From Alsobacter soli (GTDB lineage: Bacteria > Pseudomonadota > Alphaproteobacteria > Rhizobiales > Beijerinckiaceae), in assembly GCA_945883115.1 (NCBI GenBank), contig CAMCXA010000002.1:1-64000 (forward strand): a stretch of 64,000 bases of DNA, in the 5' to 3' direction. The first letter of the stretch is position 1; every line of letters begins with the position of its first letter. Shown in pieces: positions 1 to 64,000 of the stretch. Below the pieces are notes generated by a model, which saw nothing but the letters and a program-made list of their open reading frames with translations, searched no databases and was not told where the DNA came from. Position numbers and translations under genes: made by a program.

Positions 1-126
1 GACATTCGGCTCGATCGTACAAAACGGATAATTAGCCGCCTGCGCCGCCGCCGTCTGCGTCAAAGCATTGAAAAGCGTCGATTTGCCAACATTCGGCAAG
101 CCGACAATACCGCATTTGAAACCCAT
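1..126 (-). CDS. ychF: YchF/OLA1-type redox-regulated GTPase/ATPase, N-terminal fragment
   Basis: The gene runs off the left edge and only about 42 N-terminal codons are visible. The start is the ATG at 126. The peptide begins [20 protein letters not shown], with the P-loop GLPNVGKST that is characteristic of the YchF branch of Obg-like translation-factor GTPases, followed by NALTQT and NYPF. In alphaproteobacteria ychF usually lies just downstream of pth and rplY, which matches the order here and supports the call. The protein is thought to act on ribosome-associated and stress functions; nothing in the fragment refines that. Confidence 0.9.
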
Positions 127-218
127 GGTGTTTATATCCGTTTGAGGAATTTGTCAGGAGCGGTTGTGTCGGGAAATGACTCAAAAGGCAAGGACGGAGG
201 AAAAATCCTAATCAGCTT

Positions 219-266
219 CCTTCGCCATGAGGGAGAAGGTGTCTGCGGAGCAGACGGATGAGGGCC
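219..266 (+). repeat. 46-bp two-hairpin palindromic repeat, copy A
   Basis: This is one of three copies of a unit made of a GAGGGAGAAGG-type palindrome, then a small hairpin (GTCTG/CAGAC around loop CGGAG), then GGATGAGGG. It ends exactly at the TAG stop of the DUF559 gene on the opposite strand. The first palindrome is imperfect in this copy (CCTTCGCC instead of CCTTCTCC). The other two copies lie at 756-862 on the far side of the DUF559 gene. Confidence 0.8.
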
Positions 267-673
267 TAGCTTTCGTTGCGTTTCTCCAACGTTTCCATTT
301 GAAACAACGCTTCAGGAATGGGCCCGCCACGGGCCACAACAAGGGCGCGTCTGATCTCGTGAAGCACCCAGTGAAGCCGTTCGGCAATGTCTTCGTTCGA
401 AAACCGTAATTCAAGATATCCGGCAGCCTCCAAATCATGACGACGTGCACGATCTTCAGCCTCCCGCCCCTCATGCACGATCCCGTCAAATTCAATCGTG
501 AGCTTGGCTTCCGGACAGAAAAAATCAACAATATAGCCGGAGAGTTTCGCCTGACGTCGAAATTTGCAACCATCCAGCCGACGGGCTCTAAGCTCACCCC
601 AAAGGATCTGCTCCGCGACGGTTCCGTTGCGTCGGAGATGACTAGCAAACGACGTGAGATTGTTCGGCGACAT
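266..673 (-). CDS. DUF559 (Vsr-like) endonuclease-domain protein
   Basis: The protein is 135 aa. It shows the DUF559 signature: an N-terminal LRRNGTVAEQILWGELRARR helix region, FRRQ near residue 40, then YIVDFFCPEAKLTIEFDG with acidic residues at about D50, E61 and D63, and the later LRFSNEDI. This is a PD-(D/E)XK nuclease fold related to Vsr and very short patch repair enzymes. The ATG at 673 is preferred over the GTG just upstream. Family members are small and no cellular role is established. It is flanked on both sides by the 46-bp palindromic repeats, and its stop codon sits in copy A, which suggests a functional or mobility link like that between RAYT transposases and REP elements (inference). 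Confidence 0.8.
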   Translation of the reverse strand: MSPNNLTSFASHLRRNGTVAEQILWGELRARRLDGCKFRRQAKLSGYIVDFFCPEAKLTIEFDGIVHEGREAEDRARRHDLEAAGYLELRFSNEDIAERLHWVLHEIRRALVVARGGPIPEALFQMETLEKRNES

Positions 674-755
674 CACACAAAATACGAATGATCATAAATA
701 TTTTGAAGCAATCTAGAGTTGTATTTCGCTCTTTGCAGATACGACTAACACCAGT

Positions 756-862
756 CCCTCATCCGTCGCGTCCCGCGACACCTTCTCCCTCAGGGAGAAG
801 GTGGGCCCCCTTTTTTCCTTCTCCCTGAGGGAGAAGGTGTCTGCGGATCAGACGGATGAGGG
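756..862. repeat. Inverted pair of 46-bp two-hairpin repeats, copies C and B
   Basis: Copy C (756-801, minus orientation) and copy B (817-862, plus orientation) face each other across a 15-base spacer that contains a T run. Each contains a nearly perfect 21-bp palindrome (CCTTCTCC...GGAGAAGG) and a five-base-pair hairpin. That hairpin is GTCTG/CAGAC in B and GTCGC/GCGAC in C, so the two arms change together. The whole pair could fold into one long cruciform. It lies between the pth and DUF559 genes, both on the minus strand, and might also act as a terminator. Confidence 0.85.
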
Positions 863-873
863 CCTAACCTACC

Positions 874-1467
874 TCACCCCTTCTCCGCATCCCATCCGCG
901 CGCAGTCATCGCAAGATGCACCTTGTTGAGAAAGGAGGCGTCCTCGTGGCGTGCCAGCAAAATCGCCGCATCCGCCATCGCGCCGCAGAGATCATCCACC
1001 CAGTCGCGCTCGGCCCTGCTGAAATCACTCAGCACAAACCCGTGCACCGCATCCTTGTGCCCCGGATGCCCGATCCCGAGGCGGATACGGTGATATTCAT
1101 TGCCGCAATGCGCCGTAATCGAGCGCAACCCATTATGCCCCGCATTGCCGCCGCCGAGTTTCACCCGCACTTTCGCCGCCGCCAGATCAAGCTCGTCATG
1201 AAACACGAACACGTCTTTCAGATCGATCTTGTAAAACCGCATCGCCTCGGACACCGCCCGCCCGGACTCGTTCATGAAGGTTTCCGGCTTGAGCAGAATA
1301 ATCCGCTCCTCCCCGATCACCACCTCGGTGGCATCCCCTTGAAAGCGCTTCCGCCACGGCCCGGCGCGGTGCGCGCGCGCCAGCGCATCGAGCACTATGA
1401 ACCCGATATTGTGCCTGTTCCCCGCATAGCGCGCGCCGGGATTTCCCAGACCGACAAAAAGCAGCAT
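874..1467 (-). CDS. pth: Peptidyl-tRNA hydrolase
   Basis: This 197-aa cytoplasmic enzyme releases tRNA from peptidyl-tRNAs that drop off the ribosome (EC 3.1.1.29). It opens [11 protein letters not shown], with N9 in the GLGNPG motif, and has NRHNIGF with the catalytic His at about residue 19. Next come the HDELDL motif at 90-95 and the [13 protein letters not shown] substrate loop. The length is normal for the family. It follows rplY on the same strand after an intrinsic terminator, and precedes ychF, the usual alphaproteobacterial order. Confidence 0.97.
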
Positions 1468-1497
1468 GAAAATCCCTGCTCCGGTAAGAAATCACAT

Positions 1498-1533
1498 AAA
1501 AAAGCGCGCCCCGATCAGATCGCGGCGCGCTTT
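1498..1533 (-). terminator. Intrinsic terminator after rplY
   Basis: On the minus strand a GC-rich hairpin with arms AAAGCGCGCC and GGCGCGCTTT (1501-1510 and 1524-1533 on the plus strand) is followed by a run of T. It lies in the 89-bp gap between the rplY stop and the pth start, so most rplY transcripts should end here. Confidence 0.8.
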
Positions 1534-1556
1534 GAACTAACCAATGGAGCGCCGGC

Positions 1557-2189
1557 TTACTTCTTGGCAGCAGGTGCCGCAGCAGCAGCCGCAGGTGCTT
1601 CAGCAGCCGGTGCTTCCTTCATACCCGCAGAAGCAACAACCGTCGCAATCGTGAAATCGCTGCGATCAACCGGCGTGCAATTTTCTGGCAATGTAATCAT
1701 CGATATATGGATCGACTTGCCGATATCGATACCGGTCAGATCAACCGTGACGCCGTCAGGAATCGCGTCGCCCGGCACCATCATTTCAATCGAATGGAGC
1801 ACCAGATTCACCGTACCACCGCGCTTGATGCCCGGCGAAGCAACATGGTTGATCACATGAACCGGCACATCGAGCTTGATCTTCTGGCCTGCTGTGAGGC
1901 GCAGAAAGTCGATATGCATCGGGAAATCCTTCACCGGATCCATTTGGTAATCACGGGGAATGGCGCGTGTGGTTGTTCCATCGACATCGATTTCAAAAAT
2001 CGTCGTCAAAAAATGACCGGCAAAAATCAGCTTGCTCGCGATATTGTAATCAAGCGCGATCGGAGCAGGAGCCGCGCCGCCGCCATAGATAACCGCAGGA
2101 ATTTGACCAGTACGACGAAGTGCACGGGCGGCCCCCTTGCCACCTTGCGTCCGGCTCGTCGCCTTGATCTGCTTTACAGCTTTCGACAT
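1557..2189 (-). CDS. rplY: 50S ribosomal protein L25/general stress protein Ctc type
   Basis: The protein is 210 aa and belongs to the long TL5/CTC-type L25 family that binds 5S rRNA. The N-terminal L25 domain has RTQGGKGAARALRRTGQIPAVIYGGG, followed by the beta-barrel C-terminal domain (VHVINHVASPGIKRGG). The end is a low-complexity Ala/Pro tail from about residue 190 (EAPAAEAPAAAAAAPAAKK), common in alphaproteobacterial L25. The ATG for MSKAVKQIK is chosen; an in-frame start three codons upstream would add MRT. It is transcribed toward pth. Confidence 0.96.
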   Translation of the reverse strand: MSKAVKQIKATSRTQGGKGAARALRRTGQIPAVIYGGGAAPAPIALDYNIASKLIFAGHFLTTIFEIDVDGTTTRAIPRDYQMDPVKDFPMHIDFLRLTAGQKIKLDVPVHVINHVASPGIKRGGTVNLVLHSIEMMVPGDAIPDGVTVDLTGIDIGKSIHISMITLPENCTPVDRSDFTIATVVASAGMKEAPAAEAPAAAAAAPAAKK

Positions 2190-2324
2190 TGTTCTCATCC
2201 TTCAAAAGTAAAGCCGCCCGAGCGAGGCCCGACGGCTGTGCACATGCGTCCCTGCCTCCAAGGGTGTCTTGGGGACGCAGGCGTTTCCTACCGCAAAACG
2301 AACGCGGAGACAATCTCAAGCGGC

Positions 2325-2364
2325 AAAAAAGAAAAGGCCCCGGCGGACACATGCCGCCGGAGCC
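2325..2364 (-). terminator. Intrinsic terminator after the TRAP binding-protein gene
   Basis: On the minus strand a strong hairpin (arms GGCTCCGGCGG and CCGCCGGGGCC, loop CATGTGT) is followed by TTTTCTTTTTT. It lies just past the stop of the TRAP substrate-binding protein and upstream of rplY, insulating the two units. Confidence 0.85.
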
Positions 2365-2388
2365 TTCAATCCAGTCGTCAAGCGCCGG

Positions 2389-3585
<1,197 letters not shown>

Positions 3586-3701
3586 TTATTTCCTGCATCT
3601 CTGCGATTTAAGCATATTTCCTGATATTGTCCATGGCTTGACTTGACGCCATTCGAGCGCGCAAATCATTTTCTCGGGTGCTTTGAAAAAGGTGAGCTGT
3701 C

Positions 3702-4832
3702 ATGGCCATGATCTCCTATCTGACGACAATCCGCCTCAAGGAAGGCGCGGTGTCACATCTTGCCGACGATATGAAGGCCGCTGGCATTGCAAAGCCCCTC
3801 ATCATCACCGATGCGGGTGTGAGAGCTGCAGGTTTGCTCGCGCGCGTCCTCGCCCATTTACCGCAGGGCGATGCCCTTCCCGTCTTTGACGGCACGCCCT
3901 CGAACCCGACGGAAGAAGCGGCGGAAGCCGCCCTCGCGCTCTATCGCGCCCATCATTGCGACGGATTGATCGCAATTGGCGGCGGCTCCCCCATGGATCT
4001 CGCCAAAGCCGTCGCCGTCATGGCCACCCATGAGGGCCCGCTCGAAACCTTCGTGTTCGTCAATGGCGGCATGGGCCGGATCACCTCAGCCACCGCGCCC
4101 ACCATCGCCATCCCCACCACGGCAGGCACTGGCAGTGAAGTCGGCCGCGGCGCCATTATCAGCTTCCGCGACGGCCGCAAGCTCGGCCTCCTCTCGCCCC
4201 ATCTCATCCCGAAACGCGCGATCTGCGACCCCGAACTCACCTATGGCCTGCCGCCCCTGCTCACCGCTGCCACCGGAATGGACGCGATCAGCCATTGCAT
4301 CGAATGCTTCACCTCGTCCATGGATAATCCCGTCGCCGCCGCCATCGCCATTGACGGTCTGGAGCGCGCCATCATCGCCCTGCCCCGCGCTGTTGCTGAT
4401 GGTCACGATCACGCCGCACGCCGCGAGATGATGGTCGCCGCGATGGAGGGCGCCCTTGCCTTCCAGAAAGGCCTCGGCGCGGTTCACGCCCTCTCCCATC
4501 CCCTCGGCGGCTATCGCGAATTGAAACTTCATCACGGCATGCTGAACGCAATCATGCTGCCGCCTGTTTTGCGTTTCAACGCACCGGCCTGCGCCGAAAC
4601 CTATCCCAAACTCCGGCGCGCCATCGGCCTTGCACCCGATGCCGATCTCGCCGCCTTCTTCGACCACTTCACCTCATCGCTCGGCCTGCCGACCAAACTG
4701 TCAGCCCTCGGCGTCCCGCGCGACATCCTGCCCGAAGTCGCCAAAGCCGCAACATTGGACCACACCCACGGCACCAACGCCCGCAAGGCGACCGAAGCCG
4801 ATTATTTGGCCATGCTTCAGGAAGTCTGGTAA
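3702..4832 (+). CDS. Iron-containing alcohol dehydrogenase
   Basis: The protein is 376 aa and of group III Fe-ADH type, an NAD(P)-dependent oxidoreductase of short alcohols or hydroxyacids. It shows GGGSPMDLAKA for the dinucleotide pyrophosphate (residues 93-103), the PTTAGTGSEV loop (138-147), and metal ligands in GMDAISHCIE (D194, H198) and in HPLGGYRELKLHHG. It most resembles the maleylacetate reductase / 4-hydroxybutyrate dehydrogenase side of the family, but the substrate cannot be fixed. It is a single gene, divergent from the TRAP receptor. Codon third positions are very C-rich. Confidence 0.9.
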   Translation: MAMISYLTTIRLKEGAVSHLADDMKAAGIAKPLIITDAGVRAAGLLARVLAHLPQGDALPVFDGTPSNPTEEAAEAALALYRAHHCDGLIAIGGGSPMDLAKAVAVMATHEGPLETFVFVNGGMGRITSATAPTIAIPTTAGTGSEVGRGAIISFRDGRKLGLLSPHLIPKRAICDPELTYGLPPLLTAATGMDAISHCIECFTSSMDNPVAAAIAIDGLERAIIALPRAVADGHDHAARREMMVAAMEGALAFQKGLGAVHALSHPLGGYRELKLHHGMLNAIMLPPVLRFNAPACAETYPKLRRAIGLAPDADLAAFFDHFTSSLGLPTKLSALGVPRDILPEVAKAATLDHTHGTNARKATEADYLAMLQEVW

Positions 4833-4868
4833 CGGGCGGGGCTTCCTGGAATTTCTATTGCCAAAACC

Positions 4869-5261
4869 TCACGCCAAATCTGTCGCGGCAAAATCATTGC
4901 CCTTGTAGAGGATGGGTTGCCCCAGTTCGCGCGCGGCAGCATAGGTCAGGCAATCGGCAATATTGAGCCGCGCTCCATGTCCCATTCCCTTGCCAAAGCG
5001 GGCAAACGCATCAATCGCCGCCTCGCCCATAGCTTCGGTGATGGGAACAACTTGAATACCGGCTTCGTCCAGAAACGCCGATGTCACAGCCCGCGCGGTC
5101 TCGACGTCATTGCCGAGCATCGTCGTCAGGCGCATCACCGTTTCAAGCACGACAAGCGGCGAGGTTACGGGCGCAATTGCACCTTCCAATCGTGAGGCCA
5201 ACGCGGATTTTTCAGGTTCGCGCCGGATGATCGCAATGAGGGCCGAGCTATCGACAAACAT
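4869..5261 (-). CDS. vapC: PIN-domain ribonuclease toxin, VapC type
   Basis: The protein is about 130 aa and begins MFVDSSALIAIIRREPE, with the first PIN acidic residue in VDSSAL. Later acidic positions lie in LETVMRL and in NIADCLTYAAARE, which holds the conserved D near the C-terminal third. Such toxins cut tRNA or rRNA when not bound by the antitoxin. The start is set by the TGATG overlap with the upstream antitoxin stop codon at 5261-5263, so the pair is translationally coupled. Confidence 0.88.
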   Translation of the reverse strand: MFVDSSALIAIIRREPEKSALASRLEGAIAPVTSPLVVLETVMRLTTMLGNDVETARAVTSAFLDEAGIQVVPITEAMGEAAIDAFARFGKGMGHGARLNIADCLTYAAARELGQPILYKGNDFAATDLA

Positions 5262-5491
5262 CAATGCCCCCACATCGCATCGATCTCGTCCTTCGTCATG
5301 TCACGGCCCAATATCCGGCAGCCGAGATGCTTGTCGAGCATCCGGTCAAGCCGCGTTTCGAGCGAGTCCTTTTCAGTCTCGCGCCGCAACTCGTTCTGCA
5401 AAGCAACGATGATCGCTTGGGTCATGGTTGTTTTGCGCTTGGTCGCCAAAAGTCTGGCCAATTCCGCCGCCTGCGGATCGCGGATGCTCAT
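5261..5491 (-). CDS. vapB: VapB-type antitoxin (Rv0623-like transcription factor family)
   Basis: The protein is 76 aa. The start MSIRDPQAAELARLLATKRK is chosen over a longer reading because the N-terminus then fits the family, in which a short beta strand and helix form the DNA-binding dimer. The sequence KTTMTQAIIVALQNELRRE forms the ribbon-helix-helix-like part, and the C-terminal segment (ILGRDMTKDEIDAMWGH) would wrap the toxin. It ends in a TGATG overlap with vapC. Autoregulation is expected from the family. Confidence 0.83.
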   Translation of the reverse strand: MSIRDPQAAELARLLATKRKTTMTQAIIVALQNELRRETEKDSLETRLDRMLDKHLGCRILGRDMTKDEIDAMWGH

Positions 5492-5597
5492 TGTCACGGT
5501 ACACTCTCCTGATGAGTCAGAGTGTATATACAATATGGGAATACGTCAATACAAACGGGTACGCCGAAACCGGCCGCTCCGGCGCAACCCTTATCCC

Positions 5598-5906
5598 TCA
5601 CGCACCTTCCGCCTCGAGAAACGGTTTTGCCGCAGACAACGCCTGTGCGCAGGCAGGGGCTTCAGCCGAAAGAACCGCCTCCGCCGAAGTCATCCCGATC
5701 ACAACCTTGAACACGGTCATCGTGCTCCCGATCATGTCGGCCGAGAATTTCTCGGCCAGCACACCGGGAGCGCTGGCGGCGCACTCAGTCACCTGCTGCA
5801 CGATTTCCTGCGGCGCTTTCGCCGCCGCAAGTTGCTCGGACATCTCCGCCTGGAACGGCTCGATGATGAAGAAATTCGCGATGAAAATCAGAAAATCCCG
5901 GATCAT
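5598..5906 (-). CDS. Hypothetical 102-aa protein coupled to terC
   Basis: The family was not recognised. The start overlaps the terC stop by four bases (ATGA), which argues that it is a real translated gene. The first 20 residues (MIRDFLIFIANFFIIEPFQA) are hydrophobic, like a signal sequence or membrane anchor ending in an A-rich site. The rest is Ala-rich and amphipathic with two Cys (C42 and C87 approximately). It may be a small periplasmic or membrane-associated partner of TerC, by position only. Confidence 0.6.
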   Translation of the reverse strand: MIRDFLIFIANFFIIEPFQAEMSEQLAAAKAPQEIVQQVTECAASAPGVLAEKFSADMIGSTMTVFKVVIGMTSAEAVLSAEAPACAQALSAAKPFLEAEGA

Positions 5907-6916
5907 GCCTTACCTCCTTCGGATGAATGTTGCCCCGCAGCGCCCCCGCGCGTTTTGAAAATGCTGTAGAGCACACCGGTTGCGAGAATGGACGAAATCA
6001 CGAGCAGCGACAGCAAGGGCGGAACCTTGTCGATTCCAAGCAGATCGGCAATGAAGATCTTCGACCCGATCACGATCAACACCACAGCCAGCGCGTATTT
6101 GAGATAGTGGAAACGGTGCACCATCGCCGCCAATGCGAAATAGAGCGCCCGCAACCCGAGGATCGCGAAGATATTCGACGTGTAGACGATGAACGGATCG
6201 GTCGTGATCGCGAAAATCGCCGGCACCGAGTCAACCGCGAAAATCACATCCGCAATCTCGATAAGGATCAGCGCCAGAAATAGCGGCGTCATGAACCGCA
6301 CCATTTTGCCCGTCTTCGGATCCGGCTTGCGGACGAAAAACCGCTCGCCATGATGCTCGTCCGTCACGTTGAACCGCCGACGGATCAGTTTGAGCAGCGG
6401 GTTCGTGCTGATATCGGTTTCCTTGTCGGCAAACATCAGCATCTTGACGCCGGTTCCGATCAGGAACACCGCGAAGACATACAGCACCCACGCGAATTCC
6501 GACACAATCGCCGCACCAAGCCCGATCATGAGCGCGCGGAGCACGATCACACCCAGAATACCCCAGAACAGCACGCGGTGCTGATACCGCGGCGGCACCG
6601 CGAAGAAGCTGAAAATCATGGCAATGACGAACACATTGTCGATCGCCAGCGCCTTCTCGATGGCAAATCCGGTGAAATAGGCCAGCCCCGGTTCGGCACC
6701 CAATTCCCACCACACCCAGACGCCGTAAAGCAAGGCAAGCGCGATATAGCCCGCCGACAGCACAAGGCTCTCGAGGATACCGATCGCCCGGTGCGTGCGA
6801 TGCAACACACCGAGATCAAGCGCCAGCAGCACAATCACTATGCCGACAAAGGTCAGCCACATCCACACGGGCTTTCCGAGCCACAAATTATCCAGAAAAT
6901 ACGATAAGAGTTCCAT
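5903..6916 (-). CDS. TerC/Alx-family integral membrane protein
   Basis: The protein is 337 aa with about nine hydrophobic segments. It has the TerC signatures GFAIEKALAIDNVFVIAMIF and EIADVIFAVDSVPAIFAIT; the two conserved acidic pairs in membrane segments are thought to bind metal. Relatives (Alx, YceF, MeeF) export manganese or support metal loading of secreted enzymes, rather than tellurite alone. The start MELLSYFLDNLWLGK has a GGAGAGGAGGG ribosome site; an upstream in-frame ATG lies inside the structured leader. The downstream small gene overlaps it. Confidence 0.9.
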   Translation of the reverse strand: MELLSYFLDNLWLGKPVWMWLTFVGIVIVLLALDLGVLHRTHRAIGILESLVLSAGYIALALLYGVWVWWELGAEPGLAYFTGFAIEKALAIDNVFVIAMIFSFFAVPPRYQHRVLFWGILGVIVLRALMIGLGAAIVSEFAWVLYVFAVFLIGTGVKMLMFADKETDISTNPLLKLIRRRFNVTDEHHGERFFVRKPDPKTGKMVRFMTPLFLALILIEIADVIFAVDSVPAIFAITTDPFIVYTSNIFAILGLRALYFALAAMVHRFHYLKYALAVVLIVIGSKIFIADLLGIDKVPPLLSLLVISSILATGVLYSIFKTRGGAAGQHSSEGGKA

Positions 6917-6948
6917 CTCGGACCCTCCTCTCCAATGGTTACAGGAGA

Positions 6949-6990
6949 GATCCGACATCACGAGGGTTGCTCGCCAGAGGGGCCCGGATC
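6949..6990 (-). promoter_or_regulatory. Structured leader upstream of terC
   Basis: An outer inverted repeat (GATCCG/CGGATC, 6949-6954 and 6985-6990) encloses an inner CGAG/CTCG hairpin. It would fold in the 5' leader of terC transcripts, just before the ribosome site. Many terC/alx genes are controlled by the manganese-sensing yybP-ykoY riboswitch. The element here is too short and not a clear consensus match, so only a structured leader is claimed. Confidence 0.3.
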
Positions 6991-7060
6991 TAATGTTGCG
7001 CTTATGCTGAACGATTATGGAAAAAATAGGGCAAATCAGAACGGCTAGATCAGCAAACGC

Positions 7061-7414
7061 TCAACCCCGCCTCGCCGCCGAATTACTGGCAGGATCAATT
7101 GGCTCACCATGCGGTGTCGCATGCGCCGCACGTTCCCACGCATCCCGCACCTCATACAGCCGGTCCTGCGTCGTCACCTGTTTCCGCACCACGAGATGCT
7201 CCAGCGCGTGAAGCCAGTGGTCATAATAATCCCCCGCTCCCGCCGCCTTGATCTCCTGCGACAGCGCCTCCGTCCATTCCGCCCAGCTGAACACGCCCTT
7301 GTCATATAGCGCCAGTGTCAGCGCGAATGCCTCCGCCTCCCACGGCTCGCGAAATACCGGGCCGGACGCATCGCGCGGCAGATCGCCGATCATGTCAAGC
7401 AGCGCCTCACGCAT
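7061..7414 (-). CDS. Nitrile hydratase activator/accessory protein (P14K/NhlE type)
   Basis: The protein is 117 aa. It resembles the N-terminal half of nitrile hydratase beta subunit: FREPWEAEAFALTLALYDKGVFSWAEWTEALSQEI is the family hallmark, followed by DYYDHWLHALEHLVV. In cobalt nitrile hydratases this small protein forms a complex with the alpha subunit and brings in cobalt and cysteine oxidation by subunit swapping. It overlaps the beta-subunit gene by eight bases and is the last gene of the operon, the standard place. Confidence 0.9.
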   Translation of the reverse strand: MREALLDMIGDLPRDASGPVFREPWEAEAFALTLALYDKGVFSWAEWTEALSQEIKAAGAGDYYDHWLHALEHLVVRKQVTTQDRLYEVRDAWERAAHATPHGEPIDPASNSAARRG

Positions 7415-8075
7415 CGCAGAGCTCCAGATAAGGCTCGAAACAATCGATAACCACCTCTAGCGCCGGATCGGACTCCGCCCCCCACAATTCCGTCCCGCTG
7501 AACGTGACGCCATAACACCAGTGGGGAGCCTCGCCTTTGCCATGCGCATTGTGATCGGGGAAAATGAACACGCCATGCACATCCGTCACAAGGCCGGTCT
7601 TGCCCCGTGCATAACGCGGCAGCCTTGTATGCGTCGTCGGGTTCATCACCAGCGTCCGCACACGATCTCCCGTCTTAAACCGCGCCGGAGCCGTGGCCGG
7701 CCGATCATAGGGCGTCCCGCGCGCAAGCAGTGGCGCGACTTGCGCAGCCGCAAGCGGCAACCGGTTCAATACCTTCGCAGGATGAACCATGTGCCCCGCC
7801 GCCACTTCATCCGGCGTGATCATCCCCTCCGCAAGCAAAAGCTGCGACAGCGCCTTCGTCCAGATTTCATAATAGGACGAGGTGAGATACTCGATCGGCG
7901 GCAGGCATTCCCTGACATACCGGCCACGATCCCCTGGCCATTGGCCGAGCGCACCGCACGCCAGCGTAATCGCCAGCGCCCGCTTTTCCCACTCAGCGTG
8001 AAACACCGGCGTTTCCGGCTCGGGCACAACCGGGCCGAACCCTGTCATCCCGCCGAGATCCTGCGCGCCGTTCAC
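7407..8075 (-). CDS. nthB: Nitrile hydratase beta subunit
   Basis: The protein is 222 aa. It opens [16 protein letters not shown], the conserved beta-subunit start, and has [24 protein letters not shown] and [13 protein letters not shown]. The C-terminal SH3-like barrel runs [29 protein letters not shown] through [15 protein letters not shown]. Together with alpha it hydrates nitriles to amides in the cytoplasm (EC 4.2.1.84). It overlaps alpha by four bases (ATGA), giving equal translation. No amidase gene follows in this window. Confidence 0.96.
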
Positions 8076-8704
8076 CGTGCGCGCCCCTCGGACAATGGCA
8101 ACCCCGTGCCGATCATGCTGTCCCGCGTGACAAGCGCCGCGAGTTCCTCCTCACCCAACCCCTCCGTGCCCGAAGGCCGCATCGGCAACACGAGATACCG
8201 CATCTCCGCGGTCGAATCCCACACTCTGATCCGCGTTGTTACAGGCAGTTCGACTCCGAAATCCTTCAGCACGCCCCTCGGGTCAATCACCGCGCGCGAC
8301 CGGTACGGCGTCGATTTATACCACACCGGCGGCAGCCCGAGCACCGGCCAGGGATAACAGGAGCACAGCGTACACACGACCATATTGTGCAGCACCGGCG
8401 TATTCTCGACCACGCGCATATGCTCGCCCTGCCGCCCGCTATAGCCGAGTTCGGCGATTGCCGCCGTCGCATCCGCCATCAGACGCGCCTTGAAATCCGC
8501 GTCACGCCACGCCCGCGCCACCACACGCGCCCCGTTACGCGGCCCGATTTTCGTCTCGTAGGTCTCGATAATCACGTCGAGCGCCGCAGGGTCGATATAA
8601 CCCTTCTCGGTCAGGATCGTTTCCAGCGCCCGCACGCGCAACGCCGCTTCCGATAGTTCCGAGCCGTGCTCATGATCATGATGTGAGTCTGGATGGTCAT
8701 TCAT
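8072..8704 (-). CDS. nthA: Nitrile hydratase alpha subunit, cobalt type
   Basis: The protein is 210 aa. The metal claw CTLCSC lies at residues 111-116; Thr at the second position (VCTLCSC) marks the non-corrin cobalt class, where iron enzymes have Ser. Two of the cysteines are expected to be oxidised to sulfinic and sulfenic acid. The motifs YVDP-like [16 protein letters not shown] and [13 protein letters not shown] are standard. A His-rich N-terminus (HHDHEHG at 8-14) may help metal capture. The start at MNDHPD is chosen; a longer reading adds a Cys-rich unlikely leader. First gene of the operon alpha-beta-activator. Confidence 0.96.
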
Positions 8705-8795
8705 CCCGCGATCCTGCCCGCAAAAGCCACAAACCGCAATCCTGCACATTATAAAGGCAACGCATTTCCCGCTGCCATCTGATCATCCGGAAACT

Positions 8796-8870
8796 TGGCT
8801 GGGGCGGGAGGATTCGAACCTCCGCATGGTGGAATCAAAATCCACTGCCTTACCGCTTGGCGACGCCCCA
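8796..8870 (-). tRNA. tRNA-Gln (anticodon UUG)
   Basis: On the minus strand the 75-base gene starts TGGGGCG and ends CGCCCCA-G-CCA, so the acceptor stem pairs fully and the CCA is encoded. The anticodon loop reads TTTTGAT with anticodon TTG, and the T loop is GGTTCGAATCC. The D arm contains AAGCGGTAAGGC. Confidence 0.96.
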
Positions 8871-9089
8871 TCGCTCCGAAACTCTGCCGGTCGCGATGTC
8901 ATTAGCGTTGCGCGCGCGCCGATGCAACTGCCAGCACGCCAATCAGATAATTTTTCATGAAACCCGCCGCCCCCCAAACCCCGAAAACCCTGCCCCAGCC
9001 TCGTTTTTCACCCCGAAAGACTTGCAAGGCCTTTCCGCCAGCAGGATGGAACCGCCCCATCGGAGTTTAGCGCAGGCTAAGACGGGCGC

Positions 9090-9521
9090 CTAACCCTCCA
9101 ACCTGCTGATCGCCTCGACATTCGCTGCCGATGCGCCGTTCGGGTCGAATTCGGAGGCGAGCCACATATCGACAATCGCCTTGGCGAGCTCCGGCCCGAT
9201 CACCCGCGCACCCATCGTGATGATCTGCGCATTGTTGGATTTCGCAGCCCTTTCGGCGGAATAGGTGTCATGCGTCAACGCCGCACGAATGCCCGGCACC
9301 TTGTTCGCCGAGATACACACGCCGATGCCCGTGCCGCAGCATAAAATCGCCCGGTCATAGGTTTCGGCCATCACCTCGCGCCCCACATGCGCGGCAAGGT
9401 CGGCATAAAACCCCGGCTTGCTGAGGTTCACCACCTCGTGCATGCCCTTGGCTTTCAAATGCGCCTCGATAATATCGACAAGCGGCACACCCGCACTGTC
9501 TCCGGCAACTGCAATCTTCAT
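9090..9521 (-). CDS. rpiB: RpiB/LacAB-family sugar-phosphate isomerase
   Basis: The protein is 143 aa, the normal length for RpiB (ribose-5-phosphate isomerase B). It shows [11 protein letters not shown], then [24 protein letters not shown] with the active-site Cys in CGTGIG, and [27 protein letters not shown]. Relatives include erythrose or erythrulose 4-phosphate isomerases of Brucella-type erythritol pathways, so the substrate is not certain. Start at MKIAV; a longer reading is unlikely. It lies just downstream of a serine hydrolase on the same strand (28-base gap). Confidence 0.9.
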
Positions 9522-9549
9522 CGTCTTGTCTCCAGAACACATCTCGTCA

Positions 9550-10734
9550 TCACGCGGCCGTCACCGCTTCCGCAATCCGCTCGATCGCCGCAAGCGCCGT
9601 CCGCACGCGCGCAGGGTTTGTAAAATCCGGCCAGCTCGAAAGCTTCACCGCCACAAAATTCCGCGCGACATCAATATAGATCAACTGGCCGCAAACACCA
9701 CGGCACATCGCCACCGTGCCGCGCCCTTCCTTGAGCCAGAACTGGTTGCTATAAGCGCCCTTCGGCAGCACTTCCGTATAGGGCGCGCCGAACTTTGACG
9801 AATCCCCCGTCAGGGTTGCATCCACCCACGCTTCCGGCAAAATCCGCGTGCCGTTCACCATCCCCCGATTGGCCCAGAGCTGGCCGAAACGCGCATAGTC
9901 CCGCAGACACGCATTGAACCCGCCATCCGCCTGCGCATACCCGCTCGGGTCAGTCGTGAACGACGCATCCGCTTCCGCTCCGATCGGCTGCCAGATTTCT
10001 TCCGAAACCATCGCCGCGAGTTTCTTCCCCGTCACCCGCTCAAGGATCATGGCAACAACATCCGTCTCGATGGAGCGATATTCAAAGGCGGCCCCATGCG
10101 GGCGAACGGCCGTGTTCAGGGACAGCACCAGATCCCACATGGTCGGCGGCCAAACGCCCTCGCTCAAGGGTTGCTTCCACCCGCTCGCCACATCGATCCG
10201 CCCGGCATCGGAAAACGGGTCGGTATAGGTCTCGTCAAAGCGAACGCCGCTCGTCATGTCCAGCGCATGCTGCACGGTCGCCCCGCGATAGGCCGTAGCA
10301 TTGAGTTCCGGCAGATAATCGGTGATCAAACGGGCCGGATCAATCACACCCCGCCCCACCATGACGCCGAACGCACTCGTCGCAATCGATTTCGAGACCG
10401 ACTGCGCCAGATGCAGCGTCTTCGGCCCCATACTGTTAAGGTAGTCCTCGAATACGATCCGGTTTTTATGAACCACGATGAACCCGTCGGTAAAGCTCGT
10501 CCCGAGCCAGTCGCAGATTGTCGAACGCTGGCCATGATCGTCAAACGCCAGCGCGGAAAAATCCTGCAAAGACGTCTCGAACGCATGAGCCGTCCCCGCC
10601 CTCACAGGCGTCGTGGGCAATATCTCGCCGATATGCTGGAACGACCATCTGTTCCACGGCGGACGATCCCACTCCGTCATCGGAAAATCCGGCCGCACAG
10701 CGCCCGTCACAACAGGGTGGGAAACAGAACTCAT
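9550..10734 (-). CDS. Serine hydrolase, class C beta-lactamase / 6-aminohexanoate-dimer hydrolase (NylB) family
   Basis: The protein is 394 aa without a signal peptide. The catalytic SxxK is S112-V-S-K115, following LHLAQ, and the Tyr of the second motif lies in the segment [18 protein letters not shown]. The pattern [15 protein letters not shown] is typical of the NylB-like group of cytoplasmic beta-lactamase-fold esterases and amidases. Physiological substrate is unknown. The ATG for MSSVSHP is favoured by its GAGGAG ribosome site. Confidence 0.85.
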
Positions 10735-10929
10735 CGAACACTCCTCACGCACCGCGCGATCACCAGCAAACCACAAACCGCATCCGCAACGCGCGATCCG
10801 GCTGATCACAATTGTTTATACTGCATTTCTCCGGTCATGAAAGCATGATGCTGATCCGATCCGGAGAGACGAGGGCACGCCGCTTGAAGCGGCCCGAGCG
10901 ACGCCTGCCACCTCGCATCTCCCGCGCCA

Positions 10930-11325
10930 TCACCCCGCCATCGTAAACAGCGATGTCTTACCCGCCTCGACGTCAAAGGTAAGCGTGGTTTTACATCCCG
11001 TTTTCACATTCAGTTCCCCGATCATGGCATCGGCAAAATGCAGATTTTCCACCCGGCAGCGAGACAAAGCAGCGTTGATCGCGTCACGATCCGGGAAGTG
11101 ATAACTCTGGCTTCGCAACATCGCCTCAACGAGATCAACGATCCTCAACCGATCAAAAGCAAATCGCGTTTTCAGCGTCCAGGCAAGTTCAGCCAAAACA
11201 ATGGCATTAACAACGCCTTGATGCTCGTTGGAGAGGTTGCCCAATGCGGCCCGCGCCAACGGCGTTAAAACAGGGTCATCCTGCGTAATCGCCCGCACCA
11301 AAATATTGGTATCAAGACCGATCAT
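10930..11325 (-). CDS. PIN-domain toxin, VapC type (second locus)
   Basis: The protein is 131 aa. It begins MIGLDTNILVRAITQDDP with the LDTNIL PIN motif; ELAWTL carries the conserved Glu and NLHFADAMIGELN the later Asp. Its ATG overlaps the TGA of the upstream antitoxin (TGATG). It is of a different subfamily from the first PIN toxin and is paired with an AbrB-type antitoxin rather than the Rv0623 type. Confidence 0.87.
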   Translation of the reverse strand: MIGLDTNILVRAITQDDPVLTPLARAALGNLSNEHQGVVNAIVLAELAWTLKTRFAFDRLRIVDLVEAMLRSQSYHFPDRDAINAALSRCRVENLHFADAMIGELNVKTGCKTTLTFDVEAGKTSLFTMAG

Positions 11326-11600
11326 CACGCCGCGTTCCGTGCGCGGGAGCGCACATTTCGCTCGGCAACGGCCACGGCAATCGCATCATCATCCGTCGCT
11401 AAATCGGCGCAGGGCTTTGCGGTGGGCAAATCCTTCAAAAAGTCGAGCGGTCCAGAGGTCAGCGGCCGCAAACAAAAGGCGCCGCGATGGTCGGCATAAA
11501 TCTCGATGTCATCTCCGGGCTGGATGTTCAACACCCTCCGGACCTCCACAGGCAATGTCATTTGCCCTTTCGACGTGAGCGTGGCGACATACGCAGACAT
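11325..11600 (-). CDS. AbrB/MazE-type (SpoVT-AbrB domain) antitoxin
   Basis: The protein is 91 aa. The swapped-hairpin DNA-binding domain is residues 1-48: YVATLTSKGQMTLPVEVRRVL then PGDDIEIY. The tail (GPLDFLKDLPTAKP onward) should bind the PIN toxin encoded directly downstream. The upstream region (11601-11717) is very AT-rich and probably holds the autoregulated promoter. Confidence 0.87.
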   Translation of the reverse strand: MSAYVATLTSKGQMTLPVEVRRVLNIQPGDDIEIYADHRGAFCLRPLTSGPLDFLKDLPTAKPCADLATDDDAIAVAVAERNVRSRARNAA

Positions 11601-11717
11601 GAAATTTCTCCTACAAATTCATTTCTTTCTTATTTTATCTCATTTTTCTTACTTTTGCAATTTTTTATCACCCAACCGTACAATTTGAAAATAAACGCCG
11701 CTCATTCCTACCACCCC

Positions 11718-12695
11718 TCACCCCAAAACATCAGCCCGGGTTGCCTCGGGGTCATCCCGTGTGAACGAGAGAGCGTCAAGCTCGGTCCAGACTGCCGCGG
11801 GCACCGGCCATTGTGCCCATTCAATCGTCTCGAGCACACGCTGCGCCTTGCTCACGCCGCAGATCGTCGATGTGATCCTCTTGTCCCGCATCGAGAACTG
11901 CAAAGCCACAGCACCCGGCGGCACATTGTGCCGCTGGCAAATCTCTTCCACCTTCCGCACAGGGTTCAGCATGGCGTCCGTCGCCTCCTGATACACATAG
12001 CGGGTATAGGAACCCGAACCCTTCGCCAGCACACCGCCCGCATAGGGCGCCGCGTTCAGAACGGCGACCCCCTTGCCATGCGCGTAATCGATCATTTCCT
12101 CCGCATTGCGGTTCACAAGCGTGAAGCGGTTATGCGTGATCAGCGCGTCGAAATCATAGGCCTTGAGCATTGGCAGCATCACATCCACCTTGCCAGCCGC
12201 CAGCCCCACCGCCTTCGTCAGCCCCTGCTCCTTCATCTTGAACAGCGCCTCGATGGCCCCGTTCGGGCCCGTAATCTCCGCAATCGACCCGGCATGTTCC
12301 GGATCATGCAGATGGAGCAGATCAATCTGGTCGACACCGAGCGCCTTCAAACTCGTCTCGAGCGAGCGCCGCGCCACATCGGCATCAAACCGGTTGGTCT
12401 CGGGGTCGCGGTCAAGTTTGGTCGACAGCACAAACCCCTGAGGCTTGCCGCCCATCTCCCGAAGCGCCGCGCCGATCCGCTCCTCGCTCCGGCCGAAGCC
12501 GTAATTGCGGGACGTATCGATAAAGTTGGCCGGGCCGGTCAGGATCGCCCGCAACGTCTGCCGCGCGCGCTCTTCGTCCACGCTATAGCCATAGGTGTCG
12601 GGCATGTCGCCAAGCCCCGACGTGCCGAAGCAGATCGGCGTTACCTGAAGTGCTGTGCGTCCAAGCTTGACACGCTCCATCCCTGTCGGCTGCAT
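11718..12695 (-). CDS. Aldo/keto reductase (D-threo-aldose/L-fucose dehydrogenase-like)
   Basis: The protein is about 325 aa with a TIM barrel. It has GTSGLGDMP near the N-terminus, the catalytic Asp and Tyr in FIDTSRNYGFGRSEERIG, the Lys in LSTKLDRD, and the family-typical DLLHLHDPEH. The pattern fits the AKR15-like group that oxidises free aldoses (fucose, galactose, arabinose) to lactones with NAD(P). The start at MQPTGMERV is chosen because an AGGGAG site lies at proper distance. It stands alone, divergent from the sugar-acid dehydratase, with which it could share a pathway. Confidence 0.87.
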   Translation of the reverse strand: MQPTGMERVKLGRTALQVTPICFGTSGLGDMPDTYGYSVDEERARQTLRAILTGPANFIDTSRNYGFGRSEERIGAALREMGGKPQGFVLSTKLDRDPETNRFDADVARRSLETSLKALGVDQIDLLHLHDPEHAGSIAEITGPNGAIEALFKMKEQGLTKAVGLAAGKVDVMLPMLKAYDFDALITHNRFTLVNRNAEEMIDYAHGKGVAVLNAAPYAGGVLAKGSGSYTRYVYQEATDAMLNPVRKVEEICQRHNVPPGAVALQFSMRDKRITSTICGVSKAQRVLETIEWAQWPVPAAVWTELDALSFTRDDPEATRADVLG

Positions 12696-13084
12696 TCTCA
12701 TCTCCCTGTCGTTTGTTACCTGGCCTCTCATGAGTCCGGATCGGCTTCAGCCTATTCTGCGTCAAATTTGTTCGCGTTCCAAGTGACACTTTCGGACATT
12801 CATCCCCCGCCAAATGCTCCCGTTTTTCGTGTCCATGGGAATCGTCGATTTTTTCATGGACATTGACCTGTTTTACCGGTCATCTAGGCGCGTTGTTCCG
12901 CTTCTTGATGACCTAATCTGGACACGGAATTGGGCATAATCCCTGAAAAATGCGATCTATATTTCGGATGAAACCTTGAACGATACTTATGCAAACGAAA
13001 TGAGATCATCTCTGTCTCGGATCTATACTGTCCATTTAGGAGCAGGGCACACGACAGCTGAGCCCGTCGGCAGGAGGAACCATC
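12696..13084. other. Intergenic region between divergent genes
   Basis: There is no convincing gene in these 389 bases. The half nearer the dehydratase is AT-rich and includes a possible -10 (TATACT at 13024-13029) without a clear -35, and a good ribosome site (AGGAGG near 13072) for the dehydratase. It must hold both divergent promoters. Confidence 0.4.
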
Positions 13085-14797
13085 ATGCCTGATGACAACC
13101 AGAAGAGCCACGGTTTCGCCAGCGGCCTCACCCAATATGGCGACCGGGATTTCAGCCTTTATTTGCGAAGATCCTTCGCAAGTTCAATGGGTTATAGCCG
13201 CGAGATGCTCGACCGTCCAATTGTCGGCATTGCCCATTCCGCGAGCGGCTTCAACAATTGCCATCGGCATTTCCCCGAACTGATCGAGGCCGTCAAACGC
13301 GGCGTTCTGGCCGCCGGCGCCCTGCCCGTCGAATTCCCGACCATCTCGCTCGGCGAAGTCTTCCTCAACCCGACCAGCCTTAAATTCCGCAACCTCATGT
13401 CCATCGACGTCGAGGAGATGATCCGGGCGCAACCCATGGATTCTGTTGTACTTTTAGGCGGTTGCGACAAGACGGTTCCAGCCCAGCTCATGGGTGCGGC
13501 GTCGGCAGATATCCCCGCCGTCCAGCTTGTCGCCGGGCCAATGTCGACCAGCAAGCATCGCGGCGAGCGCCTTGGCGCCTGCACCGATTGCCGCCGGTTT
13601 TGGGCTCAATATCGCGCTGGCTCGGTGAGTAACGACGAAATAACCGCGGTGGAGCAGCGTCTCGCCTCCACAGCCGGCACCTGCGCCGTCATGGGCACCG
13701 CCAGTACAATGGCCTCTCTGGCCGAGGCGCTCGGCATGATGCCGTCTGGTTCTGCCGCGATCCCTGCGGTCGATTCCGACCGCCTGCGCATGGCGGAAGA
13801 GACCGGCCGTCTGGCCGTGTCGCTCATCGGATCGGAGCGTAAACCAAGCCGGATCATGACGCATAAAGCGTTTGAGAACGCGCTTCGCGTCCTCTTGGCC
13901 CTTGGCGGCTCGACCAATGCAATCATCCATCTCACCGCAATTGCAGGCCGCCTTGGCCACACCATCGACCTGCGCCACATGAATGAACTGAGCGAAACAA
14001 CGCCTGTTCTTGTCGATTTGAAGCCCACAGGCGTCGGCTACATGGAGGATTTGCACGCAGCGGGCGGAATTCCGGCCGTTTTGCGTGAATTGAAACATCT
14101 CCTGCATCTCGATTGCGAGACCATCACAGGTGAAACCATCGGTGAGCGGATCGAGAAGGCCCATCCCTGGGTTGATCGCGAAATCATCCGCCCCTTTGCC
14201 GATCCGGTGCGCGAAACGGGCGGACTTGTCGCGCTTTTCGGCAATTTAGCCCCGCACGGCGCCATTATGAAGCGCGCCGCGGCTGATCCGGCTTTGTTCG
14301 AGACAGAAGGACGCGCGATTGTGTTTTCGTCTTTGGCAGACCTTGCAAGCCGTATCGATAGCCCGGATCTCGACGTAACCCCGAATGATTGCCTCATTTT
14401 GCAGAATGCAGGCCCGACAAGCGAGTCGGCGATGCCCGAAGCAGGCTATATTCCGATCCCGTCCAAGCTCGCCAAAGCAGGAATTAAGGACATGGTGCGG
14501 ATTTCCGATGCGCGCATGAGCGGCACCGCCTATGGCACCGTCATTCTGCACGTCGCCCCCGATGCCGCGTCGGGCGGAAATCTGGCATTGGTGAAGAACG
14601 GTGATCGTATAAAAATCAGCGTTGCAAATCGCTCGATTGACGTTCTGGTCAGTGAAGATGAATTGTCAAAAAGACGATTAGAATTGATCATTCCGGTCAA
14701 ATCAAAATCGCGCGGTTATCAATATCTCTACGATACACATATTATGCAGGCAGATGACGGTTGCGATTTTGATTTTCTGGTGCCGAATAAAAATTGA
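13085..14797 (+). CDS. IlvD/Edd-family sugar-acid dehydratase (pentonate/hexonate type)
   Basis: The protein is 570 aa. Three cysteines, C59 (FNNCHR), C127 (GGCDKT) and C200 (AGTCAVMGTA), match by position the [2Fe-2S] ligands of Rhizobium L-arabinonate dehydratase, so an intact cluster is expected. DSDRLRMAEETGRLAV and ARMSGTAYGT are further family motifs. It removes water from a 2,3-dihydroxy acid to give a 2-keto-3-deoxy acid. L-arabonate, D-xylonate and similar aldonates are the usual substrates. D-apionate, a structural analogue of the IlvD substrate dihydroxyisovalerate, is a possibility raised by the context. Confidence 0.9.
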   Translation: MPDDNQKSHGFASGLTQYGDRDFSLYLRRSFASSMGYSREMLDRPIVGIAHSASGFNNCHRHFPELIEAVKRGVLAAGALPVEFPTISLGEVFLNPTSLKFRNLMSIDVEEMIRAQPMDSVVLLGGCDKTVPAQLMGAASADIPAVQLVAGPMSTSKHRGERLGACTDCRRFWAQYRAGSVSNDEITAVEQRLASTAGTCAVMGTASTMASLAEALGMMPSGSAAIPAVDSDRLRMAEETGRLAVSLIGSERKPSRIMTHKAFENALRVLLALGGSTNAIIHLTAIAGRLGHTIDLRHMNELSETTPVLVDLKPTGVGYMEDLHAAGGIPAVLRELKHLLHLDCETITGETIGERIEKAHPWVDREIIRPFADPVRETGGLVALFGNLAPHGAIMKRAAADPALFETEGRAIVFSSLADLASRIDSPDLDVTPNDCLILQNAGPTSESAMPEAGYIPIPSKLAKAGIKDMVRISDARMSGTAYGTVILHVAPDAASGGNLALVKNGDRIKISVANRSIDVLVSEDELSKRRLELIIPVKSKSRGYQYLYDTHIMQADDGCDFDFLVPNKN

Positions 14798-14907
14798 AAC
14801 GCAAAATATAAAACGGAATTTTTTATTATGAGAAAATATTCATATAACCTTGATAATTCGAATACATTGGTCAATACTTCCACCAACCCAAGCCGGTGAG
14901 CGCCGCC

Positions 14908-16035
14908 ATGCCAACCCCCACCAGATCACCCCTAAAAATCGACAGCGCCGAGCTCCGTCTCATTCGCCTTAAGTTATTGAATCCTTTTACTATTTCTGTC
15001 GGTACAATGACAGAAAAATTGTTTCCCCTGCTCATTCTCAAAAGCGATGGCCTTGAAGGCTACGGCGAAGGCGTCATGGACCCGCTCCCGGATTTCCTTG
15101 AGGAATCAATACCTTCTGCCATGAACTTAATGCGAGAAGTCTTGCTCCCTGCCGTCGTCGGCCACAGCTTCGCCAATCCCGAGGCACTGGCACCCCTAAT
15201 GACCCCCTGGCGCGGCCATCAGATGACCAAGGCGACGCTGGAGATGGCTTTCTGGGACCTATGGGCAAAATCCCTCGACTTGCCCCTTAAAACGGCTCTG
15301 GGAGGCGCTGGAGAGGCAATTCCGGTCGGAGTATCGCTCGGCATCGGCCCCATCGAGCAGACACTGGAACGCGTCCGCAGCCATGTCGAGCAGGGCTACA
15401 AGCGCATTAAGCTGAAAATCATGCCCGGCCACGACATAAAACTCCTCGAAAAGGTCCGTTCTGCCTTCCCCGACACCGCCTTGAGCGTAGACGCCAATAC
15501 AAGCTATTCCCTTGCCGATATGGCCTTACTGCGCCGTTTTGATGCGTTTTCCCTCGATTATATCGAACAACCCCTCGCTTGGGACGATATTCATGACCAT
15601 GCGACACTCCAGCAACGGCTCTCGACACCAATCTGTCTGGATGAAAGCATCCGTTCCGTCCAGCACGCCCGCCACGCCCTTCAGACGGACGCAACCCGGA
15701 TCGTCAATATCAAAGCCGGTCGCGTCGGTGGCCACCTCGAAAGCAGGAAAATCCACGATATTTGCGAGGCTTACAACGTTCCTGTCTGGTGCGGCGGGAT
15801 GCTCGAAGCTGGGATAGGCCGGGCCCACAACATCCATTTGTCGACCCTTTCGAATTTCCGGAAACCCGGCGACACCTCAAGTGCCAGCCGATATTTCGCC
15901 CGCGATATCGTGCATGAAAAACTCGAGGCAAAAGATGGACTTATGCCGGTTCCTTCAGGTCCGGGGATCGGAGTTACGCTTGATCGTTCATTTCTCGACG
16001 AGGTGACAGTCTCAACCGAGACTTTTAGCCGATGA
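14908..16035 (+). CDS. Enolase-superfamily N-acylamino-acid racemase / o-succinylbenzoate synthase-like enzyme
   Basis: The protein is about 375 aa. It has the NSAR/OSBS-type acid-base pair: K168-x-K170 in RIKLKIMPG and K269 in VNIKAGRVGG. Metal ligands are D195 (SVDANTSY), E220 (YIEQPL) and D245 (CLDESI). WCGGMLEAGIGRAHN is typical of the NSAR subgroup. No menaquinone genes are near, so racemisation of N-succinylamino acids is more likely than OSBS activity. The downstream GNAT overlaps by four bases, the known NSAR partner arrangement. The ATG at 14908 has GGTGAG upstream; a GTG 12 bases earlier is an alternative. Confidence 0.85.
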   Translation: MPTPTRSPLKIDSAELRLIRLKLLNPFTISVGTMTEKLFPLLILKSDGLEGYGEGVMDPLPDFLEESIPSAMNLMREVLLPAVVGHSFANPEALAPLMTPWRGHQMTKATLEMAFWDLWAKSLDLPLKTALGGAGEAIPVGVSLGIGPIEQTLERVRSHVEQGYKRIKLKIMPGHDIKLLEKVRSAFPDTALSVDANTSYSLADMALLRRFDAFSLDYIEQPLAWDDIHDHATLQQRLSTPICLDESIRSVQHARHALQTDATRIVNIKAGRVGGHLESRKIHDICEAYNVPVWCGGMLEAGIGRAHNIHLSTLSNFRKPGDTSSASRYFARDIVHEKLEAKDGLMPVPSGPGIGVTLDRSFLDEVTVSTETFSR

Positions 16036-16760
16036 ACGACGTTCTGATCCGCGATCTGAAGGGTATGGACGAGTTCCGCGCCGCCGAAGAGCTCCAATAT
16101 GCCGTTTGGGGTGAGGACGAAGTCGTCGTTCCGGGCGATATTATGAAGGTTATTCAAGCAGAAGGCGGAATCGCGGCCGGCACTTTCAAGGACGGAGACC
16201 TGATTGGCTTTGTCTTCGGTTTTCCGACGAGAGAGCCACACCTGCAGCATTCGCACCTGCTAGCCGTTCACCCGAAGGACCGCGGCCTTGGGCTGGGTGC
16301 CCAGCTCAAATGGTACCAGCGTGACTGGTGCCTCAAGAGGGCAATCACACACATCCGCTGGACATTTGACCCGATCAGGGCGGTTAATGCAGCACTCAAT
16401 CTTGGAAAATTGGGGGCGGTGTGTACGATCTATCACACTGATTTTTATGGCAAAATGAAAGGCTTGAACGCCGGCGCGCCGTCTGACCGCATCGTTGCAG
16501 ACTGGTATCTCGGATCAGATCGTGTTCGTGCAAGAGCGGAAGGTATTTCTCATATTTCCGATTTCACATCCGCATCCCGTATCGAAATACCGGCCGATTT
16601 TGGCACATTGCTAACAAACGACCCAGATTTTGCTCTATCAGAACGCTTAAGAGTTAGAGAAGAAATGCAGAAAGCATTTAAAAGCGGGCTCTATTTGACT
16701 AATTTTGATACAAAATCAATGCAATACGAATTGCAACCCTCTGAGTTGGACATAAAATGA
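16032..16760 (+). CDS. COG3375-like GNAT acyltransferase, candidate amino-acid N-succinyltransferase
   Basis: The protein is 242 aa. The acyl-CoA loop is LLAVHPKDRGLGLGAQLKWYQRDW, and WTFDPIRAVNAALNLGKLGAVC-type sequence marks the COG3375 group; only the short pieces WTFDPI and NLGKLGA are diagnostic. Family members next to N-succinylamino-acid racemase succinylate D-amino acids in a D-to-L conversion route described in Geobacillus. The start overlaps the racemase stop (ATGA), and the next gene also overlaps by four bases, so the three are co-translated. Confidence 0.8.
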   Translation: MNDVLIRDLKGMDEFRAAEELQYAVWGEDEVVVPGDIMKVIQAEGGIAAGTFKDGDLIGFVFGFPTREPHLQHSHLLAVHPKDRGLGLGAQLKWYQRDWCLKRAITHIRWTFDPIRAVNAALNLGKLGAVCTIYHTDFYGKMKGLNAGAPSDRIVADWYLGSDRVRARAEGISHISDFTSASRIEIPADFGTLLTNDPDFALSERLRVREEMQKAFKSGLYLTNFDTKSMQYELQPSELDIK

Positions 16761-18151
16761 GTGCATCACTTGGTTCTGATAAAATTGAAGCCCTGAAAGC
16801 GATTTTAGGTAATGAAAACGTTCATTTTGGTAGTTCAGTTGAGAGATTTGACCCAGGTTTTGACACAGAAAACCTTAATTCCAGATTTGTCGTAACGCCA
16901 GAATCTGTCTCCCAAGTTCAAGATCTCGTGAAATGGTGTAACAACCAATTCGTCTCCATAGTTCCCCTTGGTGGTCGAACCGGACTAGTAGGCGGTGGAA
17001 AATCCACCCCGGGACAAATTACCTTACTGACAAGCCGCTTACAAAAAATCTTGCAGATCGACCCATTGGGACAATTCGCCATCGTCGAGAGCGGCGTCAC
17101 ACTTGGTGCATTAAACGCGGCGGCGGCTGCTTTAGGACTATCTGCAGGAATCGACCTCGGCGCCCGCGATAGCTGCACGATTGGCGGCATGATCGCAACC
17201 AATGCGGGCGGCATGGAAGCATTTCGAAATGGTAGTATGCGTAGCCGCGTTCTCGGTCTTGAGGCTGTCATGGCGGATGGATCAGTGTTTGATGATCTCA
17301 TAACTGTCCTGAAATCAAATATCGGCTATGATATCAAGCAACTAATCATCGGATCAGAGGGAACATTAGGAATTGTTACAAAAGCAGTAATCCGGCTTGA
17401 ACCAATTCATACCCGTACCGCCACATTCCTGATTTCTTTCGATTCAGCGAAAGCAGCGATACAGGCTTTGCGCCGCATCGTGGGAGAAGCAGATGTTAAA
17501 GTGCTCAGAAGCGAAATCATGTGGCGCTCACATTTTGAAGTTACGGCAACATTGCTGAATTTCAACTCACTCGTCGCATTTGCTTCAAGTGGATCCGTGT
17601 TCGTCATTATTGAAACAAAGCTAGACAGACAGGATGATTTTGACGGCATGGCCGAAAAAGTGCTCGCTGGGTGTGCTGCAACAGACGGATATATGGACGC
17701 TCTGGGGCTCAAATCGGAACGCGAAATATCTGATGTTTGGAGAGTGAGGGAAGACTGGGCCGTAGATCGTTGCTATCCGGGCGGGTTATGGTACGACGTA
17801 TCAGTGCCACATCAGCAGCTTGACGCTTACGTCAACGGCCTTAAAAATTCCCTTAATAAGATTGATTCAAGCTTGATTTTGTTTGCTCTGGGACATTTAG
17901 GTGACTCAAATCTGCACATCACAGTGACCGGTGAAGTCCCACCAACTGCCCTAGGGGAGCAGATATCCGAATGCATCTACGAACCGATTAAGGGATCTGG
18001 TGGCTCATTTTCTGCTGAGCACGGAATAGGTGTTGAAAAGCAAAAAACACTGATAAATTGGGGGAACCCGACACGGCTTAAACTCATGCGCTCAATAAAA
18101 GCTGCGTTTGATCCAAATGGTCTTCTGAACCCTAGAAAAATCTTGCCCTGA
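16757..18151 (+). CDS. FAD-linked oxidase, GlcD/D-2-hydroxyacid dehydrogenase family
   Basis: The protein is 464 aa. The FAD-binding type 4 domain covers about 1-215, with VPLGGRTGLVGGGKS and GSEGTLGIVTKAVIRL. The C-terminal oxidase domain ends with SAEHGIGVEKQKTL and LMRSIKAAFDPNGLLNP, typical of D-lactate, glycolate and D-2-hydroxyglutarate dehydrogenases. It oxidises a D-2-hydroxy acid to the 2-oxo acid. It is third in the racemase-GNAT operon, where it could handle D-2-hydroxyglutarate or a D-amino-acid derived hydroxy acid (inference). It converges on the ureidoglycolate lyase gene. Confidence 0.9.
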   Translation: MSASLGSDKIEALKAILGNENVHFGSSVERFDPGFDTENLNSRFVVTPESVSQVQDLVKWCNNQFVSIVPLGGRTGLVGGGKSTPGQITLLTSRLQKILQIDPLGQFAIVESGVTLGALNAAAAALGLSAGIDLGARDSCTIGGMIATNAGGMEAFRNGSMRSRVLGLEAVMADGSVFDDLITVLKSNIGYDIKQLIIGSEGTLGIVTKAVIRLEPIHTRTATFLISFDSAKAAIQALRRIVGEADVKVLRSEIMWRSHFEVTATLLNFNSLVAFASSGSVFVIIETKLDRQDDFDGMAEKVLAGCAATDGYMDALGLKSEREISDVWRVREDWAVDRCYPGGLWYDVSVPHQQLDAYVNGLKNSLNKIDSSLILFALGHLGDSNLHITVTGEVPPTALGEQISECIYEPIKGSGGSFSAEHGIGVEKQKTLINWGNPTRLKLMRSIKAAFDPNGLLNPRKILP

Positions 18152-18166
18152 TTAAACGAGCCAAGA

Positions 18167-18667
18167 CTAAAGCGGCTCGACCGCCAAAACAATATCTGCT
18201 GCGTCGCGCCAATATTCCTCAAGATTATTGCCGGACCCTTTGCGATCAATAACGAGAAAGCGGCTGTCATTCTCGCGGACAAGTAGCGGATGGTGCCAGA
18301 CGCCCCGTGCGTAATTCACTCCCTGACGACCTGTCGCGTGAAATGAACGAAAGGTTTCCGGATCCTTAGGATCAGTACAGACAACAACCAACCAAGGACG
18401 CTCTTGTAATGGGTAAAATATCTGACTGCCGAGCGGGTGGCGCTCCATGACCTGAATTGCAACGGGATGCGGCCTGACCGAGCCAACGATAACGCTCACA
18501 TTTGTCGAGCCCCCCTCCGCTGCAATCTGAACATCTGCCAAATCATTATAACGGCGACCGAACCCCTGATTAATATGCGTTAATGTAGTGCCTTCAGCCT
18601 CAATCACGTCACCGAAAGGGAAAAAAGCACTCTTGGTCAATGGAATCGGATGAATGAAGTAACTCAT
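18167..18667 (-). CDS. allA: Ureidoglycolate lyase
   Basis: The protein is 166 aa, the normal AllA length. Motifs are FFPFGDVIE, INQGFGRRYNDL, MERHPLGSQIFYPL and ARGVWHHPLL (the active-site His pair). It splits ureidoglycolate to glyoxylate and urea (EC 4.3.2.3) late in purine-ureide breakdown. The start overlaps the stop of the upstream ureidoglycine aminohydrolase gene (ATGA). It is the last gene of the minus-strand ABC-transporter operon. A longer upstream reading in the same frame is not supported. Confidence 0.95.
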   Translation of the reverse strand: MSYFIHPIPLTKSAFFPFGDVIEAEGTTLTHINQGFGRRYNDLADVQIAAEGGSTNVSVIVGSVRPHPVAIQVMERHPLGSQIFYPLQERPWLVVVCTDPKDPETFRSFHATGRQGVNYARGVWHHPLLVRENDSRFLVIDRKGSGNNLEEYWRDAADIVLAVEPL

Positions 18668-19491
18668 CGGATAGAAAGCTTCATCTGACGGTTTACATCT
18701 TTGTAAAGCAGATAACGGAAACGTCCCGGCCCTCCCGCATAGCATGCCTGCGGACAAAAAGCGCGCAGCCACATAAAATCACCCGCTTCAACCTCAACCC
18801 AATCCTGATTGAGTCGATATACCGCCTTACCCTCTAGAACATAAAGCCCATGCTCCATAACATGTGTTTCCGCAAATGGAATGACTCCGCCGGGCTCAAA
18901 GGTGACGATGGTTACATGCATGTCATGACGAATATCTGACGGATCAACAAATCGCGTTGTTGCCCAAACCCCATTCGTATCTGGCATGGATATTGGCAAA
19001 ATTTCCTGCTCATTAACGACGAAAGCGGTAGGCAGGTCGATACCAGGAACGGCCTCATAAGCCTTCCGAATCCAATGGAAACGAGCAGGTTCGATGCTTG
19101 TATTTTTCAGACTCCATTGAGCGCTGGGTGGAATAAAGGCATAGCTGCCAGCGCGCATCTCATGAGTTTTTCCAAGGAGAGTTAATATGAAAGTGCCCTC
19201 GACAACAAACAATACAGCTTCGGCGTTGGGGTCCGGTTCTGGCGTCTCACTGCCCCCGCTAGGAGCAACTTCCATAAGATATTGAGAAAATGTCTCGGCA
19301 AATCCCGAAAGTGGACGCGCAATAATCCAGGCACGGGTTTTGTCCCAGAAGGGGAGATAACTAGTCACGATATCACGCATGACGCCCCGCGGGATAAACG
19401 CGTAGGCTTCCTTGAAAACGGCACGGTCTGTCAGCAGCTGCGTCTGACTGGGTAATCCACCATGTTGCGCATAATAGGATGGGGTTCTCAT
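18664..19491 (-). CDS. allE: (S)-ureidoglycine aminohydrolase, bicupin
   Basis: The protein is 275 aa. It begins MRTPSYYAQHGGLPSQTQLLTDRAVF, very close to AllE/UGHY of other bacteria. The first cupin is about 70-150 (VEGTFILTLLGKTHEMRAGSY as its core), the second about 190-260, with the manganese site residues in FAETHVMEHGLYVLEGKAVYR (E, H, H pattern). It releases ammonia from ureidoglycine to give ureidoglycolate (EC 3.5.3.26), feeding AllA. No allantoinase or allantoate amidohydrolase is in the window. Confidence 0.94.
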   Translation of the reverse strand: MRTPSYYAQHGGLPSQTQLLTDRAVFKEAYAFIPRGVMRDIVTSYLPFWDKTRAWIIARPLSGFAETFSQYLMEVAPSGGSETPEPDPNAEAVLFVVEGTFILTLLGKTHEMRAGSYAFIPPSAQWSLKNTSIEPARFHWIRKAYEAVPGIDLPTAFVVNEQEILPISMPDTNGVWATTRFVDPSDIRHDMHVTIVTFEPGGVIPFAETHVMEHGLYVLEGKAVYRLNQDWVEVEAGDFMWLRAFCPQACYAGGPGRFRYLLYKDVNRQMKLSIR

Positions 19492-19648
19492 GAAATCACC
19501 TTTCGCTAGCCAGAATTGCTACTTACGGTGATTATAGCGGCATAGTTAGGTTCTCGCATCAAATTTGCTCCCAATGACCGGAAGGCGGAGAAAATTACCG
19601 TCAATCCCGGCCATTGATTTCACGAGAAATTCGTAAAAAAGTGCGGCG

Positions 19649-20647
19649 TTAAACTACAACGACAACTTCCGCTCTACTCTGCATCGATTTGACACAAGCA
19701 TCAGCAAGCTCAAGTGCCTTCAACCCATCAAGACCAGACGGTGAGATCGGGCTTCCAGTTTCGATAGCTGTTACAAAACTCTGCAATTCAGAGCGATAAG
19801 CATCTGCGTATCGCTCCATGAAGAAATTCAGCAGCGGAGCTTCACGATACCCGTCGACATTTGCAAGGGTTACCGTGTTTGTATGAATGTTCGCAGCACT
19901 AACAGCTCCTTTTGATCCATGAATCTCAATGCGTTGATCGTAGCCGTAAGTAGCACGGCGGGAATTCGTTATCACGACGATTTTGCCTGACTTTGACCGC
20001 AACGTGGCCGTTGCGGTATCAACATCACCGGCCTCACCGATCGCGCTGTCAACGAGAACCGAACCGGTCGCCGAAACCGAAACAATTTCCTCTCCGTTTA
20101 GGAGAAAACGGGCAAGATCAAGATCGTGAATCATCATGTCACGGAATAGGCCGCCAGAGCGCTTGATATACTCAAGTGGCGGAGGACCAGGATCACGTGA
20201 TACAATTTGGACTAGTTCGACAGTGCCAACATCGCCAGCATCAATGCGGTGGCGAGCAGCGGCAAAGTTGGTATCAAACCGACGATTAAATCCGATCATC
20301 AGCTTTGTTTTTGTTGCTTCAACAACTTTCAGGCAAGCACGAACACGTTCAGCAGAGAGGTCAACGGGCTTTTCGCAGAAAATCGCCTTACCAGCTTTAG
20401 CTGCAAGCTCTATCTGATCAGCATGCATATCCGTTGGTGTGCAGATTAAAACAGCATGAATTGATTTATCGGCCAAAATCTCATCAACGGAAGCGCGACG
20501 AGCACCTGACATCTTCACAATATGTTCAGCAGCAGCATCGACCGGGTCATAAACTGCCGTAAGTTTAGCACCCGGAATTCCTAGGATTGCGGTTGCGTGA
20601 GTTTTGCCAATTCGGCCAGCGCCGAGAAGACCGAAGGAAATTGTCAT
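19649..20647 (-). CDS. Gfo/Idh/MocA oxidoreductase, inositol 2-dehydrogenase-like
   Basis: The protein is 332 aa. The Rossmann motif is GLLGAGRIGKTHA (6-18), the catalytic Lys is in FCEKPVDLS, and GGLFRDMMIHDLDLARF matches the IolG subgroup with its Asp and His catalytic residues. It probably oxidises an inositol isomer or a related cyclitol or sugar with NAD. The start at MTISFG follows a purine-rich AGAGGGTC site. It is downstream of the sugar-type ABC transporter genes on the same strand, and an IolC-type kinase is found at 35.8-37.7 kb. Confidence 0.85.
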   Translation of the reverse strand: MTISFGLLGAGRIGKTHATAILGIPGAKLTAVYDPVDAAAEHIVKMSGARRASVDEILADKSIHAVLICTPTDMHADQIELAAKAGKAIFCEKPVDLSAERVRACLKVVEATKTKLMIGFNRRFDTNFAAARHRIDAGDVGTVELVQIVSRDPGPPPLEYIKRSGGLFRDMMIHDLDLARFLLNGEEIVSVSATGSVLVDSAIGEAGDVDTATATLRSKSGKIVVITNSRRATYGYDQRIEIHGSKGAVSAANIHTNTVTLANVDGYREAPLLNFFMERYADAYRSELQSFVTAIETGSPISPSGLDGLKALELADACVKSMQSRAEVVVVV

Positions 20648-20792
20648 GAAGCAGACCCTCTTTTTTATTGAACCATTTAGAATTTTTAGAAACAAACCCC
20701 ACATCAAATACCATTTGAATCTCAGTGCGTCACTGATTTGGCATCCACAACCCACGGGCTGCCAATACTCCGAGCTTAAGTTTCACTGACGC

Positions 20793-21851
20793 TCACGCTG
20801 TCTTATTCGAGGTTTCAGCCGCCGAGGGGACAGATGCCTTCGCATGGGGCGTGCGGTAACGAACACGCTGGGCATCAATAAACATGGCCAACATGATAAT
20901 TAGGCCTTGAATAACCTTGACCCAAAACACGGAAACTCTCATGAGATTTAGGCCCCGATCAATCGTCGATAACAAAAGAACACCGCCAAGAGCACCAAGC
21001 ATTGTTCCACGTCCACCCTGTAGACTGATGCCACCGATAACCGCTGCCGCCATGACCGTGAATATATATCCATCGCCGAGGTTGACCTGAATCGAACCAA
21101 CTCGACCGGCAAGCATCCAACCCGCGAGCGCAGCCAATACACCACTCATCACATAGACCTGCCGAATTCGACGATCTGCATCAATACCCGAGGCGATCGC
21201 AGCATTCCTATTGCCCCCGATTGCGTAGAGCTCACGCCCGAACCGGCGGTGATTTAAAATGATATGACCAACTCCAAAAACCGCAGCAGTAGCGACAACG
21301 GCAAGCGGGATTCGAGCAACATCAGGGATTTCAAAAAGCGCTTCGTGACCTAACCAAAAATAGACATCAGCAGGCTCAAAGTTCAATCCGCTAATTGGCT
21401 TGCCCTGAGTAAAAGCCATCATCAGGCCTCTTAGAATAAGTAGCATTGCAAGCGTCACAATGAAGTTATTCATTTTGCCAACAGTGATCAAAAATCCGAC
21501 AACATAGCCAATTAGCGCACCAGTCAGCAGAATAGTGATAATTGCCAGATAGGGATTTAGCATAATGCCTCCGCCCCAATAAGGGGGCGTTGCAGGGACG
21601 ATCAAAAACATGCCGAATAGGGCTGTGACCCCTAGCGTCGACTCGGAGGAGAGATCAAAATTTCCCGTGATCAGGACAAACGTCTGACCAACAACCAAAA
21701 TTCCCAGAACCGCCGCAGCCGTAAGGATATTCGTTATATTCGTCGATGTAAGAAATACAGGTGACTGAAACACGAAGAACACAAAAACAACGACGAGAAT
21801 TACCCAAATCAAATGATCAAGCAAAGTCGGAATGTATTTAGACGCCTGCAT
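20793..21851 (-). CDS. Sugar-type ABC transporter permease (RbsC family)
   Basis: The protein is 352 aa with about nine hydrophobic segments. It has the RbsC/BPD-2 signatures GQTFVLITGNFDLSSESTLG near 55-75 and AVIGGISLQGGRGTMLGA near 280. GGNRNAAIASGID is the coupling-helix region. It forms the inner-membrane channel for the ATPase encoded upstream, whose gene overlaps it. The ATG for MQASKY is taken as start. Confidence 0.92.
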   Translation of the reverse strand: MQASKYIPTLLDHLIWVILVVVFVFFVFQSPVFLTSTNITNILTAAAVLGILVVGQTFVLITGNFDLSSESTLGVTALFGMFLIVPATPPYWGGGIMLNPYLAIITILLTGALIGYVVGFLITVGKMNNFIVTLAMLLILRGLMMAFTQGKPISGLNFEPADVYFWLGHEALFEIPDVARIPLAVVATAAVFGVGHIILNHRRFGRELYAIGGNRNAAIASGIDADRRIRQVYVMSGVLAALAGWMLAGRVGSIQVNLGDGYIFTVMAAAVIGGISLQGGRGTMLGALGGVLLLSTIDRGLNLMRVSVFWVKVIQGLIIMLAMFIDAQRVRYRTPHAKASVPSAAETSNKTA

Positions 21852-23370
21852 TGATTGTCTCCACGGTCTCGCCTTCAATAGCGGCCAGTAATATTGCGGT
21901 AGTTATCTTATCCCTATCTTTTCGGAATTCCCGAATGATCGTGCCGCGATAGAACACAACGATTCTGTCACAAATATCCATCAACTCGCTGAGTTCATCA
22001 GAAACAACAGCTACAGCAACACCGCGCTTGCTCAAATCATCAACAATCCGAAGTAACTCAACCTTCGCCTGAACATCCACACCTTGAGTAGGTTCATCAA
22101 GAATAAGCATTTTTGGTTCGGTAGCGGCAAGTTTTGCGACAACAACCTTTTGCTGGTTGCCGCCGCTAAGATTTTCAACCGCTGTGCTCATTGACGGAGT
22201 CTTGATGCCCAGAACATCGATATAATCCTGAACAAGTTTTTTCTCTTTAGCACTGTTGATCAGCCCAAAGAGCGGTTCCAGTCGTTCAAGCACCGAAAGC
22301 GATACATTGTCGCGAACACTCCGAATTCCAATAATACCAAGGCCGTGACGATCTCTCGGAAGATAAGCCAAGCCTTGCTGAAGAGCAGCAATGGGGCTTC
22401 CGTGACGATAAGGAACGGAATTGAGTGTGACCTTGCCCTCACCGAGCGTCTCCAGTCCGAAAAGGCCGCGCGCCAGTTCGCCGGGCCCACTGCCTTCAAG
22501 TCCCGTGAGACCTACGACCTCACCACCATGGAACGTCAAATTGACTTCGGAATAGGCACCCGGTCGCGTTAGTCCCTTAACCTCGAGAACTGCGCCGCCA
22601 ATCGAACTACCTTCCCTCTTGTAGCGCTCGACATCTGCACCACTAATCAATCGTATCAGCTCTGGCTGAGTGATGTCTTTGACTGGCGAAGACCCCGCTA
22701 CAGTGCCGTTGCGCATTACAGTTACGTGATCAGCAACTTCAAATATTTCCTCGAGATAGTGTGAAATATAGATGAAAGACGCACCGCGCTCACGCTGTCT
22801 TCGAACAAATTCAAATAATTTTGCTACGTCATGTTTTGGCAAAGGAGCCGTGGGTTCATCGAGAATAATCACACTTGCATCGGCAAACAGTGCCCGCGCA
22901 ATTTCTATCATCTGCCGCTCGGCAACAGTCGTCTCTTCCATCAACCGGGTGACGTCAATATCAATATCGAACTGACCAAGCCGATCACTGGCGTCGCGTT
23001 TCATTTTCTTCCAGTCAACGAAACCGAATTGTCCCACCGGCAGCATACCGCTGTAGACATTTTCAGCAATGCTTAAGCCTGGAACAAATTTCGCGTGCTG
23101 GGCGACAAGGGCAATACCAGCCTCTTTTGCCCGCGCCGTATTCAAATTTTCGTATTGAGTGCCCCTGATGCGGATTGATCCGGAGTCAGGAGTGTATAAC
23201 CCTGTCAGAACATGCATCAGAGTTGATTTTCCTGCGCCATTTTTACCTAACAACGCATGAATCTGGCCAGATTTGACAGAAAAAGAAACTGAATCAAGGG
23301 CTCTCACGCCAGGAAAAACCTTGACGATATCAACCATGTCAACCACAGGCGTGGAAACGGCATCATCCAT
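21838..23370 (-). CDS. Sugar-type ABC transporter ATPase with two nucleotide-binding domains (RbsA family)
   Basis: The protein is 510 aa with two fused ABC domains. The first has Walker A GKNGAGKST near 38-46 and Walker B VIILDEPTAPL. The second has an altered A site and signature LSGGNQQKVVVAKL followed by MLILDEPTQGVDVQ, as in RbsA and MglA. It powers uptake of a sugar, polyol or similar small molecule. It sits between the binding-protein and permease genes of one minus-strand operon. Confidence 0.93.
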   Translation of the reverse strand: MDDAVSTPVVDMVDIVKVFPGVRALDSVSFSVKSGQIHALLGKNGAGKSTLMHVLTGLYTPDSGSIRIRGTQYENLNTARAKEAGIALVAQHAKFVPGLSIAENVYSGMLPVGQFGFVDWKKMKRDASDRLGQFDIDIDVTRLMEETTVAERQMIEIARALFADASVIILDEPTAPLPKHDVAKLFEFVRRQRERGASFIYISHYLEEIFEVADHVTVMRNGTVAGSSPVKDITQPELIRLISGADVERYKREGSSIGGAVLEVKGLTRPGAYSEVNLTFHGGEVVGLTGLEGSGPGELARGLFGLETLGEGKVTLNSVPYRHGSPIAALQQGLAYLPRDRHGLGIIGIRSVRDNVSLSVLERLEPLFGLINSAKEKKLVQDYIDVLGIKTPSMSTAVENLSGGNQQKVVVAKLAATEPKMLILDEPTQGVDVQAKVELLRIVDDLSKRGVAVAVVSDELSELMDICDRIVVFYRGTIIREFRKDRDKITTAILLAAIEGETVETINAGV

Positions 23371-23465
23371 TCCTGCTCTCCATCCTGTTCATATTTTGAG
23401 TTTAGAGGTGCGGCTTCGAACCATCAAAACCGCACCTCCGCATTTAAGTTTTCAGAAGATGTGGA

Positions 23466-24512
23466 TCAACCGCCATTCTTCTTTTCAATATTACCCCAAA
23501 GACGCTCATCGTTCATGTTAGACTTGTTGATTGGCGTGGTGGAGAGGAAGAGCTGCATGCCAACGTCCGACTTCTCGACGCGAGCAGGGGACCATAGTGT
23601 GCCGTCCTTTTTTACTTCGCCTGGTGCGATTGTTTCGCCCTTCAGTTTCTTCTCAATGAAGTCAACTGCAAGCATTCCAAAATCAGGAATCGGCTGGTTA
23701 GAGGCGTGATCGAACTTGTTAGCACGCATCAACTCAAGTGCCGAGAGACAAGCATCAACGCTAGCCAGGAAGATGTGCCCCTTCTGACCAGACTCAGCAC
23801 CCTTTCCGAGTTCTTTCAAAGTCTGCACAGTGCCTTCAGAGTAAACGCAATCCGAGTGCATGTAGATACCGTCGAGATCTGCTTCCGCTGAGGCAACGTC
23901 ACGGACAATATCAACGCCCTTTGGAGCATCCCAATCACCCACCTTGGTGATCACCGTGATGCCAGGATTCTTTTTAATAACGTCATTGAAACCAGCACCG
24001 CGCAACTGGGCAACATTCTGGCCGAGATTACCCGTGATTTCCAGAACTTTACCCTTTGCGGAGCCATGACGCTCCTTCAGGAAAGCAACCATTGCCTCTC
24101 CAGCTTGCTTGCCCGCAAGATAATTATCGGACAGAACAACCATATCGATTTCACAGCCGGATGGCGAACGATCAATCGTGTAGAAAGGAATTTTTGCTGC
24201 CTTTGCCGCTTTAACGGCCTGACAAATACCCGCGCTGTCATCTGGAACAGCGACAATGGCATCTACCTTTTGAGCGATGAAGTCATTGATGTCGTTGAGT
24301 TGCTTCTGAGCATCACCCCCGGACGTAATGGTCAACACTTCCCAGCCCTTCGCCTTAGCGCCGTTCACGAGACCAGCCTGAATCTGACCTTGCCCACCCA
24401 GAAGAGCAGGAGCTGAATAACCAATAACAACTTTTCCAGCCGCAAACGCTGGAACGCACAAAGCTACTTCAATCAGAGCAGCAAGCAAGAGCCCATTTCT
24501 CAAGACTTTCAT
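23466..24512 (-). CDS. Periplasmic sugar-binding protein of ABC transporter (peripla_BP_4 family)
   Basis: The protein is 348 aa with a signal peptide (MKVLRNGLLLAALIEVAL, cleavage after AFA). The ribose/galactose-binding fold is shown by DAQKQLNDINDFIAQKVDAIVAVPDD, FYTIDRSPSG and LEITGNLGQNVAQLRGAGF. The start is fixed by the signal peptide and a GGAGGATAAC ribosome site; upstream in-frame sequence is the repeat-array promoter. Ligand may be an inositol, ureide or branched sugar, judging by the operon and neighbours; sequence alone does not tell. Confidence 0.9.
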   Translation of the reverse strand: MKVLRNGLLLAALIEVALCVPAFAAGKVVIGYSAPALLGGQGQIQAGLVNGAKAKGWEVLTITSGGDAQKQLNDINDFIAQKVDAIVAVPDDSAGICQAVKAAKAAKIPFYTIDRSPSGCEIDMVVLSDNYLAGKQAGEAMVAFLKERHGSAKGKVLEITGNLGQNVAQLRGAGFNDVIKKNPGITVITKVGDWDAPKGVDIVRDVASAEADLDGIYMHSDCVYSEGTVQTLKELGKGAESGQKGHIFLASVDACLSALELMRANKFDHASNQPIPDFGMLAVDFIEKKLKGETIAPGEVKKDGTLWSPARVEKSDVGMQLFLSTTPINKSNMNDERLWGNIEKKNGG

Positions 24513-24580
24513 ACCGTTATCCTCCCAAATTTTAGCCCGAATTTTTCCGGGGTGATATAATGTTACCGGTTCCAACAATT

Positions 24581-24640
24581 TATGCAACGATATTTGCGAA
24601 GATAATTGCAATGATAATTGCAATTTTAGTGCAAGGAGCA
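24581..24640. promoter_or_regulatory. Five tandem 12-bp operator-like repeats
   Basis: The 60 bases divide into five units of 12: TATGCAACGATA, TTTGCGAAGATA, ATTGCAATGATA, ATTGCAATTTTA, GTGCAAGGAGCA. The core is TTGCAA plus GATA; ATTGCAAT in units 3 and 4 is a perfect palindrome. The array lies 69-128 bases upstream of the ABC binding-protein start (minus) and about 97-156 bases upstream of the divergent RpiR gene (plus). A binding array for that RpiR protein or another sugar-responsive factor is likely. Confidence 0.6.
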
Positions 24641-24736
24641 ATAATATTATCCTAATAAAAGCATTGGAGAGCTTGTGGACGTTTAACTTGAGCCATAGCT
24701 AAAAAACCGTACTCCGTTTGGCAAAATGGTCTCTAC

Positions 24737-25699
24737 ATGAAGAAAAACAGATCCGGTGCATCTTCGACAGCTTCCTCAGATCCACAGGCAAAAGCAGGCT
24801 GCCTCAATGCGACTCCTAGCCGCTATGAGGAAATTGTGAACATGATTTCTGCAGATTACAGCCGTCTATCGGCGGGGTTCCAGAAAATTGCTCGTTTTTT
24901 TACGCAGAACCCGAATGTGATCGCACTGGAATCAATTAGTGCGATTGCCCGGCAATGCGGTGTCCACCCCTCTAGCCTGGTACGCTTCGCCCAGAGTTTT
25001 GGATTTTCCGGTTTCAAACCGTTGCAAGCTGTTTTTCAAACACGTTTATCAACGGCCGCGCCGGGGTTTCGCGATCGAATCCACGCGCTCGAAAATGAAC
25101 TGTCGCAGAATACTGATAGCGGAAATATTGGGTATTTGAAGGCAATCGTCGTACGCGATATGGCTGCGCTCCAGCATCTTCTGGACAACACCCTTGAGGA
25201 TCAACTCTCGATGGCCGCAAAACTTCTTGCGGAGGCTGATACGATATATGTGGCTGGACACCTCGGCGCGGAGCCTGTCGGCGTTTTGTTGCGCTATCTC
25301 ATGACAATGCTGAAACGCCGAGTTGTATTGCTCGATCCGGCCGATGGATTGGCAACAGAAATGGCCCGCACGATGCGGCAAAGCGATATTCTAGTTGCAA
25401 TCTCCTTTCGTCACTACGCGAAAGAAGTTGTAATGATCGTCGATAATGCCACTGAAGCGTCCGTGAATGTCATTGCCATCACAGATAGCCAATTGTCACC
25501 AATTGCTAAGGGGGCAAAAGTTCTCTTCACAATTCCCGAGGAAGAATATTCGTTTTCACGCTCTAGAGCAGCAGCTATGTGCCTTGTGCAGGCTCTTGCG
25601 GTTGCAACGGCCGCAATGCTCCAACCAACCCGGACCGACGCACCTCGGATTCCGACCGTAAGCGAAATTGAACAAACACGGTCAAAACGAAAAGCCTAA
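24737..25699 (+). CDS. RpiR/MurR-family transcriptional regulator (HTH plus SIS domain)
   Basis: The protein is 320 aa. A 30-residue polar N-terminal extension precedes the HTH_6 domain (about 35-110), with ALESISAIARQCGVHPSSLV and FAQSFGFSGFKPLQ. The SIS domain (about 150-290) binds a sugar phosphate; SDILVAISFRHYAKEVV replaces the usual SxSGxS by SFRHY, so ligand contacts differ from standard members. It is divergent from the ABC operon and followed after 46 bases by an SDR gene. It probably controls the ABC operon and the aldolase genes (inference). Confidence 0.9.
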   Translation: MKKNRSGASSTASSDPQAKAGCLNATPSRYEEIVNMISADYSRLSAGFQKIARFFTQNPNVIALESISAIARQCGVHPSSLVRFAQSFGFSGFKPLQAVFQTRLSTAAPGFRDRIHALENELSQNTDSGNIGYLKAIVVRDMAALQHLLDNTLEDQLSMAAKLLAEADTIYVAGHLGAEPVGVLLRYLMTMLKRRVVLLDPADGLATEMARTMRQSDILVAISFRHYAKEVVMIVDNATEASVNVIAITDSQLSPIAKGAKVLFTIPEEEYSFSRSRAAAMCLVQALAVATAAMLQPTRTDAPRIPTVSEIEQTRSKRKA

Positions 25700-25745
25700 T
25701 TTCTAGCCCAACCATCCAACCTCTTAACAGCAGGAGTACTAAAAC

Positions 25746-26558
25746 ATGGCGCAATTCAACGGCAAAGTTGCAATCGTTACCGGATCAACACAGGGGCTTG
25801 GTAAAGCCGTTGCTCGCTTATTAGCCGAACGTGGCGCAGCAGGAATCGTGATCTGCGGCCGAAACAAGGCACGCGGAGAAGCTACAGCCAAAGAGATTAC
25901 TGCCGCTTACGGTACAAAAACGATTTTTGTGCCGACTGAACAATCCAAGATCGAAGACTGCAAGAACATAATCTCAACGGCAGACAAAATATTTGGTCGG
26001 ATTGATACCCTGATAAATTGCGCGGCAATCACCAATCGTGGCACTATTTTGAACACGACTCCGGAATTGTTCGATGCCATGTTCGATACCAATGTACGTG
26101 GCCCGTTCTTCCTCATCCAAGAGACGCTCAAGGTGATGATCCGGGAGAAGATCGAAGGGACAATAGTAAATATAGGCTCAATGTCAGCTAAAGCAGGTCA
26201 ACCATTCCTGACGGCTTACTGTTCCTCGAAAGGCGCACTGGCCACACTCACTGAGAATATCGCCTTCTCGGTTTTACGGAATCGGATTCGGGTCAATGGT
26301 TTGAATATTGGCTGGATGGCGTCAGAAGGTGAGCATCTCATTCAGCAGAGCGACGGTAACCCTCCCGACTGGCTCGAAAAGGCAGCAACACAACAGCCCT
26401 TTGGTCGGCTGATCGACCCGAACGAAGTCGCCCGCGCGGTTGCCTTCCTCGCCTCGAGCGAATCAGGATTGATGACCGGCGCTAACGTCAATTACGACCA
26501 GTCAGTTTGGGGGGCCTATGAAGGCTCGCCGCACCCATCCAAGGCAATGACGCTCTAA
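25746..26558 (+). CDS. Short-chain dehydrogenase/reductase
   Basis: The protein is 270 aa. It has TGSTQGLGKAVARLLAE at the cofactor site, the NCA variant of NNAG (LINCAAIT), catalytic Ser in VNIGSMSAK and YCSSKGALATL as the YxxxK motif. CGRNKARGEAT points to NADP preference by its Arg/Lys residues after strand 2. A sugar or sugar-acid oxidoreductase role is likely from the surrounding genes. A GGAG ribosome site precedes the ATG. It converges with the next gene, overlapping by four bases. Confidence 0.9.
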   Translation: MAQFNGKVAIVTGSTQGLGKAVARLLAERGAAGIVICGRNKARGEATAKEITAAYGTKTIFVPTEQSKIEDCKNIISTADKIFGRIDTLINCAAITNRGTILNTTPELFDAMFDTNVRGPFFLIQETLKVMIREKIEGTIVNIGSMSAKAGQPFLTAYCSSKGALATLTENIAFSVLRNRIRVNGLNIGWMASEGEHLIQQSDGNPPDWLEKAATQQPFGRLIDPNEVARAVAFLASSESGLMTGANVNYDQSVWGAYEGSPHPSKAMTL

Positions 26559-27526
26559 CGGCCAAAGCCTATTGCAGCACGATTGACAACGAGGGACGGA
26601 TCAAGCCGTCCCTCAAAATAATCCAACACATTCCGAACTGACATAACCGCCATACGAATAGCAGCTTCAGCTGTGAGGGACGCGGTATGTGGTGACACTA
26701 AAACATCGTCACGATCAAAAAGCGGATGATGGGCGGATGGAGGTTCTTCAGAAAAAACGTCAAGGCCAGCTCCAGCCAAAAGTCCCGAATCGAGCGCCGT
26801 AGCTAGCGCCGCCTCATCAATGAGACTTCCGCGGGCAGTATTCACAATCAATGCAGAACGCTTCATTCCGGCAAGCTGGGATGAGCCGATCAGCGGTGCC
26901 TCTCCGGTTCTTGGCGCATGCAAAGTGATGATATCCGCACGAGAAAGTCCATCCATCAGCGACTCAACCGGTTCAGCCCCGGCAGTTCGAATAGTCTCTG
27001 GTGCCAGACCAGGATCATAGGCAAGAATTGTCATGCCAAAGCCCGACGCCATTCGCGCAACATGGTGACCAATCCGGCCAAACCCAACGATCAGCAATAT
27101 CTTCCCATCGAGTTCAGTAGAATCGAAACGGTTGCGTCGATCCCATTTTCCGTCACGTGTTGCTCCATCAAAGATACGAATCTTTTTGGCGAGCGCGAGA
27201 ATCAACATCATTGCGTGCTCAGCCACCGGTCGCGAGTTTACATCACCAACAATGGCGAGTGGTATGCGGCGTATATTCAACGCCGAGACATCAACTGCGT
27301 CATAACCGACCCCATGACGCGAGACGATCTTGAGTTTTGTTGCTTTACCGATAGTTTCCGCGGGAACAGGCTGAGTGCGAACAACGAGCCCATCAGCTTT
27401 TTGGATCAGGCCCGCATAGGACTCATGTGAAATTTCTGGGACATAATCATAAGTCACGCCCTTGGCATCCCTGATCAACGCCAGTCCAGCATCATGAATT
27501 TTCCCTGCGATGAGCAGATGCGGCAT
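26555..27526 (-). CDS. D-2-hydroxyacid dehydrogenase (phosphoglycerate dehydrogenase-like)
   Basis: The protein is 323 aa. The NAD site is VGFGRIGHHVA; catalytic residues are Arg in NTARGSLID, Glu in DVFSEEPP and His in VSPHTAS. SRHGVGYDAVDV is the substrate loop. It lacks the regulatory ACT domain of true biosynthetic SerA, so a catabolic 2-oxoacid reductase / 2-hydroxyacid dehydrogenase is preferred. It lies one base after the aldolase gene (27528-28358), thus in its operon, and may reduce or oxidise the aldolase-related 2-oxo acid. Confidence 0.9.
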   Translation of the reverse strand: MPHLLIAGKIHDAGLALIRDAKGVTYDYVPEISHESYAGLIQKADGLVVRTQPVPAETIGKATKLKIVSRHGVGYDAVDVSALNIRRIPLAIVGDVNSRPVAEHAMMLILALAKKIRIFDGATRDGKWDRRNRFDSTELDGKILLIVGFGRIGHHVARMASGFGMTILAYDPGLAPETIRTAGAEPVESLMDGLSRADIITLHAPRTGEAPLIGSSQLAGMKRSALIVNTARGSLIDEAALATALDSGLLAGAGLDVFSEEPPSAHHPLFDRDDVLVSPHTASLTAEAAIRMAVMSVRNVLDYFEGRLDPSLVVNRAAIGFGR

Positions 27527-27527
27527 C

Positions 27528-28358
27528 TCAGTATCCTTCCGAAGGCGTTGCAGATTTTACTTCGCTTTTCGAATCGGATTTGGCCAAGATCAGTCGACGG
27601 GCTTCCAAAACACTAGCCGCAGCCGCGCTGGCCAGCAGACGCACATCGTTCGAGATCGTGACCAGATCAAATCCCCAACCGACCGCCTTCGCCGCGTAGG
27701 CCGCCGTGCCGTTGTGAAGTGCGGCTCGGATACCGGCCTTGTGAGCAGTTGCAAGTATATGTCGGATTGCATCGACCATCTCTGGTTCTTCACGATCAAA
27801 ACCTGTCCGGTACTTTCGGCCCATGAGGCCAAGCGTAAGGTCGGCAGGACCAATATAAACGCCATCTAGCCCGGGAGTCGCAACAATCGCATCAAGATTA
27901 TCGAAAGCCTCCTTCGTCTCGATCATGGCAAAACCGAGCACCTCTTGATCCGCATGCTGCCCGTAATCGACTCCCGCCGAGAACGTCACACGGGTAGGCC
28001 CGAAGCTCCTCACACCGTTCGGTGGATAACGCAAATACGATACAAAACGCTGAGCATCCTCTTGCGAGTTTATCATGGGACATATGACGCCATAAGCACC
28101 CGCATCAAGCGCCTTCATGATATCGGCCGGATCAAGCCACGGCACGCGGACCATAGGCGTCACGTTACTCGCGCGCATCGCCTGAAGCATTGGTCGAGCG
28201 GCATCAAAGCCAGAGAAACCGTGCTGCAGATCAATTGTGAGCGAATCATAACCCTGATTGGCCATGATTTCAGCAACAAAGGCGGAATCTGTTGAAAGCC
28301 AACCATTAATTACAGAGCGACCCTCAGCCCATGCCTCGCGAACGCCATTTAGAATCAT
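27528..28358 (-). CDS. HpcH/HpaI-family 2-oxoacid aldolase, paralog 1
   Basis: The protein is 276 aa. It has the class II pyruvate-aldolase signatures: DSLTIDLQHGF (His base), MVRVPWLDPADIMKALDAGA (Arg), FAMIETKEAFDNLDAI (Glu metal ligand) and GVYIGPADLTLGLG-like GPADLTLGLM (Asp metal ligand). It is the most canonical of three paralogs in this window, close to 2-dehydro-3-deoxyglucarate and 4-hydroxy-2-oxo acid aldolases. The start MILNGV follows GAGGAGAG at the right distance; the longer reading begins in the promoter. It is divergent from paralog 2. Confidence 0.92.
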   Translation of the reverse strand: MILNGVREAWAEGRSVINGWLSTDSAFVAEIMANQGYDSLTIDLQHGFSGFDAARPMLQAMRASNVTPMVRVPWLDPADIMKALDAGAYGVICPMINSQEDAQRFVSYLRYPPNGVRSFGPTRVTFSAGVDYGQHADQEVLGFAMIETKEAFDNLDAIVATPGLDGVYIGPADLTLGLMGRKYRTGFDREEPEMVDAIRHILATAHKAGIRAALHNGTAAYAAKAVGWGFDLVTISNDVRLLASAAAASVLEARRLILAKSDSKSEVKSATPSEGY

Positions 28359-28518
28359 AAGTCTCTCCTCAGTCGCAATCTCGACACGTTTCATACCGAT
28401 ATATATGCAAGCAGCGGCACTGAAGATTTAGAGCTTTATATCATTATCCTGCATCTTACCGAAGCATCTGTTGACCTCGACCGACGCAATTTCCTTCTGG
28501 TAACATTCGAAAATTCTA

Positions 28519-28541
28519 TTGCAAGAAATTCGATTTTGCAA
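28519..28541. promoter_or_regulatory. Pair of TTGCAA boxes between divergent aldolase genes
   Basis: TTGCAA occurs at 28519-28524 and 28536-28541 within an AT-rich divergent promoter region. The same core is repeated in the 12-bp array at 24.6 kb and twice at 30168-30188, so it is a candidate shared operator of a local regulon. The spacing (17 bases) differs from the 12-base array, which weakens the case. Confidence 0.35.
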
Positions 28542-28591
28542 TTTATGTTTTTATGCCAGAATTTGTTCATCCGGCTTTGCGGAGTAATGTA

Positions 28592-29374
28592 ATGAGATCC
28601 AACCCTGTAAAAGTTTCCCTAGCGGCTGGTGACCTCGCCTTTGGCACTATGGTATTCGAGTTTTTCACGCCAGGCCTTTGCCAGATCCTGCATACCGCGG
28701 GTGCGAGCTTTGTCATTCTAGATATGGAACATAGCGGTGTCGGCATCGACACAATCAAGGCGCAGATCGCCTTTGCGCGCGGTCTTGGCATCGTACCTAT
28801 GGTTCGCGTTCCGGGGTGTCACTACCATCTGATCGCTACTGTGCTGGATGCTGGTGCGCTCGGGATCATGGTCCCGATGGTTGAAACTGAGGAACAGGCT
28901 CGGCAGATCGCTGCCTGGACCCGATATCGGCCCGAAGGCGTCCGCGGACTGGCATTTTCAATGGCCCATGATGATTATCTTGGTGGCGAAGTTGCCGTCA
29001 AAATGCGTGAGGCTAATGATCGGGTAATGGCGATTGCCTTGATCGAAACAGAGAAAGGTATTGAAAATGCGGACGCTATCATGGCCGTTCCGGGCATTGA
29101 TGTCGGCTGGCTTGGGCATTTTGATCTGACGGACAGTATGGGAATTGCGGGGCAGTTTGATCATCCACGTTTCGATGCAGCTGTCACACATCTGGTGTCT
29201 GCCTGCTCCAAAGTGGGTAAACCAGCGGGGTTTCTCGCAGGAAATTCAGACGTCGCGTTATCATGGCAAGCAAAGGGATTCAGGATGCTGTGCCTCGGAA
29301 CCGATATATCGTTAATGAAAGAAGCGCTCACAAACGCGATATCAGGCAGTAAAATTGCAAAACCGCTTGCCTAG
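28592..29374 (+). CDS. HpcH/HpaI-family aldolase, paralog 2 (GHFDL variant)
   Basis: The protein is about 260 aa. Motifs are VILDMEHSGVG (His base), MVRVPGCHYHLIATVLDAGA, IALIETEKGIENADAI (Glu ligand) and GWLGHFDLTDSMG. The last has GHFDLT where canonical members have GPxDL, so the Asp ligand is kept but its loop differs. Paralog 3 shares this change, suggesting a subfamily with its own substrate. The ATG at 28592 with GGAG upstream is preferred over the ATG 39 bases earlier. It converges with an SDR gene, overlapping by four bases. Confidence 0.88.
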   Translation: MRSNPVKVSLAAGDLAFGTMVFEFFTPGLCQILHTAGASFVILDMEHSGVGIDTIKAQIAFARGLGIVPMVRVPGCHYHLIATVLDAGALGIMVPMVETEEQARQIAAWTRYRPEGVRGLAFSMAHDDYLGGEVAVKMREANDRVMAIALIETEKGIENADAIMAVPGIDVGWLGHFDLTDSMGIAGQFDHPRFDAAVTHLVSACSKVGKPAGFLAGNSDVALSWQAKGFRMLCLGTDISLMKEALTNAISGSKIAKPLA

Positions 29375-30114
29375 CGCCCGCCCGACACGTTGAGAATTGA
29401 ACCCGTAACGTAGGATGCTGCGGACGAAAGAAGCCAGATAGCTGCTTCCGCAACCTCATCCGCCGTACCAGCGCGTTGCATTGGCAGGTTCGGTGAAAAA
29501 CGTTCGATGAAACCTTCGCCATGGAAGGCGTGGATCGGCGTATCAATAACGCCCGGCCGGATCGCATTGACGCGAATACCCTGAGTTGCAACCTCGCGCG
29601 CTAGACCGATTGTAAGCGAGTCGACGCCTCCCTTTGTAGCCGCATAAGGTACCTCATTCGGCAAGCCACCAAGTAGTGCTGCCATCGACGAAATATTGAC
29701 AATCGCGCCACCTTTCCCGCCACAAGCTGTCGACATGCGACGGACCGCTTCCCGGCAGCAATAAATTGGGCCTGCAAGATTGACAGCCAAAATGCGATCA
29801 ATAATCGAGGAATCAATATCTGCAATTGCGCGTACAGCAATGACGCTGCCCGCATTATTAACGAGCGCCGTGATAGTACCCAGTTCGGAATCAATCGTTT
29901 TAAACATGCTGACAATGTCCGTCTCCAAAGCCATATCCCCCTGTACGACAATCGCCTTTCCGCCATTGCTTAGTATTTTGGCACAGACAGCGTCGGCCTC
30001 CCCTAGATGGACGCCGTAATGAACAGCGACGGCATAACCCGCACGCGCCCCCGCCAAAGCAGTGGCAGCCCCAATTCCTCGGCTTGCGCCGGTGACAAGC
30101 AAGACACCTGACAT
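29371..30114 (-). CDS. Short-chain dehydrogenase/reductase
   Basis: The protein is 247 aa. It has VTGASRGIGAATALAGARAG, VNNAGS, the catalytic Ser in VNISSMAALLGG and YAATKGG as YxxxK. RPGVIDTPIHA and the C-terminal YVTGSILNVSGGR are standard for FabG-like enzymes. Context suggests a sugar, polyol or hydroxyacid oxidoreductase rather than fatty acid synthesis. It starts the minus strand of the divergent region facing the apiose-dehydrogenase-like gene. Confidence 0.9.
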   Translation of the reverse strand: MSGVLLVTGASRGIGAATALAGARAGYAVAVHYGVHLGEADAVCAKILSNGGKAIVVQGDMALETDIVSMFKTIDSELGTITALVNNAGSVIAVRAIADIDSSIIDRILAVNLAGPIYCCREAVRRMSTACGGKGGAIVNISSMAALLGGLPNEVPYAATKGGVDSLTIGLAREVATQGIRVNAIRPGVIDTPIHAFHGEGFIERFSPNLPMQRAGTADEVAEAAIWLLSSAASYVTGSILNVSGGR

Positions 30115-30408
30115 TTCAAACTAGCCCCGGTTCGCTTTTGCGACTTAACAATCTGGCTTTATTTCGATTGCAAATCCATTGATTGCAATTATGTTTCAGG
30201 TTGATGGGAAGCACCCATAATAAAAATCTCTTCGTGGCTCGATTGAGAACGATGAATCCTGTTTCAACTAAAAAGCGGAACAGAAAACGACCAAAAATCT
30301 TTTTTGTTCTGACCACAAAGCCAAGCTAGACCATCTTGTTGCCGAGTGGCAATGACAATATCATCATAGTTTAACTATTATACTAAGCATCTCAAAGGAT
30401 CCTCTATT
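30115..30408. promoter_or_regulatory. Divergent promoter region with two TTGCAA boxes
   Basis: This 294-base AT-rich stretch separates the SDR (minus) and the apiose-dehydrogenase-like gene (plus) and has no credible gene. TTGCAA occurs at 30168-30173 and 30183-30188, in the contexts GATTGCAAAT and GATTGCAATT. That is the same core as the repeat array at 24.6 kb. A purine-rich AAAGGA site precedes the plus-strand start. Confidence 0.4.
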
Positions 30409-31461
30409 ATGGTTGAACATCGCACAACACGGATTGGACTAATCGGGTGCGGCTTTTACGCGCAAAATCATCTTCATGCCTGGGGCGACCTTAAATCACA
30501 AAACGCAGAGTTGGTTGCGGTTTGCGATCAGGATCCCATCAAAGCTGAGGCTGCCGGCAGGCGCTTCGGTGCGGCATGGTTTACTGATGCGGCGACAATG
30601 CTCGAGTCGATGCCGATTGATTTGCTTGATATTACAACCCGAATGGGCAGCCATCGCGCATTGGCGGCAATGGCCGCGGAGCACAAAATCGCAATGATCG
30701 TTCAGAAGCCATTTGCCCCAAACTGGGACGAATGTGTTGCCATTGTCGAAAATGCCCGAGCGCATGGCACTTGGCTCGCAGTCCATGAAAATTTCAGGTT
30801 TGCAACATCAATGCGGCGCGTGAAAGCGGTTCTTGACTCAGGAGCAATCGGTGACCCTAATTGGGCACGGATATCATTCCGAACAGGTTTCGATGTCTAT
30901 CTCGGGCAGCCTTATCTGGCTCAGGAAGATCGCCTTGTAATCCTTGATGTCGGCATTCATGTGCTTGACCTGGCACGCTGGTTGATGGGTGAGGTTGCAC
31001 ATCTTTCGTGTGAGACACAACGGAGAAATCCGAACATTAAAGCAGAAGATACGGCAACAATGATTCTGAAACACGAAACGGGTGCCGTCTCAATCGTCGA
31101 AGCAACATATGAGGCACGCCGCATTCCCGATCAGTTTCCTGAGACGCTAGTGGAAATTGAAGGTACAAAAGGGTCCATTATTGTGACGCGGGGCGAAAAA
31201 ATGGTCGTGACAACCCAAGGTCTGTCATTTGAAGAAAATATTGGCGGCCCACTTCTTTCATGGACAAGCCGTCCATGGCATGTCTCGCAGGAGGCAGTAC
31301 TTCATACCAACGCTCATATGCTTACATCTTTCCGCGCAGGACGGGACGCTGAAACCTCAGGTGTCGACAATCTCAAAACATTCGCTCTTGTTGAAGCTGC
31401 TTATGAATCGGCAGTTTCGCACGCATCAGTAAAGCCGAAGAAATGGTCGCCGAAAGCCTGA
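30409..31461 (+). CDS. apsD: D-apiose dehydrogenase-like Gfo/Idh/MocA oxidoreductase
   Basis: The protein is 350 aa. The pattern LIGCGFYAQNHLHAWGDL, IVQKPFAPNW, VHENFRF, SFRTGFDVYLGQPYLAQEDR, DVGIHVLDLARW and PLLSWTSRPWHVSQEAVL, ending NLKTFALVEAAYESA, closely follows what I recall of characterised D-apiose dehydrogenases (ApsD, EC 1.1.1.420), which oxidise D-apiose to D-apionolactone with NAD. The usual EKP lysine motif is QKP here, also as in that group. It converges on the 651-aa gene that could be the matching lactonase. The identification rests on remembered family sequence, not a search. Confidence 0.75.
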   Translation: MVEHRTTRIGLIGCGFYAQNHLHAWGDLKSQNAELVAVCDQDPIKAEAAGRRFGAAWFTDAATMLESMPIDLLDITTRMGSHRALAAMAAEHKIAMIVQKPFAPNWDECVAIVENARAHGTWLAVHENFRFATSMRRVKAVLDSGAIGDPNWARISFRTGFDVYLGQPYLAQEDRLVILDVGIHVLDLARWLMGEVAHLSCETQRRNPNIKAEDTATMILKHETGAVSIVEATYEARRIPDQFPETLVEIEGTKGSIIVTRGEKMVVTTQGLSFEENIGGPLLSWTSRPWHVSQEAVLHTNAHMLTSFRAGRDAETSGVDNLKTFALVEAAYESAVSHASVKPKKWSPKA

Positions 31462-31473
31462 GCGTGTCAGCGC

Positions 31474-33429
31474 TCAAGCAGATTTAAGATGCATAACGGC
31501 ATAGGCATCGAGAATAATTGATCGTCCAACCAGCTTGTTACTTGTTTCGCTCAGAAAGGATAAGTTTTGCGAAGCTGCGGCAAAAGTTGATGCGTCGAGA
31601 ATTGCATTCGCCATGGAACCGTCAAAGCCGGACAATTCGATTTTTTGCTGCGTACCGGTGAGATTGGCAACCAACGCCTCGATGCCGCCGTTTCGCTGAA
31701 CCGCAATCATTTGCACATCGCGCGGTGTTCCAATGGCAACTTCGCACAAATTTGCATCAGCGAAGGATGAAAGAACCCGCATGACGTGATAGGATGGGTA
31801 TAGACCGCGATTCTGATCAAACCAAGCCTGTTTCCAATTTTGGGGCGTTGACAACAAACCAAAAGGCCCGGTGATTCCGCCAAGAGCGATTGAACGGGCA
31901 CCGCCTTGCGCAAAATGGGCAAAATACCCGACGTTCCAAGCTGCACCGAGCAGGCTCTGCTGGCGCGGATCATTCCAGTTCATTGCTTGACGAATACTTT
32001 CAGGGTTATCCATCGTCTTCGCGCCATATGGATTATCACGCATCCCAATCGCGCTAGGACCTACCGCATAGGGCGTATCGCCAACGATCGCACGAACGCT
32101 TCGGGCTATATGCGGCAATGCTTCGAGACTTTCAGTTACTGAACGGTCATCGCCTGCATGAACAAGCGCAGATGTCGTGAAGCTAACCGAATCCATGACG
32201 TCGAGTGGCGGACGCTTGCGGTTCAATTCGGTAAAGTAGCTGAACATGCCTCCAACAAGTTTCGCTTTTGGAAAGTGCGTACGCGCATGACGGAAAAGAT
32301 CTTCGGCTGGAGGACAGGGAGGCCATGTCGTTCCGGGCAATGTGCATTTAAGATCCGACGCGGGCGACAACATCACGAGGGGAAAAAAAGGATTGCCAAG
32401 CGTACCAACAACCGAGCCAAGCGCCGATACCTCGTCCTGCCAACTATCGACGCGGGTAATGACAGCCTCCAGCCACGGCTCTGCGTGAAGCTCACGCGCG
32501 ATGGCAAGTTGCTGCTTCAGCGTTTCAGCGGAATGGCCACGTCGAGGGTCATAATGGCAGATGAGGTGTTGCGGCGCCAGCGGGCGCGCCATATCAATAT
32601 GGGTCAATACACTTTCGCAGTCATCTGGGTCGAGGCCAAAGCCAAGTGCTGGAGCCTTAAATTTTCCAGGCTTTACCACAATGGGGATACTACCGTCGGT
32701 TCCCGCGCCCCCGTGGGATGGCTGCCCTTCAACGCTAAGGGACACCGCTTGTGAAAATTTTGTATCTTTAGCGAGCGTGTACGGCCACGGAAGAGCGAGG
32801 GGGCGAACGTAGGTTTTATAAGAAGCATCCGTCCAATTCCGCTGGTCCTCCATTTCGAAGGTGTCCCCCTCCATCAAACAGCGAACTTTCGCACCCTGTC
32901 CGAAATTATGGGTAATTGCGCGCAACTCCATCATTGGTTGAATCGGATCGATTAATTTGGGAAACAGTGTTTCGACATGTCGACCATCAACATGCTCAAT
33001 CATGGCATGATGACCAGCGACACCCTCAATCGGATGCAGCACCACGAAACCGGTCCGGTTCGTAACAAAATCCGTGACGACATCGGCATTGCCCTCGAAC
33101 CGGAGCGCGCCGGTCGAATCGCCAGTGATGACCGCCGAATAGCGCATATTTTGTGTCGCGTCGCCCGCCTCGGCATCATAACTGACGTGGAAATGATCAG
33201 AGCTCGTTACAATTTTCAGATTGCGGATCCTCGGATTATAGGTACCCCAATCACGATCGCGCACAATGTAAGACAATGCCCGGATCATTTCCACACCATG
33301 AAACCTGACATAGCGTAAATTTCCTGCTTCAAACTCCGCCAACAACGGGCCCGCTTTCAGAATTATTGGCGCTTCAACCGGCTCTTCGGTGCCAAATAGG
33401 CAGATCGAGCGGGGCGGGGTTTTGGTCAT
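31474..33429 (-). CDS. Large uncharacterised protein, candidate D-apionolactonase (ApnL-like)
   Basis: The protein is 651 aa without a signal peptide or membrane segment. The N-terminal half (about 1-260) is beta-rich (FEAGNLRYVRFHGVEMIRAL, VLHPIEGVAGH). The middle looks like a TIM barrel (GFGLDPDD, LICHYDPRRGHSAETL, KLVGGMFSYFTELNRKRP), and the C-terminus is again beta-rich, as in some glycosidase-like proteins. D-apionolactonases (ApnL, EC 3.1.1.115) are of similar unusual size, and ApsD-like and ApnL genes occur together in apiose clusters. The call is therefore mainly contextual. A GAGGAAAA site supports the ATG. It is transcribed after the hydroxyacid dehydrogenase gene. Confidence 0.55.
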   Translation of the reverse strand: MTKTPPRSICLFGTEEPVEAPIILKAGPLLAEFEAGNLRYVRFHGVEMIRALSYIVRDRDWGTYNPRIRNLKIVTSSDHFHVSYDAEAGDATQNMRYSAVITGDSTGALRFEGNADVVTDFVTNRTGFVVLHPIEGVAGHHAMIEHVDGRHVETLFPKLIDPIQPMMELRAITHNFGQGAKVRCLMEGDTFEMEDQRNWTDASYKTYVRPLALPWPYTLAKDTKFSQAVSLSVEGQPSHGGAGTDGSIPIVVKPGKFKAPALGFGLDPDDCESVLTHIDMARPLAPQHLICHYDPRRGHSAETLKQQLAIARELHAEPWLEAVITRVDSWQDEVSALGSVVGTLGNPFFPLVMLSPASDLKCTLPGTTWPPCPPAEDLFRHARTHFPKAKLVGGMFSYFTELNRKRPPLDVMDSVSFTTSALVHAGDDRSVTESLEALPHIARSVRAIVGDTPYAVGPSAIGMRDNPYGAKTMDNPESIRQAMNWNDPRQQSLLGAAWNVGYFAHFAQGGARSIALGGITGPFGLLSTPQNWKQAWFDQNRGLYPSYHVMRVLSSFADANLCEVAIGTPRDVQMIAVQRNGGIEALVANLTGTQQKIELSGFDGSMANAILDASTFAAASQNLSFLSETSNKLVGRSIILDAYAVMHLKSA

Positions 33430-33582
33430 GATGGTTTTCCTCGCATCAACTTGTAATCAATCCTTAGCAACTAATGACCGATTGAAGTTCGAAGCGTCGA
33501 AGGGCACAGCATTAATGCTTCAAATGGCTCACTCGATAGGTTCGCCCAGCTTGTCAGAATTTGCGCAATCCCGAACATCCAT

Positions 33583-34632
33583 TTATGATCCGAACCGGTG
33601 GGCGAAACCTTCCAAGCGCGCCTTGAAGCGCGAATCTTCCAAAACCGCGCGATTAACAACTCCACGCGGGGCTGTCCCACGTTGGACATCGAGTACGGCG
33701 CGCACGTCAGCTGCGCCGTTTCCGGCGAAACACTGATCCGTCCAGCACAAAGCGTGCGGGGCAACAACCACATTATCGAGCTTGAGAATCGGGTCCTCTG
33801 CCTCGGGCGGCTCAACTTCAAACACATCAAGTCCAGCACCGGCAATGCGGCGCTCTTGAAGCACCTTCGTTAGCGCCTTTTGATCAACAATCGGACCACG
33901 CGCCGTGTTGATAAAATAGGCCGTTGGCTTCATCAATCCGAGCCGCTCGGCATTTACGAGATGCTTCGTTTGGGGAGTTAGCGGACAGTTTATCGTCAGA
34001 ATATCAGCCTGCCGAAACACGTCCTCAAGCCCAACAAGCTCTATACCGAGCTCTTTTGCGATGGCTGTGTCCGCAAATGGATCATGAGCGATAAACCGCA
34101 TATCAAGCGGTTTAGCCAATCGAAATAGCTCTGCGCCTATGTTGCCTATGCCTACAGAACCTAATGTCCTCCCGACGAGCCCAACACCCATGTGATCGCC
34201 GCGGCGGTTGAACCCAGAAGGGCCCTCCCGGGTCAACTTGTCCTTAATCATGAGCTTGCCAGTTAGAGCAAGAATGAACGCTAGGATAGAGACTGCAACC
34301 GGACGCCGAACGCCGTCTGGTGTAATCACCAACGCAATACCAGCTTTCGTGCAAGCATCAACATCAACATTGTCGTATCCAACACCGAAGCGCGCTACGA
34401 CTCCAAGTCGACCATTCGTATGAATACTATCGGCTCTGAAATGTGGCGTTAGCAATATGAGTGCGTCTATATCGGCCACCTGATCTGCCCGAACTGGATT
34501 TGCCATGTCCAGATACACAACCTCGACCCCCGGTGCGTCAAAAAGTGGACGCGTATCAAAATCGGGAAAGGTCGGCGAACCGTCCGCTTTTCTAAAATCC
34601 CCTGAAAGTGCGACGCGATACGGAGCGCTCAT
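33583..34632 (-). CDS. D-2-hydroxyacid dehydrogenase (SerA-like), second copy
   Basis: The protein is 349 aa. It has RFGVGYDNVDV, the NAD site in VGIGNIGAELFRL, Arg in NTARGPIVD, Glu in DVFEVEPP and His in VAPHALCWT. The long N-terminal catalytic part and the loop KLTREGPSGFNRRGDHMG are not found in classical PGDH and may define substrate. It starts nine bases after the paralog 3 aldolase stop, so they form one operon, and is followed 153 bases later by the candidate lactonase. Confidence 0.9.
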   Translation of the reverse strand: MSAPYRVALSGDFRKADGSPTFPDFDTRPLFDAPGVEVVYLDMANPVRADQVADIDALILLTPHFRADSIHTNGRLGVVARFGVGYDNVDVDACTKAGIALVITPDGVRRPVAVSILAFILALTGKLMIKDKLTREGPSGFNRRGDHMGVGLVGRTLGSVGIGNIGAELFRLAKPLDMRFIAHDPFADTAIAKELGIELVGLEDVFRQADILTINCPLTPQTKHLVNAERLGLMKPTAYFINTARGPIVDQKALTKVLQERRIAGAGLDVFEVEPPEAEDPILKLDNVVVAPHALCWTDQCFAGNGAADVRAVLDVQRGTAPRGVVNRAVLEDSRFKARLEGFAHRFGS

Positions 34633-34641
34633 AACTAACCC

Positions 34642-35430
34642 TTATTTTTGTGAAATACAGCCATTGCGGAGTTTGCCGACTGCATCGGTTAACGCACTCT
34701 GCAGGATCCAGACGTCGCCTGAATAACAGATAAAATCGAACCCGAGCTTGTTGTATTCAATCCCTGTCTCGACATCCGGTACAAGGCGACCCAACGCCTT
34801 GCCATGTTTCTTCGTTGCTGCAGCAACGGTCGCAATCGCATCCGTGAATGTTTTGTTCCTAAAATCTCCAGGAATACCAAGCGACGCCGAAAGATCAAAA
34901 TGGCCCACCCATAGGCAATCGACGCCATCCATCGCGGCCATGGCATCTGCATTTTCGACACCGTCAACAGTCTCAATTTGGCAGAACAAGGTCGTTCGTC
35001 TATTTGCAGCCATCAAGCGTTCTAAGACCGTTCCAACATTTCGGTAATTATCGTGGGCTACCCCAAGGGCAACGCCGCGTTTGCCATCAGGCACATATTT
35101 GATGCTGTCAAGGATGCGGCGAGCCTCTTCCGCGGTGTTTACCATCGGCAACATGATGCCCTCGGCACCCATGTCACAGACGCGAGAAATATGATCGTAA
35201 TCCTTCGACGGTACGCGCACGATCATCCGAATGCCGGCAGCTTCAAAATAGCGAACGCTTTGCTTGACTGTCTCAATGCTGAAACCCGAGTGTTCCATAT
35301 CAAATAAAACAAAATCACAACCTGCCTCCCTCAGGATATGACCAATGCCCGGCGTGGCAAATTCGACAATAAAGGACCCGAATTTCGGTGATTTTGAGCG
35401 GGCCATCGCCTTGAGGCTCTGATCAAACAT
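34642..35430 (-). CDS. HpcH/HpaI-family aldolase, paralog 3 (GHFDL variant)
   Basis: The protein is 262 aa. It has FVLFDMEHSGFS, MIVRVPSKDYDHISRVCDMGA, FCQIETVDGVENADAM and WVGHFDLSASLG, so the His base, Arg, Glu and Asp metal ligands are all present. The GHFDL loop is shared with paralog 2 and not with paralog 1. These enzymes cleave 4-hydroxy-2-oxo acids to pyruvate plus an aldehyde. It heads an operon with the second hydroxyacid dehydrogenase. Confidence 0.9.
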   Translation of the reverse strand: MFDQSLKAMARSKSPKFGSFIVEFATPGIGHILREAGCDFVLFDMEHSGFSIETVKQSVRYFEAAGIRMIVRVPSKDYDHISRVCDMGAEGIMLPMVNTAEEARRILDSIKYVPDGKRGVALGVAHDNYRNVGTVLERLMAANRRTTLFCQIETVDGVENADAMAAMDGVDCLWVGHFDLSASLGIPGDFRNKTFTDAIATVAAATKKHGKALGRLVPDVETGIEYNKLGFDFICYSGDVWILQSALTDAVGKLRNGCISQK

Positions 35431-35759
35431 TATCTAAAAATCTCCCCGAACATCCGCGATTATCGTAATCGTTTTGATTAAAACTAAGCAGGAATTTGTT
35501 TCCATCGATCTTGGTTAAAATCTCAAGATTCACAATATGGTCACGCCTTTTTTTGCTTTACTCACCTACCAATTATCTCAGGCTAACGCGGACGTTGCAA
35601 TCGAGTCAATCGAAAAACTGGCATTACTTCATGACAGTGGAATTGCATTTATCGCCCAAATTAAACGGCTATTTTATCTTTCATCGGTCCCATCAGCGCT
35701 GTTCAAGTATAAAACTCTCAGGAGCGCTCACATAATAAATCTTGCACAATATTGAACGT
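35431..35759. promoter_or_regulatory. AT-rich region with interlocked inverted repeats before aldolase paralog 3
   Basis: No convincing gene is seen. At 35458-35480 there are three alternating half-sites: GATTA, TCG, TAATC, GTTTT, GATTA. Adjacent halves pair, forming two overlapping inverted repeats about 28-50 bases upstream of the aldolase start. This is a candidate operator. The rest of the 329 bases is AT-rich leader or spacer after the iolC-type gene. A 72-codon open frame on the plus strand has no ribosome site or recognisable features. Confidence 0.4.
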
Positions 35760-37676
35760 TCAAACAGCCCTTTCCCACGCCTCGACCAAGCTGGCAAATC
35801 GCTCGGCCATTTGCTGTGTTGCCATGGCATCATCAATCTTACCCGCCATCCAGGCGCGCGCCGGATCTGCAAAGATCGTTCGGCCAACCGCAAAACCCTT
35901 CACCCGAGTTGCACCGCGTGCAATCCGGAAGGCCTCAGCCAGTTCATCGGCTAGCGCATCGAGGCCCAGCACCACGATGCCACGGCATAAGGCGTCATTG
36001 ACGTCAATTTCCGCTGAAATATTGGCCCAGGCCCTGGCCGTTTTTTGCGGCTCGAGCTTCCACCAATCTGGCTTTATGCCGAGGCTGTAGAGCCGCTGCA
36101 TGACCTTTGCCGACGTATCCTCGTTCAGTGGACCATGCTTGCCGCAAATGATCTCAACGAGCAACTCACGCCCGAGCGAGCGGGCGGCGGCGTAAAGCCT
36201 GAGCAATTCACGCTCTTGTCGAGACTTCATCTCAGGAGTGTCATCCGGATGATAGAAACACAGACATTTGATGATATGATTGACCGGCCATTCGATCAGT
36301 TTGGCCGCGAGCGAACCCCCTCCCTCGAAGTCAAGTGGGCGTGATCCGGGTAACTCAACCGGGCGGCCAATCCAGAAATTGTGGTCCGCCGCGCGAAACA
36401 GCGCTTCGCGACCATAAGTGCCATCGAGCAATATACCGAAGCCATCCCGACCTTTGGCAACCTGCGCGGCAGCTTCAACAGCTAACCGCTTGAAATCCTT
36501 GATCCGCTCGCGCGAAGCACCGGCCTTATCGGCTATATCTTCCAATTGCGAGCGATGATCAATTGCGAGAGCATAGACGTGATCGGCCTTGGGATACGAT
36601 GTCATCGAATCTCGTGTTGTCGACCAATGCAAATGGTTTAACGCTGCATCATGGCGTACCACGCGGGAGGCTGCACCCTTCGTGATGAAATACTGCATTT
36701 CCTCAAAAGTCGGGTATTCTGCCGAGCAAAGTAGTCTTGAAACAGCAAAGGCACCGCCGGCATTGGCATAGGCGCAGCACGTGGAGATCGGCTCGTCGCG
36801 CAGCCAACCTCTCAAAAATCCTGACATAAACGCATCGCCCGCACCCAGCACATTGTAGACTTCGACTGGAAATCCCGGGCCCTTGATGCCGTCTTCGATA
36901 TCGTCCGGAATGGCACCCGGAAAAACGACACACCCCATCGGGCCGCGCTTCATCACAATTGTGCCCGTCGAAAGACGACGTACCGCTTTCAGCGCGTCAA
37001 ACGGCGTATCCTCACCGCCCGCGATCATAATCTCTTCTTCGGTGCCAACAATGAGGTCACAATCGGCCAGAATTGGCTGCAAATGCGCCGTTACATCGCC
37101 AGATTTGATATAGCGCTCTTCACCTGCGCCATGGCCTGCGAGACCCCAAAGATTTGGGCGGTAATCGATATCAATCGCAATCTTGCCACCGTGCCTTTTG
37201 GCATATGCCATTGCGAGCTTTTGTGCTGCCGCCGTGTTGGCCTTGGCGAAATGTGTGCCTGTAACAACGACAGAGCGCGAGGAGGCGATATAGGCCTCGT
37301 CAATATCGCTTTCATCCAGAGCATTATCGGCACAATCAGCGCGATAGAAGATCAGCGGGAACTGTTTATCATCGCGAATGCCTAAAAGAACCAGCGCCGT
37401 CAGCCGCTCCTTATCGGTGTGAACACCTTGTATATCAACGCCTTCGCGCTCCAACTGCTCGCGGATGAAGCGGCCCATATGCTCGTTACCGACGCGGGTA
37501 ATCAGGCCGCTTTTGAGACCCAGCCGGGCGGTGCCTATGGCGATGTTGGTGGGTGAGCCGCCAACGGCTTTGGAGAAGCTCGCCATGTCCTCGAGCCTGC
37601 CGCCGACTTGTTGGCCGTAAAGATCGACCGAGGAGCGGCCGATGGAGATAAGATCGAGCGTTTTGGGAGATGACAT
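35760..37676 (-). CDS. iolC: 5-dehydro-2-deoxygluconokinase fused to a DUF2090 aldolase-like domain
   Basis: The protein is 638 aa. Residues about 1-330 are a PfkB kinase: GRSSVDLYGQQVGGRLEDM, KAVGGSPTNIAIGTARLG, and the ATP/catalytic motif NVLGAGDAFMSGFLRG. Residues about 345-638 are DUF2090 (YALAIDHRSQLEDIA, VEIICGKHG, GFAVGRTIF), which resembles IolJ-type class I aldolases. This fusion is the usual proteobacterial IolC: it phosphorylates 2-deoxy-5-keto-gluconate in myo-inositol breakdown. The partners iolB, iolD and iolE are absent here. The start at MSSPKTL is preferred to a longer frame. Confidence 0.92.
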   Translation of the reverse strand: MSSPKTLDLISIGRSSVDLYGQQVGGRLEDMASFSKAVGGSPTNIAIGTARLGLKSGLITRVGNEHMGRFIREQLEREGVDIQGVHTDKERLTALVLLGIRDDKQFPLIFYRADCADNALDESDIDEAYIASSRSVVVTGTHFAKANTAAAQKLAMAYAKRHGGKIAIDIDYRPNLWGLAGHGAGEERYIKSGDVTAHLQPILADCDLIVGTEEEIMIAGGEDTPFDALKAVRRLSTGTIVMKRGPMGCVVFPGAIPDDIEDGIKGPGFPVEVYNVLGAGDAFMSGFLRGWLRDEPISTCCAYANAGGAFAVSRLLCSAEYPTFEEMQYFITKGAASRVVRHDAALNHLHWSTTRDSMTSYPKADHVYALAIDHRSQLEDIADKAGASRERIKDFKRLAVEAAAQVAKGRDGFGILLDGTYGREALFRAADHNFWIGRPVELPGSRPLDFEGGGSLAAKLIEWPVNHIIKCLCFYHPDDTPEMKSRQERELLRLYAAARSLGRELLVEIICGKHGPLNEDTSAKVMQRLYSLGIKPDWWKLEPQKTARAWANISAEIDVNDALCRGIVVLGLDALADELAEAFRIARGATRVKGFAVGRTIFADPARAWMAGKIDDAMATQQMAERFASLVEAWERAV

Positions 37677-38147
37677 GAAGGGCCTTTCGGACAGTCGGGA
37701 GATGATAGTTCCGGCAACCAATCAGAGGTAAACCGGTCGTGCAGACAGGAATACCAATAACTTAGCAGGTATAAACTCTGCAAATGATTAGTTTAAGAAC
37801 ATCCTGAAGACTAGGGCCGTTGTGCCATTTTTCGGCTTCACCGAGACTGCGGGCAATGCCCGATTGATGGGTGCGGTATGTCGTGAAAATTGGTTTTGTT
37901 GGAGAAAGTGTGACCAGTGAGGATGGAAAAGAAGCGGGTGTTTCCAGTGCCTGAAACGGTAATGAGTGTCCCTATCAAGCGGTAAATTTCCAGTGCCCAC
38001 CGGAACGTTGGAGTTATGGTGGAGGAAAGACGCTGAATTGGTGATTATGGGGCCAATTCAGCGCAGGCGACTATAACTGTCTCACGACATGAATTGCTCG
38101 CGTCGACCTCTTCCGTAGGCGGACGCAAAAATCGTTCAATGTTCTCC
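37677..38147. other. Long intergenic region, possible remnant sequence
   Basis: There is no supportable gene in 471 bases. The iolC promoter must be in the first 100 or so. The segment from about 37.8 kb is noticeably G-rich on the plus strand. An 11-base direct repeat TTTCCAGTGCC occurs at 37941-37951 and 37987-37997. The + strand composition switches from C-rich to G-rich across this region, so it may be a junction between DNA of different history. Confidence 0.35.
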
Positions 38148-39947
38148 TCAGGCGAGGTGGTGAACCTTTTGCAGCCCATAAACAGGGGTTGGCAGGTTTT
38201 CCATTCTTGCCTTGAGCTGGAGAGCAACAAAGTGTGAGTAGTGGCGCGAGAGGTGAAGGTTGCCGCCATGGAACCAGAGCCCTGGTTGCCGGGTCGGCTT
38301 CCACATATTGCGGGGTTCGCCTTCCCATGGTCCGGGATCTTTCGGTGTGTTGGATCCCAAGCCCCAGCACTTGCCGACTTTATCGGCCATGTCTTTCGAC
38401 ACAAGTTTCTCGACCCAGCCATTCATGGACTGATAGCCAGTGGCGCACACGATGAGATCGACCGGCATTTCCGTGTTGTCTGAAAAGACGACATTCCGTT
38501 CATTGATCTTTTTGAGTGTGACGCCGCTCTTGATGCCGATTTTGCCTTCGATCATGAGGCTGGAGGCGCCGACGTCGATATAATAGCCCGTACCTGAACG
38601 GAGTGCTTTCATCATGAGACCGGACTCGTCATCGCCGAAATCGAGTTTGAACCCTGTTTTGGCAAGCTGATCGTAAAATTTCCGGTCGCGCTTGCGAACT
38701 TCGGCATAGAGCGGAATTTGTGACCGGTGCATGATTGCGAAGGGCGTTGACGAGAAAATCAGGTCGGCTTTCTCTGTTGTTATGCCTCGTTGCACGGCCT
38801 CTTCGGAATAGAGATCCTTGAACGCCAGATCCATGAGGGTTTCGGATTTGACCACATGGGTTGATGATCTCTGGATCATCGTGACATTGGCGCCATGATC
38901 CCAAAGATCGGCGCAGATATCGTGTGCGGAAGAATTCGAGCCGATGACGATGCAATTCTTGCCCTTATACTTTGCGCCACTTTGATATTTACTTGAGTGG
39001 TAATGCTCACCTGCAAAATTCTCAATTCCCGGCAAGTCAATTTCGTTGGGGGGACCGTATGCGCCCGTGGCGAAAACAAGCTGTTTCGGCCGTAAAGTGA
39101 CCGGCTTTCCATCGCGAATGGCCTCAACCGTCCACTCTTGGGTTGCTTCGTCAAATGAGGCCTTTTTGCACTCTGTCGAGCCCCAATAATTCAATTCCAT
39201 GACTTTGGTGTACATTTCGAGCCAATCACCCAGTTTGTCCTTCGGGGTGAAAATCGGCCAATCATCGGGAAACGGAAGATAGGGAAGATGATCATACCAA
39301 ACGGGATCATGGAGAACGAGAGAGCGGTAGCGGTTTCGCCACGAGTCGCCGGCGCGGGGGTTTTTTTCAAGTATAATTGTTGGAACGCCCAGACGTTTAA
39401 GCCGCGCGCCAAGTGCAATGCCGCCTTGGCCACCGCCAATGATGACGCAATAGGGTTGCTGCGTGTATCCAAGCGAGGCTTCTTCTTCGTGTCGACGCTC
39501 GAGCCAGTTTTTCTGTTGGCCATATATATTGTGCTTTGTACCAAGAATTCGATTTTTTCCTGTTTTTTCCTCATGACCCGTTAATTCCGACATCGTTGTC
39601 AGAAGCGTCCATGCCTTGCCGTCTTTCAGGCGAAGTATTCCCCGCCCTTTTGCAAGCCTTGTCTCAAAGGTAAACCAAGCCTCTATCAGGTCAGACGTGG
39701 CCGTGGCCTTTCCCTCCATTTTCCAGTTCTTTGGAGCGATAGCAGCAAGATTAGCGCGGAGCATATCGGCAATCTGTTCTTTGCCTTCCATGGTTTTTAT
39801 GTTCCATGTGAAAGAAACAAGATCACGCCAGAAGCATTCGTCGCCGAATAAATTTATTGTTTTCTGGACATCTTTTTTTTCAAGCGCCGACCCGAACTCT
39901 TTCAACCAGTTTTTTACGATGATACCGGGGTTAATAATCTTCGGCAT
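38148..39947 (-). CDS. FMO-like flavoprotein monooxygenase with N-terminal NTF2-like domain
   Basis: The protein is 599 aa. Residues about 4-125 form an NTF2/SnoaL-like domain (NLFGDECFWRDLVSFTWNIK, TLLTTMSELTGHEE). The flavoprotein part has the FAD site VIIGGGQGGIALGARLKRLG (168-187) and NADP site CIVIGSNSSAHDICADL, plus FATGAYGPPN and the late ATGYQS, typical of class B monooxygenases related to YUCCA and Baeyer-Villiger types. It likely adds oxygen to an unknown substrate using NADPH. It starts 27 bases after the RpiR gene, so the two are co-transcribed and the regulator may control it. Confidence 0.85.
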   Translation of the reverse strand: MPKIINPGIIVKNWLKEFGSALEKKDVQKTINLFGDECFWRDLVSFTWNIKTMEGKEQIADMLRANLAAIAPKNWKMEGKATATSDLIEAWFTFETRLAKGRGILRLKDGKAWTLLTTMSELTGHEEKTGKNRILGTKHNIYGQQKNWLERRHEEEASLGYTQQPYCVIIGGGQGGIALGARLKRLGVPTIILEKNPRAGDSWRNRYRSLVLHDPVWYDHLPYLPFPDDWPIFTPKDKLGDWLEMYTKVMELNYWGSTECKKASFDEATQEWTVEAIRDGKPVTLRPKQLVFATGAYGPPNEIDLPGIENFAGEHYHSSKYQSGAKYKGKNCIVIGSNSSAHDICADLWDHGANVTMIQRSSTHVVKSETLMDLAFKDLYSEEAVQRGITTEKADLIFSSTPFAIMHRSQIPLYAEVRKRDRKFYDQLAKTGFKLDFGDDESGLMMKALRSGTGYYIDVGASSLMIEGKIGIKSGVTLKKINERNVVFSDNTEMPVDLIVCATGYQSMNGWVEKLVSKDMADKVGKCWGLGSNTPKDPGPWEGEPRNMWKPTRQPGLWFHGGNLHLSRHYSHFVALQLKARMENLPTPVYGLQKVHHLA

Positions 39948-39974
39948 TTTGTATCCTTTCGAAAATCGAGTCTT

Positions 39975-40928
39975 TTATTCTTGAGGTTTCAGGTTTTTCA
40001 TCAATGGTGTCGGGTCGGATGTCGGTGTGGGAATCGCGATGCCGATGCTTGCCAGAGTGTAACGTACACGTCGTAAAGCTTCGCGCGAGCGGCTTCCCAT
40101 TTCTGAGGCCACGCCGGTTGCGATGGTGTCGATGATTGCCATGTAAGCGTATCGAAAAGCTGTCGGAATTAATGCGTTAGCGTCCTCGGGCACGGACATC
40201 GGAATGACAATTTCGGACGCCAAGGCTAGCGGAGTTCCCGGGCGGGTCAACGCGATCGTCATTGCGCCAAAAGAGCGCGCAATCTCAACGGCTCCGACGA
40301 CCGCTTTGGAGCGACCGCTATTTGAAATGGCGAAAACAACGTCCTTTGGATGCAGGGTGGCGGCGGACATTCTTTGCTGGTGGCCGTCAATGTAGGCGCA
40401 AACGGGGATGCCGAGGCGGAAGAAGCGGAGTTTGGCGTCCTCGACCATGGCTGCGGAACCGCCGCCCTGCCCATAAATATCGAGGCGGGCACCCGCGGCA
40501 ATTGCCTTGATGGTTCGCTGAATGGCGTTTGTATCGAGCTGATCCAGACAATCGCGGATCGTATTTGCAGCGCGCATCATGACGGTTTGTGCCAATTGGC
40601 CAATATCGTCATTGAAAACACGATCCGAGCTCAAATATACGGCTGCAACAGTCAATGTTGTTGCAAGCAATATCTTGAATTCGCCGAAAGAAGAGCAACC
40701 AACAGAACGGCAAAAGCGGGTGACACTTGGCTGGCTTACGCCCGCTTTACTAGCCAGTTCAGATATCGTCATCCGCGTTGTTGCCTGATAATCGCTTGCA
40801 ACGGCTTCGGCAACGCGGCGCTCGGCAGGCGACAAACCGCTTTCTATCCTCTGAATCCGCGACACAAGATCGATTGCAGGCGTCTGATCGCCAACCAAGT
40901 CGGATGCGCCGGGGGCGATTTCGTCCAT
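39975..40928 (-). CDS. RpiR-family transcriptional regulator, HexR-like
   Basis: The protein is 317 aa. The HTH_6 domain (about 25-100) has LSPAERRVAEAVASDYQATT and SELASKAGVSQPSVTRFCRS, very close to HexR. The SIS domain (about 140-275) has VFAISNSGRSKAVVGAVEIA, a complete sugar-phosphate loop. HexR-type proteins bind TGTARTWWWAYTACA-like palindromes; one such site lies 30 bases upstream of this start. Divergent from the NitT-type transporter operon and upstream of the FMO gene, it is the likely local regulator. Confidence 0.92.
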   Translation of the reverse strand: MDEIAPGASDLVGDQTPAIDLVSRIQRIESGLSPAERRVAEAVASDYQATTRMTISELASKAGVSQPSVTRFCRSVGCSSFGEFKILLATTLTVAAVYLSSDRVFNDDIGQLAQTVMMRAANTIRDCLDQLDTNAIQRTIKAIAAGARLDIYGQGGGSAAMVEDAKLRFFRLGIPVCAYIDGHQQRMSAATLHPKDVVFAISNSGRSKAVVGAVEIARSFGAMTIALTRPGTPLALASEIVIPMSVPEDANALIPTAFRYAYMAIIDTIATGVASEMGSRSREALRRVRYTLASIGIAIPTPTSDPTPLMKNLKPQE

Positions 40929-41315
40929 GGGGGAAAGGCTCCGACCGCTTCTACTGTCTGTAATTTAATTACAGGATATCCTTAACCTTCGCAACTGAAA
41001 TCAGGTGAGAAATTTTGTGGCGCGGTGAATGAAAATTCCAATACTTTGCGTAATTTTGGTATAAATTGCTGTTTCAATGACATTTTTTTAATTATTAAAT
41101 TTTTTCGTCTCCCTGATCATTTCCTATTGCGTGGATTTTGTTTCTGTAACATACTTTCAATCAAGAGGGGCGAGCAGACCTCCTAAAAAACTCCAACCCG
41201 ATGTGATTCTGCGGAAAAGCGTCCGTGTTGGACGGATAAAATGGGAGAGTTGTACCGGTGAAACACGCTTGTTGAACCGGAACAGCGTGGTCTGTTTGAT
41301 AAAAATGGAACAGTG
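40929..41315. promoter_or_regulatory. Divergent regulatory region of the RpiR/FMO and NitT-type ABC operons
   Basis: These nearly 390 bases are AT-rich and hold no supportable gene. Besides the HexR-like palindrome (separate entry), there is an AT palindrome TTTAATTATTAAA at 41087-41099 and a half-site CTGTAAC near 41144. Promoters for both directions are expected, but no single -10/-35 pair is clear enough to claim. Confidence 0.4.
40958..40974. promoter_or_regulatory. HexR-like operator palindrome
   Basis: CTGTAAT-TTA-ATTACAG is a perfect 7+3+7 inverted repeat, matching the HexR/RpiR consensus TGTARTWWWAYTACA. It lies 30-46 bases upstream of the start of the HexR-like gene, where it could give autorepression and also act on the divergent transporter operon. 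Confidence 0.65.
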
Positions 41316-42101
41316 ATGACCAAAACAAAAATGGCGATACACTCCGCCACCAAGTTTTACGAGACGCGCTCGGGCTCTACCCACGCGCTCGATAATGTAT
41401 CGCTCGACGTCCGCGAGGGTGAGTTCCTCTGTATTCTTGGTCCGTCGGGATGTGGCAAGTCGACATTGCTGTGGTCGATGGCGGGGCTTCATGCACTCAG
41501 CGGGGGCGAGGTCAAGCTCGGATCGGAGACGATCACGCAACCGCATCCGGAAATTGCGATGATTTTCCAGGATGCCAATCTGTTGCCATGGCGGAATCTT
41601 GCAAAGAATATAGCGCTTCCTTTCGAGTTGAAGCGGAAGCCGCCGGATCAGGCGCGCATCGATTCACTGCTGGAACGGGTGAACCTCAAGGGGTTCGAGA
41701 ATAAATTCCCGCGGGAACTCTCGGGGGGCATGCAGCAACGTGCCTCGATTGTGCGCAGTCTGGCGGTTGACCCGTCCGTGCTGCTGATGGACGAGCCGTT
41801 TGGTGCTCTCGATGCGTTTACCCGCGACGAGATGAATCTTCTCATTCAGGAAATCTGGATGGAGACGCGGAAGACGATCGTATTCGTAACCCACTCAATT
41901 TCGGAAGCCATTTTTCTGGCGGACCGGGTTGTCGTGATGTCTGCACGGCCGGGCCGGATTGCCTCTATCTATGACATCGATATTCCCCGGCCGCGTCCTG
42001 TCGATATTCAGACGAAGCCAGATTTCATCGCGCGCGTTCTTGAAATCAAGGGAAGCATCGATAACGGTCGCGGTGCTGCCGCAGGGCTTGCAATTACCTG
42101 A
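41316..42101 (+). CDS. NitT/TauT-type ABC transporter ATPase
   Basis: The protein is 261 aa. Walker A is GPSGCGKST, Q-loop IFQDANLLPWRNLAKNI (the LLPW pattern is typical of SsuB/TauB), signature LSGGMQQRASIVRSL, Walker B VLLMDEPFGALDAFTRDEMN and the switch His in VFVTHSISEAIFLADRV. It energises uptake with the permease and binding protein that follow. The ATG at 41316 is taken; a GTG codon directly before it is also in frame. Confidence 0.93.
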   Translation: MTKTKMAIHSATKFYETRSGSTHALDNVSLDVREGEFLCILGPSGCGKSTLLWSMAGLHALSGGEVKLGSETITQPHPEIAMIFQDANLLPWRNLAKNIALPFELKRKPPDQARIDSLLERVNLKGFENKFPRELSGGMQQRASIVRSLAVDPSVLLMDEPFGALDAFTRDEMNLLIQEIWMETRKTIVFVTHSISEAIFLADRVVVMSARPGRIASIYDIDIPRPRPVDIQTKPDFIARVLEIKGSIDNGRGAAAGLAIT

Positions 42102-42122
42102 AACGGACTGACGGAGAGACAC

Positions 42123-42971
42123 TTGGACAAGGCGTTGGGTAATAAAATCCCCGAATTCAACAAGAAGCCGGGGGGAGCAGGCGGATCGGGGCTTGCGGGA
42201 CTGTCGTCGTTCGGTTCCGGAGATCACCGGTCCAAGCTGGAGATCGTTGTGATCATATTGGTCGCAGTTGTGATTATCGGGGGTTCCGAGATCCTGCTGA
42301 GGCTTTTCAATGTGCCGCAATATATTATTCCCAAGCCGACGCAGATCGTTACCGCTCTGTTCACCGAATGGCATTTTCTTTGGCCTCATATTGTCATCAC
42401 GCTTTACGAGTTGCTGACAGGCTTTTTCATTGGCGGCTCAATCGGTTTTATTCTCGCGGCTGTGATCACCCAGTTTCCGTTCGTGGAAAAGGTTGTCACG
42501 CCGTATATCCTGTTGCTCGTAACAACACCGATGCTTGCGCTCGTGCCGTTGCTCATTCTGCGTTTCGGGTTTGGCAGTGAACCGCGGATCATCGCGGTGG
42601 CACTCGCCAGCGGCCCGATGGTGATGATCAACGCGGCAACCGGATTCCGGCGCGTCGATCTGGCCAAAATCGCACTTGCCCGCTCATTCGGTGCGAGCAC
42701 GTTGCAGATTTTTACAAAGATCAGAATCCCGATGGCCATGCCGATGATTATTGTCGGGCTGATGGTCGGTTCGATTTTCGGCCTGTTGACGGCAATCGGG
42801 GCCGAGATGGTGGGCGGCGCCGAGGGTCTCGGCAATCGTCTGACCTATTATTCAGCACTTATCCGGATGCCACAGTTCTTTGCGATCATTTTTCTGCTCG
42901 CGACGATCGGCATCTCGATTTACATCTTCTTCTTCTGGCTCGGAAAAAAATGGGCCAGTTGGGAGGCATAA
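42123..42971 (+). CDS. NitT/TauT-type ABC transporter permease
   Basis: The protein is 282 aa with a TTG start (42123) preceded by GGAGAG; no suitable ATG lies near. A 35-residue Gly/Pro-rich cytoplasmic N-terminus is followed by about six membrane segments. The BPD-1 motif region is LAKIALARSFGASTLQIFTKIRIPMAMP, of which ARSFGA and IRIPMA are the coupling EAA-like parts. GAEMVGGAEGLGNRL is typical of SsuC-like permeases. It lies 21 bases after the ATPase gene. Confidence 0.92.
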   Translation: MDKALGNKIPEFNKKPGGAGGSGLAGLSSFGSGDHRSKLEIVVIILVAVVIIGGSEILLRLFNVPQYIIPKPTQIVTALFTEWHFLWPHIVITLYELLTGFFIGGSIGFILAAVITQFPFVEKVVTPYILLLVTTPMLALVPLLILRFGFGSEPRIIAVALASGPMVMINAATGFRRVDLAKIALARSFGASTLQIFTKIRIPMAMPMIIVGLMVGSIFGLLTAIGAEMVGGAEGLGNRLTYYSALIRMPQFFAIIFLLATIGISIYIFFFWLGKKWASWEA

Positions 42972-43046
42972 ATGTTCGCACAGGGGCGACCCAGCAGAGC
43001 GGGCGGACATTGAACTAAGGGTGGTTTTTTAAACGAGGGGGAACGA

Positions 43047-44186
43047 ATGACTAAGCTTACAGGCGAAAGTTTGATGATTGACCGTCGGCGTCTTTTGACT
43101 TTGACAGCGGGCGGTGTGTCGGTTGCGGCATTTGGTGGCCTCGGCGGGGTAAGCTCCGCTTTAGCCGCTGACACGGTCAAGTGGGTGTCACCACGCGGAA
43201 CCGTCGAAGTGCTCGACGACTACCCATATTGGGTTGCAAAGAAGTTCGGCTATTTCGGGGACATTGCGACAACGCTCGAACCGGGCCCGTCGGAAGCAAC
43301 GTCAACCGTCAAGCTCGTTGACCAGAAACAGGCCGATGTCGGCTATCCGTCACCTGGCGTATTTTCTCTGGCTCTCGAGCAGGGAATGCCACTCGTTTCC
43401 GCTTTCCATATGGGCGGCGGCGACGTGTTCACCTTAGCGTTCCGGAAGGGCGAAAAGCCAAAGAGCCTGAAAGAGCTCGAAGGCAAGACGATCCTGCTCG
43501 GCAGCGCAGGCTGGCAGTCGATCACGGATCCGATGCTGGCAGCTGCAGGCGTTGATGTAAAGAAAGTGAAATATGTCGATGCCGGCTGGCCGATGTGGGG
43601 CACATTGCTCAAGGAAGGCAAGGGCGATGCGGCTCTGTGCTGGGAAGGGTATCGTGCGATGTGGAAGGGCCAAGGGCTCGATTTCGATCACTTCCTCGGA
43701 CGCGATTTCTCGAAACTTCCGGCCAATAGCTTTGTAATCCGCAAGGCCGACTTCGAAGATGCGGCCAAGCGCAAGCTTTATGCCCGTTACTTCCAAGGGT
43801 GGGCCGCAGGCCTCGAATTCGGCAAGCATAATCCGCGTGCTGCAACGCAGATCGTCATGGAGCAATTCCCGGGGCTCGCCTCGCAAATGACGCCAGCTGT
43901 TGCAACCGAGGCCATGATGCAATTGGCCTCCGTGTTTGCCGGTCGCATGGATGAGCGCAAGAAATGGGGCTTCCACCTGAAATCCAGCTGGGAACTCTTC
44001 TTCGAGACGGGCCGCAAGATCGGCCAGATCACGCAGGACTTCAAATTCGATGATGTCTGCAAGAACGATCTGGTTGATGAAGCCAATGCCTTCGATGCGG
44101 CAAAGGTGAAAGCGGATGCCGACAAATTTGCCCTATCGGCAGATTACAAGGGTGTTGACGTTGCGGCCATTCAGGCAGCACTCTGA
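43047..44186 (+). CDS. ABC transporter substrate-binding protein, NMT1/SsuA-like, Tat-exported
   Basis: The protein is 379 aa. The signal has the twin-arginine motif DRRRLLTLTAGG at about 11-22 and cleavage after SALAA. The mature fold is SsuA/THI5-like: YPYWVAKKFGYFGDIATTLEPGP, KQADVGYPSPGVFSLALEQG and GKTILLGSAGWQSITDPML. Ligands of this class are organic sulfonates, nitrate, pyrimidines or aromatic acids. None can be chosen from sequence, though the presence of sugar-type dehydrogenases downstream would be unusual for a sulfonate system. A strong terminator follows. Confidence 0.88.
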   Translation: MTKLTGESLMIDRRRLLTLTAGGVSVAAFGGLGGVSSALAADTVKWVSPRGTVEVLDDYPYWVAKKFGYFGDIATTLEPGPSEATSTVKLVDQKQADVGYPSPGVFSLALEQGMPLVSAFHMGGGDVFTLAFRKGEKPKSLKELEGKTILLGSAGWQSITDPMLAAAGVDVKKVKYVDAGWPMWGTLLKEGKGDAALCWEGYRAMWKGQGLDFDHFLGRDFSKLPANSFVIRKADFEDAAKRKLYARYFQGWAAGLEFGKHNPRAATQIVMEQFPGLASQMTPAVATEAMMQLASVFAGRMDERKKWGFHLKSSWELFFETGRKIGQITQDFKFDDVCKNDLVDEANAFDAAKVKADADKFALSADYKGVDVAAIQAAL

Positions 44187-44195
44187 CCGAGACCG

Positions 44196-44224
44196 AGGCG
44201 GCACCCGAAAGGTGCCGCCTTTTT
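44196..44224 (+). terminator. Intrinsic terminator after the NitT-type transporter genes
   Basis: A perfect 10-base-pair stem (AGGCGGCACC/GGTGCCGCCT) with loop CGAAA runs into TTTT. It lies ten bases after the binding-protein stop. It should separate or attenuate the transporter genes from the catabolic genes that follow, giving a likely excess of transporter message. Confidence 0.9.
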
Positions 44225-44260
44225 CCTCTACCGGCACACTCCTCAACTGGACTCCAGCCG

Positions 44261-44596
44261 ATGTATGTTTTTGATCATATCGGAATTACGACGACCGTGC
44301 CGCAGCCGAACGAAGATTGGGTCGAGCAGAGCCGTGTCTGGGTGACGAACCCGCGCAACCATCCCGAACATATCGAATTTCTGCGGTACGCCGAGGGCAC
44401 CACTGTGCCGGAAATTGTGCGGAACAATCCGCATATTGCCTATCGGGTCGACGCGATCGAGCCACATATTGAAGGGCAAGAAATCCTGATCGAACCTTTC
44501 GTCGTCGGCGATTTTCTGAAGGTCGTTTTCATCCGGAAATACGGGACGGTTTTTGAGTATATGCAGTATTTGAAAGAGGGCTGGTTCGGGAATTGA
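44261..44596 (+). CDS. Small VOC-superfamily (glyoxalase-like) protein
   Basis: The protein is 111 aa, one VOC beta-alpha-beta-beta-beta module pair. MYVFDHIGITTTVPQP, HIEFLRYAEGTTVPEIV, HIAYRVDAIEPHIEG and FEYMQYLKEGWF give the usual metal-type positions (H6, E36-E, H and E), suggesting a metal-dependent isomerase, epimerase or lyase. The substrate is unknown. It is the first gene after the terminator and is 21 bases upstream of the uncharacterised TIM-barrel-like gene. Confidence 0.7.
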   Translation: MYVFDHIGITTTVPQPNEDWVEQSRVWVTNPRNHPEHIEFLRYAEGTTVPEIVRNNPHIAYRVDAIEPHIEGQEILIEPFVVGDFLKVVFIRKYGTVFEYMQYLKEGWFGN

Positions 44597-44617
44597 TCCA
44601 GTTCGAGGAAACGCGTC

Positions 44618-45805
44618 ATGAGCTACAAGGCCATCTACACCTATGCGTGGGATCTTGCGGAAGAGGGCGTTTCAAAGGCTGTCGGGCAATTTGAGGCGCT
44701 CGGGCTCGATACCGTCACGATTGCCGGAAGTTATCACGCGGGAAAATTTCTCCGTCCGCACGGCAGAGCGGGGAAGGTGTATTTTCCGGAAGACGGAACT
44801 GTCTATTTCAAGGCCAACCCCGCGCGGTATGGTGCGATCAAGCCCGTCGCCAACTCACTTTTAAGTTTGCAGGACGTGCTGCGGGAGTTGACGTCTCAGG
44901 AGCGCATGAAAACGAATGTCTGGCTCGTCCTGTTGCACAATACGTTGCTGGGGTCGGCACACCCCGACTCGGCGGTGAGCAATGCGTTCGGGGATCGCTA
45001 TATTTATAATCTGTGCCCGTCGGCTCCGGATGCGCGCGCCTATGCGATCGGCCTCGCGCAGGATGTGACGGAGACTTATCCGGTGAGCGGGCTTTCGATG
45101 GAGACGCCGGGGTTTTTACCTTATGCGCACGGGTTCCATCACGAGTTTGCCCTGAACCGCCCGAACCGCTGGCTTGATAGCCAACTCGGACTTTGTTTCT
45201 GTCCGCATTGCCTCAAGGGGGCCAAGGCTGCGGGGATCAATGCGACCCGGCTGAAGACGCAGGTTGCGGAGGATGTAAGCGCGTATCTGGCGAGCGATCT
45301 CGATTATCCGGCCGATATGGCGGAAGCATTCTGGGCGGCGGATACACGGACGGATGGCGATCTGAAGGCGTATCTCGACTGGCGGTGCACGGTGGTGACA
45401 TCGCTCGTGCGGGATATTCGCGGTGCTGTGCGGAAGGAGGTCGATGTTGCGGTGATCCCCTCCGTTGCACGGCCCACGGGAGGCGCGTGGTATGAGGGCA
45501 GCGATCTTGCGGCGCTTGCAGATGCGACAGGCATTATCGAGGCGTGTTTTTATGAACCGGGCGCTCAACGGGTGAAAGCCGACCTGTTCGATATCAGGCG
45601 CAGATTGCGTGGAAAAGGGCATTTGCGCGGGATTGTGAGACCGGCCTTTCCCGATCTTGAAACGAAGGGTGACTTTTTGGCGGCGATGCAGGCGCTTGGC
45701 GCGGGCGGCGTTTCGGAGGTCGCGTTCTATAATTGGGGTCATTTGCGGAGCGCGAATATTGGCTGGATTGCCGACGGGCTACGGGCACTCGAGGCGGCGC
45801 GATGA
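44618..45805 (+). CDS. Uncharacterised TIM-barrel-like (glycosidase-like) protein with CFCPHC motif
   Basis: The protein is 395 aa, cytoplasmic. It starts MSYKAIYTYAWDLAEEGVSKAV, has GSYHAGKFLRPHGRAGKVYFPEDG, GLSMETPGFLPYAHGFHHE, LGLCFCPHCLKGAKAAGI, and VDVAVIPSVARPTGGAWYEGS, ending GVSEVAFYNWGHL. Alternating hydrophobic strands and conserved acidic/aromatic loops look like a glycoside-hydrolase-type barrel, and CFCPHC could be a metal or structural Cys site. I do not recognise a characterised relative. Position in an operon with three oxidoreductases suggests a carbohydrate-like substrate. It overlaps the SDR gene (ATGA). Confidence 0.6.
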   Translation: MSYKAIYTYAWDLAEEGVSKAVGQFEALGLDTVTIAGSYHAGKFLRPHGRAGKVYFPEDGTVYFKANPARYGAIKPVANSLLSLQDVLRELTSQERMKTNVWLVLLHNTLLGSAHPDSAVSNAFGDRYIYNLCPSAPDARAYAIGLAQDVTETYPVSGLSMETPGFLPYAHGFHHEFALNRPNRWLDSQLGLCFCPHCLKGAKAAGINATRLKTQVAEDVSAYLASDLDYPADMAEAFWAADTRTDGDLKAYLDWRCTVVTSLVRDIRGAVRKEVDVAVIPSVARPTGGAWYEGSDLAALADATGIIEACFYEPGAQRVKADLFDIRRRLRGKGHLRGIVRPAFPDLETKGDFLAAMQALGAGGVSEVAFYNWGHLRSANIGWIADGLRALEAAR

Positions 45806-46587
45806 TGTTTGACGGCAAAATAGTCGCGATTACGGGTGCAGCGGGTGGTATCGGGCAGGCTTTGTGCCGCTATTTCGGTACGCAGGGCGCCGCCATCGGG
45901 CTGATCGACCAGAGCGAGACGGTTGATAGCGTGGCCGAACAACTCGTTAGCGAAGGGATCAAAGCGGCAGCGGTTCGGGTGGATATTTCCGATGCGGCTG
46001 CGGTCAAGCAGGGGTTTGCAGCGCTCGCCGGGCAGCTCGGGACAATTGATATCCTGATCAATAATGCCGGATTTTCAAAGCATCCGACCTTTGCCCGGAC
46101 CGACCCCGCGGGGTGGGAGCATGATGTGCAGGGCAATCTGAACGGGGCTTATTTCTGCGCCCATGCGGTGCTGCCGGGAATGCAGGACAAGGGACAGGGA
46201 GCGATTATCAATATTGGCTCGGTGAATGGTCTCGGGGCGCTTGGCGACCCTGCCTATAGTGCAGCCAAGGCCGGGATGATTTCGCTGACACGTTCGCTCG
46301 CGCTGGAATATGGCCGCTTCAATATCAGGGTGAACAGCGTGCTGCCCGGCACGGTAAGGACGCCCTTGTGGGAAGTGCGCGCGAAGAAGGACCCGAACGT
46401 ACTGGCGACGCTGAAGCGCTGGTATCCGCTGGGGCGAATTGTCGAACCGATTGATGTGGCGCGGACGGTGGGGTTTCTGGCATCCGACCATGCTGCGGCG
46501 ATCACGGGCGTGGCGCTGCCTGTCGATTGCGGATTGACGGCGGGCAATATTGTGATGGCGCGTGAATTGACGCTTGAGGATTTTTGA
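45802..46587 (+). CDS. Short-chain dehydrogenase/reductase
   Basis: The protein is 261 aa. It has ITGAAGGIGQALCRYFG, an NAD-type acidic residue in GLIDQSE, LINNAGFSKHP, the catalytic Ser in INIGSVNGLGALG and YSAAKAGMISLTRSLALEYG. The start overlaps the stop of the upstream gene by four bases. NAD preference and catabolic setting suggest oxidation of a sugar or polyol hydroxyl. Confidence 0.92.
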   Translation: MMFDGKIVAITGAAGGIGQALCRYFGTQGAAIGLIDQSETVDSVAEQLVSEGIKAAAVRVDISDAAAVKQGFAALAGQLGTIDILINNAGFSKHPTFARTDPAGWEHDVQGNLNGAYFCAHAVLPGMQDKGQGAIINIGSVNGLGALGDPAYSAAKAGMISLTRSLALEYGRFNIRVNSVLPGTVRTPLWEVRAKKDPNVLATLKRWYPLGRIVEPIDVARTVGFLASDHAAAITGVALPVDCGLTAGNIVMARELTLEDF

Positions 46588-46597
46588 GGGGGTGGTG

Positions 46598-47602
46598 ATG
46601 GACAGATTGAGAATCGGGGTGATCGGGCTCGGATGGTTTGGCGAAATCCATTGCGACACGATTGTCGGCATTCCGAATCTGGAACTGGCCGCGCTCTGCA
46701 CGCGGACGCCCGACCGGCTTGCGGAACTGGCGCAGAAATTCCATGTCGGCAAGACGTATCGGGATTATCGCGAGATGATTGCGGATCCGGATATTGATGC
46801 GGTTTCGATTGTGACGATGTGGGACCAGCATACGGAGCCGGCGATTGCGGCGCTTGATGCGGGCAAGCATGTGTTTCTCGAAAAGCCGATGGCGTCCACA
46901 GTGGCGGATTGCCGGAAAATCATCGCGGCGGCGAAGCGCTCGAAAGGTATTTTGCAGATCGGGCATATTTGCCGGTTCAATCCGCGCTACCGCATGGCGA
47001 AGCAGGCGATTGATGCGGGGCGGATCGGGAAGATTGTGGCGATGAGCTCGCGGCGGAATATTCCGGCGGCATGGACGCCTGAAATCCTGAACAAGATCGG
47101 GCCGATTGTGGGCGATGCCATCCATGATACCGACCTGATGTTGTGGTTCACGGGCGACAGGATTGTGAGCACCTATGCACAGACGGTGGATGTGCGGGGG
47201 CTGAAACATCCCGATATCGGACAGACCATGTATCGCTTTGCGGGCGGGGCTTCGGCGACGCTCGAAACCGTGTGGTGCATGCCGGAGAAGACGCCGTTCG
47301 ATATTGACGAGCGGATGTCGATTATCGGGACGGAGGGCATCATCCATATCCAGGATACGTTCCCGAATCTCGGCATTGTCTCGATCGACAAATTACACAG
47401 CCCGGACACGACCTATTGGCCGTCATTCGACGGTGTGCGCGGCGGGGCTTTGCGGGACGAATTCGCCTATTTCGCGGGATGCGCGCTGACGGGAACGACG
47501 CCCGCCATCGGGCGGCCCGAGGATGCGGCGGCGGCGCTCGAGGCGACATTGGCGGCAGAAGAATCGGCACGGACCGGAAACGTGATCAGGATTGGCGGAT
47601 AA
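46598..47602 (+). CDS. Gfo/Idh/MocA-family oxidoreductase
   Basis: The protein is 334 aa. The Rossmann site is VIGLGWFGEIHCDTI, the catalytic Lys is in FLEKPMAS, and GDAIHDTDLMLWF carries the Asp and His of the active site. GHICRFNPRYRMAK is typical of myo-inositol 2-dehydrogenase-like and sugar 1- or 3-dehydrogenases. The start at MDRLRIG has a GGGGGTGG site. It lies 11 bases after the SDR gene and 16 before another family member. Confidence 0.9.
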   Translation: MDRLRIGVIGLGWFGEIHCDTIVGIPNLELAALCTRTPDRLAELAQKFHVGKTYRDYREMIADPDIDAVSIVTMWDQHTEPAIAALDAGKHVFLEKPMASTVADCRKIIAAAKRSKGILQIGHICRFNPRYRMAKQAIDAGRIGKIVAMSSRRNIPAAWTPEILNKIGPIVGDAIHDTDLMLWFTGDRIVSTYAQTVDVRGLKHPDIGQTMYRFAGGASATLETVWCMPEKTPFDIDERMSIIGTEGIIHIQDTFPNLGIVSIDKLHSPDTTYWPSFDGVRGGALRDEFAYFAGCALTGTTPAIGRPEDAAAALEATLAAEESARTGNVIRIGG

Positions 47603-47617
47603 AGCGGGGAGAGGACT

Positions 47618-48658
47618 ATGACGCAGAGAGTACTTGTTGTCGGGTTGGGGAATATGGGCATGAGCCATGCGCTGGCCTATACGCGCATTCCGGGGTTCGA
47701 GGTGGTGGGTGTGTGCGAGCGGCGCATTGCCAACCGCAAAATGCCTGAGGCGCTGAAAGGCGCGCGGACATTCAGCAATTTCGATGAGGCACTCGCAACG
47801 CTGAAGCCGGATGTGGTGTCGATCAACACGCTGCCGGATACGCATGCGGATTTCGCGATCAAGGCGATGGAGGCGGGCGCGCATGTGTTTGTCGAAAAGC
47901 CGCTCGCGGATACGGCGGAGAATGCCGAAAAGGTGGTTGCGACAGCGCACCGGACGGGGAAGAAGCTCGTTGTGGGGTATATTCTGCGGCAGCATCCGTC
48001 CTGGGTGAAGTTTATCGAGATTGCGCGCGAGCTTGGCACGCCGCTGGTGTTCCGGATGAATTTGAACCAGCAATCGAATGGCGAGACGTGGGAATGGCAC
48101 AAAAGGCTGATGGACAGTTTCCCGCCGATCGTCGATTGCGGGGTGCATTATGTCGATGTGATGTGCCAGATGACGAAGGCGAAGCCGATCAAGGTACATG
48201 CGATCGGGGCCCGGCTGACGGACGAGGTGCCGGTGAACAATTACGGCATGTTGCAGGTGATTTTCGATGATGGTTCGGTCGGCTGGTATGAAGCGGGCTG
48301 GGGGCCGATGATGAGCGAGACGGCGTTTTTCGTCAAAGATGTGATCGGGCCGAAAGGGTCGGTGTCGATTGTGATGGCGGAGACGGCGGGCGCGGTGAAA
48401 TCGGATGACATCAACGCGCATACGAAGACGAACCAGATTTTGTGGCACCATGCCGATATGTCGAAGCCGGACGAGCGGATCGACATGACGGACGAGCCGG
48501 ACCATGACGGGCTGTGCGAGCGGGAGCAACGCTATCTGCTGAAGGCGATCAACGAGAATATCGATTTGACGGATCACATGAATGATGCGGTCAAGAGCCT
48601 GAAAATCGTGATTGCGGCAGACCGGTCGATCCATACCGGGCAGGTAGTTGATCTGTGA
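47618..48658 (+). CDS. Gfo/Idh/MocA-family oxidoreductase
   Basis: The protein is 346 aa. It has VVGLGNMGMSHALAYTRIPG, VFVEKPLADT, the YILRQHPSWVKF segment and DCGVHYVDVMCQM for the catalytic Asp/His. It differs strongly from the preceding paralog in the substrate half (NLNQQSNGETWEWHKRLMD), so the two are likely to act on different hydroxyls or in opposite directions, as in 3-keto-sugar pathways. A GGGAGAGG ribosome site precedes the ATG. Confidence 0.9.
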   Translation: MTQRVLVVGLGNMGMSHALAYTRIPGFEVVGVCERRIANRKMPEALKGARTFSNFDEALATLKPDVVSINTLPDTHADFAIKAMEAGAHVFVEKPLADTAENAEKVVATAHRTGKKLVVGYILRQHPSWVKFIEIARELGTPLVFRMNLNQQSNGETWEWHKRLMDSFPPIVDCGVHYVDVMCQMTKAKPIKVHAIGARLTDEVPVNNYGMLQVIFDDGSVGWYEAGWGPMMSETAFFVKDVIGPKGSVSIVMAETAGAVKSDDINAHTKTNQILWHHADMSKPDERIDMTDEPDHDGLCEREQRYLLKAINENIDLTDHMNDAVKSLKIVIAADRSIHTGQVVDL

Positions 48659-48703
48659 GATAAGAAGCTGCCGGACGAGGTGGCCAAGGGGAAGGCAACG
48701 CGA

Positions 48704-49828
48704 ATGACACATGATCTTGTGCTGCGCGGCGGGCGCGTGATCGATCCCTCGCAGGGGATCGACGCAGTGATGGATGTTGCGTTTGATGGCGGGCATGTGG
48801 CGGCGCTCGGTCAGGGATTGAGCGGCACAGAAGTGATCGACGCCGCGGGGCGCATTGTGACGCCGGGGCTGATCGATCTGCATACGCATGTCTATTGGGG
48901 CGGCACGTCGCTCGGGGTCGACCCGTTGATCCTCGCGCGTGGCGGATGCACGACGCTTGTGGATACAGGGAGCGCGGGACCGGGCAATTATGCAGGCTTT
49001 CTCGAACATGTGATCCGCCCCTCGCCAGTCCGGATTATCGCCTATCTCAATATCTCGTTTGCGGGCATTTACGGGTTCTCGAAACGGATCATGGTGGGCG
49101 AGAGCGGCGATTTGAGGTTGATGGCGCCGGTTGACGCGGTGGAAGTGACGCGCGCGAACCGCGACACGATTGCGGGGATCAAGGTGCGGGTGGGGATGCA
49201 CGCCTCGCAGAATTCGGGCACGATCCCGCTTGATATTGCGCGGCAGGTCGCCGACGAGGTGGGCGTGCCGATGATGGTGCATATCGACACGCCGCCGCCG
49301 ACGCTGGAGGAGGTTTTGATCCGGATGCGGCCGGGCGATGTCTTGACGCATTGTTTCCGCCCGTTCCCGAACACGCCCGCGACGCCCGAGGGCGGCGTTT
49401 TGCCGGCGGTGCTGGAGGCGCGGAAGCGTGGCGTGATTTTTGATATCGGGCACGGCATGGGCTCGTTCTCGTTCAAGACTGCGCGGACCATGCTGGCCAA
49501 CGGGTTCATGCCTGATTGCATTTCGAGCGATGTGCACGCTTTGTGCATTGAGGGCCCGGCGTTTGACCTTTTGACGACCCTGTCGAAATTCATCTGCCTC
49601 GGCATGCCGCTGGGCGATGTGATCCGCACGGCGACGGAAAACCCCGCGCGGGCGTTGAAGCGGGGGGATCTCGGGACATTCCGCAAGGGTGCGGCTGGTG
49701 ACGCCTCGATCCTGACGCTGGAAACGGGGCGGTTCGACCATGTTGATTCGACCGGCGAACATCTCGAAGGCAAAAAACGCCTGACGGCGCAGGGCGTGAT
49801 CATCAGGGGCGCGGTGTTTGCGGCGTGA
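48704..49828 (+). CDS. Amidohydrolase/deacetylase-family metallohydrolase (dihydroorotase-like)
   Basis: The protein is 374 aa. The composite barrel starts MTHDLVLRGGRVIDPSQG; the metal site begins in GLIDLHTHVYWGG. Then LVDTGSAGPGNY, a carboxylated-Lys region AGIKVRVGMHAS, MVHIDTPPPTLEEV (His) and SSDVHALCIEG (Asp) follow. The group is annotated as EF0837/AHA3915-type deacetylases and dihydroorotase-like enzymes that act on amides, N-acetyl amino acids or lactams. A GTG frame start 24 bases upstream is possible, but the AGGGGAAGG site fits the ATG. Last gene of the operon. Confidence 0.85.
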   Translation: MTHDLVLRGGRVIDPSQGIDAVMDVAFDGGHVAALGQGLSGTEVIDAAGRIVTPGLIDLHTHVYWGGTSLGVDPLILARGGCTTLVDTGSAGPGNYAGFLEHVIRPSPVRIIAYLNISFAGIYGFSKRIMVGESGDLRLMAPVDAVEVTRANRDTIAGIKVRVGMHASQNSGTIPLDIARQVADEVGVPMMVHIDTPPPTLEEVLIRMRPGDVLTHCFRPFPNTPATPEGGVLPAVLEARKRGVIFDIGHGMGSFSFKTARTMLANGFMPDCISSDVHALCIEGPAFDLLTTLSKFICLGMPLGDVIRTATENPARALKRGDLGTFRKGAAGDASILTLETGRFDHVDSTGEHLEGKKRLTAQGVIIRGAVFAA

Positions 49829-50249
49829 GTGTGGGCGGGTGACTTTAGGTGACGAGAAGGTGGCCCGGGGCTTTAAGGAGCCGTAACGCGCTCGTGAATT
49901 GACCGCGTTTCCGGGGCGGGAAGAAGGCAATCATTTATCAAAACCGGCATTTGCCGAGCCATGAATTTATCAGTCAAGTTATTGAAATAATGAACTAATT
50001 ATTTTCCATACCCTGTCGGGAAGGGATGCAGTCGTTCGTGATGCGGCCAATGCCCGGCACGACTTGGAGCATCGGCCCGTGGTATCTTTGGATTGCCTGT
50101 TGTGACCATACCCCAAGCATTGAAGCCGGATACCGATTGGGAGGGGCGTTAAAATTTACATAGGTGTTATTGATTACTTAATTTTTGTTGCTAGAATGTG
50201 TGTTGCTTCGAGCTAAAACTTAAACAAAATGGAACAGGAGACGCTCTGA
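49829..50249 (+). promoter_or_regulatory. Upstream region of proteorhodopsin with candidate promoter
   Basis: The first 120 bases are GC-rich trailer from the amidohydrolase operon, and the rest is AT-rich without a gene. A plausible sigma-70-like promoter is TTGATT (50170-50175), 16 bases, TAGAAT (50192-50197). A clear AGGAGA ribosome site lies nine bases before the rhodopsin ATG. No light or redox operator was recognised. Confidence 0.4.
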
Positions 50250-51041
50250 ATGACCGCTATCAAAAATCCCATGACCCGTCTCGGGGTCGCAAGTTCCGCT
50301 GTTTTATTGGCCTTAGGGGGCGAAGCCTTCGCTGCATCTGAATTGAAGTCAGATGATTTCGTCGGTATCTCCTTCTGGCTGATTTCAATGGCCCTCATCG
50401 CCTCGACGGCTTTCTTCTTTCTGGAAACACAACGCGTTGCTGGAAAGTGGAAAACCTCGCTGACCGTTTCGGGTCTGGTGACGTTAATTGCCGCCGTGCA
50501 TTATTTCTACATGCGCGATGTTTGGGTCGCGACAGGCTCGACGCCTACCGTGTACCGCTACATTGACTGGCTGATCACTGTGCCATTGTTGATGGTCGAG
50601 TTCTACTTGATCCTCTCGGCAATCACGAAAGTGCCAGTGGGCGTGTTCTGGCGTCTGATGATCGGTACGCTTGTCATGCTTGTTGCCGGTTATGTCGGCG
50701 AAGCAGGCTATGTCGGCGTATGGCCAGCCTTCATCGTTGGTATGATTGGTTGGGCGTACATCCTGTACGAAATCTTCCTCGGCGAAGCGGGCAAGATCAA
50801 CGCCAGCCAGGCACCTGCATCGGTTCAGTCGGCGTTTAACTTGATGCGTCTGATTGTGACCTTCGGCTGGGCGATCTACCCGGTCGGTTACTTCTTCGGT
50901 TACCTGACAGGTGGCGATCCAGCGAGCAGCATGAAGGCTCTCAACGTGATCTATAACTTGGCCGACGTTCTCAACAAGATTGCTTTTGGCGTGATCATCT
51001 GGTCGGTTGCCGTCAGCGAAACAGACAAGACTGCCAAGTAA
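50250..51041 (+). CDS. Proteorhodopsin, green-tuned light-driven proton pump
   Basis: The protein is 263 aa with a signal peptide (cleaved near AFAAS) and seven membrane helices. Helix C reads RYIDWLITVPLLMVEFYL: D106 is the Schiff-base proton acceptor, T110 follows, and E117 is the donor (the D/T/E proton-pump set). L114 at the tuning position predicts green absorption. H84 matches His75 of the first described proteorhodopsin. K243 in NLADVLNKIAFG carries retinal. F161 sits where carotenoid-binding xanthorhodopsins have Gly, so no antenna is expected. The closest visible match is marine gamma/alphaproteobacterial proteorhodopsin. Followed by its own terminator, then retinal-synthesis genes. 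Confidence 0.97.
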   Translation: MTAIKNPMTRLGVASSAVLLALGGEAFAASELKSDDFVGISFWLISMALIASTAFFFLETQRVAGKWKTSLTVSGLVTLIAAVHYFYMRDVWVATGSTPTVYRYIDWLITVPLLMVEFYLILSAITKVPVGVFWRLMIGTLVMLVAGYVGEAGYVGVWPAFIVGMIGWAYILYEIFLGEAGKINASQAPASVQSAFNLMRLIVTFGWAIYPVGYFFGYLTGGDPASSMKALNVIYNLADVLNKIAFGVIIWSVAVSETDKTAK

Positions 51042-51054
51042 TTGTTCTGAATTA

Positions 51055-51100
51055 GACGACCTTCCATGCATTGTTATCGCGTCGAAGGTCGTCTTTTTTA
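51055..51100 (+). terminator. Intrinsic terminator after proteorhodopsin
   Basis: Arms GACGACCTTC (51055-51064) and GAAGGTCGTC (51084-51093) form a 10-base-pair stem with a 19-base loop, followed by TTTTTTATTTTT. It makes the rhodopsin gene a separate or attenuated unit ahead of crtE. Confidence 0.85.
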
Positions 51101-51201
51101 TTTTTATCGATTTCTTTACTCTAGAAGCAGGTGATAGACTTACGCGGGATAGCTTTTGGTCAAAGCCTTAATCCGATACTGTTATCAATAATTTTGAGGC
51201 G

Positions 51202-52131
51202 ATGAGTGACATGAGAAACGTATCGCGTTCGCTGGATAACAGCCAATCCGAATTGCCCGATGCGATATCTTCTTTGATCGAACAGCGGATGTTGGAGTTG
51301 TTGGCTCCCGAAAATCCGGCCTTGCGTTTCTCCCACCTCGAAACTGAACACTCAAACGTTGTCGAAGCCGCGGTTTATCATCTGAGAACAGGTGGTCGAC
51401 GCATGCGTGTCCAGCTCTGCATCCATGCGGGCCTGGCTGTCGGTCTGTCGACCGAGAATATTGTTTGCCTTGGTGCCGCCTGCGAACTCATCCACAACGC
51501 ATCTCTCATTCATGATGATATTCAAGATCGTGACGAGTATCGTCGCGGCAAAAAGACCGTTTGGGCGTTGTATGGGCAAAGTATTGCGATCTGCGCAGGC
51601 GATCTTTATTTGTCGGCGGCTTATTTGTCGCTTGCGCGTTTTGAGCGACCTGAATTGGTCGGAAAGCTGATCCAAAAAATCCATGAACGGATCGCTCATG
51701 TCATACAGGGGCAGTGCGCGGATCTTGCTTTGAAGGACAAATTGTTAAACGATATCGAACTCTACGAACAGGTTGTGATTGCCAAATCGGGCGCGCTGAT
51801 CGGGTTGCCGCTGGAACTGTGTCTCATTTCGGCCCAAATGTCGGAGTGGCTTCCGAAAACAGCAGCTGTCGTCGAACCGTTCTCGATCGGATATCAAATT
51901 CTGGATGACCTCAACGATTTGAAAGAAGATGTAGCGAGCGACAGCAAACAAAGATCGCTCAATGCCATTTTGGTCTTGGAGCAGCTTCAAGGAAGCGACG
52001 ACCCGATCAAAACGGCGCGGCAGCTCGCCCGTGAAAAATTTCAACAGGCCGCAATGAGCGCCAAGATGTTGCCTAAGAATGTGGGGCATCAATTTGCCGA
52101 ACTCGCCCTCTATATGGCGGATCAAGTCTGA
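51202..52131 (+). CDS. crtE: Geranylgeranyl diphosphate synthase
   Basis: The protein is 309 aa, a trans-prenyltransferase. The first Asp-rich motif is SLIHDDIQDRDEYRRG (DDIQD at 105-109) and the second is YQILDDLNDLKED (DDLND at 235-239). TGGRRMRVQL is the substrate-binding Lys/Arg region, with Met-Arg-Val in place of the common RIRP. It adds isopentenyl units to give the C20 precursor of phytoene. ATG at 51202 or 51211. Same direction as the rest of the carotenoid genes, 16 bases before crtI. Confidence 0.93.
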   Translation: MSDMRNVSRSLDNSQSELPDAISSLIEQRMLELLAPENPALRFSHLETEHSNVVEAAVYHLRTGGRRMRVQLCIHAGLAVGLSTENIVCLGAACELIHNASLIHDDIQDRDEYRRGKKTVWALYGQSIAICAGDLYLSAAYLSLARFERPELVGKLIQKIHERIAHVIQGQCADLALKDKLLNDIELYEQVVIAKSGALIGLPLELCLISAQMSEWLPKTAAVVEPFSIGYQILDDLNDLKEDVASDSKQRSLNAILVLEQLQGSDDPIKTARQLAREKFQQAAMSAKMLPKNVGHQFAELALYMADQV

Positions 52132-52146
52132 CAAGCGGAGAATAGT

Positions 52147-53616
52147 GTGCACGTTGTTGTGATCGGCGCAGGGTTTGGTGGATTGGCATCAGCCCTGAGA
52201 ATGCGTGCAAAGGGATATTCGGTTACCCTCATTGACAGATGTGACCGGCCCGGTGGCCGGGCGCAGGTTTTTGAAAAAGACGGATTTCGGCATGATGCCG
52301 GACCAACTGTTATTACGGCGCCTTTTCTGATTGAAGAATTGTTCGAGTTGTTCGGCGAAAAAATGAGCGACCATCTTCAGTTTATTGCGTTAAAGCCATG
52401 GTATCGTTTTGTTTTTTCGGATGGCGAACATTTTGATTATGGCGGGAATCCGGAGGATACGGTGTCTGAAATCCGGCGGATCTCGCCGGATGATGTCGCC
52501 GGATATCAGCGGCTTTTAGCGCATTCGAAGCGACTGTTTGACATCGGGTTTACCAAGCTCTCCGCGCGACCGTTTGATAGTTTTCTCCTGATGCTGAAAC
52601 AGGTGCCGACTTTGCTCAGGCTCAAAGCCTATCGGACCGTCTGGCAATTTGTTTCCGCCCATCTCAAGCATGACAAGTTGAGAAGGGCCTTTTCGATCCA
52701 GCCTCTTCTAGTTGGCGGAAATCCGTTCGATACGACGAGTATTTACAGTCTGATCCATTTTCTCGAATACTCGTTTGGCGTGTTCTTTGCCAAAGGCGGG
52801 ACGGGTGCGATTGTTGATGCTCTGGTTGGCTTGATGGAGCGGCACGGGGTCCGCTTGATGATGGGGCAGACTGTTTCGTCCCTGCACATCGAGAATGGCG
52901 CGGCGGTCGGCGTCCATCTCGAGGATGGAAACTATATCAAAGCGGATATGATTGTCTCCAATGCCGATGCGCCCTATCTCTTCACATCGATGTTGCCGGA
53001 TGTGAAACTTCCGTTGATGACACGGGCCAAATTGGCGCAAGCGCATTATTCGATGGGGTTGTTTGTTTTATATTTCGGCACGAAGCGGACCTATGACGAG
53101 GTCGCGCATCATACGATTATTATGGGTGACAGTTATCAGGAGTTGCTGACGGATATTTTCCATCGAAAAGTGTTGAATGATGATGTTTCGCTCTATCTCC
53201 ATCGCCCGACCGCGACGGACACGAGTTTTGCGCCACCAGGCTGTGATTCCTTTTATGTTCTGTGCCCTGTGCCTAATTTGAAGGCTGACATTGACTGGCA
53301 GCAAGAGGGCGAGAAGCTGCAAAACCAGATTATCGCGACGCTCGGCAGAACCGTTTTGCCGGGGCTCGAAGAGACCATTGTGTCCAACTTTTTCATGACA
53401 CCTGCGGACTTCAAGGATGATTATCGCAGCATGTTCGGGGCGGGTTTTTCGATTGCGCCCTTGTTCCGCCAGTCGGCCTGGTTCCGCTTTCACAACAAGG
53501 CGGAAGGTGTGAAAAATCTTTATCTGGTAGGTGCCGGAACGCATCCGGGGGCGGGGCTGCCGGGCGTTCTCTCATCGGCAAAAGTGGTGGATGCTCTGGT
53601 GGAGCGATGTGATTAA
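52147..53616 (+). CDS. crtI: Phytoene desaturase (lycopene-forming)
   Basis: The protein is 489 aa, starting at a GTG. The FAD site is VVIGAGFGGLASALRMRAKG at the very N-terminus, followed by DRPGGRAQVFEKDGFRHDAGPT, and the C-terminal signature is NLYLVGAGTHPGAGLPGVLSSAK. This CrtI-type enzyme performs the four desaturations from phytoene to lycopene at the membrane. A 137-base gap to crtB contains no better gene start. Confidence 0.95.
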   Translation: MHVVVIGAGFGGLASALRMRAKGYSVTLIDRCDRPGGRAQVFEKDGFRHDAGPTVITAPFLIEELFELFGEKMSDHLQFIALKPWYRFVFSDGEHFDYGGNPEDTVSEIRRISPDDVAGYQRLLAHSKRLFDIGFTKLSARPFDSFLLMLKQVPTLLRLKAYRTVWQFVSAHLKHDKLRRAFSIQPLLVGGNPFDTTSIYSLIHFLEYSFGVFFAKGGTGAIVDALVGLMERHGVRLMMGQTVSSLHIENGAAVGVHLEDGNYIKADMIVSNADAPYLFTSMLPDVKLPLMTRAKLAQAHYSMGLFVLYFGTKRTYDEVAHHTIIMGDSYQELLTDIFHRKVLNDDVSLYLHRPTATDTSFAPPGCDSFYVLCPVPNLKADIDWQQEGEKLQNQIIATLGRTVLPGLEETIVSNFFMTPADFKDDYRSMFGAGFSIAPLFRQSAWFRFHNKAEGVKNLYLVGAGTHPGAGLPGVLSSAKVVDALVERCD

Positions 53617-53753
53617 TAGGGGATGAGGCGGGTGGATCGCAGATGGTGTTCGAGGCGGCTTCGATGTGCTCTTGACGCTCCTTCGCCTTTTGTCCGGCCC
53701 TTTGATGAGACCTCGTTTCCGGAACTTGAAAACGCTTTAGCGCTTGGGCAATC

Positions 53754-54689
53754 ATGACGAGTTCTCGTGAAGATGAGTATGAGCGATCCGACCAATTGCT
53801 TGCGGCGAAGGGCAAGAGTTTTTATTGGGCGCGGTTTTTCCTGATCAAGAAATATGCGGTGCGTGCCACACGGCTCTATGGCTTTTGCCGATATATTGAC
53901 GATGTCGCCGACGACTCTCCGACTGCTGACGGGGCGCGCGCTGAATTGGCGAGGATTGTCCGGGATTTGAAGGCCAACACATCGGATGATCCGCGTGTTC
54001 TTGATGCGCTGGCGCTCTTTCATGAATGCCAGATCGATCTCGTGATCCCGTTGGAGCTTATCGCGGGTGTTTTGAGCGATCTGGACCGGGTTCGTATTGA
54101 TAACGAGGCGCATTTGCTGCGCTATTGTTACAGGGTTGCTGGCACGGTCGGGTTGATGATGAGCGCGGCTTTGGATGTGAAGAACCCGACCGCTCTGTTT
54201 CATGCGATTGATCTCGGCATTGCCATGCAACTCACCAATATTGCGCGGGATGTCAGGGAAGATGCCACGATGGATCGCCGGTATGTTCCGGCGGACTCGA
54301 TCGGGGCCGTTGAGCCGGCATTGCTGGTGGACCCAACGGAAGAGGTCAAAGGCAAGCTCGCTCGATCGGTTGAACACTTACTTCTTCTTGCAGACATGTA
54401 TTATCGGAGTGGCAATGCGGGTCTGCCATTTCTGCCGTTTGGCGCGCGAACGGCGATCTTCATTGCAGGCCGGGTTTATCGCGAGATTGGATTGAAAATA
54501 GCCAGAAACCGTTTTGACGTATGGTCACAGCGCACGATGGTTCCGTTGCGGACGAAGGCGATCGTGTCGATCCTGATTCTGCTTTCCTTGCCGTTCCGGC
54601 CCGCTTTTTGGCAATATCGGAGCGTTCATGATGCGCGACTTCACGCGCATTTGACGGATCTTCCCTTTACGCATTCGGGGGCCGCATGA
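53754..54689 (+). CDS. crtB: Phytoene synthase
   Basis: The protein is 311 aa. It has KSFYWARFFL, the first Asp-rich motif YGFCRYIDDVADD and the second LTNIARDVREDA, all characteristic of head-to-head C20+C20 condensation to phytoene. RRYVPADSI follows as usual. It overlaps crtY by four bases (ATGA). Little but spacer lies between it and crtI, so it may have weaker translation than its neighbours. Confidence 0.95.
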   Translation: MTSSREDEYERSDQLLAAKGKSFYWARFFLIKKYAVRATRLYGFCRYIDDVADDSPTADGARAELARIVRDLKANTSDDPRVLDALALFHECQIDLVIPLELIAGVLSDLDRVRIDNEAHLLRYCYRVAGTVGLMMSAALDVKNPTALFHAIDLGIAMQLTNIARDVREDATMDRRYVPADSIGAVEPALLVDPTEEVKGKLARSVEHLLLLADMYYRSGNAGLPFLPFGARTAIFIAGRVYREIGLKIARNRFDVWSQRTMVPLRTKAIVSILILLSLPFRPAFWQYRSVHDARLHAHLTDLPFTHSGAA

Positions 54690-55843
54690 CACCGAATATT
54701 TTACTCATTTTGGGGGGCGGTTGTGCGGGGTTGAGTTTGGCCATGAGGCTGGCCAAGGGTCCGATGCCTTATGAAAAGGTGATTATTATCGAAAAACGCG
54801 ACGTTTACCAAAACGACCGCACATGGTGCTTCTGGAAACTTGATGATGCGCATTTTTCGCACTTGGCAGCGCGCGAATGGACGGCATTCAGGATTGCGAA
54901 CGGTCAGTTGGAAACAATTGTGGACTGCGCGGCAACTCCGTATCAGATGATCCGGTCCGGTGATTTCTATGAATTTGCGCTTACCGCGATCAAACGATCA
55001 CCCATAATTGAACTGCATCTCGGGCATGCGATCACTAAGATCGTCAAAACATCGCAAGATGGCTGGGTTATCGAGACGGATCATGGTTCTTTTTCGGGGT
55101 CCGTGGTGATTGATACGAGGCCGGATGCGCCGGAGGATACGAAGCCTATTGTATGGCAATCGTTTTTCGGGCAGGAAATCATCTGTGAGGCCGGGGTCTT
55201 TGAGGCCGCTGTCCCGGACTTGATGAACTTTCTGCCGACGCACGATGATGGCGTGGCGTTTTCCTATATTTTGCCGTTTTCCGAGACTGAAGGTTTGCTT
55301 GAAACAACGGTTTTTGGCCCGGACATATTGACCGTTGACGATTTGGCGGAGCGGCAAAATCGTCTCGTCAGCCGGATCACAAAGGGGCGCCGATTTGATG
55401 TGCGCCGGTCCGAATATGGGGCCTTGCCCATGGGCGCGGTGCGTACCGAAATCGGGGCGGACTCCTATTTCAAGGTTGGTATCATGGCGGGCAGTCTTCG
55501 CCCGAGTACGGGGTATGCCTTCCAGAGAATTCAACGATGGGCCGAGGCGTGTGCGATCAGCATCCGGAAGGGATCAGGCCCGATCGGTCATGCACCGGAC
55601 CCTTGGCGGATCCGGATGATGGATGATTTGTTTTTGAAAGTCATGCGCGATGCGCCTGAGCTTGGTGCGATGCTGTTTTATCAAATATTCAAAGATGTCC
55701 GCCCCGATAAAGTGATCCGGTTCTTGAGTGATCAAGGAGAACAGAGCGATTGTTCAGCGATTATTTTTGCCTTGCCACCTTACCCGTTTTTGCGGATGCT
55801 TGCGAAAAGCGTGACAGGCCTGATCAAAGGTACCCGAATATGA
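54686..55843 (+). CDS. crtY: Lycopene beta-cyclase
   Basis: The protein is 385 aa. The N-terminal dinucleotide site is LLILGGGCAGLSLAMRLA, and NDRTWCFWKL is the hallmark of CrtY-type cyclases. Other family parts are PYQMIRSGDFYEFAL and MAGSLRPSTGYAFQRIQRW. It forms both beta rings of beta-carotene. It overlaps crtB upstream and blh downstream, each by four bases. Confidence 0.94.
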   Translation: MTPNILLILGGGCAGLSLAMRLAKGPMPYEKVIIIEKRDVYQNDRTWCFWKLDDAHFSHLAAREWTAFRIANGQLETIVDCAATPYQMIRSGDFYEFALTAIKRSPIIELHLGHAITKIVKTSQDGWVIETDHGSFSGSVVIDTRPDAPEDTKPIVWQSFFGQEIICEAGVFEAAVPDLMNFLPTHDDGVAFSYILPFSETEGLLETTVFGPDILTVDDLAERQNRLVSRITKGRRFDVRRSEYGALPMGAVRTEIGADSYFKVGIMAGSLRPSTGYAFQRIQRWAEACAISIRKGSGPIGHAPDPWRIRMMDDLFLKVMRDAPELGAMLFYQIFKDVRPDKVIRFLSDQGEQSDCSAIIFALPPYPFLRMLAKSVTGLIKGTRI

Positions 55844-56733
55844 CGAGATTTTTGAAAATTCAGGGTATTGTTTTTGCCTTTTTGACGCTCTGCGTTGTTT
55901 TGGGCTGGTCGCAAGTTCAGACGATCAGTGACCAAACCCAAATCATTGTCGCGTCCATCCTGATTTTGTTTTTGGGGGTTCCGCACGGCGCTCTGGATGC
56001 TGTTTTGGCGGAGAAATCGTTCAACATAAAAGGGTATTTGGATTGGGCGTTGTTTCTCGTCCAATATTGTCTCTTGGCCGCGCTCATTGTGGTTATCGCG
56101 TTCTATTTGCCTTTGGTGTTTCTCGTCGGATTTCTGGTGATTTCGGTCTTTCATTTTTCGACGGATCTCACGCCGAACGTGCCTTTTGTTTCGAGGCTCC
56201 TCTATGGCGGTGCCATTATTTTTGTCTCTGCGGTTTATTATTCAGACGAGATGGTTCGGCTGTTCGGATTGCTGAGCGGACCGGATGCGGCCGAGACGAT
56301 CATCTATCCAATAAAATCAGTCGCGGTGCCGTGGCTCGTGCTTTTGGTTGGCGCGGCGCTCTATCAATTCAAATCCGATGTCTATGTTGCGGTCGAGATG
56401 TTGGCAGTGGCGGTATTGGCGCTTCTCGTGCCGCCATTGGTATCGTTCACGCTCTATTTTTGTTTCATGCACAGTGTTCGCCATATTTTCCGGTCTGTGC
56501 AGATAACAAAGCAGTTTAGCGCGGCCTATCATGTGAAAATGGTGGTTCTGCCGATGGCGGGTGTGTTTTTCGCCGTCTTGATCAGCTGGTTCCTGTTGAA
56601 AGATCAATCGATTGACCAGCGAATTATTCAGATCGTTTTTCTGGGACTAGCGGCCCTGACTGTTCCACATATGGTGATCATTGAACGGATGAAATGGGAC
56701 AGCCGCGTCCGGGGTGACATAAGTAATGTCTGA
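55840..56733 (+). CDS. blh: Brp/Blh-type beta-carotene 15,15'-dioxygenase
   Basis: The protein is 297 aa with about eight hydrophobic segments. Conserved His residues that bind iron are in VPHGALDAVLA, SVFHFSTDL and FMHSVRHIFRS. It cleaves beta-carotene to two retinal molecules, the chromophore of the rhodopsin encoded upstream. The ATG start overlaps the crtY stop, and its end overlaps idi by eight bases. Confidence 0.94.
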   Translation: MTRFLKIQGIVFAFLTLCVVLGWSQVQTISDQTQIIVASILILFLGVPHGALDAVLAEKSFNIKGYLDWALFLVQYCLLAALIVVIAFYLPLVFLVGFLVISVFHFSTDLTPNVPFVSRLLYGGAIIFVSAVYYSDEMVRLFGLLSGPDAAETIIYPIKSVAVPWLVLLVGAALYQFKSDVYVAVEMLAVAVLALLVPPLVSFTLYFCFMHSVRHIFRSVQITKQFSAAYHVKMVVLPMAGVFFAVLISWFLLKDQSIDQRIIQIVFLGLAALTVPHMVIIERMKWDSRVRGDISNV

Positions 56734-57742
56734 GATCGGGCACCGCAAGAATGACCATATCAATGCCGTTCTGAAAAGCGATGTCCGGTCCAGAAAGACG
56801 ACGGGTCTCGAAGCGGTTGTTTTCGAGCACGTGGCTTTGCCTGAATTGGATTTCGAGAACATCGATCTAACATGTCCGTTTTTAGGCTACACGCTTCAGG
56901 CGCCGTTTCTTGTGAGTTCGATGACGGGTGGTCTCGGAATAGCGAAGCATATCAACGAAACTATCGCCGAAGTGTGCCAGTCTCTTCAAATCTGCCTTGC
57001 CGTGGGTTCGCAGCGGATTGCGCTGGAAGAAAATCAGCAGGACGGGCTCAATAAACATATTCGCCGTTTGGCGCCGTCGGTGCCGATCCTGGCGAATATT
57101 GGCGCGGCACAGCTGAGATTGTTGAACGAAACCGGTTCCTTGTTGAAACTGATCGATATGATCGAGGCGGACGCGCTCATCATCCATTTAAATCCGCTGC
57201 AAGAGGTTTTGCAGCCGGGTGGTGACAAGGACTGGTCGGGTGTTCTGAACCAGATCGACATTGCCGTTCGCAGCCTTGCGACGCCGGTGATTGTGAAAGA
57301 AGTCGGGTTCGGGATTTCTGCGCGCGTTGCGAAGCAATTATGGAATGTCGGTGTCAAGATTATTGATGTGGCCGGGAGCGGGGGGACGAGCTGGGCCGCG
57401 GTTGAAGCCGCGCGGGCACCCAGCGACCTCACGCGGGAGGTGGCGGAGACGTTCAGGGATTGGGGCATCTCGACGGCGCAATCGATCAGAATGATCGACG
57501 ACTTGCAGTGCGGGATTCAGATTATCGCCTCGGGCGGTTTGCGAACGGGCCTTGAAGCCGCGCAGGCGATAAGGTTGGGGGCTTCTCTCGCCGGATTTGC
57601 AGCGCAGTTGTTGCCCGCGGCGGTCGAGGGTGCGGAAAGCCTGAACGCGGCGATCAGCAAATTGATGACGGAATTGAGAATTGCGGCTTTTTGTACAGGC
57701 AGCGCATCGATCACAGAGCTGAAGCGGGCGGCGATTCTTTAA
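56726..57742 (+). CDS. fni: Type 2 isopentenyl-diphosphate delta-isomerase (FMN-dependent)
   Basis: The protein is 338 aa. It has RKNDHINAVL at the N-terminus, FLVSSMTGGLGIAKHIN for FMN binding, AVGSQRIALEE, NPLQEVLQPGGDKDW (substrate Gln/Glu loop), VKEVGFGIS and DVAGSGGTSWAAVEA. It balances IPP and DMAPP for carotenoid synthesis. The order rhodopsin-crtEIBY-blh-idi is that of known marine proteorhodopsin photosystem clusters. Last gene of the locus. Confidence 0.96.
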   Translation: MSEIGHRKNDHINAVLKSDVRSRKTTGLEAVVFEHVALPELDFENIDLTCPFLGYTLQAPFLVSSMTGGLGIAKHINETIAEVCQSLQICLAVGSQRIALEENQQDGLNKHIRRLAPSVPILANIGAAQLRLLNETGSLLKLIDMIEADALIIHLNPLQEVLQPGGDKDWSGVLNQIDIAVRSLATPVIVKEVGFGISARVAKQLWNVGVKIIDVAGSGGTSWAAVEAARAPSDLTREVAETFRDWGISTAQSIRMIDDLQCGIQIIASGGLRTGLEAAQAIRLGASLAGFAAQLLPAAVEGAESLNAAISKLMTELRIAAFCTGSASITELKRAAIL

Positions 57743-57796
57743 TGGCTGGCGAGCTGGCAGAAGCAATTTCAGGCCATTTACATTAAGATTACTGGC

Positions 57797-57830
57797 AAAA
57801 AAATACGCCATAACCCGACGGATACGGCGT
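57797..57830 (-). terminator. Intrinsic terminator for the small membrane-protein gene
   Basis: On the minus strand a hairpin with ACGCC/GGCGT closing pairs (57805-57809 and 57826-57830) is followed by seven T. It lies just past the stop of the minus-strand 104-aa gene and in front of the converging idi gene, and may serve both. Confidence 0.55.
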
Positions 57831-57886
57831 GTTGAAATTTGGTGGTAGCTGCCTTGCCCGATCTAGCGTTCGGGACGTGTCAAGTT

Positions 57887-58201
57887 TCACTCGTGTTCGC
57901 CATCAGCACTGCGGCCGACGCTACGTACGAAGAGTGTCGGCTTCACTTTTGCAGCTGTCCAGGTCGCGACCGTCACAGCCATGGCCGCGATCAATACAAT
58001 ATGCCCCACGATGCTGACCATGAAAACTGTGTAACTGCCCAACGCGATCGAAAAACAAATCGCCCACATAAATCCAAGAACCTGCAAGATATAATGGCGA
58101 ACTGCAACATCCGGAATATTCCTGACCGGGCTCACTTCATGATTAAAAATAAAATTCCAGATGTAAAAAACAAATTTTCTAATTGAAAAAAACATAAGCA
58201 A
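57887..58201 (-). CDS. Small hypothetical membrane protein
   Basis: The protein is 104 aa. The family was not identified. It has a basic, aromatic start (MLMFFSIRKFVFYIWNFIF), then a polar linker (HEVSPVRNIPDVAVRHYIL) and two clear membrane helices (LGFMWAICFSIALGSYTVF and VSIVGHIVLIAAMAVTVATW), ending in a polar tail. A terminator lies directly downstream on its strand. It converges on the retinal cluster, and a role in that system is possible but unproven. Confidence 0.6.
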   Translation of the reverse strand: MLMFFSIRKFVFYIWNFIFNHEVSPVRNIPDVAVRHYILQVLGFMWAICFSIALGSYTVFMVSIVGHIVLIAAMAVTVATWTAAKVKPTLFVRSVGRSADGEHE

Positions 58202-58614
58202 ACCCTTTTTGAATTAATTTTTTGATTTTTATCTGTAATGTTTTTAGAAAATTCAATTTTTATTGTCAATAACTTACTTCTGAAGCTATCTGCGTCAAAT
58301 AGAACAGTTAATTATGCTAGCGACCCGATAGGTCAGTTTAAAATATATTTTTCGGACTAATATGTTTGTGGCGGGCGTTGGCTGAAGGTGCAAATTAGCG
58401 GACCTCCTCATTTTTGTAGGCGATACCACCTGCGGAACAACCCGATTATATCTTTAATCACGGGGCTGACGTAGATTGCGCACGTTATTTATGGGGGTTC
58501 GAAATTATTTAAATGCAGAAAGATAGCGTCGGTAAAGTTTATGGCAGATTATTGAATTATTGACGCGTATCAGGCGCACCCCAAGGGACCACTATTGCCT
58601 GCGCGATCATGTTG
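58202..58614. other. AT-rich intergenic region without recognised genes
   Basis: The 413 bases separate the small membrane-protein gene (whose promoter must be here) and the end of the minus-strand E1/aldolase operon. It is very AT-rich, with no credible open frame, repeat or terminator. Confidence 0.5.
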
Positions 58615-59322
58615 TTAACCGGATAACGCTGCAGTGACGGCATCCTTGAAGGTGGTTTTAACCTGCCCATAGTCGAGCGTCGGTTGCACGTCCGTCAGAG
58701 CGCCATAGGTATGAGGATCGTATTGAAGTTCCAGTCCTGCATACGCCGCGGCAAGGGCCGTGCAAGCAGGAGACGATCGCGTGACACATATTAGAGCCTC
58801 TATTTGGAATGAGGTACGCGAAATACGTTGCGCCATCCCTGCAAGCTTGAGGCGGCCGCTAGCGTTGAGGCTGAATCGACCGGGGCAATACTCATATGGC
58901 AATTCTCCTATCCGCGCATCAATCCCGAACAGCATCAACGTATTCGCCAATTTGTTTGCAAATATCTGATAACGCTCGATAATATGCTCACGCGGATCAG
59001 GGTGTGCCGCGAGTATCGAGATCACCAGCGCGTTCTCATCGAAAATTGCAAGCCGTCCTCCCGTGGAGCGTTCCACAGGCGCGAAGCCGTGTGCAAGCAC
59101 CTGATTTTGAACGCTTTTATAATGCGGATGCATTGTATCCTGCGCCGAAAAGGCGGCTGTTGGCCGAGGCCGGACAAAGCGCACAATGCCTTCATCACGT
59201 GGCCGAAGGCTCGCCAATGTCGTCCGCACCCAGGCTTCATAATCGCCCGGGATCGGTCGGGACTCTGCGGGCAGTTCCGTTTCGTCAATACCCCGAAAAG
59301 ACCCGATAAATGCCCCTTTCAC
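58615..59322 (-). CDS. Lipoate-protein ligase A-like (BPL/LPL family) protein
   Basis: The protein is 235 aa. It has RSTGGRLAIFDENALVISI (85-103), equal to the RRxSGGG-type lipoyl-binding loop, and FSLNASGRLKLAGMAQRIS with K159 as the lipoyl-AMP Lys. A ligase or octanoyl/lipoyl transferase activity is expected. It starts at a GTG three bases after the aldolase stop, so it is coupled to the operon encoding a lipoyl-domain protein, which is its likely target. The first 60 residues are not obviously related to LplA. Confidence 0.75.
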   Translation of the reverse strand: MKGAFIGSFRGIDETELPAESRPIPGDYEAWVRTTLASLRPRDEGIVRFVRPRPTAAFSAQDTMHPHYKSVQNQVLAHGFAPVERSTGGRLAIFDENALVISILAAHPDPREHIIERYQIFANKLANTLMLFGIDARIGELPYEYCPGRFSLNASGRLKLAGMAQRISRTSFQIEALICVTRSSPACTALAAAYAGLELQYDPHTYGALTDVQPTLDYGQVKTTFKDAVTAALSG

Positions 59323-59324
59323 TC

Positions 59325-60170
59325 CTATTTTGCCTTGCCGGCACAGCCATAAAGTCTCATTTTCTCGATTGTGGCCGCAATCATACGCCTGCGGCCCTCG
59401 GCCATCGCGTCTTCCAATTGGCGGTCACCTTCCGACCAGACATCCAGCATCCCGGCCCGAAAAGCATGCCGAAGGTCCGTATCAGCGTTGAATTTGTGAA
59501 CGCCGGCGGCCTTTGCTGCTTCCACTTCATGCTCGGGAATCCCCGAAGCGCCATGTAAAACCAAGGGAATCCCCGTGGCATCGCGAATTTCGCGCGTTCG
59601 CGTGATCGAAAGCGGCTGCGGCTTCACCCCCGGCACGACGCCATGCACAATTCCGACGGAAATCGCGAGGTAATCAACCCCCGTTTCCTCGACAAAACGT
59701 TGGGCTTCAGCAACATCGGTGTAATAATCTTCCCAATTGACGCTTTCCCCCGCATCCGGGATTTTTCCAAGCTCTGCCTCAACAGGAATGCCGAAATCAT
59801 GGGCAATTTCCACGATTCGCCGCGTCGTTTTGATATTTTCCTCAACCGGAAGATGCGCTCCATCATACATGATCGAGTTGAAGCCAAGCTTGATCGCCTC
59901 GAGACATTCATCCCACGGGCCATGATCAAGGTGAATCACAAATTGCGCATCGGATTCTTCGGCAATGCGCTTTGTCATTTCAAACCCGCGCTTCAGGCCG
60001 ACATGAGGCACCAATGCACGCCCGACCTGCAATACGACAGGCGCTTTGGCTTGCTCGGCTGCAATAAGGAGTGCTTGCGTCGTTTCATCATTGTGCATGT
60101 TGAACGCACCGATGGCATAGTTGCCCCCTCTCGCATCGGACATAAGCTGACGGTGATTGACCCAAGGCAT
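59325..60170 (-). CDS. Class II (zinc) ketose-bisphosphate aldolase
   Basis: The protein is 281 aa, of the FbaA/GatY/KbaY family. FVIHLDHGPWDECLEAI carries the catalytic Asp and a zinc His, then VEAELGKIP, ISVGIVHGV and LVLHGASGIPEHEV carry the remaining Glu and His ligands and the phosphate loop. FNADTDLRHAF closes the site. It would split a ketose 1-phosphate or 1,6-bisphosphate to DHAP and an aldehyde. An FGGY kinase starts the same operon. Confidence 0.92.
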   Translation of the reverse strand: MPWVNHRQLMSDARGGNYAIGAFNMHNDETTQALLIAAEQAKAPVVLQVGRALVPHVGLKRGFEMTKRIAEESDAQFVIHLDHGPWDECLEAIKLGFNSIMYDGAHLPVEENIKTTRRIVEIAHDFGIPVEAELGKIPDAGESVNWEDYYTDVAEAQRFVEETGVDYLAISVGIVHGVVPGVKPQPLSITRTREIRDATGIPLVLHGASGIPEHEVEAAKAAGVHKFNADTDLRHAFRAGMLDVWSEGDRQLEDAMAEGRRRMIAATIEKMRLYGCAGKAK

Positions 60171-60194
60171 GTTAGTTTCCCTTCAAAGAATAAA

Positions 60195-60437
60195 TCAGGC
60201 TTTTTCGATAATCGCGACAGGTGTCCGAACCGGAACCACCTTTCCTTCCAGTTCCAGAATCTCGATCAAAACCCCCGCAGAAGGCGACTCGATAACTTCC
60301 GTGGTCTTTTCTGCTTCAATCTCGGCGAGCGGCTCATCTTCAGTCACCGGGTCGCCAACGGCCTTCAGCCATTTGACAATGGTGCCTTCACTCATGCCCA
60401 TGCCCCATTGCGGGAGCAGTACTTTTACACGTGCCAT
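60195..60437 (-). CDS. Free-standing lipoyl/biotinyl-domain protein
   Basis: The protein is 80 aa, nothing but one lipoyl domain. WGMGMSEGTIVKWLKAVGD and AEIEAEKTTEVIESPSAG give the hairpin with modified Lys K44. EVxEP-type surrounding residues match E2 components of 2-oxoacid dehydrogenases rather than biotin carriers (which have MKM). No acyltransferase or E3-binding domain follows. AGGAGGAATT precedes the ATG. It is next to E1 beta and two genes from a lipoate-ligase-like gene. Confidence 0.88.
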   Translation of the reverse strand: MARVKVLLPQWGMGMSEGTIVKWLKAVGDPVTEDEPLAEIEAEKTTEVIESPSAGVLIEILELEGKVVPVRTPVAIIEKA

Positions 60438-60438
60438 T

Positions 60439-61470
60439 TTAATTCCTCCTTGCTGGCGCACCGGCGCCAATTCGTGCTGATGTGACCTTGCGAACAGCCT
60501 CGGCGATTTTGATTGAATCGGGATAGAGTTGCTTCTCGATCGCCGGACTGAAGGGGATGTGCGTGTCCGGTGTTGTCACGCGAATAATGGGCGCCCTGAG
60601 GCAATCAAACGCCAGTTCCGAAACAATCGCCGAAATTTCCGCTGCGGCACCACAGGTGCGATTGGCTGGGTCCGCAATAACAAGACGCCCGGTACGTGCC
60701 ACCGAGTTCAGGATAGCAAGCGAATCGAGTGGCACCAGAGTGCGCGGATCAATGATCTCGGCAGAGATGCCTTCCGTCTCGAGTATCTGGGCAGCAAGCA
60801 CTGCTTGCGGAACCGCGGAAGAAATAGCAACAATTGTGACATCCGTTCCCTGCCGCACCGTGCGGGCAACGCCGAAGGGAATTCGGAATTCCCCGTCTTC
60901 GATATCTTCCTTCATTCCCCAAAGCAGGCACGCCTCGAACGACAAGACAGGATCATCCATGTCAATGGCGGTTCGCAGCAAACCTTTGGCATCTGTTGGC
61001 GAGGCTGGCACCATGATCTTGAGACCCGGCACATTCATAAACATCGGATAGGGGCGATCCGAATGATGCGCGGCAGTGCTCAACCCATAAAACATGGCGG
61101 AACGGAAGACGACAGGCAACGATGCCTGTCCACCAAACATATACCGGCTCTTTGCGACCTGATTGATAAATTGATCCATCGCCATATAAAGGAACGTCGA
61201 ATAGGACAGATCGACAATCGGGCGCAGTCCAGTCATTGCAGCACCGGCAGCCGCTCCAACCATGATTTCTTCCGAGATCGGCGTGTTACGAATGCGATTG
61301 CTGCCAAACATTTGGAGAAAGTCACCCTTATCAGCGCGCGACTTGCCCCCGCCCATGGTTCCATAGACGTTGGCTTCGACATCTTCGCCGATAATGATAA
61401 CGCGCTCATCCGCTTCCATGGCTTCACGTTGTGCCGCACCAATCGCACCCAGATAACTCGTAACAGTCAT
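60439..61470 (-). CDS. 2-oxoacid/acetoin dehydrogenase E1 component, beta subunit
   Basis: The protein is 343 aa. It has VIIIGEDVEANVYGTMGG, RIRNTPISEEIMVGAAAGAA, PIVDLSYSTFLYMAMDQFIN and the C-terminal transketolase domain EIIDPRTLVPLD. Together with the alpha subunit it binds thiamine diphosphate and transfers an acyl or acetyl unit to lipoamide. It resembles AcoB more than PdhB in size and in FYGLSTAAHHSDRPYPMF. It overlaps E1 alpha by four bases. The exact substrate is not determinable. Confidence 0.9.
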   Translation of the reverse strand: MTVTSYLGAIGAAQREAMEADERVIIIGEDVEANVYGTMGGGKSRADKGDFLQMFGSNRIRNTPISEEIMVGAAAGAAMTGLRPIVDLSYSTFLYMAMDQFINQVAKSRYMFGGQASLPVVFRSAMFYGLSTAAHHSDRPYPMFMNVPGLKIMVPASPTDAKGLLRTAIDMDDPVLSFEACLLWGMKEDIEDGEFRIPFGVARTVRQGTDVTIVAISSAVPQAVLAAQILETEGISAEIIDPRTLVPLDSLAILNSVARTGRLVIADPANRTCGAAAEISAIVSELAFDCLRAPIIRVTTPDTHIPFSPAIEKQLYPDSIKIAEAVRKVTSARIGAGAPARRN

Positions 61471-62456
61471 TGTGTTCCTCCGAACGATTCTGTGTAAATG
61501 TCCTTGAACGCGACTGAAGGCTCCGGGTAAGGGCTATCTTCGGCAAACTGCACAGCATCTTCCACCTCGGCTAAAACTTCTGCCTCAAGCTGATCAAGAA
61601 TGCTGGCATCGGCAATGCCGTTATCCAGGAGGTAGCTGCGGAACATCTTCACCGGATCACGTTTGAGCCAGCTTTCCTTTTCGGCAGCATTTCGATAGTC
61701 GGTAGCAAGGCGCAAACCTTCCGAATGTTCGTTGAAGCGGTACGTCATCACTTCAACAAGGCTCGGTCCCTTATTGGCCCGCGCACGATCTACCGCCGCG
61801 CGGACAGCGTCATACACTGTCAACACACTTTGCCCATCTTCCACGCGTACACCCGGCATATTGAACCCCGCAGCCCGCTCGGCAATCACACCTGCCGTTA
61901 CGGTATGTGCCGGTGTCGACAATGCGTAATGGTTATTCTCGCAAAGGAAGACGATCGGCAATTCCCAGACGGAGGCCAGGTTCATCGCTTCATAAAGACA
62001 GCCCTGATTGGCAGCGCCGTCGCCGAAGAATGCGAGCGATACGCGACCTGTCCCGAGAATCTTGCTCGAAAGCGCAGCACCCGTTGCAATCGGAATGGAG
62101 GAGCCGACAATTCCGGATTCACCCAGACTTCCGACTTTGAAATCAGCCAAATGCATGGAGCCGCCCTTGCCACCGCAGACCCCGGTTGCCTTGCCGACAA
62201 GCTCTGCCATCAAGGGTCCCAGTTGGGCTCCCTTGCCGATCGGATGACCGTGACTACGGTGATTACCGGTCATATAATCGATCTCTGACAAAGCCATACA
62301 GGCTCCGACGACCTGAGCCTCCTGACCAATCGACGTATGAACCGTACCGGGGATCTCGCCCCGCTTGACCATTTTTGAGGCTCGCTCGTCAAAATAGCGA
62401 ATGCGCAGCATGCGCCGCTGCATTTCAAGGAGAATATCGTTTGCAAGGGTCATCAT
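61467..62456 (-). CDS. 2-oxoacid/acetoin dehydrogenase E1 component, alpha subunit
   Basis: The protein is 329 aa. The thiamine diphosphate motif is GDGAANQ (145-151) to NN (174-175), in the setting FFGDGAANQGCLYEAMNLAS. GNHRSHGHPIGKG and GKGGSMHLADF are standard AcoA/PdhA sequences. It forms an alpha2-beta2 E1 with the next gene. It overlaps the SorC regulator upstream and E1 beta downstream, each by four bases, showing a tightly coupled operon. Confidence 0.92.
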   Translation of the reverse strand: MMTLANDILLEMQRRMLRIRYFDERASKMVKRGEIPGTVHTSIGQEAQVVGACMALSEIDYMTGNHRSHGHPIGKGAQLGPLMAELVGKATGVCGGKGGSMHLADFKVGSLGESGIVGSSIPIATGAALSSKILGTGRVSLAFFGDGAANQGCLYEAMNLASVWELPIVFLCENNHYALSTPAHTVTAGVIAERAAGFNMPGVRVEDGQSVLTVYDAVRAAVDRARANKGPSLVEVMTYRFNEHSEGLRLATDYRNAAEKESWLKRDPVKMFRSYLLDNGIADASILDQLEAEVLAEVEDAVQFAEDSPYPEPSVAFKDIYTESFGGTQ

Positions 62457-63457
62457 GTGCCTCTCGAAGCATGTTTCATCAGAAAATTTGCGGTGTTCAC
62501 ATCGGTGACCAGAACGTCAATCCATTTGCCCGCAAGTGCTGCCGCAAGGGCGGTGTATTTGGCAGCGCCTCCCGCAACGGCAATTTTCCGCCGCACATGG
62601 CGAAGCTGTTCCAATGTGATTGAGACAACGAGCTTATCAAGTTCAGTGTCGACAGGCAGTCCTTGAGCGTTGATGAATCGCTGATGCAACTGGCCGACAG
62701 CACCCGCTGCCCGAACCGCCGCTAATTGTTCCGCGCTGAAAAAATTATCGCCTTCTTCAAGCGGCCCGTGAAAATCAGCTGGGCCAACCCCGACAAAGGC
62801 GATATCCACCTCGCCGAGGAGACGTAGAGCTGTTTGAATATGGACGTCTCCGAGCGCGACCTTCAGCAATTCCGGATTTGGCATCACTCCCGGCGTCCGA
62901 AGAAACACCGCTTCAGCGTCGAGCGCCTTGGCTATCTGCAATGTCGCGAGTGCAGCCTCGTGCTGCAGCAGAGGCGAGCCAAGATCGCCGAGCATCTCGA
63001 CGACTTTCTTGATACCAGTGCCGGAACGGGGCTCCATTGCCTTGGCCATTTCTCGGAGGGTTGTGCTCCAGGAGGTTACGCCCAGAACAGGCCCACCCTT
63101 GAATTCACTGGAGAGACATCGCGCCGCAGCAACCCCGAGGATTTGCGCAACGCCTTCCTCGTGCGCACTGATATCAACGACATAGGCTGAGTCGAGACCG
63201 TAAGCCTCTTCCAACCCCTCTTCGAGATCGGGGTATAAACCTTCCGGAGGCACCACAATGGTGCGGACAATCTCGTATTCTTGCGCGAGAGTGAGGAAGC
63301 GCGACACGCTTGCTTGTGAAACACCCATCTTCTCGGCAATCTCGGCTTGTCGTTCGCCGTGAATGTAATGCAGGCGTGCGACCTTTGTGATCAGGCGCAT
63401 TTGCTCGATATCAAGCCGTGCAGGGCGATTGGCTGTCGTCGGCATACTCCGTTTCAT
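62453..63457 (-). CDS. SorC/DeoR-type sugar-binding transcriptional regulator (LsrR family)
   Basis: The protein is 334 aa. The N-terminal HTH (about 18-60) has LHYIHGERQAEIAEKMGVSQASVSRFL-type sequence; HGERQAEIAEKMGVSQAS is the core. The C-terminal effector domain has the NagB-like fold: VLGVTSWSTTLREMA and FVGVGPADF. Family members respond to phosphorylated sugars such as those made by the kinase in the same operon. It lies between kinase and E1 genes and overlaps both. Confidence 0.9.
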   Translation of the reverse strand: MKRSMPTTANRPARLDIEQMRLITKVARLHYIHGERQAEIAEKMGVSQASVSRFLTLAQEYEIVRTIVVPPEGLYPDLEEGLEEAYGLDSAYVVDISAHEEGVAQILGVAAARCLSSEFKGGPVLGVTSWSTTLREMAKAMEPRSGTGIKKVVEMLGDLGSPLLQHEAALATLQIAKALDAEAVFLRTPGVMPNPELLKVALGDVHIQTALRLLGEVDIAFVGVGPADFHGPLEEGDNFFSAEQLAAVRAAGAVGQLHQRFINAQGLPVDTELDKLVVSITLEQLRHVRRKIAVAGGAAKYTALAAALAGKWIDVLVTDVNTANFLMKHASRGT

Positions 63458-64000
63458 GGCATGTTCTCCGCCATGAGCCGGAACGTGCCTTTAAGACTAG
63501 GATAGATGCTGCGATAAGCTTCGAAGATATTGGCATACCGTTGGTGGGCTTCCGGTTCTGATTCAAAGACCTTCTCAATGCCCGTCATCGCATCAGCCGC
63601 AGCCCGAATATCCGCGTGAAGTCCCACGGCAGCGGCCGCGTGAATGCCTGCACCTAAAGCCGTGCTTTCTTGCTCACGCGCCAATTTGACGGATCGGCCA
63701 AGGACGTTCGCAATAATCTGGCACCATAACGGGCTCCGGGCGCCACCTCCCAACAAGATGATCTCATCGATGGAGCGACCCATCGCCGATTCCACACCAC
63801 CGACAAGCAGCCGTTCTTCCAAGGCGAGGGACTCCAGAATGGCGCGATACATATGCGCTTTGCCATGTAATCCCGACAGACCAACAAAGGCCCCGCGCGC
63901 ATGACCGTCCCAATAGGGAGTCATGGCGCCCGTCCAATAGGGAAGGCAAAGCAGCTTTTCCGAGCCTTCCGGAATTCGCGCTGCCATGGCTTCAAGAATC
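63454..64000 (-). CDS. FGGY-family carbohydrate kinase, C-terminal part
   Basis: The gene runs off the right edge; about 181 C-terminal codons are visible, and the frame stays open past the internal Met at 63987 (preceded by ILEA). It has LPYWTGAMTPYWDGHARGAFVGL and the FGGY_C ATP site IILLGGGARSPLWCQIIANVLG, then STALGAGIHAAAAVG, as in xylulokinases and related kinases. The phosphorylated sugar is likely the signal for the SorC regulator and the start of the aldolase pathway. It overlaps the regulator gene by four bases. Confidence 0.9.
   Translation of the reverse strand, partial: ILEAMAARIPEGSEKLLCLPYWTGAMTPYWDGHARGAFVGLSGLHGKAHMYRAILESLALEERLLVGGVESAMGRSIDEIILLGGGARSPLWCQIIANVLGRSVKLAREQESTALGAGIHAAAAVGLHADIRAAADAMTGIEKVFESEPEAHQRYANIFEAYRSIYPSLKGTFRLMAENMP

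Follow-up and report, generated by a model that had tools for sequence, protein, structure and literature searches.

Many DUF559 nuclease genes are bracketed by palindromic repeats with which they may form a mobile unit

The window, by which we mean the whole stretch of 64,000 nucleotides analysed here, begins with three minus-strand genes in the order ychF (partial), DUF559 and pth, the two neighbours being genes that we take to be pth and ychF from their sequence. The DUF559 gene (266-676, minus strand, 136 aa) matches Pfam PF04480 with an E value of 3e-33 over about 341-661, in agreement with the family assignment made in a sequence-only reading of this DNA, and it is bracketed by the three 46-bp units that the same reading had described, which we could place exactly as unit 1 (219-264, plus strand), unit 2 (756-801, minus strand) and unit 3 (817-862, plus strand). 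Units 1 and 2 are inverted repeats around the gene with their palindromes facing outward, and towards pth a further inverted pair arises from unit 3, which is inverted relative to unit 2 and lies 15 bp from it; units 2 and 3 are the inverted pair that had been noted on the far side of the gene. The unit said to end at the nuclease stop codon is unit 1, directly adjoined by the TAG (268-266), which is contained in a CCTAG motif (265-269, plus strand) lying 3' of the unit 1 tail and seen again after the tail in several other unit copies of the genome.

In the window, every unit is built from a palindrome of 21 nt followed by a small hairpin and by the tail GGATGAGGG. The palindrome and the hairpin had been proposed before and largely stand, with the corrections that the palindrome of unit 1 (219-239), which reads CCTTCGCCATGAGGGAGAAGG and is followed by the hairpin at about 240-255, is imperfect and that the hairpin stems comprise 5-6 bp rather than five. 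The hairpin arms are GTCTG/CAGAC in two units and GTCGC/GCGAC in the inverted one, the sequence thus changing with pairing kept, as claimed. An anchored unit pattern matched three times in the 64-kb window versus 0.03 expected, and 0 of 100 shuffles reached three matches. When folded as single-stranded DNA, the units form the 21-nt palindrome and the small hairpin, with z values of -3.8 (219-264), -5.8 (756-801) and -4.4 (817-862), every unit folding better than all 200 of its own shuffles.

Aligned copies from all fetched loci covary, as the sequence-only reading had led us to expect. Of the variable pair cells in 30 distinct units, those of other spacer length being excluded from the set, 111 of 127 were Watson-Crick, compared to a mean of 64.8 and a maximum of 78 in 500 shuffles, which overstate independence since the units come partly from related genomes; most positions show several pair types. 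Compensatory change in the hairpin is real.

The source genome (2.6 Mb, 104 contigs) yielded a single DUF559 match, that of the window. A search of the genome with the unit pattern returned 23 matches with at most three mismatches, of which we accepted 14 (13 with at most two mismatches and one three-mismatch copy paired with a good one), taking the nine remaining three-mismatch matches as chance, as the reversed control pattern gave 10. These roughly 14 units occupy seven places, six of which (five inverted pairs and one singlet) are without DUF559, and 3 of the 14 lie less than 200 bp from the single DUF559 gene (p about 1e-8). All five gene-less inverted pairs have their palindromes outward, as in the cassette, and the inner borders of three of the five (C4, C21 and C68) resemble those of the cassette; the gene-less pairs relate to the cassette as MITEs do to a transposon.

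Clustering of the repeats at DUF559 genes above expectation, which the sequence-only reading had suggested measuring, was found among the Alphaproteobacteria, where 49 of 78 DUF559 loci have repeats common to both flanks, as opposed to just 1 among 473 genes in their neighbourhood, and the inverted flank score singled out 45 of 78 loci versus 0 of 473, with flanks measured from the profile match for DUF559 and from the ORF ends for the controls. The remaining 29 of the 78 loci fail the flank test, and at least one passing locus was present in 34 of 51 genomes. The loci were drawn from 80 fetched ones, two of which (L166 and L180) were unscorable with too short a flank, and the 80 represent mostly the better-scoring match rows, some rows near contig ends or with an internal stop and the weak tail of the matches having been omitted.

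The association extends well beyond this class. In a multi-phylum sample comprising the window and the loci of 32 relatives, whose record titles name Cyanobacteria, Bacteroidota, Pseudomonadota, Omnitrophota, Planctomycetes, Verrucomicrobia, Victivallales, Anaerolineae and others, the flank-versus-flank alignment score was at least 40 in 25 of 33 DUF559 loci versus 21 of 1770 control positions, which were taken from the same loci, overlap one another and are mostly coding. By eye, many of the relatives' loci listed have, close to the gene, palindromes that are rich in GC, belong to the CCCTCTCC type and carry a tail similar to GGGTGAGGG, and in E. coli, Neisseria gonorrhoeae and on a Synechocystis plasmid, too, DUF559 genes have palindromes of this kind nearby. 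The repeats differ in sequence between lineages; names that might apply to them are E. coli box C and the rhizobial RIME or ABC palindromes. Within the 2x300 bp that adjoin DUF559, the density of the pattern GGGAGARGG-N(2-25)-GRTGAGGG exceeded that in the rest of 112 loci by a factor of 80 (69 of 84 units), and this literal pattern occurred within 300 bp of DUF559 in just 34 of these loci and on both sides in 18, with the palindromes outward in 14 of these 18. Orientation is nevertheless mixed, as palindromes point inward at the G250 locus (L120) and in Sinorhizobium.

At the level of whole genomes, 241 Alphaproteobacteria (191 genera) comprised 41 with both at least three repeats and a strong DUF559 match, 7 with repeats only, 17 with DUF559 only and 176 with neither, the corresponding numbers for 299 Pseudomonadota, a set that shares members with the first, being 64, 19, 20 and 196. 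A match counted as strong from 60 bits upward in the class and up to a best E of about 1e-16 in the phylum, weaker ones being treated as absent, and G073 was kept in the tables though its matches look like low-complexity sequence; matches of any strength occurred in 80 of the 241 and 112 of the 299 genomes. Genomes with at least three repeats had a strong DUF559 match in 41 of 48 cases in the class and in 64 of 83 in the phylum, and fewer than three pattern copies were found in 17 of 58 and 20 of 84 strong-DUF559 genomes, respectively, although the repeats there may have another sequence. With the pattern reversed as a control, between 0 and 3 matches were obtained per genome in both sets. In the 24 families with both states, genomes with DUF559 were richer in repeats in 21 and poorer in 1, with 2 ties, this within-family contrast being the sole control for confounders. 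Bracketing of DUF559 by repeats and the co-occurrence of the two in genomes are firm.

As the enzyme behind the repeats, RAYT was considered and rejected: Y1_Tnp was present in 11 of 48 repeat genomes versus 40 of 193 others (p 0.70), and a profile search for it (PF01797) gave no match in the source genome. In the class sample, one 1.4-Mb genome (G095) has 12 matches to Y1_Tnp, of which seven share a single score, and this looks like a recent expansion of the IS200 type.

The sequence-only reading had named genomes carrying many repeats and no DUF559 gene as evidence against a dedicated system, and genomes with repeats and no strong DUF559 do exist (7 of the 48 repeat genomes of the class and 19 of the 83 of the phylum). 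G034 (44 copies) and G449 (87) have no DUF559 match listed and G518 (109) has only a weak one, and repeats are present in the congeners G245 and G249, in which no DUF559 match was found; old repeats that had outlived a lost enzyme would give the same picture. Persistence of repeats in genomes without DUF559 is also what one would see if ordinary REPs were spread by something else and DUF559 inserted into or beside the palindromes as safe or preferred targets, an account to which the Sinorhizobium gene between two whole repeat dimers conforms and for which IS elements inserting into REPs, also in Sinorhizobium, provide a precedent in the text covered (PMC1525189). We regard this as unlikely, because a chance visitor would not predict DUF559 in most repeat-rich genomes and the co-occurrence is strong also within families; moreover, no other enzyme is evident, Y1_Tnp showing no link, and cassettes inside genes are flanked by repeats on both sides.

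Comparison of related loci revealed signs of movement. No repeat is present at the pth-ychF junction in 7 of 9 compared congeners (G246, G250, G248, G245, G244, G251 and G242), the junction of G249 contains an eroded gene-less inverted pair and that of G243 a remnant, and the full cassette is seen in the window. DUF559 occurs in 4 of 12 genomes of the genus, and the four other copies are on other contigs, including one with the palindrome outward (L122) and one with it inward (L120). Elsewhere, DUF559 lies in frame inside leuS (L029), ileS (L045) and metG (L050), with the repeat sequence translated, and the LeuRS insert separates blocks that match a solved LeuRS up to residue 483 and again from residue 495. 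In G094, an in-frame cassette splits an L,D-transpeptidase (YkuD) gene that is uninterrupted at this place in 3 of 3 congeners. The cassettes inside genes have repeats on both sides. In Sinorhizobium, a whole repeat dimer lies on each side of DUF559, and by eye the corresponding Shinella junction has neither the gene nor the dimers. No target duplication was resolved at the YkuD gene, the pth-ychF junction or in Sinorhizobium, the occupied and empty sites being too diverged in all three cases, nor was a fresh insertion resolved in the compared loci, and in Azospirillum all seven records covering at least 80% of the query have the locus, so no empty allele was found among them.

Turning to the enzyme, a structural model of the window protein (pLDDT 80.9) matched NGO0050 (3hrl; Z 15.9), whose sequence also matches the window protein (E 5e-18), the homing endonuclease I-Bth0305I (3r3p; Z 12.0, 94 residues, rmsd 2.3) and Vsr (1cw0, Z 9.2; 1vsr, Z 9.0), with TnsA of Tn7 a distant match (Z 6.1). 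In an alignment of 23 sequences (the window protein and those of 22 of the 32 relatives), E61 is invariant and E21, D50, D63, H67 and D74 are at least 90% conserved; the latter five are, in our reading from residue order, the EDxHD motif. I-Bth0305I is the closest solved fold outside DUF559 among the matches listed, has conserved E, D, H and D residues in matching order and, like DUF559, stands inside host genes. Unlike I-Bth0305I as described in the text covered (PMC3943268), DUF559 is about 135 aa in size, has no long DNA-binding extension, lies outside an intron or intein and is framed by palindromes. By modelled fold and motif, rather than by activity, a kinship of DUF559 with EDxHD homing endonucleases is supported.

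These folds bear on a further account, in which DUF559 and a host or unknown partner would excise and insert a strand-transfer transposon whose ends are the terminal inverted repeats and whose MITEs are the gene-less pairs. Terminal inverted repeats around a gene together with gene-less derivatives are indeed what the cassette shares with TIR transposons and their MITEs, the similar inner borders of three of the five pairs in the source genome and the in-frame insertions fit as well, and the fold is distantly shared by TnsA. However, the loci examined gave no sign of a partner transposase conserved next to the DUF559 gene, no target duplication was seen at the (diverged) sites, both repeat orientations occur and the closest folds among the matches listed are those of the homing endonuclease and Vsr, all of which makes such a transposon quite improbable. 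Nucleases of the DUF559/Vsr fold hydrolyse DNA, and none is known to rejoin ends by itself. A homing-like cut-and-repair route is therefore likelier than strand-transfer transposition.

The Vsr fold (Z 9.2) also raises the possibility that DUF559 is a mismatch-repair nuclease and that the palindromes are incidental terminators or mRNA stabilisers. In the text covered of a 2026 study, Caulobacter VsrA, which contains a DUF559 domain and is needed for the SOS response upon loss of the ScmA methylase, had its likely active site placed on that of Vsr; the authors interpreted the protein as serving mismatch repair and proposed T:G mismatches as its substrate (PMC12907096). From the VsrA data and the Vsr-type fold, it follows that DUF559 family members plausibly cut DNA in cells. 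Mismatch repair with incidental palindromes is nonetheless very improbable in view of the shared flank repeats being found at just 1 of 473 neighbouring genes of the same loci, the within-family contrast of 21 to 1 and the repeats kept by cassettes inside genes. No cytosine methylase ORF adjoins the DUF559 gene among the window ORFs, a further difference from Vsr, with a distant solitary partner possible, and no described Vsr system is known to include bracketing repeats.

Among known repeat systems, REP/RAYT (REPtron) and REPIN are similar in that, in the texts covered, a gene lies between two inverted palindromic repeats that are also dispersed as inverted doublets, with few genes and many repeats (PMC2817692, PMC3116915). 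They differ in that the enzyme here is a DUF559 EDxHD/Vsr-fold nuclease and not a Y1/HUH tyrosine transposase, and in that, by direct reading, the GTAG-type head is absent from the three window units. The DUF559 system works like REP/RAYT, yet it is not a member because the HUH transposase is absent; the resemblance to REP/RAYT proposed in the sequence-only reading is backed by clustering, co-occurrence and covariation and weakened by the repeat-rich genomes without a strong DUF559. CGTC-tagged REPs, in the text covered, are likewise palindromic doublets frequent in Alphaproteobacteria, some of them inside genes, and "apparently lack a dedicated transposase" (PMC3733652); by text description only, they have an unpaired CGTC end, a stem of 8-9 bp, a loop of 4-5 bases and a CCA tail, the last three of which seem to differ from what the present units show (PMC3733652). 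The REPs of S. meliloti are known as targets of IS elements, and the Sinorhizobium dimers around DUF559 are probably among those counted in that account, which treats the repeats as IS targets and, in the text covered, does not mention DUF559 (PMC1525189). The literature searched, with subscription papers and preprints mostly outside its coverage, yielded no paper that by its title, abstract or the text covered ties DUF559 to palindromic repeats.

Drawing on the bracketing, the association across the DUF559 family and across phyla, the co-occurrence, the pair architecture, the in-frame insertions, the fold and the motif, we favour, with a probability of roughly 0.6, the reading that the DUF559 gene makes up a single selfish unit together with the palindromes around it, the nuclease being dedicated to the palindrome family and the unit being spread by cut-and-repair. 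Judged from sequence and the structural model, the DUF559 nuclease likely acts on the palindromes: we infer that this small EDxHD/Vsr-fold endonuclease would bind them as duplex or extruded hairpin and would cut or nick at or near them, whereupon host repair could take another copy as template, copying the cassette (repeat, DUF559, inverted repeat) to new places. The gene-less inverted pairs would be the non-autonomous, MITE-like form, served in trans.

On this reading, DUF559 would supply the enzyme so far missing for a type of mobile DNA that is widespread but has been overlooked. A broader proposal, to which we give a little under even odds, is that of a phylum-spanning class of EDxHD mobile elements that move themselves and a large number of palindromic pairs by cut-and-repair, constitute a second, independently evolved counterpart of REP/RAYT and can be accommodated in frame within essential genes in the manner of an intein that is not spliced out. 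The link would give a testable role to the DUF559 family, which is named in only 14 papers of the searched literature, would offer an enzyme for REP-like repeats that are without one, would explain the in-frame inserts in aminoacyl-tRNA synthetases and would cast new light on VsrA, whose Caulobacter DNA damage was read as mismatch repair. If true, it represents a second solution, chemically unlike RAYT, for spreading tiny palindromes through genomes.

Several further observations were made along with these analyses. Carriage by phages or plasmids was considered as the main vehicle and dismissed, the window protein matching 1 of 50,697 phage and 38 of 72,556 plasmid records, several of the latter 38 having a length that suggests a chromosome deposited as a plasmid. 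Structural matches of the DUF559 model (Z 8.0 to 9.4) further include portions of human FASTKD4 and of Toxoplasma and Tetrahymena mitoribosomal proteins, Vsr-like folds found in RNA biology. In L162 and L193, DUF559 shares an open frame with another protein, which by eye resembles RuvC in the former (C-terminal side) and TilS in the latter (N-terminal side). In the window itself, two overlapping minus-strand ORFs at 4869-5533 resemble, by eye, a VapBC toxin-antitoxin pair.

At a pSymB site of Sinorhizobium, 18 of 60 listed rows are about 50 bp shorter than the 27 best rows, and Rm41, the one short row that was aligned, is without the stretch between two palindrome centres and retains one hybrid palindrome, S. 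fredii having the long form. The deletion (L228, L230, L232) spans 50 bp from palindrome centre to palindrome centre, and slippage between palindromes could be its source in S. meliloti. Not every E. coli has the DUF559 gene ycjD, as 3362 of 5426 genomes contain a place that covers 80% of the query (L210, L211, L212, L215); two other E. coli genomes (L211, L212) gave no readable empty ycjD junction and have an efflux gene cluster instead, which lies between sapF or its side and fabI where the ycjD place is missing. Finally, the E. coli tkt-ypfG spacer (L216-L221) harbours a DUF559-type palindrome in 2 of 6 aligned strains and a different sequence in the other four, which we take to be a classical REP, as if one palindrome family had replaced another.
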